Shown here: one piece after another, positions 1-45,854 of the stretch
How the letters are laid out: the number at the start of each line of letters is the position of its first letter
Position numbering within the stretch: the first letter of the stretch is position 1
From: Microcaldota archaeon
GTDB lineage: Archaea; Micrarchaeota; Micrarchaeia; Burarchaeales; Fermentimicrarchaeaceae
Direction of reading: 5' to 3'
Length of the DNA stretch: 45,854 nucleotides
Assembly: GCA_013425405.1 (NCBI GenBank)
Contig: JACCLF010000048.1
Location: forward strand, 1-45,854
Notes under the pieces: generated by a model
Databases searched by the model: none
What the model was told of the DNA's origin: nothing
What the model saw: the letters and a program-made list of their open reading frames with translations, nothing else
Made by a program: the position numbers and the translations under genes

Positions 1-839
1 AGAGGCAGAATCTTGTTGAATTGATAATGCAGAAGCTCTGCATAAAGCCAAGCAAGAAGGATTTGAAGAACTGGGAGGGACTTGTTGAAAAGATAAAGAA
101 CCCGAAGAAGGAAGTTACAATTGGGATAACCGGCAAGTACACGGCCCTGAAGGATGCATATGTGAGCATAAAGGAGGCTCTTGTCCATGCAGGAGCTCAC
201 AACGACTGTAGAGTGAATATAAAGTGGATTGAAACTACTGATATAGAGGATGGAAAACAGACGGTGGGTGTTCTGAAGGATTGCGACGGCATGATAGTGC
301 CAGGCGGGTTTGGAGAGCGAGGCATGGAGGGGAAGATTCAGTGCATAAAGTATGCAAGGGAGAAGGGAATGCCTTTCCTTGGTCTATGCCTGGGGATGCA
401 GCTTGCTGTCGTTGAGTTTGCAAGGAATGTGTGCGGTTTGGAAGGCGCGAATACCACTGAGAGCGACCCGAACACTAAGCATCCGGTTGTTGACTTGCTG
501 CCTGAGCAGAAGAGGATAGTCTACAAGGGGGCAACCATGCGTTTGGGAGGGCATGATGTTCAAATTAAAGAAGGGACCCTTGCCTACAAGCTATACGGAA
601 GCACAAAGACAAGGGAGCGCTTCAGGCACAGGTGGGAGATAAACGAGAATTATTTCAAAGTTCTTGAGGAGAAAGGATTGGTTTTCTCAGGCAAGGCAAT
701 TGGTGAGGAGGTAATGCAGATTGCAGAGCTGCCTAGGCATAAATTCTTCCTGGGAACGCAGTTCCACCCAGAGTTCACATCAAGGTTAGAAAGACCGAAC
801 CCGCTATTCAATGGATTTTTGAAAGCATGTATAAAATAG
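1..839 (+). CDS. pyrG: CTP synthase, C-terminal glutaminase part (5' truncated by window edge)
   Basis: Reading frame open from nt 3 (RQNLVELI.QKLCIKPSKKDLKNW); GITGKYTALKDAYVSIKEAL, GGFGERGMEGKI, PFLGLCLGMQ, FHPEFTSR motifs. Confidence 0.95.
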   Translation, partial: RQNLVELIMQKLCIKPSKKDLKNWEGLVEKIKNPKKEVTIGITGKYTALKDAYVSIKEALVHAGAHNDCRVNIKWIETTDIEDGKQTVGVLKDCDGMIVPGGFGERGMEGKIQCIKYAREKGMPFLGLCLGMQLAVVEFARNVCGLEGANTTESDPNTKHPVVDLLPEQKRIVYKGATMRLGGHDVQIKEGTLAYKLYGSTKTRERFRHRWEINENYFKVLEEKGLVFSGKAIGEEVMQIAELPRHKFFLGTQFHPEFTSRLERPNPLFNGFLKACIK

Positions 840-847
840 ACGTCAAA

Positions 848-1348
848 CTACGCTCGCTTTGGCTTCTTTGTTTTTGGTTTTTCTCGTGGTTTTACTCCCT
901 CTCTTATGCGGGCTATGACCGCCCCTATCAATACGGGAATTAGTCCAAAAATCATAAGTGGAGGAGACGGAACATGATAATACAAAATATTATTTTTACA
1001 CACATTTAGACCAAATCCATCACAATCAATGGTTGTGGGTGCTAATTCTGCGATGACGAAGAAAAAAACAGCAAAGATTCCAGCGATAGTTGCATCCCTA
1101 ACTCTGAGGTTATAGCTCTTTATTGCAGAGTAGCCAATAATAATAAAGATGAGTACGATAGACCCTAAAACCCAGAGGTCATAGAACGGAGGGGTTAACA
1201 TAGGATATGGATTGAGATATTTCCACCAGATTAAAGAGGCTATAATCTCTATAAGAAACCAAATAGCCACTGGGATAAAGGATACTTTCAGTATTTTCTT
1301 CCACTCAACCACCACAACTACTACTTCTCCTTCTTCTTTATAACGCAA
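848..1348 (-). CDS. hypothetical multi-spanning membrane protein
   Basis: ORF of 166 aa with about 4 hydrophobic segments; start uncertain. Confidence 0.6.
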   Translation of the reverse strand: MRYKEEGEVVVVVVEWKKILKVSFIPVAIWFLIEIIASLIWWKYLNPYPMLTPPFYDLWVLGSIVLIFIIIGYSAIKSYNLRVRDATIAGIFAVFFFVIAELAPTTIDCDGFGLNVCKNNILYYHVPSPPLMIFGLIPVLIGAVIARIREGVKPREKPKTKKPKRA

Positions 1349-1914
1349 ATTTCCCCCAAATCCACCCTTCCATCCTCATTCTTCTTCATGAAAGGCTTAA
1401 TTTCCTTCAGCTTCTCCTCCTCAACCTTCCTCTTCAGGTCAAGCAGCTTCTTCTCCTTCCTTGACTTGTGCTCGGCGCTTTGCTTCTCGTGAACCTTCGC
1501 CCTCAGCTCATTCATCCTGGTTTCAAACTCCTTGACCTGCTGCTCCGCCCTCTTTATATCCTCACTTATAAAAACAAGCCTTCTTTCCATCCTTTCAACT
1601 TCTATAGCGCCACTGAGCTTCTTCTCCCACCCCCTAACTTCCTTTACAAGCTCCCTCTCCTGCTTCAAAGTTCTGGCTTCTGTTGAAATTATGAACTCCA
1701 ATCTATGGATATTTTTTCGTATCTCTCTCGCCGGTGGAAGTGGGTTCTCTTTTTTTCTTTTCTCCAGCATTTCGCTCAGAGCCTTTGCCTCATACACCTT
1801 GTATCTATACCTCCTGTCAGCTTCCTTCAGCCTCTCAAGTAAGCCCGCTTTCTCCTTCTCAAGCGCTTCTGCATCCCCTGCAGGTTTCTGCTCCTCCACG
1901 TGAACTCCTCTCAA
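1321..1914 (-). CDS. hypothetical charged coiled-coil protein
   Basis: 197 aa, K/E/R-rich heptad-like sequence; AT-rich TATA-like sequence about 25-30 bp upstream. Confidence 0.6.
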   Translation of the reverse strand: MRGVHVEEQKPAGDAEALEKEKAGLLERLKEADRRYRYKVYEAKALSEMLEKRKKENPLPPAREIRKNIHRLEFIISTEARTLKQERELVKEVRGWEKKLSGAIEVERMERRLVFISEDIKRAEQQVKEFETRMNELRAKVHEKQSAEHKSRKEKKLLDLKRKVEEEKLKEIKPFMKKNEDGRVDLGEICVIKKKEK

Positions 1915-1951
1915 GCGAAAGCTTTATATTAAGGTCCTAATATAATAAATT

Positions 1952-2037
1952 ACTTCGTTTTTTGCGTCTTCTCTAATACTGCCGAAAGGCAGCAAAACTG
2001 GTCGCCTTGCCAGCGCATAACGCGCTGGCCTCTTTTT
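1952..2037 (+). ncRNA. candidate small structured RNA / terminator hairpins
   Basis: CTGCC-GAAA-GGCAG (1979-1992) and GCCAGCGC-ATAAC-GCGCTGGC (2009-2029) followed by CTCTTTTT; upstream TTTATATTAA at 1922. Confidence 0.3.
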
Positions 2038-2201
2038 AACATCATAAGCGAGAAACCCCACACTCTTCAGAGTTGGGATGAAAGCGAATGTATAACCGAA
2101 TACATTTACACATAAATTCACAACCCAGATTTATAAGCTTTCACTGGAAAGTTACCCCTCCCAGAGGTTTATAAAGAGAGAAATCGACGTAAATAACACC
2201 T

Positions 2202-3332
2202 ATGAGAGCCTATAAATTCAGGATATATCCCTCGAAGAAGCAGGAGGAACTTCTGAATAAACATCTGTGGCTAGCAAAGAAACTCTGGAATGAGTTGCTT
2301 GAACACTGCAAACAGACCTATGAAGACTTTGGCTACTTCCCAACAAAAAACACATCGCAACTGGTGGTAAAAAATTATGGCCTCTATTCTCAAACCCAGC
2401 AGGAGATTGCTCACAGAGTTTATAATGCAGTAATGAGGGTTTTCAAGCTGAGGAAGAAAGGAGTAAAATGCGGTTTTCCACGTTTCAAATCTTTTGACAG
2501 GATGAAAAGTCTGCATTACCCGCAGTTTGGCTTCTCCCTTGAAGAGAAACTCAAAGTAACTCCTTTTGGTGAGATTGCGATAAAGAAGCATAGGAATATA
2601 AAAGGAAAAATTAAGACACTGACTCTGAAAAGAGAAGCATCTGGGAAATGGTTTGCTGTTTTTTGCGTTGAAACACCAAAAGAGTTTCCAAAAGAAAACA
2701 AGGGAGGGACAGTTGGAATTGACTTGGGACTGAAGACATTTGCGACCTTATCAAATGGAATGATGATAAACAACCCAAGGCATTTCAAGAAATACGAAGA
2801 CAGACTTGCCTTCATCCAGAGAGAGCTTTCAAAAAAGAAGAAAGGCAGCGCCAGCAGGAAGAGGGCAAAGATAAGAGTAGCAAAACTGCATGAGAAGGTG
2901 GCCAACACAAGAGCAGACTTCCTTCACAAGATTTCAACTGAATTGGTGAATGATTATTCCTTCATTGCATCAGAAAAGCTTGCCTCACAGGAAATGGCAG
3001 AACAGCATTACGGCAAGTCCATCAACGATGCGGGATGGAGCATGTTTACAAGCTTCCTTGCATACAAGGCGGAAGGGGCTGGATGCAGAGTGGTGTTTGT
3101 AGACCCAAAGAATACTTCAAAGATGTGCAGCAGGTGCGGAAACATCAGAGATGACCTGACGCTCGGGGATAGGATATATACCTGTCCTGAATGTGGGTTA
3201 TCAATAGACCGAGACATGAACGCTGCATGTGTTATACTCATAAGAGCTACCGGGGGGCACCCGGGAAGTAACGCTTCTGGAAATGCAACAATAGTTGCGT
3301 CTGTGAAGGAAGAAGCCCACACCTGTTTATAG
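2202..3332 (+). CDS. tnpB: TnpB, RNA-guided RuvC nuclease (IS1341 type), copy 1
   Basis: GIDLGLKTFA (RuvC D), IASEKLAS (E), CSRCG...CPECG zinc ribbon, DRDMNAA (D). Confidence 0.93.
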   Translation: MRAYKFRIYPSKKQEELLNKHLWLAKKLWNELLEHCKQTYEDFGYFPTKNTSQLVVKNYGLYSQTQQEIAHRVYNAVMRVFKLRKKGVKCGFPRFKSFDRMKSLHYPQFGFSLEEKLKVTPFGEIAIKKHRNIKGKIKTLTLKREASGKWFAVFCVETPKEFPKENKGGTVGIDLGLKTFATLSNGMMINNPRHFKKYEDRLAFIQRELSKKKKGSASRKRAKIRVAKLHEKVANTRADFLHKISTELVNDYSFIASEKLASQEMAEQHYGKSINDAGWSMFTSFLAYKAEGAGCRVVFVDPKNTSKMCSRCGNIRDDLTLGDRIYTCPECGLSIDRDMNAACVILIRATGGHPGSNASGNATIVASVKEEAHTCL

Positions 3333-3349
3333 GTGGGAGCATGTCACCA
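3250..3349 (+). ncRNA. TnpB guide-RNA (omega-RNA/reRNA) scaffold, copy 1
   Basis: CCGGG-GGGCA-CCCGG hairpin, AAGTAACGC, CTTCT/AGAAG stem enclosing ATGCAAC-AATA-GTTGCGT; covaries with copies at 44017 and 10387. Confidence 0.7.
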
Positions 3350-3463
3350 AACTCTCAGTTACCAAGCCTTCACCAGTCTCAAGCAATACTCATGAATATG
3401 ATTTCAGCCAAAGAGATTTCTCTCATTATTTATATTTATTCCTATATTTATAATACTGTTCTT

Positions 3464-4543
3464 ATGATTGAAATAAAAGCAGATGAAATGGAAGGCGGCG
3501 GACAGATTCTTCGCTCCTCCCTCTCCCTCTCCTCGGTGCTGCATGCTCCCGTAAAGCTCTTCAACATACGCGCCAAGAGGGCAAAGCCAGGGATGCAGGC
3601 CCAGCATCTAACGGGCGTCCAGGCTGCCTCAATGATGGCAGACGCCCAGACGCAGGGGTTTGCAAAAGGGTCAACAGAGCTCGCCTACTCGCCGTCATCA
3701 ATACACGGAGGGGATTTCAGGTTCAATGTGGGAACAGCCGGCTCCTCAATGCTTGTGCTTCAGACAATACTGCCTCTGGCTGCATTCGCGCCTTCTGATG
3801 TCAGCATCAAGATAATCGGAGGAACACATGTCGCCTGGTCACCTAACTTCAATTATGTAAAGGAAGTATTCTTTCCATTACTTAAGAAGACAGGCTTCTC
3901 TCCATCCTCCTTTGGGCTTGAGAGGGCAGGCTGGTATCCCAAGGGAGGGGGGTCAGTAACATTCTCATCAAAGCCGGTGGATTACTTGCAATCCATCAAC
4001 CTAGAATCGCCCGGCAAGCTTCTGAAAATATGCGGAGTCTCCTGCTGCTCCAACCTTCCGGATATTGTTGCTGAAAGGCAGGCAGAATCCGCCAAGCAGA
4101 TTCTCGGGGAGAACGGCTATGGGGATGTTGAGATAGAGAAGCAGGTTCTTCCATCCCCTTCAAAAGGCTCTGCTCTTACGCTGTATGCAGTGTGCGAGAA
4201 CAGCATACTTAGCGCCTCTTCCCTTGGCGCTCTGGGTAAAAAATCCGAGAAGGTTGGTGAGGAAGCCGCAAAAGGGCTTCTCGCAGAAATGACAAGCTGC
4301 GCTGCGCTGGACAGGCACACGGGAGACCAGCTTTTAATTTACATGGCACTGGCAAAGGGTGAGTCCTCAGTTACAGTGGGCGAGTTAACCCCGCACATAA
4401 AGACGAACATATGGGTGCTTGAGCAGTTCGTGGATGCCCGCTTCAGAGTTGAGGAACTCGGAAATCATGCAAGAATTGCCGTGAAGGGAATAGGGCTGGA
4501 GAGAAGCCAGCTGCGCTCAGCTGAGCAGGCTCAGAGGATATAA
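3464..4543 (+). CDS. rtcA: RNA 3'-terminal phosphate cyclase
   Basis: MIEIKADEMEGGGQILRSSLSLS..., AKRAKPGMQAQHLTGVQA, HTGDQLLIYMAL; internal start chosen over the ORF-track start. Confidence 0.93.
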   Translation: MIEIKADEMEGGGQILRSSLSLSSVLHAPVKLFNIRAKRAKPGMQAQHLTGVQAASMMADAQTQGFAKGSTELAYSPSSIHGGDFRFNVGTAGSSMLVLQTILPLAAFAPSDVSIKIIGGTHVAWSPNFNYVKEVFFPLLKKTGFSPSSFGLERAGWYPKGGGSVTFSSKPVDYLQSINLESPGKLLKICGVSCCSNLPDIVAERQAESAKQILGENGYGDVEIEKQVLPSPSKGSALTLYAVCENSILSASSLGALGKKSEKVGEEAAKGLLAEMTSCAALDRHTGDQLLIYMALAKGESSVTVGELTPHIKTNIWVLEQFVDARFRVEELGNHARIAVKGIGLERSQLRSAEQAQRI

Positions 4544-5398
4544 ATAAGCAAGCGGGTCCCCGAAAAGCAGGGCAGCCGCAAGTGCCAGAAGCACGTATGG
4601 CATGAAGACAGGCATCTCCTTGTACACAGGAAATTTCTTGCCCTTCCCAAGCGTTTTCAGCTTCTCTATCTCCCCGAGGGTGAGCAGCCTGTCGAGCTTG
4701 TGCTCGCTCACAAGCTTCGGGTCCATCTTCTCAATCGCCAGCACGTCCTCCTCATCTATCTCGTTGACTCCTACCATCCTTATCATGTATTTTTCGCTTA
4801 TGTGGTCCTTCAGCGCGAAGAGGCTCGTGGCGCATACAATAACTGCGGCAAAGATTGCAAGCTGCGTTTGAGGCAGCTCCACCATGCCATTCATATAATA
4901 GAGGAATGCCGCATAGAAAACCAGTGTAAAAGCTGCAAGCGCAACCTGCGCTGCATCAATCCTAACCTTCTCACCTCTTAAAAAATCGAGGATAATCAAC
5001 GGTATGTAATTGAGGAATATGCCGAAGATGGCAAGCACTCCCGAGAGAACAAATACCGAGACGACAAAGGGAAGGTCCAGCTGCGATTTTGCCTGCAGGA
5101 GCATTGACTGCGGCGCTTCAGGGAGCAACAGGGCTATGGAGATAAACACAAGCACATCTGCACCGCCTATCTGCCCTGTCCTATAAAGAATATACCCAAA
5201 TACGAATATGACAAGAGCCACAACGCCGCTGCTTACTATCACATTTGCGTTGAGGCTTGCAAGGGTGAAAAGCGCTCCAATTGCCACAAGCGAGTATGTG
5301 ACCCACGAGGGGACATTCCTCCTGTTGAAAAGGTCGTAGTATGTCGCCGCAGCGCATCCCACGAAGCATATTGCAAATCTCAGCAGTGCGAACTCCAT
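4517..5398 (-). CDS. archaeal prepilin/preflagellin peptidase, A24 family
   Basis: YYDLFNRRNVPSW and GQIGGADV aspartate motifs within a multi-TM protein. Confidence 0.75.
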   Translation of the reverse strand: MEFALLRFAICFVGCAAATYYDLFNRRNVPSWVTYSLVAIGALFTLASLNANVIVSSGVVALVIFVFGYILYRTGQIGGADVLVFISIALLLPEAPQSMLLQAKSQLDLPFVVSVFVLSGVLAIFGIFLNYIPLIILDFLRGEKVRIDAAQVALAAFTLVFYAAFLYYMNGMVELPQTQLAIFAAVIVCATSLFALKDHISEKYMIRMVGVNEIDEEDVLAIEKMDPKLVSEHKLDRLLTLGEIEKLKTLGKGKKFPVYKEMPVFMPYVLLALAAALLFGDPLAYLYPLSLLS

Positions 5399-5402
5399 CA
5401 GC

Positions 5403-6335
5403 TCACCCCACGACCGTTATCCTGCTCTTGTGTCTCTTCAGTCCTTTCAGAAGGTTCTCAGTTATCTGCGCCTCGGCCTGCCTCCTCTTCCTTGCTGCCA
5501 CAAGGTAGCGCACAGCAACTCTAACTGCCCCTCCCTCCATTGAGACGTAGGCCAGCGGCTCCTCCTTGATATCCTTTATCTTGAGCTTGTATTTTCTAAG
5601 GCTGAGAAACTTGGCAGCATCCCTCATCTTCTCACCCACAATTTTCTTCACAGCATCCTCTGCAAGCTTCTTGGCAAGCTCATAGTCGCTTCCGTAAGTC
5701 ACCTTAAAAGATACTTCATCCCAGATGAACGGGCTTTCGGCGGTGTAGTTCACAACACTCTTGTTAAGCACCATGCTGTTGGGCACGCTCGCAAACCCGC
5801 CAGTTTCCTGCCAGCTCACCCTGTCCAGCTCGTTTATTCTCGTGAAGAAGAGGGTTATATCGGATATATCCCCAAGCACGCCCCACATACTGTCCCCTAT
5901 GAAAACCCTGTCACCTGTTTTGTACAGCCTTGAGGCAACTATGGACACCCAGCCTATAAGGTTCAATAGTGCCGGCTGCACAGCTATTGCAACTCCAGCG
6001 CCCACAAGCCCTGAGAAAAGCGTCAGGGAGGAAATATCTCCAAGATATATGAAGCCCAGCAGAATCAGGACCAGCCCTGCTGCGAGATACTTCTGAACCC
6101 CGGTGATATACCTCCTCTCATCCTCGGAAAGCTTCAAGTGCCTTGTCATCCATGTTTCGGTGAACTTCAGCGAGCCGAATACAATCAACACAACGAGCAC
6201 AGTCCTTAGAATCTTGTCAATCACTATCATAATCTCTTGCGCCATCTGGAGCCTAGCCTCAATGATGGGAAGAGCGTACACCATGACGAGTATTACTGCC
6301 AGGTAGACCAGGAAAGTTGGCGTATTCATCCTCAC
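5403..6335 (-). CDS. MscS-family mechanosensitive channel
   Basis: TM region followed by QPALLNLIGWVSIVASRLYKTGDRVFIGDSMWGVLGDISDITLF...VPNSMVLNKSVVNYT. Confidence 0.88.
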   Translation of the reverse strand: MRMNTPTFLVYLAVILVMVYALPIIEARLQMAQEIMIVIDKILRTVLVVLIVFGSLKFTETWMTRHLKLSEDERRYITGVQKYLAAGLVLILLGFIYLGDISSLTLFSGLVGAGVAIAVQPALLNLIGWVSIVASRLYKTGDRVFIGDSMWGVLGDISDITLFFTRINELDRVSWQETGGFASVPNSMVLNKSVVNYTAESPFIWDEVSFKVTYGSDYELAKKLAEDAVKKIVGEKMRDAAKFLSLRKYKLKIKDIKEEPLAYVSMEGGAVRVAVRYLVAARKRRQAEAQITENLLKGLKRHKSRITVVG

Positions 6336-6673
6336 ACCTTTACAACTGCATCAAGCTCAACCAATGCTTCCTTTGGAAGTGAAGCAACACCCACCGTTGT
6401 TCTTGCCGGGGGGTTTTTTACGAAGTATTCAGAATAAACCTTGTTCATAAGATTGAAATCCGCAATATCTTTTAGATACACAGTAACCTTAACGATGTTC
6501 TCAGTACTCCCGCCCGCTTCCTCAACCACCGCTATAAGATTTTCAATTGCTTTTCTCGTCTGCTTCTCAATATCACCTGCTATTCTCCCCTCCTCATCAA
6601 TACCCAGCTGTCCCGATACGAATATGAAACCCCCTTTCCTAACATATGGCGAATACGGCCCTATTGCGTTCAT
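6332..6673 (-). CDS. RidA/YjgF/UK114 family deaminase
   Basis: NAIGPYSPYVRKGGFIFVSGQLGID...ARTTVGVASLPKEALVELDAVVKV. Confidence 0.92.
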   Translation of the reverse strand: MNAIGPYSPYVRKGGFIFVSGQLGIDEEGRIAGDIEKQTRKAIENLIAVVEEAGGSTENIVKVTVYLKDIADFNLMNKVYSEYFVKNPPARTTVGVASLPKEALVELDAVVKV

Positions 6674-6674
6674 G

Positions 6675-7997
6675 CTACATCCCCAGGTTGCCCCCGCCGC
6701 CTTTCATGAACCTCTCAACCTGCCTTCTCAACCCCCTGTTCTTCTTGAAGGCATTCATGAACTTCTTCATTTTCTCAAACTGGCTTATAAGCTCCTTTAT
6801 ATCTTCAACCTTCGTGCCAGAGCCTTTCGCTATCCTCTCTATTCTGCTCTTGCTCTTCCTCACAAGCTCAACATCCTTCCTCTCCTGTTTTGTCATTGAG
6901 CTTATTATAACTTCGTATTTCTTGAGTTTTTCCTCGCTCTGCTCCATCAGCTCCTTTGGCAGATCAACCATGCCCATCATCTGGAAGACGCTCTTGAGAG
7001 GACCCATCTTCTTTGTTGCTTTGAGCTGCTCGTAAAAGCTCTCTATTGTCAGCTCCTCTCCAAGAAGCTTCTCTGCGTCAACTTCCTCAATGCCTGCCTG
7101 CTTTACCTTCTCAAGCAAGGCCTCCAAATCCGGGAAGCCCAGCAGCCTTCCGACAAACTTCTTGGCGTCAAAAACTTCAAAATCGTCAAGCTTCTCCCCG
7201 GTGCCTATGAAGGCAACTTTTGCTCCAGATGCCGCAACAGAGCTTAGCGCTCCTCCCCCCTTCCCGCTCCCATCCATCTTTGTGACAAGCACTCCAGTGA
7301 TGCCGACAGCCTTGTTGAACTCCTCCGCCTGCTTCCTTGCAATCTGCCCTATGTCTGCGCTGACCACGATGAATTTCTCATCAGGCTTGAGAGCTTCATT
7401 TATATCAACCAGCTCTTTCTGCAGCTCACCGTCAAAAGCATCTCTCCCTGAGGAATCCACAATTACAACATCCTTGTCCTTGAACTGCTCCAGCCCTGCC
7501 TTCACTATGTTCTTCGCATCCCTCTCCCCTTTCATTCCAAAGAATGGAACGCCTATTTTGGCTGCAAGCTGCTCCACCTGCTCATATGCAGCAGGCCTGT
7601 AGGTGTCGCAACAGATGAGCCCTATGCTCAAACCCCTGTCCCTGTAGAACTTGGCAAGCTTCGCGGTGCTCGTTGTTTTCCCGCTCCCAAACAAACCGAG
7701 GAGAAGAATTTTCTGCTTTCCAAGCCTTGGCTCGTGCTTCTCACCCATCAATGCAACAAGCTCGTCATAGACAACCTTCACAACATGCTCCCTTGCCCCA
7801 ACACCACCTGCAGGCTTCTCCTTCAAAGCTCTCTCTTGAATCCTCTTGGAAAGCTCGAAAACAAGCTTCACATTAACATCATTGCTTATCAGCACTCTCT
7901 GCAGTTCCTTCACTAGCTCTGCTACGGCCTTCTCGTCAACTATGGCTGCGCCGGTTATCTTTGCCAGTGCCTTCCTTAAGCCTGCTCCCAGATCCAT
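6675..7997 (-). CDS. srp54: Signal recognition particle 54 kDa protein
   Basis: N-domain, GLFGSGKTTSTAKLAKF, DTYRPAAYEQ, VDSSGRD, TKMDGSGKGGGALS, C-terminal M domain. Confidence 0.95.
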   Translation of the reverse strand: MDLGAGLRKALAKITGAAIVDEKAVAELVKELQRVLISNDVNVKLVFELSKRIQERALKEKPAGGVGAREHVVKVVYDELVALMGEKHEPRLGKQKILLLGLFGSGKTTSTAKLAKFYRDRGLSIGLICCDTYRPAAYEQVEQLAAKIGVPFFGMKGERDAKNIVKAGLEQFKDKDVVIVDSSGRDAFDGELQKELVDINEALKPDEKFIVVSADIGQIARKQAEEFNKAVGITGVLVTKMDGSGKGGGALSSVAASGAKVAFIGTGEKLDDFEVFDAKKFVGRLLGFPDLEALLEKVKQAGIEEVDAEKLLGEELTIESFYEQLKATKKMGPLKSVFQMMGMVDLPKELMEQSEEKLKKYEVIISSMTKQERKDVELVRKSKSRIERIAKGSGTKVEDIKELISQFEKMKKFMNAFKKNRGLRRQVERFMKGGGGNLGM

Positions 7998-8073
7998 AAA
8001 CAACTCACGCTCGTAGACTATACTTTTGACGTAGCTTATTTAATTCGTTACTGGATTGCATTGGAGCTGAGAC

Positions 8074-9768
8074 TCAAGCCTTGGCACCAGGCTTCTCTTC
8101 AATGTAACTTTCCCGCATCGTCAGCGCACCATACTCTGTGAATACCCTCAGGATGCGGTCCAGCTTACCGCGGGCCAGAGACGGATTTAGATTTTTGAAA
8201 TGCTTGTTGAAAACCTCTTGTATATCATCCTTGCGAACCTCTCCCTTACTCTTTATCTCTTCTCCAACCTCCTCAAGGAACTTCCCCTCATCTGCAGCGC
8301 GTGTTGAAGCAAGATCATAGAAATCCTCATTGCCGAAGGAATACATGCGCATACTCCTGCCCTCACCTACTGGAGTTATCAAAAGCTTGCCATCCTCATT
8401 GATTCTGAATGTCGTGACATTCCCGGCTTTGAAACCCACTTTTTGCGCTATGTTTTTAGGAATCGCTGAGCTAAGCTGCTCTCCGTAGTCGCGGACTCTT
8501 TGCATAATTTTGCTTATACCTGGGTAATCTTCCGCCATTTTCAGCGACATCTTCTCTCCATCGGCAAACCACTCCCCACGCATTCCTGGCTTGAGATGCA
8601 AACTCTTGGACATCGAATTCGGTATCACAATTATATGTGAACTGCCACCTGCTTGAATTATCTTCGTTTGGTCTATAAATGACATATCCTCCGCTCCCAG
8701 CTCAGCCTTCCCACCATGGACCTCTAGGATGAGCTTGTCCGTTTCACCAGTCCAGGTGCAGCACATACCTCTGACAAGCCCGGCGGAGTTGACTATTTTT
8801 GTGGGAATTCCCACACTGTACTCATTATTAATGTTGGAATATCGGAGTTTCACAGTATTTGGCGATGCGCTTTCTGTTGGCTTTAAGGAAAGCTTGCTCT
8901 CGCCTTCAACCGACCACTGCATAACCATGCCTTTTGTAAGTTTCTTCAATCTAACCAGCTCTTTAGGGACTGTTACGTCTAATCCATTCACAAAGCCGAG
9001 TTTCACTGTGCGATGGAAGCTCTCGAGAGGAGTGAGCAGAAGAGAGTTGCCCTCTACAGTCCACTCGCACTGCATGTCCTGCTTCAGCTTCATCGATATC
9101 ATCAACTCCGTTGGAATTGTGACTCCGAATGATGTGCCCAGCTTCAAAACCATAGCTCTGTAGTGCACTCCCTCAAGCGGAGTGAATACAGCGGATTTTC
9201 CCTCAGCAGTCCAAGCTGCCTGTTTGCCGCCCTTCAGCCCCATTGTATCTACAACTTCCTTAGGAAAATTAATAGAAAAGTTGTCAGGATAAGTCTCTTG
9301 AATTTTTACCATCTGAGTGAAGACGCGCGGAGCTGGCTTTTTCAGACTCTCTGTTTCGGCATTCCTCCCCTCTCTTAAGAAGTGCGGGAAGAAAACCTCC
9401 TTGGGCGATTCAGAGAGATTCTGCAGCTGGGTTATGCTTCTTACGAATTCCGGGAGATTCTGCCTGTGCCTTTCTGCCAGCTTCTTATAAATCTCACTTT
9501 TGAATGCTACCTCCCAGCCGTGCATCCTGTATGAAGGGTCAAACCTAGTGGTCCAGACCTTTTCATTAATAACCTCGCTGACCTTCACTTCCTTCAGTCT
9601 TTTTTCTTGTGAAATAACCTCTATGCGGAGCTTGCTCTTCGCACTCTCATTTCCCCCGTCATTCCAGAAGGTGTGCTGCTCCTCCCCCGCATCAATTTTT
9701 TTCACTAGGCGCACCGTTTCTTCTCCAAAAACAGTGTTGACCTTTTTCTGCATGCTTAGATTACTCAT
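8074..9768 (-). CDS. protein with six tandem AbrB/SpoVT-like swapped-hairpin repeats
   Basis: Six repeats of ~45 aa with pattern K(L/I)...(V/I)xIPKxhhxxhxLKxGMxxxWxhEGxxLxLxPxE; TATA abuts ATG 9768, so the true start may be M6 (9753). Confidence 0.8.
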   Translation of the reverse strand: MSNLSMQKKVNTVFGEETVRLVKKIDAGEEQHTFWNDGGNESAKSKLRIEVISQEKRLKEVKVSEVINEKVWTTRFDPSYRMHGWEVAFKSEIYKKLAERHRQNLPEFVRSITQLQNLSESPKEVFFPHFLREGRNAETESLKKPAPRVFTQMVKIQETYPDNFSINFPKEVVDTMGLKGGKQAAWTAEGKSAVFTPLEGVHYRAMVLKLGTSFGVTIPTELMISMKLKQDMQCEWTVEGNSLLLTPLESFHRTVKLGFVNGLDVTVPKELVRLKKLTKGMVMQWSVEGESKLSLKPTESASPNTVKLRYSNINNEYSVGIPTKIVNSAGLVRGMCCTWTGETDKLILEVHGGKAELGAEDMSFIDQTKIIQAGGSSHIIVIPNSMSKSLHLKPGMRGEWFADGEKMSLKMAEDYPGISKIMQRVRDYGEQLSSAIPKNIAQKVGFKAGNVTTFRINEDGKLLITPVGEGRSMRMYSFGNEDFYDLASTRAADEGKFLEEVGEEIKSKGEVRKDDIQEVFNKHFKNLNPSLARGKLDRILRVFTEYGALTMRESYIEEKPGAKA

Positions 9769-9848
9769 TTTATATATTTAAGCGAGTGGGAAAGCTCTCC
9801 CTAGACATCAATATTTTAAATACAAGCAACAGAAATATACTCCTCAAC

Positions 9849-9949
9849 GGGCCCGTAGCTCAGTTGGTCAGAGCGGCAGTCTTATACGACGCGCTCTTGC
9901 ACAAGTCTAGGAAAGCTGTAGGTCGAGAGTTCAAATCTCTCCGGGCCCA
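9849..9949 (+). tRNA. tRNA-Ile(UAU) with 27-nt intron (9887..9913)
   Basis: GGGCCCG/CGGGCCC acceptor, A discriminator, GAGAG-TTCAAAT-CTCTC T arm; BHB: GCAGT-CTTA-TAC-GAC...GTC-TAGG-AAA-GCTGT, cutting TA^C and AA^A gives loop CTTATAA. Confidence 0.88.
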
Positions 9950-9964
9950 TATAATGGTTTTTAG

Positions 9965-10291
9965 ATGAGAAGGGGAAACAAGCCTAATTTTCTTTTGCAG
10001 GTTGTGAGGGAAAGGATAAGCATACTTTTCCAGCTCGCAGAAGAGGAGCTGAAGAGCCATCCTGAGAGGGCTAGGAGGTATGTATCGCTTGCAAGGAAGC
10101 TCGGGATGAAATACAATGTGAGGTTCTCCCCAAAGCTGAAGAGGAGGTTCTGCAAGAGATGCGGAACTCTATGGATTCCCGGCTACAACCTGAAGGTGAG
10201 AGTGAACTCAAGGAAGGGATGTATGGAGTACAGGTGCGAGTGCGGAGCTGTCAGGAATTTTCCGTTGCATCCGAAAGCATTGAGAGAGTAA
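9965..10291 (+). CDS. rnp4: RNase P protein component 4 (Rpp21/Rpr2)
   Basis: CKRCGTLWIPGYNLKVRVN...CECG zinc-ribbon pattern. Confidence 0.88.
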   Translation: MRRGNKPNFLLQVVRERISILFQLAEEELKSHPERARRYVSLARKLGMKYNVRFSPKLKRRFCKRCGTLWIPGYNLKVRVNSRKGCMEYRCECGAVRNFPLHPKALRE

Positions 10292-10327
10292 ACTGAGATA
10301 GGCAACTATATCCTCTAATGACTTGAG

Positions 10328-10500
10328 TTCACTGGAAAGTTACCCCCTCCAAAGGTTTATAAAGCAAAACTTATGAGTATGAACTACGGCTGGGCAAGTC
10401 GAAAGTAACGCCTGCAATTCCGTAATGGAGAGAGATGGTGCAGAAGCGCCGTCAATGAAGCAGGAACTACACGCCATGAAACAGGGGCTGAAAAAACACG
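10328..10500 (+). mobile_element. ORF-less internal-deletion derivative of the IS1341-type element (promoter + right end)
   Basis: TTCACTGGAAAGTTACCCCCTCCAAAGGTTTATAAAG matches the tnpB promoter of both full copies; AAGTAACGCCTGCAATTCCGTAATGGAGAGAGATG matches the copy-2 right end. Confidence 0.8.
10387..10500 (+). ncRNA. stand-alone TnpB guide-RNA scaffold (omega-RNA/reRNA-like), copy 3; 3' end approximate
   Basis: CGGCT-GGGCA-AGTCG, CCTGC/GCAGG, GATGGTGC-AGAA-GCGCCGTC; TATA TTTATAAAG at 10356-10364 predicts a TSS near 10386. Confidence 0.65.
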
Positions 10501-10559
10501 TAAATCGTGTAGGATGTACTATATATTTTAACTGACAAACACACTTTGAGGCGAAACCG

Positions 10560-10760
10560 ATGAAAAGTGTCTATAATATACCTGCGGACAGAGTCATAAA
10601 GAACCTGACTGAAGAAGAACCTCATAATGAACTTACGAATTGTGGAAGAAAAATTGCTATCTAGAATTTAGAAAAGGTTTTAGGGAAAGGATGGTGTACC
10701 CACAGGGGAAAAGGAAATGTAGATACAAAATACCCCGCAAACTGGGGCGCTAGATTAATA
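10560..10760 (+). pseudogene. decayed duplicate of rps19e (3' extent uncertain)
   Basis: ATGAAAAGTGTCTATAATATACCTGCGGACAGAGTCATAAAGAA versus ATGAAAAGTGTTTACGATGTGCCGGTAGACAGGCTCATAAAGAA of the intact gene; also GAGG(C/T)GAAAC just upstream in both. Confidence 0.72.
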
Positions 10761-10802
10761 TAGTTTGACTGCCTAATTCTATACCTTCTGAGGTGAAACA
10801 TA

Positions 10803-11222
10803 ATGAAAAGTGTTTACGATGTGCCGGTAGACAGGCTCATAAAGAAAGCTACAGAGAAGCTCAAGGATATTCCAGAGGTGAAGGCGCCCGGCTGGATGGA
10901 ATTTGCCAAGTCCGGTGCGCACCGAGAGAGGCCCCCTGAGCAGGAGGACTTCTGGTATATTCGCTGCGCTTCAATACTGAGGAAGCTATATCTAGATTCG
11001 CCCATAGGGGTGAGCAGGATGAGAAGGGAATACGGAGGAAGGAAGCACAGAGGGGTGAAGCCTGAGAGGTTCAAGAAGGGAAGCGGCTCTGTGGCAAGAG
11101 AAGCTTTGCAGCAGCTTGAGAAGGCCGGCTTCGTGGGGCACACAAAGAAGGGAAGGCACATCACAGGTAAGGGAAAGGCATTTCTTGATTCCGCTGCGTT
11201 GGATGCATCAAAGGTGGGTTAA
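10803..11222 (+). CDS. rps19e: Ribosomal protein eS19
   Basis: SVYDVPVDRLI, DFWYIRCASILRKLYLDSPIGVSRMRREYGGRKHRG, GRHITGKGKAFLD. Confidence 0.95.
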   Translation: MKSVYDVPVDRLIKKATEKLKDIPEVKAPGWMEFAKSGAHRERPPEQEDFWYIRCASILRKLYLDSPIGVSRMRREYGGRKHRGVKPERFKKGSGSVAREALQQLEKAGFVGHTKKGRHITGKGKAFLDSAALDASKVG

Positions 11223-11534
11223 TTGGGGGAAGATGAGCTCGAAGGCATGAGGGATAAAGAGCTGAAGGAGAGGCTCTTGAAATACCAGCAGGTTAGGGAG
11301 CTTGAGATGCAGAAGAAGTTTGCATTGAAATATATTGTTGACGCACAAGCGTACGAGAGGCTGATGAATGTGAAAATAGCAAACCCCGCCCTGTACGACC
11401 AAATCGTCACAATGCTTATATACCTTTACCAAAACAAGCAGGTGAAGGGCAAGGTGACAGATGCACAGCTGAAGGCGATTCTTGCAAAGATAACGGCAAG
11501 GAAGGAACCTGAGATAACATTCAGGAAGAAGTGA
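11223..11534 (+). CDS. PDCD5-family DNA-binding protein (TTG start)
   Basis: ARKEPEITFRKK C-terminus; synteny between S19e and L39e. Confidence 0.88.
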   Translation: MGEDELEGMRDKELKERLLKYQQVRELEMQKKFALKYIVDAQAYERLMNVKIANPALYDQIVTMLIYLYQNKQVKGKVTDAQLKAILAKITARKEPEITFRKK

Positions 11535-11538
11535 TACT

Positions 11539-11703
11539 ATGGGAAGTATGAAATCAAGCAAAAAGAAAACTGCCCTAGGGGCAGCCCTGAGAAGGAATAA
11601 GAGAGTACCCGTATTCGTCATTGCAAAGACGAACAGGAGGATAAGGACAAACCCCCATGCCCGGAACTGGAGGAGAAGGAAGCTTAAGCTTCATATCAAA
11701 TAG
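11539..11703 (+). CDS. rpl39e: Ribosomal protein eL39 (54 aa; absent from ORF track)
   Basis: Translation MGSMKSSKKKTALGAALRRNKRVPVFVIAKTNRRIRTNPHARNWRRRKLKLHIK*. Confidence 0.93.
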   Translation: MGSMKSSKKKTALGAALRRNKRVPVFVIAKTNRRIRTNPHARNWRRRKLKLHIK

Positions 11704-11711
11704 GTGAGCTA

Positions 11712-12041
11712 ATGGTTGAAGAGCTAGAAAGAATATACACTGTGCCGCTCATTGGGGCATACAAGACGGTGAGGGGCAAGAGAACCTCGAGAGCAGTCAA
11801 GATACTCAAATCCTTCCTCGCGAGGCACATGAAAACGCAGGAGGAGAGGGTGAAGGTCAGCGCCGAGGTGAACTCGTTCCTCTGGCAGAGAGGGATGCAG
11901 AGGCCTCCCAGAAGGGTCAAGGTGAAGGTTAAGAGGGATGCAAAAGGGGAGGTTTCAGTAAGCCTTGTGGAGGAGCCCAAGGCAGAGAAACCAGCTGAGA
12001 AACCTGCCGAGAAGCCGAAGCAGGAGGAGAAGAAGGGGTAA
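11712..12041 (+). CDS. rpl31e: Ribosomal protein eL31 with low-complexity AEKP-rich C-terminal tail
   Basis: ERIYTVPLIGAYKTVRGKRTSRAVKILKSFLARHMK; tail EEPKAEKPAEKPAEKPKQEEKKG. Confidence 0.93.
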   Translation: MVEELERIYTVPLIGAYKTVRGKRTSRAVKILKSFLARHMKTQEERVKVSAEVNSFLWQRGMQRPPRRVKVKVKRDAKGEVSVSLVEEPKAEKPAEKPAEKPKQEEKKG

Positions 12042-12045
12042 GTTG

Positions 12046-12711
12046 ATGCATTTTGCGAAGGCAGCCATGGAGGGAAACCCTTTCCTCGGAATCTTTGCAA
12101 AAACCAACGACTCCATAACCCTGCTTCCAAAGAACTCTTCAGAGAAATTCAAAAAAATCTGCTCGGAAGTGCTGAATACACGGGTTGTCACGGCAAGCGT
12201 TTCCAATTCAAACCTCATAGGACTATTCTCCGCGATGAATTCAAATGGGATTGTGCTTCCGGCTTTGGTCTACGAATCCGAGCTGAAGGAGCTCAAAGAG
12301 GCAGGGCTCAATGCAGCGGTTGTTGGCGACAAGAGTTCAGCATTTGGAAATAACATACTGGCGAATGACTCGGCATGCCTCGTCAACCCTGCCATGGGCC
12401 GCAAGAGCTTAAAAAGCATTGCTGACTGCCTTGGCGTGGAGGTTGTGAAGGGGACAGTTGGAGGGTACAAGACAGTGGGAGTATCTGCCGTTGTTACAAA
12501 CAGAGGGATGCTGGCAAAGACGAGCGTGACTGATGAGGAGCTGGTCTCGTTGGAGAGCATTTTCAAGGTGAAGGGTGCCGTGGGCACTGCAAACATGGGC
12601 ATGCCTTTCGTGGGGCTGTGCATGCTTGCAAATAAGCATGGTTTTGTTGCAGGAGAATTAACAAGTGGGTATGAGCTGAACAGAATTGATGAAGCATTCG
12701 GCTTCATATGA
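12046..12711 (+). CDS. Translation initiation factor aIF6
   Basis: NPFLGIFAKTNDS, NSNLIGLFSAMNSNGIVLP, VVTNRGMLAKTSVTDEEL. Confidence 0.94.
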   Translation: MHFAKAAMEGNPFLGIFAKTNDSITLLPKNSSEKFKKICSEVLNTRVVTASVSNSNLIGLFSAMNSNGIVLPALVYESELKELKEAGLNAAVVGDKSSAFGNNILANDSACLVNPAMGRKSLKSIADCLGVEVVKGTVGGYKTVGVSAVVTNRGMLAKTSVTDEELVSLESIFKVKGAVGTANMGMPFVGLCMLANKHGFVAGELTSGYELNRIDEAFGFI

Positions 12712-12730
12712 AGGTGATTGAGTTACAATT

Positions 12731-13048
12731 GTGACATTTGACGAGTTCAGGGCTCTGGATTTCAGGGTGGGGCAGGTTGAGAGCGCCGAGAAGGTTTTAA
12801 ATACCGAGAGGCTTGTAAAGATGATTATAAATATAGGAGAGGAGAAAAGACAAGTGATAGCAGGCATAGGCAGCAGCTATACCCCGGAGCAGCTTGTTGG
12901 GAGAAAACTTGTGATTCTGGTAAACCTGGAGCACAAGAAATTCAAGGGTCTCGAATCCGAGGCAATGATACTTGCCGCAGACTGGGAGGGCGGCGTGGCA
13001 GTCATTTTTGTTGGCGATGATGTTCCGGTTGGAACAAGAGTGGTGTAA
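12731..13048 (+). CDS. Trbp111/EMAPII-type tRNA-binding OB-fold protein (MetRS C-terminal-like)
   Basis: FDEFRALDFRVGQVESAEKV, RQVIAGIGSSYTPEQLVGRKLVILVNLEHKKFKGLESEAMILAA. Confidence 0.9.
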   Translation: MTFDEFRALDFRVGQVESAEKVLNTERLVKMIINIGEEKRQVIAGIGSSYTPEQLVGRKLVILVNLEHKKFKGLESEAMILAADWEGGVAVIFVGDDVPVGTRVV

Positions 13049-13050
13049 CT

Positions 13051-13227
13051 ATGAAATACTCAATAGATGGTGAGATGCTCCTGAAGGGGCAGAAGAGGAA
13101 GTTTCACAAGGAAGTGGAGGCAGAGAACCAGAAGAGAGCCCTTGAGGCAGTATACATGGCGCTTGGGAGCAACCATAGGATGAGCAGGAAGAATATAACC
13201 ATAGCATCAGTGCAGGAGGTGAAATGA
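13051..13227 (+). CDS. Ribosomal protein LX (eL20/L18a-like; 58 aa; absent from ORF track)
   Basis: Translation MKYSIDGEMLLKGQKRKFHKEVEAENQKRALEAVYMALGSNHRMSRKNITIASVQEVK*. Confidence 0.9.
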   Translation: MKYSIDGEMLLKGQKRKFHKEVEAENQKRALEAVYMALGSNHRMSRKNITIASVQEVK

Positions 13228-13700
13228 TGGCAGGCAAGGACGAAATGGCAAAGATTGCCTATGAGATGCAGCTCTACAGGGAGGAAGCTCAGGTGATTCA
13301 GCAGCAGCTTGCAAACCTGCAGATAAACTACTCCTCAACAGAAGCCGCAGTGCAGACTCTTGAGAACCTCCGCAAGCTAAACAAGGATGACGGCATGCTG
13401 CTCCCAATAGGCTCCGGCGCATACATAAAGTCAAAGGTTGACAACAATGATGTCGCGCTTATAGATATTGGGGCCGGCGTCATCGTGGAGAAGTCTGTCC
13501 CGGAGGCAGTGACATTCCTGAAATCAAAAATGGGTGAAATGGACTCAGTAAAGGACAAGCTCCAGAAGAATTTCATGGACATCTCCAACAGGATGAAATC
13601 GCTGGAGGAGTCTGCAAACAAACTCATGGAGAAGCTGAGAGCAGAAAAGGAGATTAAATCCTACAAGGATGAGGATGTAGAGCATCAGGAGTATAGGTAA
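13224..13700 (+). CDS. pfdA: Prefoldin alpha subunit
   Basis: Coiled coil flanking LLPIGSGAYIKSKVDNNDVALIDIGAGVIVEKS. Confidence 0.92.
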   Translation: MMAGKDEMAKIAYEMQLYREEAQVIQQQLANLQINYSSTEAAVQTLENLRKLNKDDGMLLPIGSGAYIKSKVDNNDVALIDIGAGVIVEKSVPEAVTFLKSKMGEMDSVKDKLQKNFMDISNRMKSLEESANKLMEKLRAEKEIKSYKDEDVEHQEYR

Positions 13701-13723
13701 AGATAAAAGTAAGGCGCATAGGA

Positions 13724-14788
13724 ATGTTCAACCTTCTAAAGAGCAAACTCTCTTCTTTTGTTAACTCTCTTTCCAAGAAGGTTGAGGAGAAGCCCGAGGA
13801 GCCTGCTCCAAAGCAGGCTGAGGAGAAGCCCAAGTCTGCAGTTGCAGAGAAGAAGCCGGAGAAACCTGCCGAGAAGCCCAGGGAGGAGAAGAAACTGAAG
13901 CTCAGCCTCGAAACCCGTGTGAAAAGCATACTCTCCTCGGAAGTTGAGATACGGGAAAAAGACGTCTCAAACCTGCTTGAAGACCTTGAGCTTTCGCTGC
14001 TGGAGGCTGACGTTGCGTATGATGCTGCTAAGAGCATAACATCCAATATGAGGAGCAAGCTTGTGGGAATGCATGTCAACAAAAATGAGGTTGGCCGGAC
14101 TGCCAATGATGTCGTGAAGGCAACACTTCTTGGGGTCATGGAGAAGGAGAAACCCGATGTTGTTGAGCTCGCACGGAAGAAGACTTCCAATGGCGAGGCA
14201 TTTGTCATACTTTTCCTGGGGCCCAACGGCTCTGGCAAGACTACCACCATCGCAAAGATGGCAAACCTATTCAAAAAGAACAATCTTTCCTGTGTGATTG
14301 CAGCTGCGGATACATGGAGGGCAGCCTCCCAGGAGCAGGCGGAGGTGTGGGCAGGCAGGCTTGGAGTGAAAGTTGTTGGAGGTCAGTACGGATCGGATCC
14401 GACTTCCATAGCATGGAATGCGCTCGCGCATGCAAAAGCAAAAGGAATAAACGTTGTGCTCATAGACACTGCAGGAAGGCAGGAGACCAGTAAAAACTTG
14501 ATGAAGGAGCTTGAGAAAATGAACAGGGTAGTTAAGCCGGATTTAAAGATATACATTGGAGAGGCCCTTACTGGCAACGCCATTGTAGAGCAGGTGAAGG
14601 AATTTGACAAGCTCATAGGTGTGGATGGAGTCATACTCACAAAGGCGGATGTGGATGAGAAAGGAGGAGCTTCTCTCTCTGTCTTCCACTCAACTGGCAA
14701 GCCAATCCTATACCTGGGAGTGGGGCAGGAGCTCGATGATTTGCAGGAGTTCTCATCAGAATTCGTTGTTGAGAATCTCCTAGCTTGA
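13724..14788 (+). CDS. ftsY: SRP receptor FtsY
   Basis: GPNGSGKTTTIAKMANLF, ADTWRAASQEQ, DTAGRQ, TKADVDEKGGASLS; E/K/P-rich N-terminus. Confidence 0.95.
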   Translation: MFNLLKSKLSSFVNSLSKKVEEKPEEPAPKQAEEKPKSAVAEKKPEKPAEKPREEKKLKLSLETRVKSILSSEVEIREKDVSNLLEDLELSLLEADVAYDAAKSITSNMRSKLVGMHVNKNEVGRTANDVVKATLLGVMEKEKPDVVELARKKTSNGEAFVILFLGPNGSGKTTTIAKMANLFKKNNLSCVIAAADTWRAASQEQAEVWAGRLGVKVVGGQYGSDPTSIAWNALAHAKAKGINVVLIDTAGRQETSKNLMKELEKMNRVVKPDLKIYIGEALTGNAIVEQVKEFDKLIGVDGVILTKADVDEKGGASLSVFHSTGKPILYLGVGQELDDLQEFSSEFVVENLLA

Positions 14789-15601
14789 CTTGTTAAGCTT
14801 CCTCCAAAGTACAACTTTTGACATGAGTTCTACTGGCTCCACTATGAATGGTATTGTGACGAATGTCAGTGGAATCAGACATATGGTGCACATCAGCATT
14901 AAATTCAAAACACCCACGCCCATCCTGATAAGGAACCACAGTATCGAAAAGACAAATACATCCCAGAGATTACTCATTACGAGGCGGATTGATCTAGACA
15001 TTGCACCAAAAATTCCACGGCCTCCCAGAACAATCTCAACCTCAAGGAAGGTGAGAAGGAACATCACTATGCTCCAAACAATTACACTAATGACCCCTAC
15101 AATTAAAATCAGCAGAATCCCCCCGCCAAGCAGCAAAGCAGGGTTGATATTACCCTTTAGAGCAATAAGCGCAGGGATGCTGCCCAGTGCAACTAGTACT
15201 AAAGGTGTAAAAATAATCAGGGATACCAGCCCCCTGACGACCATAACCTTAATTACATTGAACAACTGGGGAAAGAAGTGCTTAGTCCAGTCCGAAACTG
15301 TTTTTTTGCCTATTATTTCATCCATGGGTTTAATAACAGCAATTGTTATCACATTGTTAAGCAAACCCCCAAGCAACCCAAGAACCACCTGGAGGATTAG
15401 TGGGCTTATGCAGAATAAGAGCACTAGCACAGCGTTATTGGCGGCTTGGCATATAGTATCCACAACAAATCGGGATAGGATGTTGACGACGCCCAGGATT
15501 AATGCAAAGAGGAAAAGCACAATGAATGCAGTTATAACCTTCCTCCAGTTCTCTTTATACAATTCATACGAATCCTGTATTACGCCTATGGCATCAACCA
15601 T
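14780..15601 (-). CDS. hypothetical multi-TM membrane protein
   Basis: 273 aa, about 6 hydrophobic segments. Confidence 0.7.
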   Translation of the reverse strand: MVDAIGVIQDSYELYKENWRKVITAFIVLFLFALILGVVNILSRFVVDTICQAANNAVLVLLFCISPLILQVVLGLLGGLLNNVITIAVIKPMDEIIGKKTVSDWTKHFFPQLFNVIKVMVVRGLVSLIIFTPLVLVALGSIPALIALKGNINPALLLGGGILLILIVGVISVIVWSIVMFLLTFLEVEIVLGGRGIFGAMSRSIRLVMSNLWDVFVFSILWFLIRMGVGVLNLMLMCTICLIPLTFVTIPFIVEPVELMSKVVLWRKLNKSS

Positions 15602-15658
15602 TCTACCACCTCATTTCTCTGCAAGTGAGTATTTGAATGCGTTATTTATAAAATATGA

Positions 15659-18352
15659 TTATTGCCAGCCGTACTTCCTAATGAACCATCCTTTTAGCAC
15701 CTGCACGTGCACCAGGTAAACCGCAATTATTATGACAATCAGCAGAAGATACTGAACTGGAGGATGCGCGAAACCCAGCATGCTTGCAACTGGAGAGAGT
15801 GTAAGTAACAATGCAGTAAGCACTATGCCCGCAGTTGTGAGTGCGAGCCACTTGCTGGGGCTGCTCTGAAGGAATGGTACTTTCGATGTGCGAATGATAT
15901 AAATTACAAAAGTCTGCGTGCCCAGCGATTCAAGGAACCAGAAAGTCTGGAAGAGGGCAATTGATCCATTGAGGTAGTAATAGAAATACAAACCGATGGC
16001 GTAGGTCATTAAGTCATACAATGAGCTTATAGGCCCGAAGGCTATGATGAAATTCTTAATATAATCAATCCTCCAGGGGGTAGGTTTGAGCAGGTATTCT
16101 GCATCAAGGTTATCTGTGGGTATTGTCAGTTGCGACATGTCATAGAGGAAGTTGTTCACAAGTATCTGCAGAGATGTCATGGGCAGGAACGGCAGAAAAA
16201 CGCTCCCCACACTGACGCTTATCATATTCCCGACATTGGAGCTTGCACCCATTTTTATGTACTTGAGCACATTTCCATATACCTTTCTTCCCTCCATGAC
16301 TCCGTCTTCCAGAACAAGAAGGCTTTTCTCAAGGAGTATTATGTCAGCTGTTTCCTTCGCAATATCCGCTGCATTGTCAACAGAAATTCCAACATCAGCA
16401 GTCTTTATAGAAGGAGCATCATTTATTCCATCGCCTAGGAAACCCACAGTATGCCCTGCTTTTTTCAGTATTCGTATAACCCTCTCCTTCTGAATGGGGT
16501 TCAGCCTGGCGAAAACCGATGTTTTGTTCACAACCGCAAGCAGCTCCTCATCGCTTAGATTGTCAATCTTGTCACCAGTCACAATGCTGCTGACATCAAT
16601 TCCCACATCCCCGCATATTTTCTTTGAGACCAGCTCGTTGTCCCCTGTCAAAATCTTGAGCTGTATACCCAATTTCCTGAGTGAATCAAGAATCTTTTTT
16701 GCATCGGGCTTTGGCGGGTCTAGAAATATTATAAATCCTTTCAGAACAAGCTCGCTCTCATCATCCTTCGAATAGGACTTTTTCCTATGCTTGAATTTCC
16801 TGTATGCCAGCGCGAGAACCCTAAAGCCCTGTCTCGCGTACTTGTCAGATTCACCCATAAGATGTTCGGAGATTTTTCCACCAATTTCATAAACATCTCC
16901 GTCAAGCTCATACCTGTTGCAGCGTCTCAGCACCTCTTCTGGGGCACCCTTTGTTATGAGGATATGGCCCCCGTCATCCTCCATAACCACGGACATGAGC
17001 CTTCTGGTGAAATCGAAAGGTATCTCGTCGACTTTTTTTCTCTTGCGGACTAGAATCTCCTCATGCTTTATTATCGCCTTGTCAAGCAGGTTCTTAAGCC
17101 CTGTCTGGAAGTAGCTGTTCATGTATGCATATTCAAGCACCTCCTCGCTCTCCCTTCCCTGCAAATCGAAATGCCTTTCCAGCACGACCTCGCCAAGAGT
17201 TATTGTCCCTGTTTTGTCGCTGCAAAGGACATCCATCGCACCGAGGTTCTGAATTGCACTCAGCCGCTTGACGATGACCTTCTTCTTTGACATCTTCATT
17301 GCCCCGCTGGAAAGGTTCACTGTGATGAGCATTGGGAGCATCTCAGGTGTAATCCCAACGGTAACCGCAAGAGCGAACAACAATGCTCCCATGGCATCCC
17401 CTTTCAGTAGTGTGTTCAGAACGAATACGGGAACAGTCAGGATAACTATAAACCAAATCATAAGGCGCACGAAGCTGTTCACCCCAATATCAAAGCTCGT
17501 CACAGTGTCCCTGCCAGAAATCATTGTTGCGAGCTCCCCGAACTGGGTCGATGGCCCTGTCTTTACAACCAGCCCAACTCCAGTGCCGCTCATAACGTTT
17601 GAGCCCATAAAAGCGATGTTTGTCAGCTCAGTTATGGAACTCCCCTTCACAATGATTGACTCTCCTGTTTTCTCAACAGGGAAAGACTCCCCAGTCAGTG
17701 TTGCCTGGTTTATGAAAAGATCCTTGGCGTCAATAATCCTCAAGTCCGCAGGAATTATATTTCCTGCTGAGAGCAGAACAATATCACCTGGCACAAGCTG
17801 GCGCGTGTTCAATTCATGGTGTCTACCCTCCCTCACAGCAGTTGCATTTACAGAAACCATCTCTATGAGTTTCTGTGCCTCCCTCTTTGCTTTGTACTCC
17901 TGGTAGAAGGAGAGCGATACGCTGATAATTGTCATGAAGTACACCAGAACAGCGCTTACCAGCTGGTTCGTGAGAAGCGAGACGGTTGCAACTATGAGAA
18001 GAACTATGATGAGCGGATTTTTGAATCTCTCAAGTATCTGCAGTGGTAGGGGCACTTCCTTTGTTCTGGCCGGCTCGTTAAACCCATACTCCCCAAGTCT
18101 CCTCTTCGCCTCTCTCCCCGAGAGGCCTTTCGTTGAGGTTTTAAACTTCTTAAGAAGAGCATTTTTGGAAAGCTCAGCAAGCCCGGGTTCAAACTTCTTC
18201 TGCGTCTCACTGCGTGCATCTACCTTTCCATTGGCACCAAACAATCTAAAAATAGGGGTTTCTATAGCACTGATGAGTTTGTCAAGCGTACCTGCTGCAT
18301 TCTTTCTTTTCTCCGCTGTAACTTTTGGCTCAGAATTCTGGGCGTCTTTCAT
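15659..18352 (-). CDS. P-type ATPase, Mg2+-importing (MgtA-like)
   Basis: TGESFPVEKT, CSDKTGTITLG, GDGINDAPSIKTADVGISVDNAADIAKE. Confidence 0.88.
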   Translation of the reverse strand: MKDAQNSEPKVTAEKRKNAAGTLDKLISAIETPIFRLFGANGKVDARSETQKKFEPGLAELSKNALLKKFKTSTKGLSGREAKRRLGEYGFNEPARTKEVPLPLQILERFKNPLIIVLLIVATVSLLTNQLVSAVLVYFMTIISVSLSFYQEYKAKREAQKLIEMVSVNATAVREGRHHELNTRQLVPGDIVLLSAGNIIPADLRIIDAKDLFINQATLTGESFPVEKTGESIIVKGSSITELTNIAFMGSNVMSGTGVGLVVKTGPSTQFGELATMISGRDTVTSFDIGVNSFVRLMIWFIVILTVPVFVLNTLLKGDAMGALLFALAVTVGITPEMLPMLITVNLSSGAMKMSKKKVIVKRLSAIQNLGAMDVLCSDKTGTITLGEVVLERHFDLQGRESEEVLEYAYMNSYFQTGLKNLLDKAIIKHEEILVRKRKKVDEIPFDFTRRLMSVVMEDDGGHILITKGAPEEVLRRCNRYELDGDVYEIGGKISEHLMGESDKYARQGFRVLALAYRKFKHRKKSYSKDDESELVLKGFIIFLDPPKPDAKKILDSLRKLGIQLKILTGDNELVSKKICGDVGIDVSSIVTGDKIDNLSDEELLAVVNKTSVFARLNPIQKERVIRILKKAGHTVGFLGDGINDAPSIKTADVGISVDNAADIAKETADIILLEKSLLVLEDGVMEGRKVYGNVLKYIKMGASSNVGNMISVSVGSVFLPFLPMTSLQILVNNFLYDMSQLTIPTDNLDAEYLLKPTPWRIDYIKNFIIAFGPISSLYDLMTYAIGLYFYYYLNGSIALFQTFWFLESLGTQTFVIYIIRTSKVPFLQSSPSKWLALTTAGIVLTALLLTLSPVASMLGFAHPPVQYLLLIVIIIAVYLVHVQVLKGWFIRKYGWQ

Positions 18353-18447
18353 TACTTCTTCGCAACCTCCAGTGCTATCATGCTCTGCTTCTCCCGAGCA
18401 TCTAAATTAGCCCATAGCATGCTTTAAAGCGTTTGTGTCGTGGGAAA

Positions 18448-19191
18448 TCAAAATTTCAAGAACGATGCAATGCCAAATGCAACCAGCACCCCTCCAACAA
18501 AGAACAGTGCCACTGCCCATGGTCTACCCTTGAATGCGTCTGGCAGTAGCTCTGCAAGAACCACATAGGACATTGCTCCTGCCGCGAAACTCAACGCAGG
18601 TGGAATAATAGCAATTACAGAGCTTAGCAGGGCATAGGCGAATAGTGCAGCCACGCCTTCAACAATACCAGAAAAAACCCCATACTTAAATGAGCGCCAC
18701 CTGCTCATGCCATAGCACATAAGAGGGGCGGCTACGAGCATGCCTTCTGGTGCATCCTGTATTGCGATTGATGATGTAACAAGCCATCCCAGAGGGCCTG
18801 AGTGTGCGAATGCAGATGCAACTGCCAACCCCTCCGGTATGTTGTGTATAGTTATCGTACCCGCAATTAGAGTTGCCTTCTTCTTTGAGTCACTCATCTT
18901 TGTTTTTCTCAGCACAAAATGCAGATGTGGCAGGGATCTCTCAAGTGCAAGCAGAGCTAGAACACCTACCAGCAGACCTCCAATAGCAACAGTATCACCA
19001 ACGTGCATCCTTGACTCAGTGAACATCTCCATTGCGGAGAATGCCATAACTCCGGCGCAGAAAGAGATTATGTTTGAATAATCTTTCTGTTCAATTTCCC
19101 TACCCCTAAACAGAAGTATACCTGCCGAACCTAGCGAAGTAGCTAGGAATACCGTAAATGCCCCCAGGAGCAAATCAACAAATGCCATCAT
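18448..19191 (-). CDS. ZIP-family metal transporter
   Basis: TITIHNIPEGLAVASAF, IQDAPEGMLVAAPL. Confidence 0.88.
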   Translation of the reverse strand: MMAFVDLLLGAFTVFLATSLGSAGILLFRGREIEQKDYSNIISFCAGVMAFSAMEMFTESRMHVGDTVAIGGLLVGVLALLALERSLPHLHFVLRKTKMSDSKKKATLIAGTITIHNIPEGLAVASAFAHSGPLGWLVTSSIAIQDAPEGMLVAAPLMCYGMSRWRSFKYGVFSGIVEGVAALFAYALLSSVIAIIPPALSFAAGAMSYVVLAELLPDAFKGRPWAVALFFVGGVLVAFGIASFLKF

Positions 19192-19272
19192 ATTCGCCTT
19201 GGAATATTACATATTTTGATGGGAAATAATAAAAATAAGAACATACCATTCATATAGCAGAGGTGTGATCGA

Positions 19273-20244
19273 ATGGAAGGCAAAGTTACCGAATTCATAA
19301 AGCGCAATTTCAAGCATTTCAATGCAGCAGCTCTGGTGGATGCAGCTGAGGCTTATAAACAGCTTATAGACTCTAGCGGAAAGATGTTCCTAGTTATTGC
19401 AGGCGCTATGAGCACCGCAGAGCTAGGCATCAGTCTTGCAGAGATGATACGAAAGGATAAGGTGCATGCGATTTCCTGCACAGGAGCCAACCTTGAGGAG
19501 GATATATTCAATCTGGTTGCAAACAAGCACTACAAAAGAGTTCCATACTACCGGCAGCTCACTCCTGAGCAGGAGAAGGAACTTGCAGATACCGGCCTCA
19601 ACAGGGTCACGGATACGTGCATACCTGAAGAGGAAGCGATGCGCAGGTTAGAAAGTGCATTGCTTGCCATCTGGCAGAAGCATGAGAAGGAGGGAAAGCC
19701 GGCTCTGCCACATGAGTACATGTACGAGCTTCTGCGTTCCGGAGTTCTTGAGAAGTATTATGAAATCGACCCGAAGAACAGCTGGTTGGTTGCAGCGTCA
19801 GAAAAGAACCTTCCGCTCTTCGTGCCTGGCTGGGAGGATTCAACAATGGGCAACATGTTTGTTTCCCAGACAATGAAAGGAGGACTGAAAGACTTATCGA
19901 CAATGAAAAGCGGCCTGCATTACATGGACGAACTCATCCGCTGGTATACGAAGGAGTCGGCAAAGCAGAAGATAGGCTTCTTCCAGATAGGGGGCGGGAT
20001 TGCAGGCGACTTCCCAATATGCGTTGTGCCGCTCATCAACCAGGATTTGAGAAAGAATGTCCCGTTCTGGTCGTATTTCTGCCAGATATCTGACTCAACA
20101 ACAAGCTACGGCTCCTACTCTGGTGCGTTGCCCAATGAGAAAATCACCTGGGGCAAGCTCGGCATAGACACGCCCAAATTCATAATCGAGTCAGATGCAG
20201 CCATAGTGGCTCCGCTCATTTTTGCATACGTTCTTGGCTGGTAA
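19273..20244 (+). CDS. Deoxyhypusine synthase family protein
   Basis: LVIAGAMSTAELGISLAEMIR, SCTGANLEED, FFQIGGGIAGDFPICVVPL. Confidence 0.9.
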   Translation: MEGKVTEFIKRNFKHFNAAALVDAAEAYKQLIDSSGKMFLVIAGAMSTAELGISLAEMIRKDKVHAISCTGANLEEDIFNLVANKHYKRVPYYRQLTPEQEKELADTGLNRVTDTCIPEEEAMRRLESALLAIWQKHEKEGKPALPHEYMYELLRSGVLEKYYEIDPKNSWLVAASEKNLPLFVPGWEDSTMGNMFVSQTMKGGLKDLSTMKSGLHYMDELIRWYTKESAKQKIGFFQIGGGIAGDFPICVVPLINQDLRKNVPFWSYFCQISDSTTSYGSYSGALPNEKITWGKLGIDTPKFIIESDAAIVAPLIFAYVLGW

Positions 20245-20245
20245 C

Positions 20246-21910
20246 TCAGAACCTGCTCCTTTTCATATAGTGCGTGTGCAGCAGCTCCTCAGCCTTTTTG
20301 GAGAGCGGCTTTCCGAGCATCTCTTCATAAATCTTCTTCACAATCGGATTTTCATGAGACCTGCGCAGCTTTGAGCTGCGGTCAGCAGAGTAAATTGCTT
20401 CAGTCCTCTTCCTTAGTATCCCAGGGTCCCTGTAGACGGGCTGCCCTCCTCCACCAATACATCCTCCTGGGCATGCCATTATCTCTATGAAATGGTACTT
20501 GTCCTTCTGTGCAATGAGCTTGCGCGCGTTTGCGCCCCCGTGGGCGCATGCGAATTTTATTTTCTTCCCTTTAAGGGTTATGCTGCCCTCCTTTATCCCC
20601 TTCATGCCTCTTATTTCTGAAAATTCAATGTTCTCCAGCTCCTTGCCTGTTGCAAATTTATGTGCAGTTCTGAGTGCCGCCTCTATCACCCCGCCAGTAG
20701 CGCCGAAAATCACACCTGCGCCGGTTGATATGCCCAGCGCAGGATCAAACTCCTCGTCAGGCAGGGAGGCAAAGTCAATATCCTTCATCTTTATAAGTTT
20801 GCCAAGCTCTTTGGTCGTGAGCACGTAATCAACACCACTTTTCATCTCTGGGCGTGTTGACTCAAACTTCTTGGCAGTGCAAGGCATAATTGAAACCACA
20901 ACTATCTTCTTGGGATCAATGCCTGCCTTTTTTGCATAATAAGTCTTGATGAGCATTCCCAGCATCTCATGGGGAGACTTGCAGGTTGACATGTTCTTCA
21001 GCAAATCGTGGTAGAAGAACTCCATCATGAGTATCCAGCCCGGGCAGCATGTTGTTATCATGGGAAGCTTGCCGCCCTTCTCAACCCTTCGCAGCAGTTC
21101 AGATGCTTCTTCCATTATCGTCATATCTGCTCCAAGGTCAACATCAAATACCTTTTCGAACCCGCACCTGCGAAGCGCAGCGACTGTTTTGCCTGTCACT
21201 AGCGTGCCAGCAGGCATTCCGAAAAGTTCTCCAAGAGCAGCGCGGATGGACGGTGCAACCTGTGCCACCACATACTTGTTTCTGTCATTAAGGGCATCCA
21301 CCACTCCCTCAAGATGCGAGCACTCTGAAATTGCTCCTACGGGGCAATTGAGTATGCACTGGCCGCAGCGTATGCATGCAACATCAGCAAGGGGATGCTC
21401 CCAATAGGGGGTGATATGCTCGTTGTGAGCCCTGCTCGCAAAGTCTATTGCAAAAACTCCCTGCACATCTGCGCAAACCCGCACACACCTGCCGCAGTTT
21501 ATGCATTTGTTGTCATCGCGGACGACTGCAGCCCCAAGGTCCGGTTTGTACTCCTTTATCTTCGGAAACCTTGCTTTTCTCATTCCAACTTCAGCGTAAA
21601 TTTCGCAAACTTCCAAATCATCCACAAGGCCGCAGGAAGGCTCTGGCATCATGAGCTCCATGTTCAGCTTCCTCGCTTTCACAATTCTCTCGGAGTTGGT
21701 GACAATTGCTGCGCCCTCCCTCGGCTTTGTTGAGCATGCCGTGACCAACTTGCCATCCATCTCAACAAGGCATACCCTGCAGCGTGCCTCTGGGAAAAGG
21801 CTTGCATGGTAGCAGAGAGTTGGAATAGTAATGCCGTTCTCCCGGCAGATGTCAAGAAGCGACTTGCTTCCATCCACCTCAATCCCCTTTCCATTCAGCT
21901 TTATCTTCAT
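20246..21910 (-). CDS. [FeFe]-hydrogenase catalytic subunit (HydA/HndD-like)
   Basis: H-cluster motifs TTCCPGW, MPCTAKKFE, EIMACPGGCIGGGGQP; plant-type 2Fe-2S N-terminus; CINCGRCVRVC and CIRCGQCILNC. Confidence 0.94.
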   Translation of the reverse strand: MKIKLNGKGIEVDGSKSLLDICRENGITIPTLCYHASLFPEARCRVCLVEMDGKLVTACSTKPREGAAIVTNSERIVKARKLNMELMMPEPSCGLVDDLEVCEIYAEVGMRKARFPKIKEYKPDLGAAVVRDDNKCINCGRCVRVCADVQGVFAIDFASRAHNEHITPYWEHPLADVACIRCGQCILNCPVGAISECSHLEGVVDALNDRNKYVVAQVAPSIRAALGELFGMPAGTLVTGKTVAALRRCGFEKVFDVDLGADMTIMEEASELLRRVEKGGKLPMITTCCPGWILMMEFFYHDLLKNMSTCKSPHEMLGMLIKTYYAKKAGIDPKKIVVVSIMPCTAKKFESTRPEMKSGVDYVLTTKELGKLIKMKDIDFASLPDEEFDPALGISTGAGVIFGATGGVIEAALRTAHKFATGKELENIEFSEIRGMKGIKEGSITLKGKKIKFACAHGGANARKLIAQKDKYHFIEIMACPGGCIGGGGQPVYRDPGILRKRTEAIYSADRSSKLRRSHENPIVKKIYEEMLGKPLSKKAEELLHTHYMKRSRF

Positions 21911-21914
21911 ACTC

Positions 21915-23039
21915 TCACTTCTTTTTTCCAAGGTACGCCTCGTAATCTTTGGGGAAATGCTCAAGGCTTGTGAGTATGTGGGTGCCGCAAGTCTCCCCCA
22001 GTCCGCAGAGCGAGGTATCCTGAATATGCGTGGCTAACTCGCGCAGAATCTGCAAATCTTTTTTCTCGCCCTCACCGCTCCTGATTTTCTTCAGCAGGTT
22101 GAGAATGCGGATTGTTCCTTCTCGGCATGGCGTGCACTTGCCGCACGATTCATAGGTGTAGAATTTAGCAATTGAATAAACAATATCCACAACATTGTGC
22201 GTCTCATCTATGAAAATTATGCTGTAGTTTCCATGCTGGCAGTCCTCCTTGCATATTGCTTCCGGAGTGATGCTCATGTTCTTGTCGACCGGCATTATCC
22301 CTCCAGCGCAGCCAAAAGACATTGCCTTGAGCTTTTTCTCCGGACGCGCAACGTCTATCACGGAGGACATCTTCACCCCTAAGGGGAACTCATACACACC
22401 GGGATTCCTGATATTGCCTGAAAGCGAGAATAATCTTAGGTTTGGGTCCCAGTCATCAAACAGCACTGCCTGAGCCGCGCAGGTTAGGGTTTCAACATTG
22501 TTTATCAGCGTTGGCTTGCCCCAAAGCCCCTGCCTTGTCGGGTTTGGCGGCTTGTACATTGCATTTCCGCGGAAGCCCATTATTGATTGCAGAAGCGCAG
22601 TCCCCTCCCCGCATATGTAAGCTCCGGCCCCGCGCACAATTTCTATTGTCACTTTCATTTTTGCGCGGGAAAGAACATCCGCAATCTGCTCCTCAAGATG
22701 CGGGCGCAGGTAGTCATACTCCCCGCGCAGGTAGATGAAGCATCTCTTAGCGCCAATTGTATATGCTGCAATTAGAATTCCCTCAATGAGCGTTTCTGCG
22801 TTGTGCCTGATGATTAGCTTGTCCTTGAAACTGCCGGGCTCGCCCTCATCGGCATTGCACACCACGAACCTCTCGTCTGCAGCAGTGTCCCGGCAGGTTC
22901 GCCACTTTTGGGCGGTGGAGAAAGCCGCTCCGCCCCTTCCAACAAGCCCCTTCTTCTCCAAAAGCGAGAGCACTCCATCTGAGCCAAGCATCCGCGCCTT
23001 CTCAAGCGCCTCTAAGTCTGTCTGGCGGAGTATCTTCAT
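21915..23039 (-). CDS. NuoF/HydB/HndC-like flavoprotein subunit, short form
   Basis: GRGGAAFSTAQKWRTC, VVCNADEGEPGSFKD, CGKCTPCREG...TSLCGLGETC; no N-terminal thioredoxin or C-terminal ferredoxin domain visible. Confidence 0.92.
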   Translation of the reverse strand: MKILRQTDLEALEKARMLGSDGVLSLLEKKGLVGRGGAAFSTAQKWRTCRDTAADERFVVCNADEGEPGSFKDKLIIRHNAETLIEGILIAAYTIGAKRCFIYLRGEYDYLRPHLEEQIADVLSRAKMKVTIEIVRGAGAYICGEGTALLQSIMGFRGNAMYKPPNPTRQGLWGKPTLINNVETLTCAAQAVLFDDWDPNLRLFSLSGNIRNPGVYEFPLGVKMSSVIDVARPEKKLKAMSFGCAGGIMPVDKNMSITPEAICKEDCQHGNYSIIFIDETHNVVDIVYSIAKFYTYESCGKCTPCREGTIRILNLLKKIRSGEGEKKDLQILRELATHIQDTSLCGLGETCGTHILTSLEHFPKDYEAYLGKKK

Positions 23040-23043
23040 AAGC

Positions 23044-23478
23044 TCACTTCTTTTTTGATTTGCGCAGCTTCTTCAGTAGCAGCTTCACCCTCTCTACAGT
23101 CATGTTAGTGTAAGGCTTTCCGTTTATGAGCATTGCAGGAGCCTCGTCGCAGCACCCGATGCAGGAAGTTTTGTAAAGGGAGAACATGCCGTCCTTGGAG
23201 GTTTCGCCTATTCTCACGCCAATCTCATTTTCAAGGAACTTCTCAAGCTTCATTCCGTTATTCAGAACGCATGACGGCGAGCCACAAATTTCCAGAACGT
23301 ATTTCCCCTGAGGCTCTGTATGGAACATTGTATAGAACTTGACAACCCCAAAAAGCCGCGAGATGGGTATATTCTGCTCTACAGAAATTTTCTTGAGCGC
23401 CTGTTCCGAGATATAGCCTTGCTTATCCTGCACCTCATGCAGGATGTTAATGAGCAAAGGAGTGTTTTTCCCTTTCAT
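23044..23478 (-). CDS. NuoE/HydC/HndA-like [2Fe-2S] thioredoxin-fold subunit
   Basis: VVKFYTMFHTEPQGKYVLEICGSPSC...SCIGCCDEAPAMLING. Confidence 0.92.
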   Translation of the reverse strand: MKGKNTPLLINILHEVQDKQGYISEQALKKISVEQNIPISRLFGVVKFYTMFHTEPQGKYVLEICGSPSCVLNNGMKLEKFLENEIGVRIGETSKDGMFSLYKTSCIGCCDEAPAMLINGKPYTNMTVERVKLLLKKLRKSKKK

Positions 23479-23541
23479 CAGTTTATAATTCTCTAAAAAT
23501 CTTTATATATCTAACCTACGTAAAACCAATGAGGCGCTTGC

Positions 23542-24105
23542 ATGAAGATTGAATACTCTTACATCTCAGATTCGTTTTTCAAGCAGGAATACGCCATTTC
23601 AATGATGCAGGAGTACACAGAGATGTTCCTCTACGCACTTGTGGCATTCTTGCTTCCATTCATTCTAGGGCACGAGCAGCTTATTGTGGGCTCCGTGGTG
23701 AACTGCACCCTGGTGCTTGCTGCGCTGAACCTCCGCGGCGCTCGCCTGCTTCCAGTAATACTCCTTCCCAGCATAGGCGCCCTACTCGCGGGCATGATTT
23801 TCGGCCCACTGTCTTCTTCGCTTGTCTACATGTTGCCTTTCATCTGGCTGGGCAATGCAATTCTGGTGCTTGCAGTTAAAGAAATTGCTCTGAGAGGAAA
23901 AAGGAACCACTTGGTGACACTCGGCGCAGGCGCGCTCGCAAAGACTGCGCTTCTCTCACTTTCAGCATTCCTGCTGTTTTCATTTGGTCTGGTGCCTCTG
24001 CAGTTTATTGCAGCGTTTGGAATACTCCAGTTAGCAACAGCTCTTTGTGGCGGAGTTGCAGCTCTTGGCGTGCAGGAAGCAAAGATACGGCTTGCAGTGG
24101 CTTGA
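23542..24105 (+). CDS. small multi-TM membrane protein (possibly ECF S-component-like)
   Basis: 187 aa, about 6 hydrophobic segments, divergent from the hydrogenase operon and upstream of thiM. Confidence 0.65.
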   Translation: MKIEYSYISDSFFKQEYAISMMQEYTEMFLYALVAFLLPFILGHEQLIVGSVVNCTLVLAALNLRGARLLPVILLPSIGALLAGMIFGPLSSSLVYMLPFIWLGNAILVLAVKEIALRGKRNHLVTLGAGALAKTALLSLSAFLLFSFGLVPLQFIAAFGILQLATALCGGVAALGVQEAKIRLAVA

Positions 24106-24134
24106 AATTGAATAGGAAGTCAACGGTGCGTCCC

Positions 24135-24941
24135 ATGGTAGATTTCCAATCAAAGCTTAAGGAAGCCCTGGAGAATATTTCATCTAAAAAGCCGCTCATT
24201 TTCTCAATAACTAATTATGTGAGTATTCTGGATGTTGCACAGGGCATCAGGGACTGCGGCGCCCTCCCTGTGATGTGGTATGAGCAAGATGTAGCAGAGC
24301 AGCTTGCGGGAATAGCGTCTGCGCTCTACCTGAATATGGGCACCCTCTCAAAAGAAAGCTATAAAACAATGGTGGCTTCGGGAAGAATTGCAAAGAGGAG
24401 GGGAATCCCGATTGTCGTGGACATAGTTGCAGCAGGCGCAACAGAATTGACAACCAACAACTCAAAAAAGCTGTTGGAGGACATTAAGGTTGACATCGTC
24501 AAAGGTAACAAGGGAGAAGTCAGCACCATATGCGGTGGAAAGGCAGAGGTTAGAGGAGTAGAAGCAATGAGCCACCAAGACAATCTTCTTGAACTCATGA
24601 AAGATTATTCAAAAGAACACGAAACAGTTCTTGTAGCATCAGGTGCGGTGGACTACGTAACAGACGGCAGGAAAAGCTATTTGGTGAAGAACGGCTCACC
24701 CGAGATGGGCCTCATTGTGGGCTCCGGATGCGTTTCAAGTGCCATAGTTGCAGCATTCTCAGCAGTCCAGAGGGACTATGGTCTTGCAAGTGCCCTCGCC
24801 ATGTCATATTTTGGCATAGCAGGCGAAATAGCTTCAAGAGTCTCAAAGCTGACAGGAACCTTCAAGTGCAATTTCTCTGACAGCCTCTTCTCGCTTGCGC
24901 AGAAAAGGGATGTTGATGGCGTAAGGATTGATGAAAGATGA
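24135..24941 (+). CDS. thiM: Hydroxyethylthiazole kinase
   Basis: ITNYVSILDVAQGIRDCGALPVMW, VVDIVAAGAT, IVKGNKGEVSTICGG, VGSGCVSSAIVAAF. Confidence 0.92.
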   Translation: MVDFQSKLKEALENISSKKPLIFSITNYVSILDVAQGIRDCGALPVMWYEQDVAEQLAGIASALYLNMGTLSKESYKTMVASGRIAKRRGIPIVVDIVAAGATELTTNNSKKLLEDIKVDIVKGNKGEVSTICGGKAEVRGVEAMSHQDNLLELMKDYSKEHETVLVASGAVDYVTDGRKSYLVKNGSPEMGLIVGSGCVSSAIVAAFSAVQRDYGLASALAMSYFGIAGEIASRVSKLTGTFKCNFSDSLFSLAQKRDVDGVRIDER

Positions 24942-24953
24942 ATTGGTGGGTAA

Positions 24954-25598
24954 ATGAAGATTGACAAAATAGGGTACTACTTCATCACAGACTCAGTAAT
25001 CACCAACGTTCCAGTAATAGAACAGGTTGAGAAGATAGTTGAAAGTTGCCTTGGCGTAAGATTCATCCAGTACAGGGAAAAGCGCAAGAGCGCATCCGAG
25101 ATGGCGAAAGAGCTGAAGGAAGTAAAATCAATAATGCCCAAAGATGTTGCTCTGATAATGAACGACAGATTAGATTTGGCACTTACTTACTGCGACGGAG
25201 TGCATCTGGGAGATGATGACATTCCCGTTGAGAATGCTATTGAGATTGCCAGAAATAAACTGGAATGGGATGAATTTGTGATAGGGTGCTCCGCAACTAA
25301 CATTGATACGGTCAGAAAGTTGAACAATCTCCCAGTTGATTATATTGGTTTTGGACCGGTATACAGAACCGCAACAAAAAAAGTTACCGTTCCAGAAACT
25401 GGTTTAACTGGTCTGAAGGCAGGGCTTGCAATTGCCCAGCATCCCGTTGTTGCCATAGGAGGCATAAACCAGGACAATCTCATGTCCGTTCTTGCTGCAA
25501 AACCCCAGGGCATATCGGCAATATCCATGGTTCTGAAGAAGGATAGTATTGATTTGGAGCAGGTGAAGATAATACAGAAAGAGTATGGATTGCCGTAG
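24954..25598 (+). CDS. thiE: Thiamine-phosphate synthase
   Basis: IQYREKRKSASEMAKE, IMNDRLDLALTYCDGVHLGDDD, IGFGPVYRTATKK, VAIGGINQDN. Confidence 0.93.
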   Translation: MKIDKIGYYFITDSVITNVPVIEQVEKIVESCLGVRFIQYREKRKSASEMAKELKEVKSIMPKDVALIMNDRLDLALTYCDGVHLGDDDIPVENAIEIARNKLEWDEFVIGCSATNIDTVRKLNNLPVDYIGFGPVYRTATKKVTVPETGLTGLKAGLAIAQHPVVAIGGINQDNLMSVLAAKPQGISAISMVLKKDSIDLEQVKIIQKEYGLP

Positions 25599-25646
25599 AA
25601 TGGTGCAGGGGGAGCAAGGCAAGGGTGATGCTAGAGGCTGACTCGC

Positions 25647-25931
25647 TCACCTGAACATGAGGAGATATCTTTTTTCGTATTCTTTATGGTTACCGATAAA
25701 AAACACCGTTCTTGTCTTTGTGTTTTCGTCTATCAAATACATAGCGCGGTATTTGCCAATTCCGAGAACCCAAACCTCGCCATGCTTCTTGAGCGTTCTT
25801 GCGGGTTGCAGCGTGCTTAGCGCCTTCAACCTCTTTTTTACCCTCTCGCGCACCCGCTTATCGAGCTTATTCAATGCTGCGAGTGCTTCGTCAGTAAGAA
25901 GGACGTTGTGTTTTTCATCACCGGAAGGCAT
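25647..25931 (-). CDS. RelE/ParE-superfamily toxin
   Basis: ALAALNKLDKRVRERVKKRLKAL...EVWVLGIGKYRAMYLIDENTKTRTVFFIGNHKEYEK. Confidence 0.82.
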   Translation of the reverse strand: MPSGDEKHNVLLTDEALAALNKLDKRVRERVKKRLKALSTLQPARTLKKHGEVWVLGIGKYRAMYLIDENTKTRTVFFIGNHKEYEKRYLLMFR

Positions 25932-25940
25932 CGGACCAGC

Positions 25941-26192
25941 TCAGATATCTTCAATCTTGTGAAGCCGCGCCTTGCCCGTTTTCAGCTTGTGCAATGCTGG
26001 CTCTGCATCCTTGTACATCATCTCCTCGATGATCTCCTCCTTGGACTTGACCACTCCGTACTTTGCCGCAAGCTCCATTGCGCCAATCCTGAAGATGTCC
26101 GCCTTGGATTTGAAAACACCAAGTTGCAGCAGCCTGTCGACTGCTTTCTCGACATTCCCTTCGTATTGCAACATTGTGGATTTCATAAACAT
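25941..26192 (-). CDS. putative cognate antitoxin
   Basis: 83-aa ORF directly upstream of the toxin; DRLLQLGVFKSKADIFRIGAMELAAKYG resembles a ribbon-helix-helix or UPF0175-like region. Confidence 0.65.
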   Translation of the reverse strand: MFMKSTMLQYEGNVEKAVDRLLQLGVFKSKADIFRIGAMELAAKYGVVKSKEEIIEEMMYKDAEPALHKLKTGKARLHKIEDI

Positions 26193-26201
26193 TCACCTCG
26201 A

Positions 26202-26229
26202 GTATATATACAGTAATTGTATATATAAC
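26202..26229 (-). promoter_or_regulatory. TA-locus promoter with repeated operator-like palindromes
   Basis: GTATATATAC-AGTAATT-GTATATATAAC 10-30 bp upstream of the antitoxin start. Confidence 0.5.
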
Positions 26230-26264
26230 ACTTTCTTTACCTGACTGGTTTACTGTATCACTCC

Positions 26265-26402
26265 TCAATTGAAAATAGTGCAAGGCAAGACGCATTCTAG
26301 AGTCTGACCGTTAATAAGGCTACGCAGACATAGGCAAGGCAGAGGCTGTTGGAGCTCCTTCTCAAAGTTCGTCTGGTGCTTGTATATTGTGAATTCGTTC
26401 AT
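26265..26402 (-). CDS. possible 45-aa leaderless small ORF
   Basis: Translation MNEFTIYKHQTNFEKELQQPLPCLCLRSLINGQTLECVLPCTIFN*; CTATAAATAG about 25 bp upstream. Confidence 0.2.
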   Translation of the reverse strand: MNEFTIYKHQTNFEKELQQPLPCLCLRSLINGQTLECVLPCTIFN

Positions 26403-26504
26403 GTGCCTGCGTCTGCTCAAAGGTCTATTTATAGATTGCTGCAGAATTAGGCATTTTGTTAGGGCGTTGACGAGGAAGGGGCAAGACTATAGAATCATAC
26501 AAGA

Positions 26505-26589
26505 TGCAGGGGGAGAGATTTGAACTCTCGCAGGCCTAAGCCAACAGATCTTGAGTCTGTCGCGTTTGACCAAGCTCCGCCACCCCTGC
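26505..26589 (-). tRNA. tRNA-Leu(CAA)
   Basis: Reverse complement GCAGGGGTGGCGGAGCTTGGTCAAACGCGACAGACTCAAGATCTGTTGGC...GAGAGTTCAAATCTCTCCCCCTGCA, class II with long variable arm. Confidence 0.93.
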
Positions 26590-26625
26590 GCGGGTATAGA
26601 TTACGCATGCGTTGCTTTTAAGTTT

Positions 26626-27036
26626 TCACTCAATGTAATCCCTTATCAGTCTCTTGTATTTCTTGGGGTATCTCTCCTTCAGTCTGTAGCAGCGCCTGTA
26701 GTAGAGGAAATTTCCCGTAACCATGAAACTTCCCATCATAACAGAGAGGACAAGGGCTGCAAGCGCAACAATGTCATCCTTTGTGAGAAAGACCACCAAC
26801 GCCACTATGCTACATACAATCCACTGCAGAATCAGGCCGATAACTGCAGCTGTTTTATAGCTGAAGCGCTTCCATAGAAATTTCTGGAAAATATTGTTCT
26901 CCCTTTTCTCAGCATCTTTCTTCCCAAGAGCTTCACTGGTTATCTCAACATCCCAGTATGTTGAAACATGGTCCATTATTGCGAAGAAGCACAGAAATAT
27001 CCATGTGAGGATTGAAATCCCAACATACGAAACCAT
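26626..27036 (-). CDS. hypothetical membrane protein
   Basis: 136 aa, about 4 hydrophobic segments. Confidence 0.65.
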   Translation of the reverse strand: MVSYVGISILTWIFLCFFAIMDHVSTYWDVEITSEALGKKDAEKRENNIFQKFLWKRFSYKTAAVIGLILQWIVCSIVALVVFLTKDDIVALAALVLSVMMGSFMVTGNFLYYRRCYRLKERYPKKYKRLIRDYIE

Positions 27037-27039
27037 TTT

Positions 27040-27603
27040 CTATCTCTTGCACATTCTGACAAAATTCGCATATATCTCCTCCCCATGCTCAGTATGCTCA
27101 ACTTCTGGGTGGAATATACATCCGTATATTGGCTTGCTCTCATGCTTCATTGCCTCATTTGTGCAGTCCTTTGAGTGGGCGAGAATTTTGAAATGAGGGG
27201 CATTGGCAATCTCATCATTGTGGGAAGCCCATACATTGAACTTCTTAGGAAGTCCCTTGAATAAATCATCCTCATAATCAACAATCAGCTCAACCCTCCC
27301 GTACTCCGGCTTTTTTGCAGGCTGAGCCTTCCCGCCGAAATGCATACCAATGAACTGGTGCCCGGCGCATATGCCCATTATTGGCTTGCCAAAGTTGTCT
27401 ATGTAGTTGGAAACTTCCTTCAGCTCCTTCACTTCACCTAAGCCAAGCCTTATTGCGCCTCCTGAGAAGACAAGTCCGTCAGCATCTATCTTGCTCAAGG
27501 GAGTCTTGCAAGGAATTATCTCCGTATCCACCTTAAGATAGCTCAGAGTTCTCCAGATTCTGTGGGTCCACTGCGAGCCCAAATCAACAACAAGTATCCT
27601 CAT
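27040..27603 (-). CDS. guaAA: GMP synthase subunit A (glutamine amidotransferase)
   Basis: ILVVDLGSQWTHRIWRTL, IMGICAGHQ, GCIFHPEVEHTEHG. Confidence 0.94.
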   Translation of the reverse strand: MRILVVDLGSQWTHRIWRTLSYLKVDTEIIPCKTPLSKIDADGLVFSGGAIRLGLGEVKELKEVSNYIDNFGKPIMGICAGHQFIGMHFGGKAQPAKKPEYGRVELIVDYEDDLFKGLPKKFNVWASHNDEIANAPHFKILAHSKDCTNEAMKHESKPIYGCIFHPEVEHTEHGEEIYANFVRMCKR

Positions 27604-28563
27604 TTATTCCCACTCTATACAGGCAGGCGGCTTGCTTGTTATATCGTAAACAACCCTGTTGACATCTTCCTTCAGCTCCCTCGTAATCCTGTTGGAGATG
27701 CTTTCAAGTATGTTGTCAGGAATTCGTGCATACTGCGCAGTCATCCCATCAACGCTGTAGACTGCCCTCACTGCAACGGTGTAGCCGTAGGCTCTCTTGT
27801 CCCCGAGTACCCCGACGCTTCTTGAGGGAAGCAGCACAGCAAAGTACTGCCAGGGAAGTTCCATCTCTCCTCTTGCAGCAGCCTGCTCCAGCTCCTCCTC
27901 AACTATGGCGCAGGCTTCCCTGACGACTTCAACCTTCTCGGGAGTTGCTTCGCCTACAATTCTTATGGCAAGTCCGGGCCCTGGGAAAGGCTGCCTGTTG
28001 CATATATTGTCCGGCAGGCCCAGCTCCTTCCCTACTTTTCTAACCTCATCTTTGTAAAGCTCCCTTACAGGCTCCACAAGCCTCAGCTTCATTCCGCTTG
28101 GAAGCCCCCCGACATTGTGGTGAGATTTTATGGTTGCCCGCATCCCTGTTCCAGATTCTATCCAGTCCGGCGCAAGTGTGCCCTGCCCCAAAAATTTGGC
28201 CTTCTCCTCTTTTGCAATTTTCTCAAACGTCTTTATGAAAAGCCCCCCGATGATTTTCCTCTTCCTCTCCGGCTCTTTCACTCCTTTCAGGGAGGAATAG
28301 AATTTCTTCTTGGCATCAATGAAGCGCAGGTTCATGTTTATCCTGCCTGCAAGCTCCCGCATGCTCTCGGGTTCACCTTTCCTCATGAAGCCGGTGTCAA
28401 CAAAAACAGCAACGCATTTCTTTCCAAGCGCCTCATTCATCAAAACAGCTGTGACAGTGCTGTCAACCCCTCCGGAAACTGCTATTATGGTCTTCCCAAT
28501 CCTCACAGTCCTCTTTATCTGGGCAACTGCATCCTCTATGAATTGTTTTGGTTCAAATGGCAT
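27604..28563 (-). CDS. guaAB: GMP synthase subunit B (ATP-pyrophosphatase)
   Basis: IIAVSGGVDSTVTAVL, HHNVGGLP, RQPFPGPGLAIRI, SKPPACIEWE. Confidence 0.95.
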   Translation of the reverse strand: MPFEPKQFIEDAVAQIKRTVRIGKTIIAVSGGVDSTVTAVLMNEALGKKCVAVFVDTGFMRKGEPESMRELAGRINMNLRFIDAKKKFYSSLKGVKEPERKRKIIGGLFIKTFEKIAKEEKAKFLGQGTLAPDWIESGTGMRATIKSHHNVGGLPSGMKLRLVEPVRELYKDEVRKVGKELGLPDNICNRQPFPGPGLAIRIVGEATPEKVEVVREACAIVEEELEQAAARGEMELPWQYFAVLLPSRSVGVLGDKRAYGYTVAVRAVYSVDGMTAQYARIPDNILESISNRITRELKEDVNRVVYDITSKPPACIEWE

Positions 28564-28654
28564 GTCATTCTATTGGATGGCACACTATAAAAAATCTTTC
28601 ATTCAGGCATCCGACAAGCAAAACATTAAAAATCTCACCTCGTAAATAGTATTA

Positions 28655-29785
28655 ATGGAAGGGTCAGATATACAAAATTTGGCTAATTCTTACAGAACTT
28701 TCAGCATTGCTACCCTCGGTTCCCACTCCGCTCTGGACATATGCGAGGGTGCCAAGAGAGAAGGGGTGAAAACATTAGTAGTATGCCAGAAGGGCAGGGA
28801 GAGGACATATGAAAGATACTACCTGTCTAGGAAAAGATTCGGGAAGAAAGTTGGTTGCATTGATGAGATAATGCTGCTGAGCAGATTCTCGGATATTGCA
28901 ACTCAGAATATTGTAAAACAACTGCAGAAGAAGAATGTCATTTTCGTGCCCCACCGCTCATTTTCCGTTTATGTAGGCTACGATGCAATTGAAAAGCAGT
29001 TTGAAGTTCCCATTTTCGGCAACAGATACCTGCTCCGGGCAGAGGAAAGAACCGCGCAGAGAAACCAGCTCTACCTGCTCAAGAAGGCAGGCGTAAGAGT
29101 TCCCCGTAACTTCAGCAGGCCTTCCGGGATAGACAGGCTTGTTCTGGTGAAGGCGAGCGAGGCAAGGAGGAGCTATGAGAGAGCATTCTTCTTCGCAAGC
29201 TCGGAGGAAGAGTACGAGCAGAGGAGCGGTGAGATGCTGAGGAAAGGAGTACTCACCGAGCAGGGTCTGAAGTCCGCTCCAATTGAGGAGTTTATCCTGG
29301 GCGCGCAGTACAACTTCAACTTCTTCTACTCTCCTTTGAATGAAGAGCTGGAACTCATAGGGACCGACACAAGGAGGCAGACAAACCTGGATGGTTTGCT
29401 GAAGCTGCCAGCGGCAGAGCAGCTTGAAGTCCTGAAACATGTAAGGATGAGCAACATAGAGGTAGGCCATATAGCATGCACCCTGAGGGAGAGCATGCTT
29501 GAAAAGGTATTTGACATCGGTGAAAAATTTGTTGAGACGTGCAAGAAGGAATACCCGCCAGGCTTGATAGGGCCGTTCGCACTGCAGGGAGCAATTGTGC
29601 CGGAGGAGAAAGGCGAAGAGATAGTCATATTTGATGTCAGTTTCAGACTGCCAGGCTCTCCAGGAGTAAGATTCACTCCTTACACAGAATATCTCTATGG
29701 AGAGAGCCTCAGCATGGGCAGGAGGACCGCAATTGAAATAAAGAATGCCTTCAAGAAAAAGCAGCTCGCAGAGGTAGTCACGTGA
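28655..29785 (+). CDS. purP: PurP-family FAICAR synthetase paralog 1
   Basis: SIATLGSHSALDICEGAKREGVKTLVVCQKGRERTY, ATP-grasp features; homologous to the next gene. Confidence 0.85.
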   Translation: MEGSDIQNLANSYRTFSIATLGSHSALDICEGAKREGVKTLVVCQKGRERTYERYYLSRKRFGKKVGCIDEIMLLSRFSDIATQNIVKQLQKKNVIFVPHRSFSVYVGYDAIEKQFEVPIFGNRYLLRAEERTAQRNQLYLLKKAGVRVPRNFSRPSGIDRLVLVKASEARRSYERAFFFASSEEEYEQRSGEMLRKGVLTEQGLKSAPIEEFILGAQYNFNFFYSPLNEELELIGTDTRRQTNLDGLLKLPAAEQLEVLKHVRMSNIEVGHIACTLRESMLEKVFDIGEKFVETCKKEYPPGLIGPFALQGAIVPEEKGEEIVIFDVSFRLPGSPGVRFTPYTEYLYGESLSMGRRTAIEIKNAFKKKQLAEVVT

Positions 29786-30828
29786 TTTCGAAAGAGAAGA
29801 TTGACTCAATTCTTGAAAAGTATGATAAGAGGAAGATAAAGATAGCGACAATATGCTCCCATACCTCACTGCAACTCTTCCATGGAGCAAGGCAGGAGGG
29901 AATGAAAACAATCGGGATATGCCTGGAGAAGTATAAGAAAACCTATGACTCATTCCCCTATGGCAAGCCCGATGAGTACCTCATTGTGGACAATTACAGG
30001 GAGATACCCGCAAAGGAGCTTGTTGAGGAAAATGCAATAATAGTGCCGCATGGCTCCTTTGTAGAGTATACCGGCAAGAAGCTTGAGGAGCTTCCTGTCC
30101 CCATATTCGGCAACCGGCTGAGCCTCATGTGGGAGGGGGACAGAGACAGGCTTTTCAAGTGGATGAAGGATTCCGGCCTGCAGATACCAAGACTTTTCAC
30201 ACCTGAAACAATAGACAGGCCGTGCATAGTGAAGCTGCCCGGCGCGAAGGGCGGCAAAGGATACACTATTGTGAGCTCTCCAGCAGATTTCAAAAAGAAA
30301 GTAAAGGAGCAGAAGTTCGTAATACAGGAGTACATCTCCGGAGTGAGGGTCTACCCACATTACTTTTACTCACCAGTTTCAAAAGGAGGCTATGAAGTCA
30401 GAGGAGGCGCGCTTGAGCTCATGAGCATAGACAGGAGGTTGGAGAGCAACATTGACGAGAGCTACAGGGCAACGCTAGCAGGAATAAAAGTTGAGCCAAG
30501 CTTCACTGTCATAGGCAACGAGTCGGTTATACTGCGGGAATCACTTGTCCGGGAAATTATGGAGATGGGAGCAAATGTGGTGGAGTCAGCCTACAGGCTT
30601 TTCAACGGGCTCCCAGGGCCTTTCTGCATAGAGATGATATGCACGGACAACATGAAGTTTTATGCCTTTGAGATTTCTGCAAGAATTGTTGCTGGAACGA
30701 ACCTATACCCCCTTGGTTCGCCTTATACATGTTATTCCTACAAGGAGCCCATGAGCACGGGCAGAAGGATAGCCCGTGAGATAAAGAGGGCTGCCAAGTT
30801 GGACAAGCTGGCTAAAGTAATATACTAG
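29782..30828 (+). CDS. purP: PurP-family FAICAR synthetase paralog 2
   Basis: KIATICSHTSLQLFHGARQEGMKTIGICLEKYKKTY, GAKGGKGYTIV, GPFCIEMICTDNMKFYAFEISARIVAGTN. Confidence 0.9.
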   Translation: MISKEKIDSILEKYDKRKIKIATICSHTSLQLFHGARQEGMKTIGICLEKYKKTYDSFPYGKPDEYLIVDNYREIPAKELVEENAIIVPHGSFVEYTGKKLEELPVPIFGNRLSLMWEGDRDRLFKWMKDSGLQIPRLFTPETIDRPCIVKLPGAKGGKGYTIVSSPADFKKKVKEQKFVIQEYISGVRVYPHYFYSPVSKGGYEVRGGALELMSIDRRLESNIDESYRATLAGIKVEPSFTVIGNESVILRESLVREIMEMGANVVESAYRLFNGLPGPFCIEMICTDNMKFYAFEISARIVAGTNLYPLGSPYTCYSYKEPMSTGRRIAREIKRAAKLDKLAKVIY

Positions 30829-30841
30829 CACCCGGAGGTGG

Positions 30842-32353
30842 GTGGTGTTGAGAAATGCCAGCCTGAATTTTCTCTTTGCACTGCTATTGCTAGTTATAAT
30901 TCCTTGTCAGGCAGACTCGTGCCTTGGTAACATCAATGCCACTCTTGGGGCAAACCCATCGTTCTTCAAGATGAGCAATCCAGCCAATCAGGGCATATCC
31001 AACATGAACATATCCGCTGCAGAAAAGTTTTACCTACTTGTGCACAGCGCTTTCTCAGAAGCTCCGCTTCTCCCCAGCATAATGAATTACAACCTGCTCA
31101 TGTCTTTTTCCTGCCCTCCTAATGGAACGCAGAGCATGGATGGGAAGTATATACACAATGCCTGGGTGCGTGCAATAACGGTCATGCCTTCAGTGACTGA
31201 CGGAGACGGCAACCGCTGGGCCCTTCCAAACGGCGAGGTGCTTGCTGCGCACAACTACTCTGTGCAGCTGCCGAGAAGCGCGACGAACGTCTACCCTGAC
31301 TGTGGTGTTGTATACACTCTCCTAAACTCAAGTGCTCATCTTTCCGTATACGCAAATGGCAATTATCTAGGGGATTCCGACCTGACCCGCTATGGGATAA
31401 ATTCCACAAATCTTAATGCTACCGCGCAGCTGTCTGTTTCGGCAAGCGTGAGGAGGGACTACTACGAGTCATACTGCTACTGCTGCAAGTCGAGCAAGGA
31501 AGGATGCGAGGAAACATGTTGCTACTGCAAATTCTCCAGCAGCGATGTGGATACTGACCAAGTCAATCTGCGCAGCTCCATCGACAGGAAAGTCTACAAC
31601 TTTGAAGCAGTTCCCAATATAACAATGCGGCAATGCCCGAATGGCAGCACCTCCGCAGCATCCGGCAACCTCTCATTGAACACCAGCGTCCCTGTGCAAG
31701 CCGTCTCAATATCTTTTGGTGAAGCCAGTTCCACGGTTTATGCATACGGGCTGGATATCCTGACAATTCTTGAACCGCATAATGCGCTTGAGGCGCGTTC
31801 TTTTGACCTCTGCAGCCACTCACCGCAGACATTCATAAGCGGCTACAGCATCTCGCCGAACCTAATACTGGTTAACTTCACCGGCATACCTCCGGAATAC
31901 GTGAAGTCCCCTTATGCTGGCATCATAGTGGTCGATTTGTTTGGGATACGGCACAACCTCACGAGCCGCGCATACATACTATGTCCCATCAACCCGCAGA
32001 TAAAACTCACCATACCCTGGCTTGTGGAAAACGGTTCCAACTTCCAGGTGTTTGTAACTTTATCCAAAGACGGCAGAGGCATCCCAAACAAGAAAGTCAA
32101 CCTCTACTACTCGGGGGAGGAATTCACAGGAGCTACCAACTCTGCGGGAGAGGTTGGCTTCAACCTCAAGGCAAACCAGAGCATAGTTAAGGCGGAGTCT
32201 GACTACGATGGAAAGTATGCCGAAGCAAGCGCAGTAGATATTCTTGTCGTATACGAGCAATCGATTATAACCTACTTTTTATCTCTTTTGGCATTGCTTT
32301 TTATCCTAGCTCTGAGCTATATTGCAGTTAGATTAGTGGGTGGTGGACTATGA
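30842..32353 (+). CDS. secreted/membrane-anchored protein with Cys cluster, signal peptide and C-terminal TM
   Basis: N-terminal LNFLFALLLLVIIPCQA, CYCCKSSKEGCEETCCYC, Ig-like C-terminal region, TM ITYFLSLLALLFILALSYIAV. Confidence 0.75.
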   Translation: MVLRNASLNFLFALLLLVIIPCQADSCLGNINATLGANPSFFKMSNPANQGISNMNISAAEKFYLLVHSAFSEAPLLPSIMNYNLLMSFSCPPNGTQSMDGKYIHNAWVRAITVMPSVTDGDGNRWALPNGEVLAAHNYSVQLPRSATNVYPDCGVVYTLLNSSAHLSVYANGNYLGDSDLTRYGINSTNLNATAQLSVSASVRRDYYESYCYCCKSSKEGCEETCCYCKFSSSDVDTDQVNLRSSIDRKVYNFEAVPNITMRQCPNGSTSAASGNLSLNTSVPVQAVSISFGEASSTVYAYGLDILTILEPHNALEARSFDLCSHSPQTFISGYSISPNLILVNFTGIPPEYVKSPYAGIIVVDLFGIRHNLTSRAYILCPINPQIKLTIPWLVENGSNFQVFVTLSKDGRGIPNKKVNLYYSGEEFTGATNSAGEVGFNLKANQSIVKAESDYDGKYAEASAVDILVVYEQSIITYFLSLLALLFILALSYIAVRLVGGGL

Positions 32354-33369
32354 AGCTGAACGTTCTGTTACTTTCAATTCTCGTCATTTGCATAGTTATA
32401 CATGGGGCATCGCAGCAAAACTCGACATCACCGCAGAATGCAACACAAGAAAGCATGCCCTGGATACAGGATATGATTGAAAAAGCAATTATGAATGCAA
32501 TCAACTCAACTTTACTGTCTGGATTTAATAGAGGGTTGGAACTAATGAATTTCCTTCTTGCATACAATGTCCCCCCAGAGTTAGCCAATATGCTCTCTTC
32601 CGTTCATATGGAGATCATAAAAATGCTTGCCCCCCTATACCTGCTTGTCCTGTCATGGAACGCAATTGAGGTAATGACCAGCGAGGTTATAATAAACCAG
32701 GCCAAAGCGCGCATAACCATCCAGAATTCAGTAGTGAGCATGGTGCTCGTTGCCTCTTCCCTTCAAATCTACAAATTGCTTCTCTCCCTGTCCCAGGGAA
32801 TTTCAAAATATCTTCTCTACATACAATTCGATTCAAAACTAGCTAATACAATAAGTGCTGTTGAAGTGGCGGGGGCCTTGGGAGCCTTTGCCGTCGTTCT
32901 ACTGCCGGCTGTGGAAATTCTAATAATACTGGTAATCCTATTCTTATTGATTAGGATATACATACTAGCAGTTGGGGTACTGCTCTTCCCAATTGGCATA
33001 TTCATGTATTTCTTCTCACCCTTGAAAAAATACGGCAAGTTGATAACGTCGGTTATACTATACTTCATGTTCATACAGGTAATAATAGCGCTTATGGTAT
33101 ACGTTATGAATGCACTTATGGCCGCGCCTCCCCAGTCTTTTGGCCCCATCCCAGCAGAAGATCTCATGAAACTAAGAGTTTTATTATATATAGGTGGCAT
33201 ATTCCTAATCATGATTGTTCCACTGGGCATATTGCTGCAACTGGTGCTCATAGTTGCATTCCCGGAGATAATGATTCCCATGTATGTCACATCTCTGGCG
33301 GGTGTTGCGGCGGGTACGACGGCAGCGGCTGGAAGCGTAGTGTCATCAAAACTAAGCGTGAGAGAATGA
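32350..33369 (+). CDS. polytopic membrane protein with TrbL/VirB6/CedA-like architecture
   Basis: Signal peptide, then ~7 TM segments incl. LIIILVILFLLIRIYILAVGVLLFPIGIFMYFFSPLKKYGKLITSVILYFMFIQV. Confidence 0.6.
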   Translation: MKLNVLLLSILVICIVIHGASQQNSTSPQNATQESMPWIQDMIEKAIMNAINSTLLSGFNRGLELMNFLLAYNVPPELANMLSSVHMEIIKMLAPLYLLVLSWNAIEVMTSEVIINQAKARITIQNSVVSMVLVASSLQIYKLLLSLSQGISKYLLYIQFDSKLANTISAVEVAGALGAFAVVLLPAVEILIILVILFLLIRIYILAVGVLLFPIGIFMYFFSPLKKYGKLITSVILYFMFIQVIIALMVYVMNALMAAPPQSFGPIPAEDLMKLRVLLYIGGIFLIMIVPLGILLQLVLIVAFPEIMIPMYVTSLAGVAAGTTAAAGSVVSSKLSVRE

Positions 33370-34712
33370 CAAAATACTTTGGAACATACGGGATAAGAGG
33401 GAAGCTTGACATGTTTACTCCTGAGTTTGCCCTGAGGATGAGCTCTGCATTCGGGGAGCACATAAAAGGAGGCAAGGTTCTCCTGGGGAGGGATGCGCGC
33501 CTCAGCGGTGAGATGCTGGAGCATGCGGTCATTGCAGGTCTGCTGAGCTCTGGCTGCAAGGTTACAAATCTGGGGATGGTGCCACTTCCAACACTGGAGT
33601 TTGAGATAAAAAAGCTTTCGGCAGCAGGAGGAGTTATGATAACTGCATCCCACAACCCACCTGAATGGAACGGCCTGAAGTTCGTAGACAAGAACGGCAT
33701 AGGCGTCTCAAGGGAGGAGGGGGAGGGAATTGAGAGAATTTTTGAGAGCGGTAAATGCAGGAAAGCCGAGTGGAACAATCTCAAGAAAGTCGAGGATTAC
33801 CCAACTGCGCTGGAAGAGCATATGGATGCGCTGAGAAAGACCATAGAGAGGAGGCACATCCTGAAGGAATCACCAAGGGTTGTGCTGGACTGCGGAAACG
33901 GTGTTGCGAGCCTGATTGCGCCGAAACTTTTCAAGGAGTTCGGCTGCAGAGTCACAACCCTCAATGCACAGCTTGACGGCTCCTTCCCGGGCAGGAACTC
34001 CGAGCCCACTCCGCAGAACCTCCAGGAGCTCATGAAAGCAGTTGTTGCTCTGAAAGCTGACATGGGAATCGCATGGGATGGGGATGCGGACAGAGTTATA
34101 TTTATAGATGAAAAGGGCGGCTACATCTACGGTGACAAGAGCTTTGCGCTTTCCGTGGATATTGCCCTGAGGCAGAGAAAAGGTCCTGTTGTCACAACCG
34201 TTGCTACGAGCAACGCAGTTGTGGATGTTGCAAATGAGAGAGGAGGCTCCATAGAGTATGTGAAGGTTGGCGGCCCCTACCTCTCCAGAAGGGCCAAGGA
34301 GCTCAATGCAGTGATAGCAGGCGAGGAGGCGGGAGGCGTCATCTGGCCGGAAGTGCACCTTGGGAAGGATGGTTTCATAACTTCTTTGAGGATTCTTGAG
34401 AGGATGTGCAAGGATGGAAGGCCGTTCTCATCCCTCATAGCAGAAATCCCGAGCTACTACAACTCGAAAACAAAGTTGGAGTGCCCTGCAGACAGGAAGC
34501 AGGCAGTCCTGAAGAAATTCAGGGAAAGAGTCAGGGGAGAAGGGAGAATAAATTGCATGGACGGCGTGAGGATTGATTTTGACGATTCATGGGTAATCCT
34601 TAGGGCATCGGGTACTGAGAACCTCATGAGAATATTTGCTGAGGCCAGGAGCCAGAAGAAGGCGGATGAGCTGCTGCGAAAGTATAAAAGAATGGTTGAA
34701 CAATTAATCTAG
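33366..34712 (+). CDS. Phosphoglucomutase/phosphomannomutase family (GlmM-like)
   Basis: TYGIRGK, MITASHNPPEWNGLKF, WDGDADRVIFID, LRASGTENLMRIFAEA. Confidence 0.94.
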   Translation: MTKYFGTYGIRGKLDMFTPEFALRMSSAFGEHIKGGKVLLGRDARLSGEMLEHAVIAGLLSSGCKVTNLGMVPLPTLEFEIKKLSAAGGVMITASHNPPEWNGLKFVDKNGIGVSREEGEGIERIFESGKCRKAEWNNLKKVEDYPTALEEHMDALRKTIERRHILKESPRVVLDCGNGVASLIAPKLFKEFGCRVTTLNAQLDGSFPGRNSEPTPQNLQELMKAVVALKADMGIAWDGDADRVIFIDEKGGYIYGDKSFALSVDIALRQRKGPVVTTVATSNAVVDVANERGGSIEYVKVGGPYLSRRAKELNAVIAGEEAGGVIWPEVHLGKDGFITSLRILERMCKDGRPFSSLIAEIPSYYNSKTKLECPADRKQAVLKKFRERVRGEGRINCMDGVRIDFDDSWVILRASGTENLMRIFAEARSQKKADELLRKYKRMVEQLI

Positions 34713-34722
34713 TGGTGGTGAA

Positions 34723-35427
34723 ATGAAAGCAATTGTATTGTGCGGGGGGAAGGGGACGAGGCTGAGGCCTTATACTTACTCCATACCAAAGCCAATGCTG
34801 CCGCTGGGCAACAAGCCCATACTGGAGTTCGTGATAAACAACCTCAGCGCGCATGGATTTGACGAAATATTCCTGACGGTCGGCTACCTGAAAGAAACCA
34901 TAATGAAATACTTTGGTGACGGGAGCAAGTTTGGCGTCAAAATAAGTTACTTCATCGAGGACAAGGAGATGAACACCGCAGGTTCCATACTCCCCTGCAA
35001 GAAGAACATCGAAGATTCTTTTGTAGTAGTTATGGGGGACCACCTCAGCTCTGCCAACCCCCAGAAGCTCATGGAATTCCACAAAAAGAAGGATGCAATG
35101 GCAACGCTGGCTTTAAAGAGAACCGGAGTCCCCCTGGAGTACGGAGTAGCCCATACTGACGGGGACGGCAGGATAGAGAAGTTTGAGGAGAAGCCCATAG
35201 TCCAGAACCTTGTGAACGCCGGCATGTACTGCTTCGAACCCGAGATTTTCAACTACATAAAGGATGGCTATGACTTTGCTCAGGATGTCTTCCCAAGGCT
35301 GCTCAAGGAAAAGAAGAAGATCTACGGTTACATATTCGATGAATACTGGATAGACATAGGAAGAGTTCCGGACTACGAGCAGCTCAACCAGATAATAAGC
35401 ATAGTGGATTTGGTGACGAGAAAGTGA
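34723..35427 (+). CDS. Sugar-1-phosphate nucleotidyltransferase
   Basis: MKAIVLCGGKGTRLRPYTYSIPKPMLPLGNKPILEFVI. Confidence 0.94.
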   Translation: MKAIVLCGGKGTRLRPYTYSIPKPMLPLGNKPILEFVINNLSAHGFDEIFLTVGYLKETIMKYFGDGSKFGVKISYFIEDKEMNTAGSILPCKKNIEDSFVVVMGDHLSSANPQKLMEFHKKKDAMATLALKRTGVPLEYGVAHTDGDGRIEKFEEKPIVQNLVNAGMYCFEPEIFNYIKDGYDFAQDVFPRLLKEKKKIYGYIFDEYWIDIGRVPDYEQLNQIISIVDLVTRK

Positions 35428-36450
35428 TCACCAGTATATGCTCCAAACAGCAATAGCACCGCACAAAACCTGGAAAGCCAGCAGGATAACCACAAGCTGC
35501 TTCTCTGTTGGGTGAATTGTTTTCATTAGCAGGTGCGTCAGGGAGTATATTTTTCCATTATAGCGCAGCCTGCCATTCTTGCCAACTCTCCCGAAGTTCT
35601 CAGCTGAGAAGCCGGGGCTCCTTGCCTTGAGCAGGAATTCAATTATCTGAGGGGTAAGGCATATCACGCCAATCCTCTCCATATTTCCGGTAACTACTGC
35701 AGAAACTACTGCCGCACCTATCATATAGGTTGTGATGTTACCTGGGAATACTCTTGCTGGGTACCAGTTAAAGAAGAGGAATGCGAGGCATGCCCCGAAA
35801 AGCGCAATCATGAGGAAGCTTGCTTCTGCCGTGTGCATTCCCATATTCCCAAGCAGGATGCTCGCAGTGAAAAGAGAAAATGAGATTATAGCGCCAGCCC
35901 CCGCCTCCAGTCCGTTAAAGCCCGCCAGCAGGTTCACGAGGTTTGAGCATGCAATTACCCCTATTGGGATGAGCAGAAGCGAGTATAGGTTGAAGTCCAT
36001 TGGCCCCAGCATTGGAAGAGTGTAAACTCCCAAATCGAAGTTCAAGTTGAAGAAAATGAAGCTCATGATTGAAGTTCCTGCTTTTGTCACCATGAGGGGA
36101 ATTGCCGCGAAGAGGGGGAGCAGAACCCTGTACCTGTCAGGAAGGTCAAGTATGTCATCAAGCAAGCCCATTACTGCTATAAGGGTTATGGAGCATATTG
36201 CGGCAAGCATGTACTCATGGTTGATGCCCTTGGAGTAGAGCTGCAGGGAGAGGAGAATTGCTATGGAGAAGCCCAGCAGAATTGCAACCCCGCCGATTTT
36301 AGGTATCATAGGCCTGTCCGCCTTGTTGGCATCCGCCCCGTTGATGCCCTGCTCCTTAACCTTTCTTGCAACTTTTGGCGTTATAAAAAATACTACTAGA
36401 AAGCTCACCAAAAAGACAATTGCGCATGCATCAATGAGGTTTATGTTCAT
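35428..36450 (-). CDS. Glycosyltransferase family 4 / GlcNAc-1-P transferase-like
   Basis: Multi-TM with GLLDDILDLPDRYR, NLVNLLAGFNGLEAGAG. Confidence 0.88.
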   Translation of the reverse strand: MNINLIDACAIVFLVSFLVVFFITPKVARKVKEQGINGADANKADRPMIPKIGGVAILLGFSIAILLSLQLYSKGINHEYMLAAICSITLIAVMGLLDDILDLPDRYRVLLPLFAAIPLMVTKAGTSIMSFIFFNLNFDLGVYTLPMLGPMDFNLYSLLLIPIGVIACSNLVNLLAGFNGLEAGAGAIISFSLFTASILLGNMGMHTAEASFLMIALFGACLAFLFFNWYPARVFPGNITTYMIGAAVVSAVVTGNMERIGVICLTPQIIEFLLKARSPGFSAENFGRVGKNGRLRYNGKIYSLTHLLMKTIHPTEKQLVVILLAFQVLCGAIAVWSIYW

Positions 36451-38225
36451 TTCATTACCTCATACAATTTTATGCCCCCTTCCTCGGTTGTGTAGACGGG
36501 CTTCATGCCGTTTACCTGCCCGAAGAACAGCATGAAGAGGTTCACCTTGTAGTTGTCCTCTGGGTAGATGAGCCTGCCGCTGCCCAGCATAAGGAAGTTC
36601 GTAATGGGAATAAGCCTCATGTTGCCCTCCCTTGTAATTAGCCTCGCATTTCCCGAGACCGGGACACCGCTAAACGCGTCAATCTGCACATACAGGATAT
36701 TCCCTTCCCCCGATAAGAATATCCCATACAGGTTGGTGCCATCCGTTGCCTTCTGCCAGTACCTGAAAGACTCAATCCTAACTCTCGTGTTGTTCGCAAG
36801 AGTCTTGAGAGTTTCAATATTGTCAAAAAGGGATGTGTCAACCAATAGGTGCGTCACGTTCCTCTCTTTCAAGAACTCTGCAGACTCATTGGAGAGAATG
36901 AAGCGTGCGAACTCGGTGTCGTTTGAATAGCTCTTCCTGCCAGTTGTGAACTCAAGCAGAGGTGAAACCCTGAAAGCCCACAGGCTTGCGTCGTCAGGCA
37001 GATTGTCAACACTCCAGCTTATTACTTCATCAGCTTCCGACCCCACAACATCCTGCCGCTGTGAAGCGCTGATTATTGCTGCGCTTACGGAAGAGAATAG
37101 GAAGAGAGCCATCACTGAGAATGTGATGTACGCTACAATCCTCCTTTCCCTGTAGAGGGCAGCCACGAAAACAGAAGTCAGTGCGATACCTACAGATGCA
37201 ATGATAGACTGTGTCATGTCAAGGAAGTTTACTGCAAACAGGAAAGACACGAAGAAGAATGTGCCCGCGAATAGGAGAAGCGCAAGTTTCTCATTCCTCA
37301 GCTCCAGCAGCTCATTTATTGCGAATGCCGAGAAAAGCGCAATGCCAAATGCTGCCGGGAAATAGTGGAAGAGCAGAATGATTACCGATAGGACAAAGAC
37401 AGATGCCGCAAACACGCCGAACTCGCTCCTGCGCTTGTGCTTTTCTATAACCCAAGAGATAAATGCGAATATTCCAACAATGGCAAAGGGTGCGCTGAAG
37501 ATGTACCTGCTGAGGTTTGCCGTCTTCATCTCACCAAGAAGATTGCCGTGGGGAGAAATGAAGTAGGCCAGCAGGAAGGTTATGAAAATTGCCGCAACTC
37601 CGTGCGCAAGCAACTCATCGAATTTCTTACTCCGGTCATAAACCAGCTGGGCTAGAAGCGAGAGTAAGATAACCCCTATCATGACCCAACCCATCTCCCA
37701 GCTCATAACGGATATGAGGAATATAACCGCTGAAGCAAGCAGGAAGAGGTAGTTCTTCCTGCTGTAAAACATAAAGAATGCAAAGCAGGCCATGGTGAAG
37801 AGGCACATTCCCAGTGCATCTGCGTAATACGACCCCGAGCCCATTATTATGACAAAAGGCTGAGAAGATGCCAGAAGGACTGCTCCACCTACAGCAGCTA
37901 TTTCGGAGAACATGCTCCTGAGCATGAAGTAGAATGATGCAATGCATACAAGTGAGAAAATTATCGGAAGCACTTTTGCTATGTTGAGCATAAGATTTGC
38001 ATCGAATTCCGTGCTGCCGGAACTCAGGGTCTGGTATACCCCGGCTGTGAGCATGTATAAAACCGGAGTCGGACTTGAGAACTTCCCCTCCACTGCATTC
38101 TTTGCAAGCAGCAGCTCTGCATAGGAGTCAAGGCTCAGCAGGTGCGCGTTCATCGCACCGTAGGCTGACAGAGAGAAGGTGAGCAGTATAATAAAGGCTA
38201 GCGTGAGCTTCTCCTCATCTTTCAT
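36447..38225 (-). CDS. GT-C-like membrane protein, divergent STT3/AglB-like
   Basis: ~12 TM, LSLDSYAELLLAKNAVEG, SGSYYADALGM, C-terminal soluble region; no WWDYG motif. Confidence 0.55.
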   Translation of the reverse strand: MKDEEKLTLAFIILLTFSLSAYGAMNAHLLSLDSYAELLLAKNAVEGKFSSPTPVLYMLTAGVYQTLSSGSTEFDANLMLNIAKVLPIIFSLVCIASFYFMLRSMFSEIAAVGGAVLLASSQPFVIIMGSGSYYADALGMCLFTMACFAFFMFYSRKNYLFLLASAVIFLISVMSWEMGWVMIGVILLSLLAQLVYDRSKKFDELLAHGVAAIFITFLLAYFISPHGNLLGEMKTANLSRYIFSAPFAIVGIFAFISWVIEKHKRRSEFGVFAASVFVLSVIILLFHYFPAAFGIALFSAFAINELLELRNEKLALLLFAGTFFFVSFLFAVNFLDMTQSIIASVGIALTSVFVAALYRERRIVAYITFSVMALFLFSSVSAAIISASQRQDVVGSEADEVISWSVDNLPDDASLWAFRVSPLLEFTTGRKSYSNDTEFARFILSNESAEFLKERNVTHLLVDTSLFDNIETLKTLANNTRVRIESFRYWQKATDGTNLYGIFLSGEGNILYVQIDAFSGVPVSGNARLITREGNMRLIPITNFLMLGSGRLIYPEDNYKVNLFMLFFGQVNGMKPVYTTEEGGIKLYEVMK

Positions 38226-38229
38226 GAGA

Positions 38230-39447
38230 CTACCCCTTGCCTCTCCCCAGCCTGTCGTGGGCTTTTGCAAGATGCCCCGCAGCCAGAGCGGATATGAGGC
38301 TTACCTCTCCTGCGAGGGCAGTTGCGCAGGCTATCTCGACAAACTTCCTGGCGTTGCTTCCAGCCGGGTTTCCTGGACCGTAGCACCCCATTATCTGCAG
38401 TGCCTCCTTTTGTGTCGGGAGGTTCATTCCCCCTCCAAGCGCGCCGCTCTCAACGCTGGGCATAAATATTGAGAAGTAAGCATCCTCCCCCTCCCCTTCA
38501 ACAGATGTTATTGCCATGGCGCTGTTCATTATCTGAGCAGGGTCCTGCCCGCATGCTATGTACAATGCGGCAATGGGATTCGCCACATGGGCGTTGAATC
38601 CCCCCAATACTCCTGCCATTGCGGAGCCGATGAAATTCTTGCCGTAGTTCACTTCCACCATCTTTTCTGCTGTCGTCTTGAGTATCTCCTTTGCAATTTT
38701 TTTCGGAATTACAACATCCGCAGTGACGCTCCTTCCCCTGCCAAGTATGAAGTTTACTGCAGATGGCTTCTTGTCTGTGCACATATTCCCGCTCAGGGCG
38801 ATGCACCTTGCATCCTTATTCTCTTTCTCAATGAATTCGACAACCCTCTCCAAGCCAATAGTTATCATGTTCATTCCCATGGCATCTGAGGTGTCGCACA
38901 CAAACCTCAGGAAGACGTGCCTGCCTGCTATGAAGGGCTGCACTTCCTTGAGCTTCAGGAATTTGTCCTGCTCCATGAGCTCCTTCAGCTTGTAGAAGTT
39001 CGTATTCGCCCAATCCCTGAATTTAACTGCCTCGGAAACATTCGTCACCTTGAAGAGAGGGGCTCTTGTCATTCCTTCATGCAGCACCCTCACATCGCAG
39101 CCTCCGCTCAGAGTTATTGCCCTCATCCCCCTGTTGACTGATGCAACCAATGCGCCTTCAGTTGTCGCAAGCGGAACATAGAATTCGCCATTTGCATACT
39201 CTCCGTTCACCTTCACTGGGCCGGCAACGCCAACCGGAACCTGCGTGACCCCTATGGGGTTGTCTATATTCCTATTCGTCGCAAAGCCCAAATCTATGGA
39301 GTACTTACCCATGTGCTCCAGCTTTGCCTTGGTGAGCTCCTCCAGTGCTCTTCTCCTCACCTCAACAGCATTCCCTGCGTCGGTGAACTTCTGAACATCG
39401 TGGAATTCTACCTCTCCCCTAACAACCTTTTTTACAAGCTCATCCAT
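38230..39447 (-). CDS. hmgA: HMG-CoA reductase
   Basis: PIGVTQVPVGVAGPVKVNG, MGMNMITIGLERV, NAHVANPIAALYIACGQDPAQ, GGGMNLPTQKEAL; start internal to ORF track. Confidence 0.95.
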   Translation of the reverse strand: MDELVKKVVRGEVEFHDVQKFTDAGNAVEVRRRALEELTKAKLEHMGKYSIDLGFATNRNIDNPIGVTQVPVGVAGPVKVNGEYANGEFYVPLATTEGALVASVNRGMRAITLSGGCDVRVLHEGMTRAPLFKVTNVSEAVKFRDWANTNFYKLKELMEQDKFLKLKEVQPFIAGRHVFLRFVCDTSDAMGMNMITIGLERVVEFIEKENKDARCIALSGNMCTDKKPSAVNFILGRGRSVTADVVIPKKIAKEILKTTAEKMVEVNYGKNFIGSAMAGVLGGFNAHVANPIAALYIACGQDPAQIMNSAMAITSVEGEGEDAYFSIFMPSVESGALGGGMNLPTQKEALQIMGCYGPGNPAGSNARKFVEIACATALAGEVSLISALAAGHLAKAHDRLGRGKG

Positions 39448-39524
39448 TAAAACACCACTATAGATTTGCTCATACATTTTTATTAATGTGCTTCCGCGGT
39501 TATCATATTCGCCGTCAACTGTAA

Positions 39525-40517
39525 TCAGCTTGTCGGCATCATCATCTTCTTGAAGCCAGGAGTCCACTCATCCGTTCTGAGTATGACAGAGTCAACAGTT
39601 TTAATAGTCTGTGGAAACTTCTCCTTCAGCTTATTTATGATATCGTAATATTCATTGTAATTCCTGACAACAAACTCTGGCTCTATCTGCCAGAGGTTCC
39701 TGATGAAGTATTGTATCTCGGGGAGTTGGCTGCAATACTCCAACAGCTCCTTCAGCTCCTCACTAGTGTGGCTCTCCAGCCTCACTATCGCCTTGTAATA
39801 CTCCAGTCCAAGTCTGATCAGGTTGACACCTATCCTGTACTGGATTATCACCCCGAGCTTCTCCAGCTTCTTAAGTCTTGAGGAAACTGTGGGAGGCGTG
39901 GAGGATACCCTCTTTGCTATCTCCACTGTGGGGGCTCGTGCATTTCCAATTACATAATCCAGTATTCTGAAATCCAGAGAATCCAACTTATTCTGAACTA
40001 CCACGCCGCCAAACTCTACTGGCTTCTCGAGTTTACCCGTGAAGTACATCTTCGGGTATTGCTTAACATCCAGCAGATAGTCGCCGTAGAAATCAACTAT
40101 AATATCCTTGAATGTAGAAAGAAGCTCGTTCTTCAGGCTGTAGAACATGTACTCATCCTTTGCATATAACGCAAAGATAATGTCCCAGGAGCCGTCGCAC
40201 TCTCCCATCCAGTAGACATTCATCGACTGCCTCAGATATGAGATAAGCTCCTCCCTTCTTTTGGGTATGTTCCTGAACTTAAGGTATATTTTGAACAGCC
40301 TGTGCCCCATCTTATTTGGGTTGATTGCCGCGTAGAAGCCAGTGATTACCCCATCCTTTACGAGGCGGTTTATCCTGTAAGCCACAGTTTGCCTTGAGCG
40401 CTTTATCCTCTTGGCCAGCACCCCATCAGATACCCGGCAGTTTTTGTCAAGTTCTGCAAGAATCTTGCAGTCGAGCTTATCGATTTTTTGCTCCATAATG
40501 CCACTTATATTTGTCAT
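39525..40517 (-). CDS. Lrp/AsnC-family regulator with two tandem HTH+RAM-like units
   Basis: LDCKILAELDKNCRVSDGVLAKRIKRSRQTVAYRINRLVKDGVI and LDFRILDYVIGNARAPTVEIAKRVSSTPPTVSSRLKKLEKLGVI. Confidence 0.88.
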   Translation of the reverse strand: MTNISGIMEQKIDKLDCKILAELDKNCRVSDGVLAKRIKRSRQTVAYRINRLVKDGVITGFYAAINPNKMGHRLFKIYLKFRNIPKRREELISYLRQSMNVYWMGECDGSWDIIFALYAKDEYMFYSLKNELLSTFKDIIVDFYGDYLLDVKQYPKMYFTGKLEKPVEFGGVVVQNKLDSLDFRILDYVIGNARAPTVEIAKRVSSTPPTVSSRLKKLEKLGVIIQYRIGVNLIRLGLEYYKAIVRLESHTSEELKELLEYCSQLPEIQYFIRNLWQIEPEFVVRNYNEYYDIINKLKEKFPQTIKTVDSVILRTDEWTPGFKKMMMPTS

Positions 40518-40606
40518 TTTATTAATTCAAGTATTTAAACCTTTATTTTTGCCAAATAATTGATTGTATATTTAATATGCCCCATTCTCCCTAAGTATAC
40601 CCCAAG

Positions 40607-41797
40607 GTGATGGGCATGAAGCAGATAAAATACCCGTTAGTGGAACCCATGTTCAATGGAAGGATGCCCGAGGGATTTGTAAATGACGTCCGCGGGTGGA
40701 CCTTCACGAAGAGAGAGGTAGCTGATGCTGCCAAGGAGGGAAAGCTTCTCACAATGGACATAGACATGGACGGTTACGGCAGGTGCAGCCTCAACTGCGG
40801 CCACTGCTTCAGGAGAAATAAAGATTTCCACAATGAGAAGAGGATGGGGAGGGAGGAGTTATTCTTTCACCTCGCTGAAGCCAAAAAACTCGGCTTGAAG
40901 ACGGTCAAACTAATAGGGCCTGGCGAGCCTCTTGAAGAGCCCGGTCTGATAAGCTTCTTGGAGAGGCTTAATGATACTGGGATAACTGCGCTGATATTCA
41001 CGAAAGGCAGGATTATAGGTGACGACGCAGCCTGCTTGGAAATACATAAAAAGGAAGATGGAAGCGGGATGAACGGCAGTGAGCTTGCTGCAAAGCTTAA
41101 GGGGCTCGGAGTGAGCATATTGCTTGGTACAACTTCCTTCGACCCAGAGACGGAAGATAAAACGGTTGGCAAGGTGGGTTACCATAAGGCAAGAAATGAA
41201 GCAATACTAAGACTTGTGGACGCAGGATTCAATGAGTACACGCCAGACCAGCCCACAAGACTCGCTTTCGTGTGCACCCCTGTTACGCCAGTAAACATAG
41301 ATGAGGTTTTTGAACTCTACAAATGGAGCAGGGAGAGGCATATACAGCCAGTCATAGCACCTACAATGATAGCAGGAAGGGCATTGGGCAAGCTTCAACA
41401 GTTAGTCCCCCCAAGGGATAAACTGCTTGAGTTATACACGAAAATAAACATCTGGGCGATAGAGCATGGTGTATGCACATTTGAGCAACTTCTGGAACAG
41501 GGTATCGCAGCATATGCAGGTGGTGCACCATGCAATCAGGTGGCAGTAGGTGCCTTCCTGAGAGGGGATGGCAAAGTACTCAGGTGTCCTGGCGACGATA
41601 TAACGATAATTGGTGATCTAAAGGAGAAGAGTCTTACTGAGATATGGAAGGGAAGCGAAAACAGGAAGAAATACTCGGGAATGCACAACAATGGCTGCCC
41701 TGCAAAGGAAGGCAAATCTTTTCCGCAGGAGTTCTTCAAGGATGTTATGAAGAATGTAGTTGGGTTTGAAAGCAAGGCGTCAAAGATTCTCGGATAG
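40607..41797 (+). CDS. Radical SAM protein with SPASM/twitch-like C-terminus
   Basis: CSLNCGHC (CX3CX2C), KLIGPGEPLEEPG, C-terminal CNQVAVGAFLRGDGKVLRCPGDD...LTEIWKGSENRKKY...GCP. Confidence 0.85.
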   Translation: MMGMKQIKYPLVEPMFNGRMPEGFVNDVRGWTFTKREVADAAKEGKLLTMDIDMDGYGRCSLNCGHCFRRNKDFHNEKRMGREELFFHLAEAKKLGLKTVKLIGPGEPLEEPGLISFLERLNDTGITALIFTKGRIIGDDAACLEIHKKEDGSGMNGSELAAKLKGLGVSILLGTTSFDPETEDKTVGKVGYHKARNEAILRLVDAGFNEYTPDQPTRLAFVCTPVTPVNIDEVFELYKWSRERHIQPVIAPTMIAGRALGKLQQLVPPRDKLLELYTKINIWAIEHGVCTFEQLLEQGIAAYAGGAPCNQVAVGAFLRGDGKVLRCPGDDITIIGDLKEKSLTEIWKGSENRKKYSGMHNNGCPAKEGKSFPQEFFKDVMKNVVGFESKASKILG

Positions 41798-41807
41798 CAT
41801 AATACTC

Positions 41808-42746
41808 TCATAATTGCTTCGCAACTCCGACAATTCTCAGCCCTTTTGCATTCAGGTCGCACAGAAGCAGGTTTTCCTCCTTCAGGAATGCAACCGGTTT
41901 TTCGGTTTTTATCGTTCCCCTTCCCTTTTCGCCAGGCTTTATCTCACTCAGAATCTCAAGCCTGCATGGCTCGAACTGCAAGCCCGCGCTTAGGTGAAGC
42001 GCCTCATCATTTACAAGCGGTTCCTTTGCGAATTTCAAGGAAGCCAGCTCGCAGGCGAATCTCTCCTCCACGCAGATTTTCTCCTTTGAAAGCACAGTTC
42101 CCCGCGTTATCTCTCCAGGTTTAACATTCTTGAGCGCAAGCCCCACCCTATCCCAGCAGACTGCAGAAGTGACATCCTCGTCATTCTTCTGGATACCCTT
42201 CACCTCAATCTCCTTCCCAGATGGGTAGGCGGTTATCCTGTCATGCACTGCTATGCCGCCCCGCTTGACAATGCCAAGGGCAACAGTTCCGACTCCCTTC
42301 ACTTCAAAGCAGTGGTCTATATGCACAAGAGTGCTTCCCTCAACTCTCGGGCTCTCCTGCGCAAACAGGAACTCCCGCGCCTCATTAATTTCTGAGAAAA
42401 TTCTGCTGTTTTTCAGCGATGTCTGCGCAAGCAGAGGCTTCAGGTCAAATGAGCTCAGGAAAACAGCCTTCATCCCAAGAACATCAAGGGCGACAATCAT
42501 CTCCCCAAGCACGGAAGATGGTGTGTCTGCAACTACCAGTGTCATATCCGAGAGGCACAGCGTTTGGAGCAGAACTGGAAACTTTGCCGGGTAAGCCAGG
42601 GGGTCTATTGCCGTTATTATCTTTCCCTGGAATACTGTGTGGTAGAATGAAATGTCGTCAGCAGTCCCCTTTTTGCCCAGCGCCTTGGCTGCAGTTGCGC
42701 GTCTTTCCGCATCCTCTCCCAGCACTGCAATATTTAGACTTGACAT
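41808..42746 (-). CDS. EF-Tu/SelB-like translation-factor paralog with degenerate GTPase domain
   Basis: Domain II-like HCFEVKGVGTVALGIVKRGGIAVHDRITAYPSGKEIEVKGIQKNDEDV, GLALKNVKPGEITRGTVL; no P-loop, DxxG or NKxD. Confidence 0.75.
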   Translation of the reverse strand: MSSLNIAVLGEDAERRATAAKALGKKGTADDISFYHTVFQGKIITAIDPLAYPAKFPVLLQTLCLSDMTLVVADTPSSVLGEMIVALDVLGMKAVFLSSFDLKPLLAQTSLKNSRIFSEINEAREFLFAQESPRVEGSTLVHIDHCFEVKGVGTVALGIVKRGGIAVHDRITAYPSGKEIEVKGIQKNDEDVTSAVCWDRVGLALKNVKPGEITRGTVLSKEKICVEERFACELASLKFAKEPLVNDEALHLSAGLQFEPCRLEILSEIKPGEKGRGTIKTEKPVAFLKEENLLLCDLNAKGLRIVGVAKQL

Positions 42747-42833
42747 TCAATCAACTGAAAGGCATAACTTGGGGCGCTCAAGGTTTAAAATCCTGTGCGA
42801 GCCTCAGGGGGCTGTGTTATTATACCCGCAGAA

Positions 42834-44130
42834 GCGGGGAAATCCACATTCTTCAGAGGTGTGATGAAAGCGAGCTATATAAAGAAAGTATATATCATTC
42901 CACTTTCACTGGAAAGTTACCCCCCTCCACGAGGTTTATAAAGGGAGAAATAGACTTAAATAACGTCTATGAGGGCTTACAAATTTAGAATATATCCTTC
43001 AAAGAAGCAGGAGGAGCTTATGAACACTCATCTTTGGTTAGCAAAGAATCTCTGGAATGAGATGCTTGCCTTTACCAAAGAGATTTACGACAATTACCAA
43101 AGATTCCCAACTAAAAAGACATTAAGGGAAATTGTCAAACAGTCAGGTCTCTTCTCTCAGGTTAACCAGGAGCTTGTAGATAGGTTGATTGATGCTCTTC
43201 ATAGAAAGATAGAGATGAAGAAAAAAGGAGAGAAAGGCGGCTTCCCGCGCTTCAAATTTTTTGACAGGATGAAGAGCTTATCATATCCACAATCTGGCTT
43301 TTGGTTGGATAAGAAACTGAAGGTCACTCCATTTGGAGAAATTGCAGTAAAGAAGCACAGGGACATAAAAGGTAAGATTAAGACACTGACTCTTAAAAGG
43401 GAAGGTTCAGGTAAATGGTTTGCAACCTTCTCTGTTGAAACTCCAGAAGAGATTCCAAGAGAAAACAGAGGAGAAGCAGTGGGAATTGACTTGGGGCTGA
43501 AGACATTTGCAACCCTCTCAAATGGAATAAGGATAAAAAACCCAAGACACCTAATGAAGCATGAGGACAGGCTTACCTTCATACAAAGGAAGTTCTCAAA
43601 GAAAAAGAAAGGAAGCGGCAACAGAAAGAAGGCAAAGATAAGAATTGCCAGATTACATGAGAAGGTAGCAAACACAAGAAAAGACTTCCTGCATAAAACA
43701 TCAACACAACTTGTCAATGATTATTCCTTCATAGCATCAGAAAAGCTTGCCTCAAAAAAAATGTCAGAAGAAAAATATGGCAAGCAGATAAGAGATGCTG
43801 GATGGAATATGTTTGCAGACATTCTTGCATACAAGGCGGAAGGGGCTGGATGCAGGGTTGTGTTTGTAGACCCAAGAAATACTTCAAAGATGTGCAGCAG
43901 GTGCGGAAACATCAGAGATGACCTAACTCTCTGGGACAGGGTGTATACCTGTCCCAATTGTGGTCTATCAACAGACAGAGATTTAAATGCTGCAGTAAAT
44001 ATACTCATAAGAGCTACCCCCGGGCAGGGGGGAAGTAACGCCTGCAAGTCCGTAAAGGAGAGAGATGTTGTATTGGCAACGTCTGTGAAGCAGGAAGCCC
44101 GCACCCTTCATGGGTGGGAGCATGTCACCA
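42834..44130 (+). mobile_element. IS1341-type element, copy 2
   Basis: Ends shared with copy 1 (AGCGGGGAAATCCACATTCTTCAGAGGTGTGATGAAAGCGA ... GGGAGCATGTCACCA). Confidence 0.8.
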
Positions 44131-44162
44131 TCAGCTATTGTACGGGTATTACTCACTGTTAA
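42969..44162 (+). CDS. tnpB: TnpB, RNA-guided RuvC nuclease (IS1341 type), copy 2
   Basis: GIDLGLKTFA, IASEKLAS, CSRCG...CPNCG, DRDLNAA. Confidence 0.93.
   Translation: MRAYKFRIYPSKKQEELMNTHLWLAKNLWNEMLAFTKEIYDNYQRFPTKKTLREIVKQSGLFSQVNQELVDRLIDALHRKIEMKKKGEKGGFPRFKFFDRMKSLSYPQSGFWLDKKLKVTPFGEIAVKKHRDIKGKIKTLTLKREGSGKWFATFSVETPEEIPRENRGEAVGIDLGLKTFATLSNGIRIKNPRHLMKHEDRLTFIQRKFSKKKKGSGNRKKAKIRIARLHEKVANTRKDFLHKTSTQLVNDYSFIASEKLASKKMSEEKYGKQIRDAGWNMFADILAYKAEGAGCRVVFVDPRNTSKMCSRCGNIRDDLTLWDRVYTCPNCGLSTDRDLNAAVNILIRATPGQGGSNACKSVKERDVVLATSVKQEARTLHGWEHVTISYCTGITHC
44017..44130 (+). ncRNA. TnpB guide-RNA (omega-RNA/reRNA) scaffold, copy 2
   Basis: CCCCC-GGGCA-GGGGG, AAGTAACGC, CCTGC/GCAGG enclosing GATGTTG-TATTGG-CAACGTC, terminal GGGTGGGAGCATGTCACCA. 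Confidence 0.7.
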
Positions 44163-44177
44163 TTGTGGAGTATTTGA

Positions 44178-45392
44178 ATGAACATTAAATTTAGTGAACC
44201 CATTTCCAAGGCACTTGCAGAGCTAGGCTTCAAGGAACTTACGGAAGTGCAGAAGCAGGCGATACCTTATATCATGCAGGGTGAGGACTTGATAGCGCAG
44301 GCGAGGACAGGGACAGGAAAGACTGCCGCTTTTGCAATACCTCTGCTGGAGATAATAACCGATAAGCCCTACGTTCAGGCAATAGTGCTTGCCCCTACAA
44401 GGGAGCTTGCAATGCAGGTTGGCAACGACTTCAGGAAAATAGGTAGGTACTCCAAGGCTCGCGTGCTCGTCGCATACGGCGGAGTAGGGCTGGAGCCGCA
44501 GATTGAGAAGCTGAGGGCAGGGGTGCACATTGTCGTCGGCACGCCAGGCAGAATACTTGATTTGATGTCGCGAGGCGATTTGAATTTATCCAGGATAGAG
44601 TTCTTCGTAATTGATGAGGCGGATGTAATGCTTGCAATGGGCTTCATAAGGGATGTTGAGAGGATACTGGGAGCAGTTCCCCAGAAAAGGCAGATGCTGC
44701 TCTTCTGCGTTGATTTCCCAGAGGAAATACTATCACTTGCCAAGAAGCACATGCGCTACCCTCAGCACGTGAAACTCATATCATCTGAGAAAAGCGCCCA
44801 GGGAGTTACGCAGTTATTCTACATGGTTGAATCCGGGAGAAAGCTCGGGGCACTGCTTTTCCTTCTCAGGCAGATTAAGCCCCAGAGGACGCTGATATTC
44901 TGCAGAACGAAGAGAAGGGTGGATGAGCTGACGCGCATACTGAACTACAATGGGATAAAGGCAATGGGCATACAGGGAGATTTGTCGCAGGCGCAGAGAA
45001 CCAGGACCATGGATGCTTTCAAGGAGGGCTCCATACCCTTGCTTGTCGCAACTGATGTCGCATCAAGGGGAATTCAAGTTGAGAAGATTTCCCATGTGTT
45101 CAACTACGAGCTTCCCCATGACATAAACTACTACCTTCACCGCATAGGCAGGACTGGAAGGATGAGTGATGTCGGTGAGGCTATCACACTCTGCTACTCG
45201 GATGAGATGGGCACCATGGGGCAGATTGAGAGGCTTATCGGCACAACTCTTGAGGAGAAATTCCTACCAGCAAATACTCCGGCTCCGAGAATGCCTCCTT
45301 ACCAAGGTTACCAGGGCCGGGGCAGACCAAATCGTGCCTATGGTCAGAGTAGCTTCGGAGACAGGCGCAGACCACCGCGTTTCCGCAGGTAA
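44178..45392 (+). CDS. DEAD-box RNA helicase
   Basis: ARTGTGKTAAFAIPLLE, APTRELAMQ, DEADVMLAMGF, HRIGRTGRM; G/R-rich tail. Confidence 0.95.
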   Translation: MNIKFSEPISKALAELGFKELTEVQKQAIPYIMQGEDLIAQARTGTGKTAAFAIPLLEIITDKPYVQAIVLAPTRELAMQVGNDFRKIGRYSKARVLVAYGGVGLEPQIEKLRAGVHIVVGTPGRILDLMSRGDLNLSRIEFFVIDEADVMLAMGFIRDVERILGAVPQKRQMLLFCVDFPEEILSLAKKHMRYPQHVKLISSEKSAQGVTQLFYMVESGRKLGALLFLLRQIKPQRTLIFCRTKRRVDELTRILNYNGIKAMGIQGDLSQAQRTRTMDAFKEGSIPLLVATDVASRGIQVEKISHVFNYELPHDINYYLHRIGRTGRMSDVGEAITLCYSDEMGTMGQIERLIGTTLEEKFLPANTPAPRMPPYQGYQGRGRPNRAYGQSSFGDRRRPPRFRR

Positions 45393-45471
45393 GTTCTTCT
45401 GAAGTGTCTTCTTAACTTTTAAGAACAACAAAAGGTTTCAGCTAGATTCTTGAAGATGAAATAAATTCGAG

Positions 45472-45588
45472 TGGTCAGCAACAATGGGCGTTCCCGCTGC
45501 AAAGCAGTACAGGCACCATCGTGAGCGAGCTTAACTTCCGAGTTCGGAATGGGTTCGGGTGTCTCCCCGCTCCTATGGCCGCTGACCG
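45472..45588 (-). rRNA. rrf: 5S rRNA
   Basis: Reverse complement GGTCAGCGGCCATAGGAGCGGGGAGACACCCGAACCCATTCCGAACTCGGAAGTTAAGCTC...GCTGACC; TATA-like CTTTTTAAATACC just upstream. Confidence 0.94.
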
Positions 45589-45624
45589 TCTATAATTATG
45601 CAGAATGGTATTTAAAAAGCTTAC

Positions 45625-45722
45625 TTCCTCCTTGCGTTGTAGCGTAATTCAAAAATTACGAGGTAAATAAAAAAAGCAAAAATAAGCTCTCTGAGGGAGT
45701 TGTGCTACAACGCATTCCTCCT
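45625..45722. mobile_element. MITE-like 82-bp element (45633..45714) with flanking 8-bp direct repeats
   Basis: TTCCTCCT | TGCGTTGTAGC ... GCTACAACGCA | TTCCTCCT; inner hairpin CGTAATT-CAAA-AATTACG. Confidence 0.6.
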
Positions 45723-45854
45723 TACTCCTTTATATCAAAAATGCTGCGCAGATTCTCCTGCAGGTGTTTAATGTTAGGTGGATACGTCAGGCTTGAAAGA
45801 GTGGCATCCGCCGTTTTCTTTATGTCGTCAGGCAAATTCATTGATAGGGGGTTA
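45722..45854 (-). CDS. C-terminus of a CDS cut by the window edge
   Basis: Translation ...NPLSMNLPDDIKKTADATLSSLTYPPNIKHLQENLRSIFDIKE*. Confidence 0.5.
   Translation of the reverse strand, partial: NPLSMNLPDDIKKTADATLSSLTYPPNIKHLQENLRSIFDIKE

Follow-up and report, generated by a model that had tools for sequence, protein, structure and literature searches.

The window analyzed here is the whole of contig C9 (45,854 nucleotides) of the 946-kb draft genome of a Candidatus Fermentimicrarchaeum (Micrarchaeota). On its forward strand, positions 10328 to 10519 hold a copy of the local TnpB element that is devoid of an open reading frame (ORF) and comprises a conserved block, a TATA box, a 20-nt spacer, an omega-RNA scaffold, and the right end of the element. 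This copy lies between the stop codon of Rpr2 and the S19e gene, and the same position is occupied in Ca. F. limneticum Sv326 (G003; CP058998.1), while the site is empty in three other genomes of the genus (G004, G005, and G006). Comparison of these empty sites with the occupied Sv326 orthologue suggests a degenerate left end, whose exact boundary is approximate, at positions 10292 to 10327 (+), directly 3′ of the Rpr2 stop. Upstream of Rpr2 there is a tRNA gene (9850 to 9950) whose anticodon loop seems to contain an intron.

The promoter-proximal block (TTCACTGGAAAGTTACCCCCTCCAAAGG; 10328 to 10355, +) is common to full tnpB copies. At three or fewer mismatches the window has one further occurrence of it, at 2140 before the tnpB gene at 2202, against a chance expectation of zero (100 shuffles), and a promoter block also precedes the tnpB gene at 42969. 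It is followed by an archaeal TATA box (TTTATAAA/TTTATAAAG; 10356 to about 10363-10364, +) with a family-conserved spacing to the first scaffold hairpin, and then by the scaffold core, which begins with CTAC (10384 to 10466, +) and was identified by a match to covariance model R1, by covariation, and by its fold. The same three lines of evidence define, all on the forward strand, hairpin 1 (10387 to 10401), a closing stem CCTGC/GCAGG (10411 to 10415 with 10460 to 10464), hairpin 2 (10419 to 10429), and hairpin 3 (10434 to 10453). No ORF runs from block to scaffold, the longest open stretch being 12 codons, which bears out the original prediction of a tnpB promoter joined to the guide RNA scaffold with the nuclease gene missing. 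The proposed coincidence of hairpin 1 with the predicted transcription start held as well, with the TATA box at 10356 and the hairpin at 10387 to 10401; in archaea, a TATA box at such a distance directs initiation to the opening bases of the scaffold. The fold of the window copy is moderately better than that of shuffled sequences (z = −2.24), and the copy shows signs of wear: the left palindrome is lost, the right end reads GTAC against GTCAC, the spacer is shorter, and there are G-U pairs.

Downstream of the scaffold core, positions 10467 to 10519 (+) form an alternative 3′ end, here called the B end, with a terminal hairpin at 10496 to 10510. Relatives show that the right end of the window copy (CTACACG...GATGTAC) extends to 10519, so that any guide would start at 10520 and not at about 10500 as first proposed. 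The presumed guide placed after it, 10520 to 10539 (+), is flanking DNA from the S19e promoter region. Just downstream of the element, at 10540 to 10770 (+; limits approximate), both occupied genomes carry a decayed second copy of the S19e promoter and of the first ~100 bp of the gene, which is absent from G004 to G006; the true S19e gene is at 10803.

The window contains three scaffolds, at 10384 to 10466, at 44014 to 44096, and, in a shorter form, at 3247 to 3314, the latter two accompanying full-length TnpB genes on the forward strand (42969 to 44162 and 2202 to 3332, respectively). The TnpB domains found with Pfam were OrfB_IS605 and Cas12f1-like_TNB (RuvC, zinc ribbon), and the TNB domain has nine matches in the genome. 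The translation of 42969 to 44162 has an intact RuvC D-E-D (VGIDLG, IASEKLA, DRDLNAA) and matches ISDra2 TnpB structures with an E value of 2e-48. This gene carries a scaffold of the same type as the ORF-less copy and is the likely partner in trans. The idea that either TnpB of the window could load the RNA needs to be narrowed, since the 2202 to 3332 gene is accompanied by a divergent scaffold of only 68 nt and is therefore the less likely partner.

To gather the family, the genus was searched by blastn with positions 10328 to 10520, and the matches were fetched and aligned. ORF-less full-length matches were found in the window's own genome and in relatives, giving 15 copies with the promoter-scaffold arrangement (class I) in five genomes of the genus: three in its own genome (L001, L002, and L007), six in Sv326 (L031, L035, L039, L046, L069, and L070), four in G004 (L030, L034, L038, and L051), and one each in G005 (L052) and G006 (L032). 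The conserved block is present in 13 of the 15. In the other two, L052 and L070, the upstream block has diverged, yet the same TTTAAATA box stands 22 to 23 nt before hairpin 1. Despite widely differing spacer sequences, the TATA box is 20 to 23 nt from hairpin 1 in 13 of 15 copies and 30 nt from it in two sister copies. One complete element was found in another genus of the family (G001), in the order TTTAA, left palindrome, TTATAT box, 22 nt, hairpin 1, scaffold, right palindrome. Rfam searches (with gathering thresholds for seven loci and by E value for five) gave no credible match other than tRNAs, and no viral contigs with the scaffold core were found.

The block also occurs in other settings. 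At L012 and L047, in two species, block and TATA box precede a 41-amino-acid ORF (MKxDIAxLTLNEVEALAERLKMxNVSTVIQRxGDRLVLDVS), a possible case of promoter capture by a host gene. At L081, L090, and L087, the promoter block stands directly before host genes without a scaffold; these genes include an SMC-like ATPase (assigned by eye) and the gene adjoining L002. In Sv326, three block matches (C1:342813, 368802, and 394791) are spaced by exactly 25,989 bp, which suggests a 26-kb tandem triplication in that assembly.

When L007, L031/L032, and L034 were compared with empty sites, each proved to have inserted precisely 3′ of TTTAA and to have left the target unduplicated; for the window copy, the insertion motif appears to be GTTAA-like. 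The near-terminal palindromes are clear in L007, L046, L069, and L177, and the window copy retains the right hairpin next to a decayed left one. The ORF-less copies are thus not one-off deletions but PATE/MITE-like elements, and the locus, first described as a unique stand-alone minigene, turns out to belong to a non-autonomous mobile family. A search for the Y1 transposase TnpA (PF01797) gave no match in five genomes, one of them with a complete chromosome, and was positive in control genomes; the transposition helper may have been lost or may be of another kind. Across the genus, this lack of Y1 TnpA in the five genomes goes together with many TnpB elements per genome.

Precise insertion at TTTAA is equally what would be expected of an ordinary PATE or MITE, i.e., a deletion derivative that moves, or formerly moved, by means of its ends only and in which promoter and scaffold are passengers with no RNA function. 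Such elements are common in archaeal IS605 families, where they arise by core deletion (PMC3119063), and derivatives of this sort exist in the genus: L005, L048, and L047 are promoterless, with the left palindrome fused straight to the scaffold, and L016 keeps the ends only. These four loci show how undirected core deletion looks in these elements. Passengers, however, should decay like the spacer, and this is not the pattern observed. Mean pairwise identity among the ORF-less copies is 0.86 in the scaffold and 0.78 in the block, compared to 0.57 in the spacers (shuffled baseline, 0.45) and 0.50 in the 70 bp upstream, which is chance level (shuffled baseline, 0.50). With the covarying stems described below and the fixed promoter spacing also against it, we regard the passenger interpretation as unlikely.

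The three named stems are paired in 95.3% of cells across 13 ORF-less copies, with 23 both-sided changes compared to 8.2 in shuffles. The stem covariation score of these copies is 0.326, against 0.093 in shuffled data; none of 500 shuffles reached 0.326, and sliding the stem partners gave at most 0.063. RNAalifold adds the invariant closing stem CCTGC/GCAGG. Maintenance of the stems by compensatory change, as originally proposed, is accordingly confirmed, and the random stem decay in relatives that was to count against it was not seen. These counts need caution in that the copies are not independent: element bodies are similar to those of paralogues within their own genome (L001 and L002, L035 and L046, L031 and L069) while the ends differ, a sign of gene conversion. 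Conversion between copies could preserve scaffolds without function, and we counted this against our preferred explanation. That the conservation was simply imported from active tnpB elements into inert ORF-less copies is nevertheless highly improbable. A hairpin 1 variant, CGCTG-GGGCA-CAGCG, was seen six times among the ORF-less copies but never among the tnpB copies examined, so that at least this compensation was not borrowed from them; the B end is likewise confined to ORF-less copies, and tnpB copies cannot have been the donors of either.

Two kinds of 3′ end were distinguished. The tnpB copies have the A end (...GGGTGGGAGCATGTCAC). The B end, which measures 53 nt in the window copy, consists of CTACACGCCATGAAACAGGGGCTGAAA, a hairpin, and GGATGT(C)AC, and is found in eight copies, every one of them ORF-less. 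Eight further ORF-less copies, with a longer RNA, form class II: L010 and L180 in the window's own genome, L059 in Sv326, and L077, L078, L079, L181, and L182 in G005. They share a common right end, a homologous TnpB-type core, and a long 5′ domain, and most have the promoter block. Covariation in their hairpin 1 extends as far as a full flip of the stem (GGGAG/CTCCC). Among the loci searched, no tnpB copy carries a class II scaffold, and the four class II copies searched in Rfam (L010, L059, L077, and L182) had no match. Stems that still covary where no tnpB copy was found speak against passenger status, and, in the genomes searched, there is no tnpB donor from which class II scaffolds could have been converted.

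At the IF5B locus, the C-terminal tail of the protein (SSHD*/SSHG*) in G003 to G005 is apparently encoded by a B end or its remnant (L134 to L138); a similar remnant is present in G006 and none in G000. The reverse derivation, of the B end from the end of the IF5B gene, was considered and set aside in favor of an element remnant, because G000 lacks the sequence and G005 and G006 resemble element remnants.

The B end, which is strongly conserved and confined to ORF-less copies, could also point to domestication, i.e., to an immobile regulatory RNA whose guide or B end controls a fixed host target such as the neighboring S19e promoter. B-ended copies do occur at orthologous positions across species (the S19e, IF5B, and L031/L032 loci), and the guide of the window copy is homologous to the S19e promoter. 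On the other hand, the same loci are empty in other species. An earlier version of this idea, in which B-ended copies were immobile domesticated genes because they have no canonical left palindrome, was dropped when the empty sites showed precise insertion at TTTAA. Nor do the guides behave as expected of a dedicated regulator. In four orthologous pairs (L001/L035 at S19e, L038/L039 at IF5B, L031/L032, and L052/L070, the last judged orthologous from matching flank sequence only), the 16-nt guides show no more conservation than the flank next to them (identity of 0.65 to 0.81 and 0.56 to 0.88, respectively). The search for guide targets proposed earlier yielded no second credible target: positions 10520 to 10536 have four other matches in their own genome at 3 mismatches, compared to six for a reversed control, i.e., background. 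Both results argue against a dedicated regulatory target and fit a guide that does no more than mark where the element inserted, and domestication appears improbable. In the case of L007, 18 of the 20 nt that follow the right end agree with the empty site of a sister species, and it is this site that TnpB would encounter as its target.

Taken together, the locus is, as far as its sequence and those of its relatives can tell, probably a non-autonomous IS200/IS605-type (PATE/MITE-like) element that has kept its own promoter and a complete omega-RNA scaffold and uses TnpB in trans. That the arrangement recurs in the 15 class I copies, in class II, and in another genus is consistent with an RNA that works in trans; of the trans guide proposed originally, the architecture thus stands, while nothing indicates a dedicated trans regulator. 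A transcript driven by the TATA box would begin with hairpin 1 and proceed through scaffold and right end into the flanking DNA, and the product would be an omega-RNA with the sequence beside the element as its guide. TnpB supplied by sister elements would take up this RNA in trans and cleave element-free copies of the site next to the TTTAA-like motif, whereupon the element would be copied back and so be kept. We put forward more tentatively, as a possibility somewhat short of even, that these copies represent a class of guide-RNA-only mobile elements, in which promoter and omega-RNA alone suffice to hold and spread an insertion site with the TnpB of others, and which have evolved RNA forms of their own that no nuclease-encoding element shares, namely the B 3′ end and the class II 5′ domain.

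The prevailing view is that TnpB works in cis, serving the element that carries its gene. If the trans reading is true, the RNA and not the nuclease would be what an element must carry for its protection, and TnpB would be a shared resource open to cheaters, with a likeness to the split between nuclease and guide locus in CRISPR-Cas12. Use in trans also lends itself to a direct test, given an archaeal TnpB, a small set of RNAs, and the genomes already available.

Stand-alone omega-RNA loci acting in trans were reportedly proposed for IscB by Altae-Tran in 2021. The IscB omega-RNA (HEARO) is likewise a transposon guide RNA, with a Cas9-type nuclease and a different RNA fold. For TnpB, it is established that the nuclease cuts a site with a target-adjacent motif (TAM) and a match to the guide and thereby promotes recopying (PMC11870625, PMC10278001), and TnpB as a site-recording drive has already been published (PMC11870625). 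TnpB guide RNAs apart from the gene are also on record: only 64% (10,258 of 16,029) of RAGATH-18 RNAs, the guide RNAs of IS607 TnpB, adjoin a TnpB gene (PMC11061315). Those RNAs differ in belonging to IS607 and mostly to Firmicutes, and the unpaired ones do not appear to be analyzed there as elements with their own promoter (PMC11061315). Our literature search, which was lacking two key papers, returned no account of ORF-less elements with a promoter at a fixed distance from an intact TnpB scaffold. As in the omega-RNA (reRNA) of ISDra2, of the IS200/IS605 group, the scaffold lies at the right end, the guide is flanking DNA, and TTTAA is the presumed TAM (PMC8612924, PMC10278001). IS200/IS605 omega-RNAs, however, either overlap tnpB or come after it, and the tnpB mRNA can be a source from which they are processed (PMC8612924, PMC10278001), whereas here a TATA box stands 20 to 23 nt before hairpin 1 and there is no ORF. 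The closest parallel in overall form is provided by the haloarchaeal IS605-type PATEs (PMC3119063), which are also core-deletion derivatives of tnpB-bearing IS605-type elements, with no ORF, near-terminal palindromes, and no target duplication. Those PATEs are fused ends, i.e., non-coding remnants (PMC3119063), whereas the elements described here retain a promoter and a whole scaffold at fixed spacing, with compensated stems.
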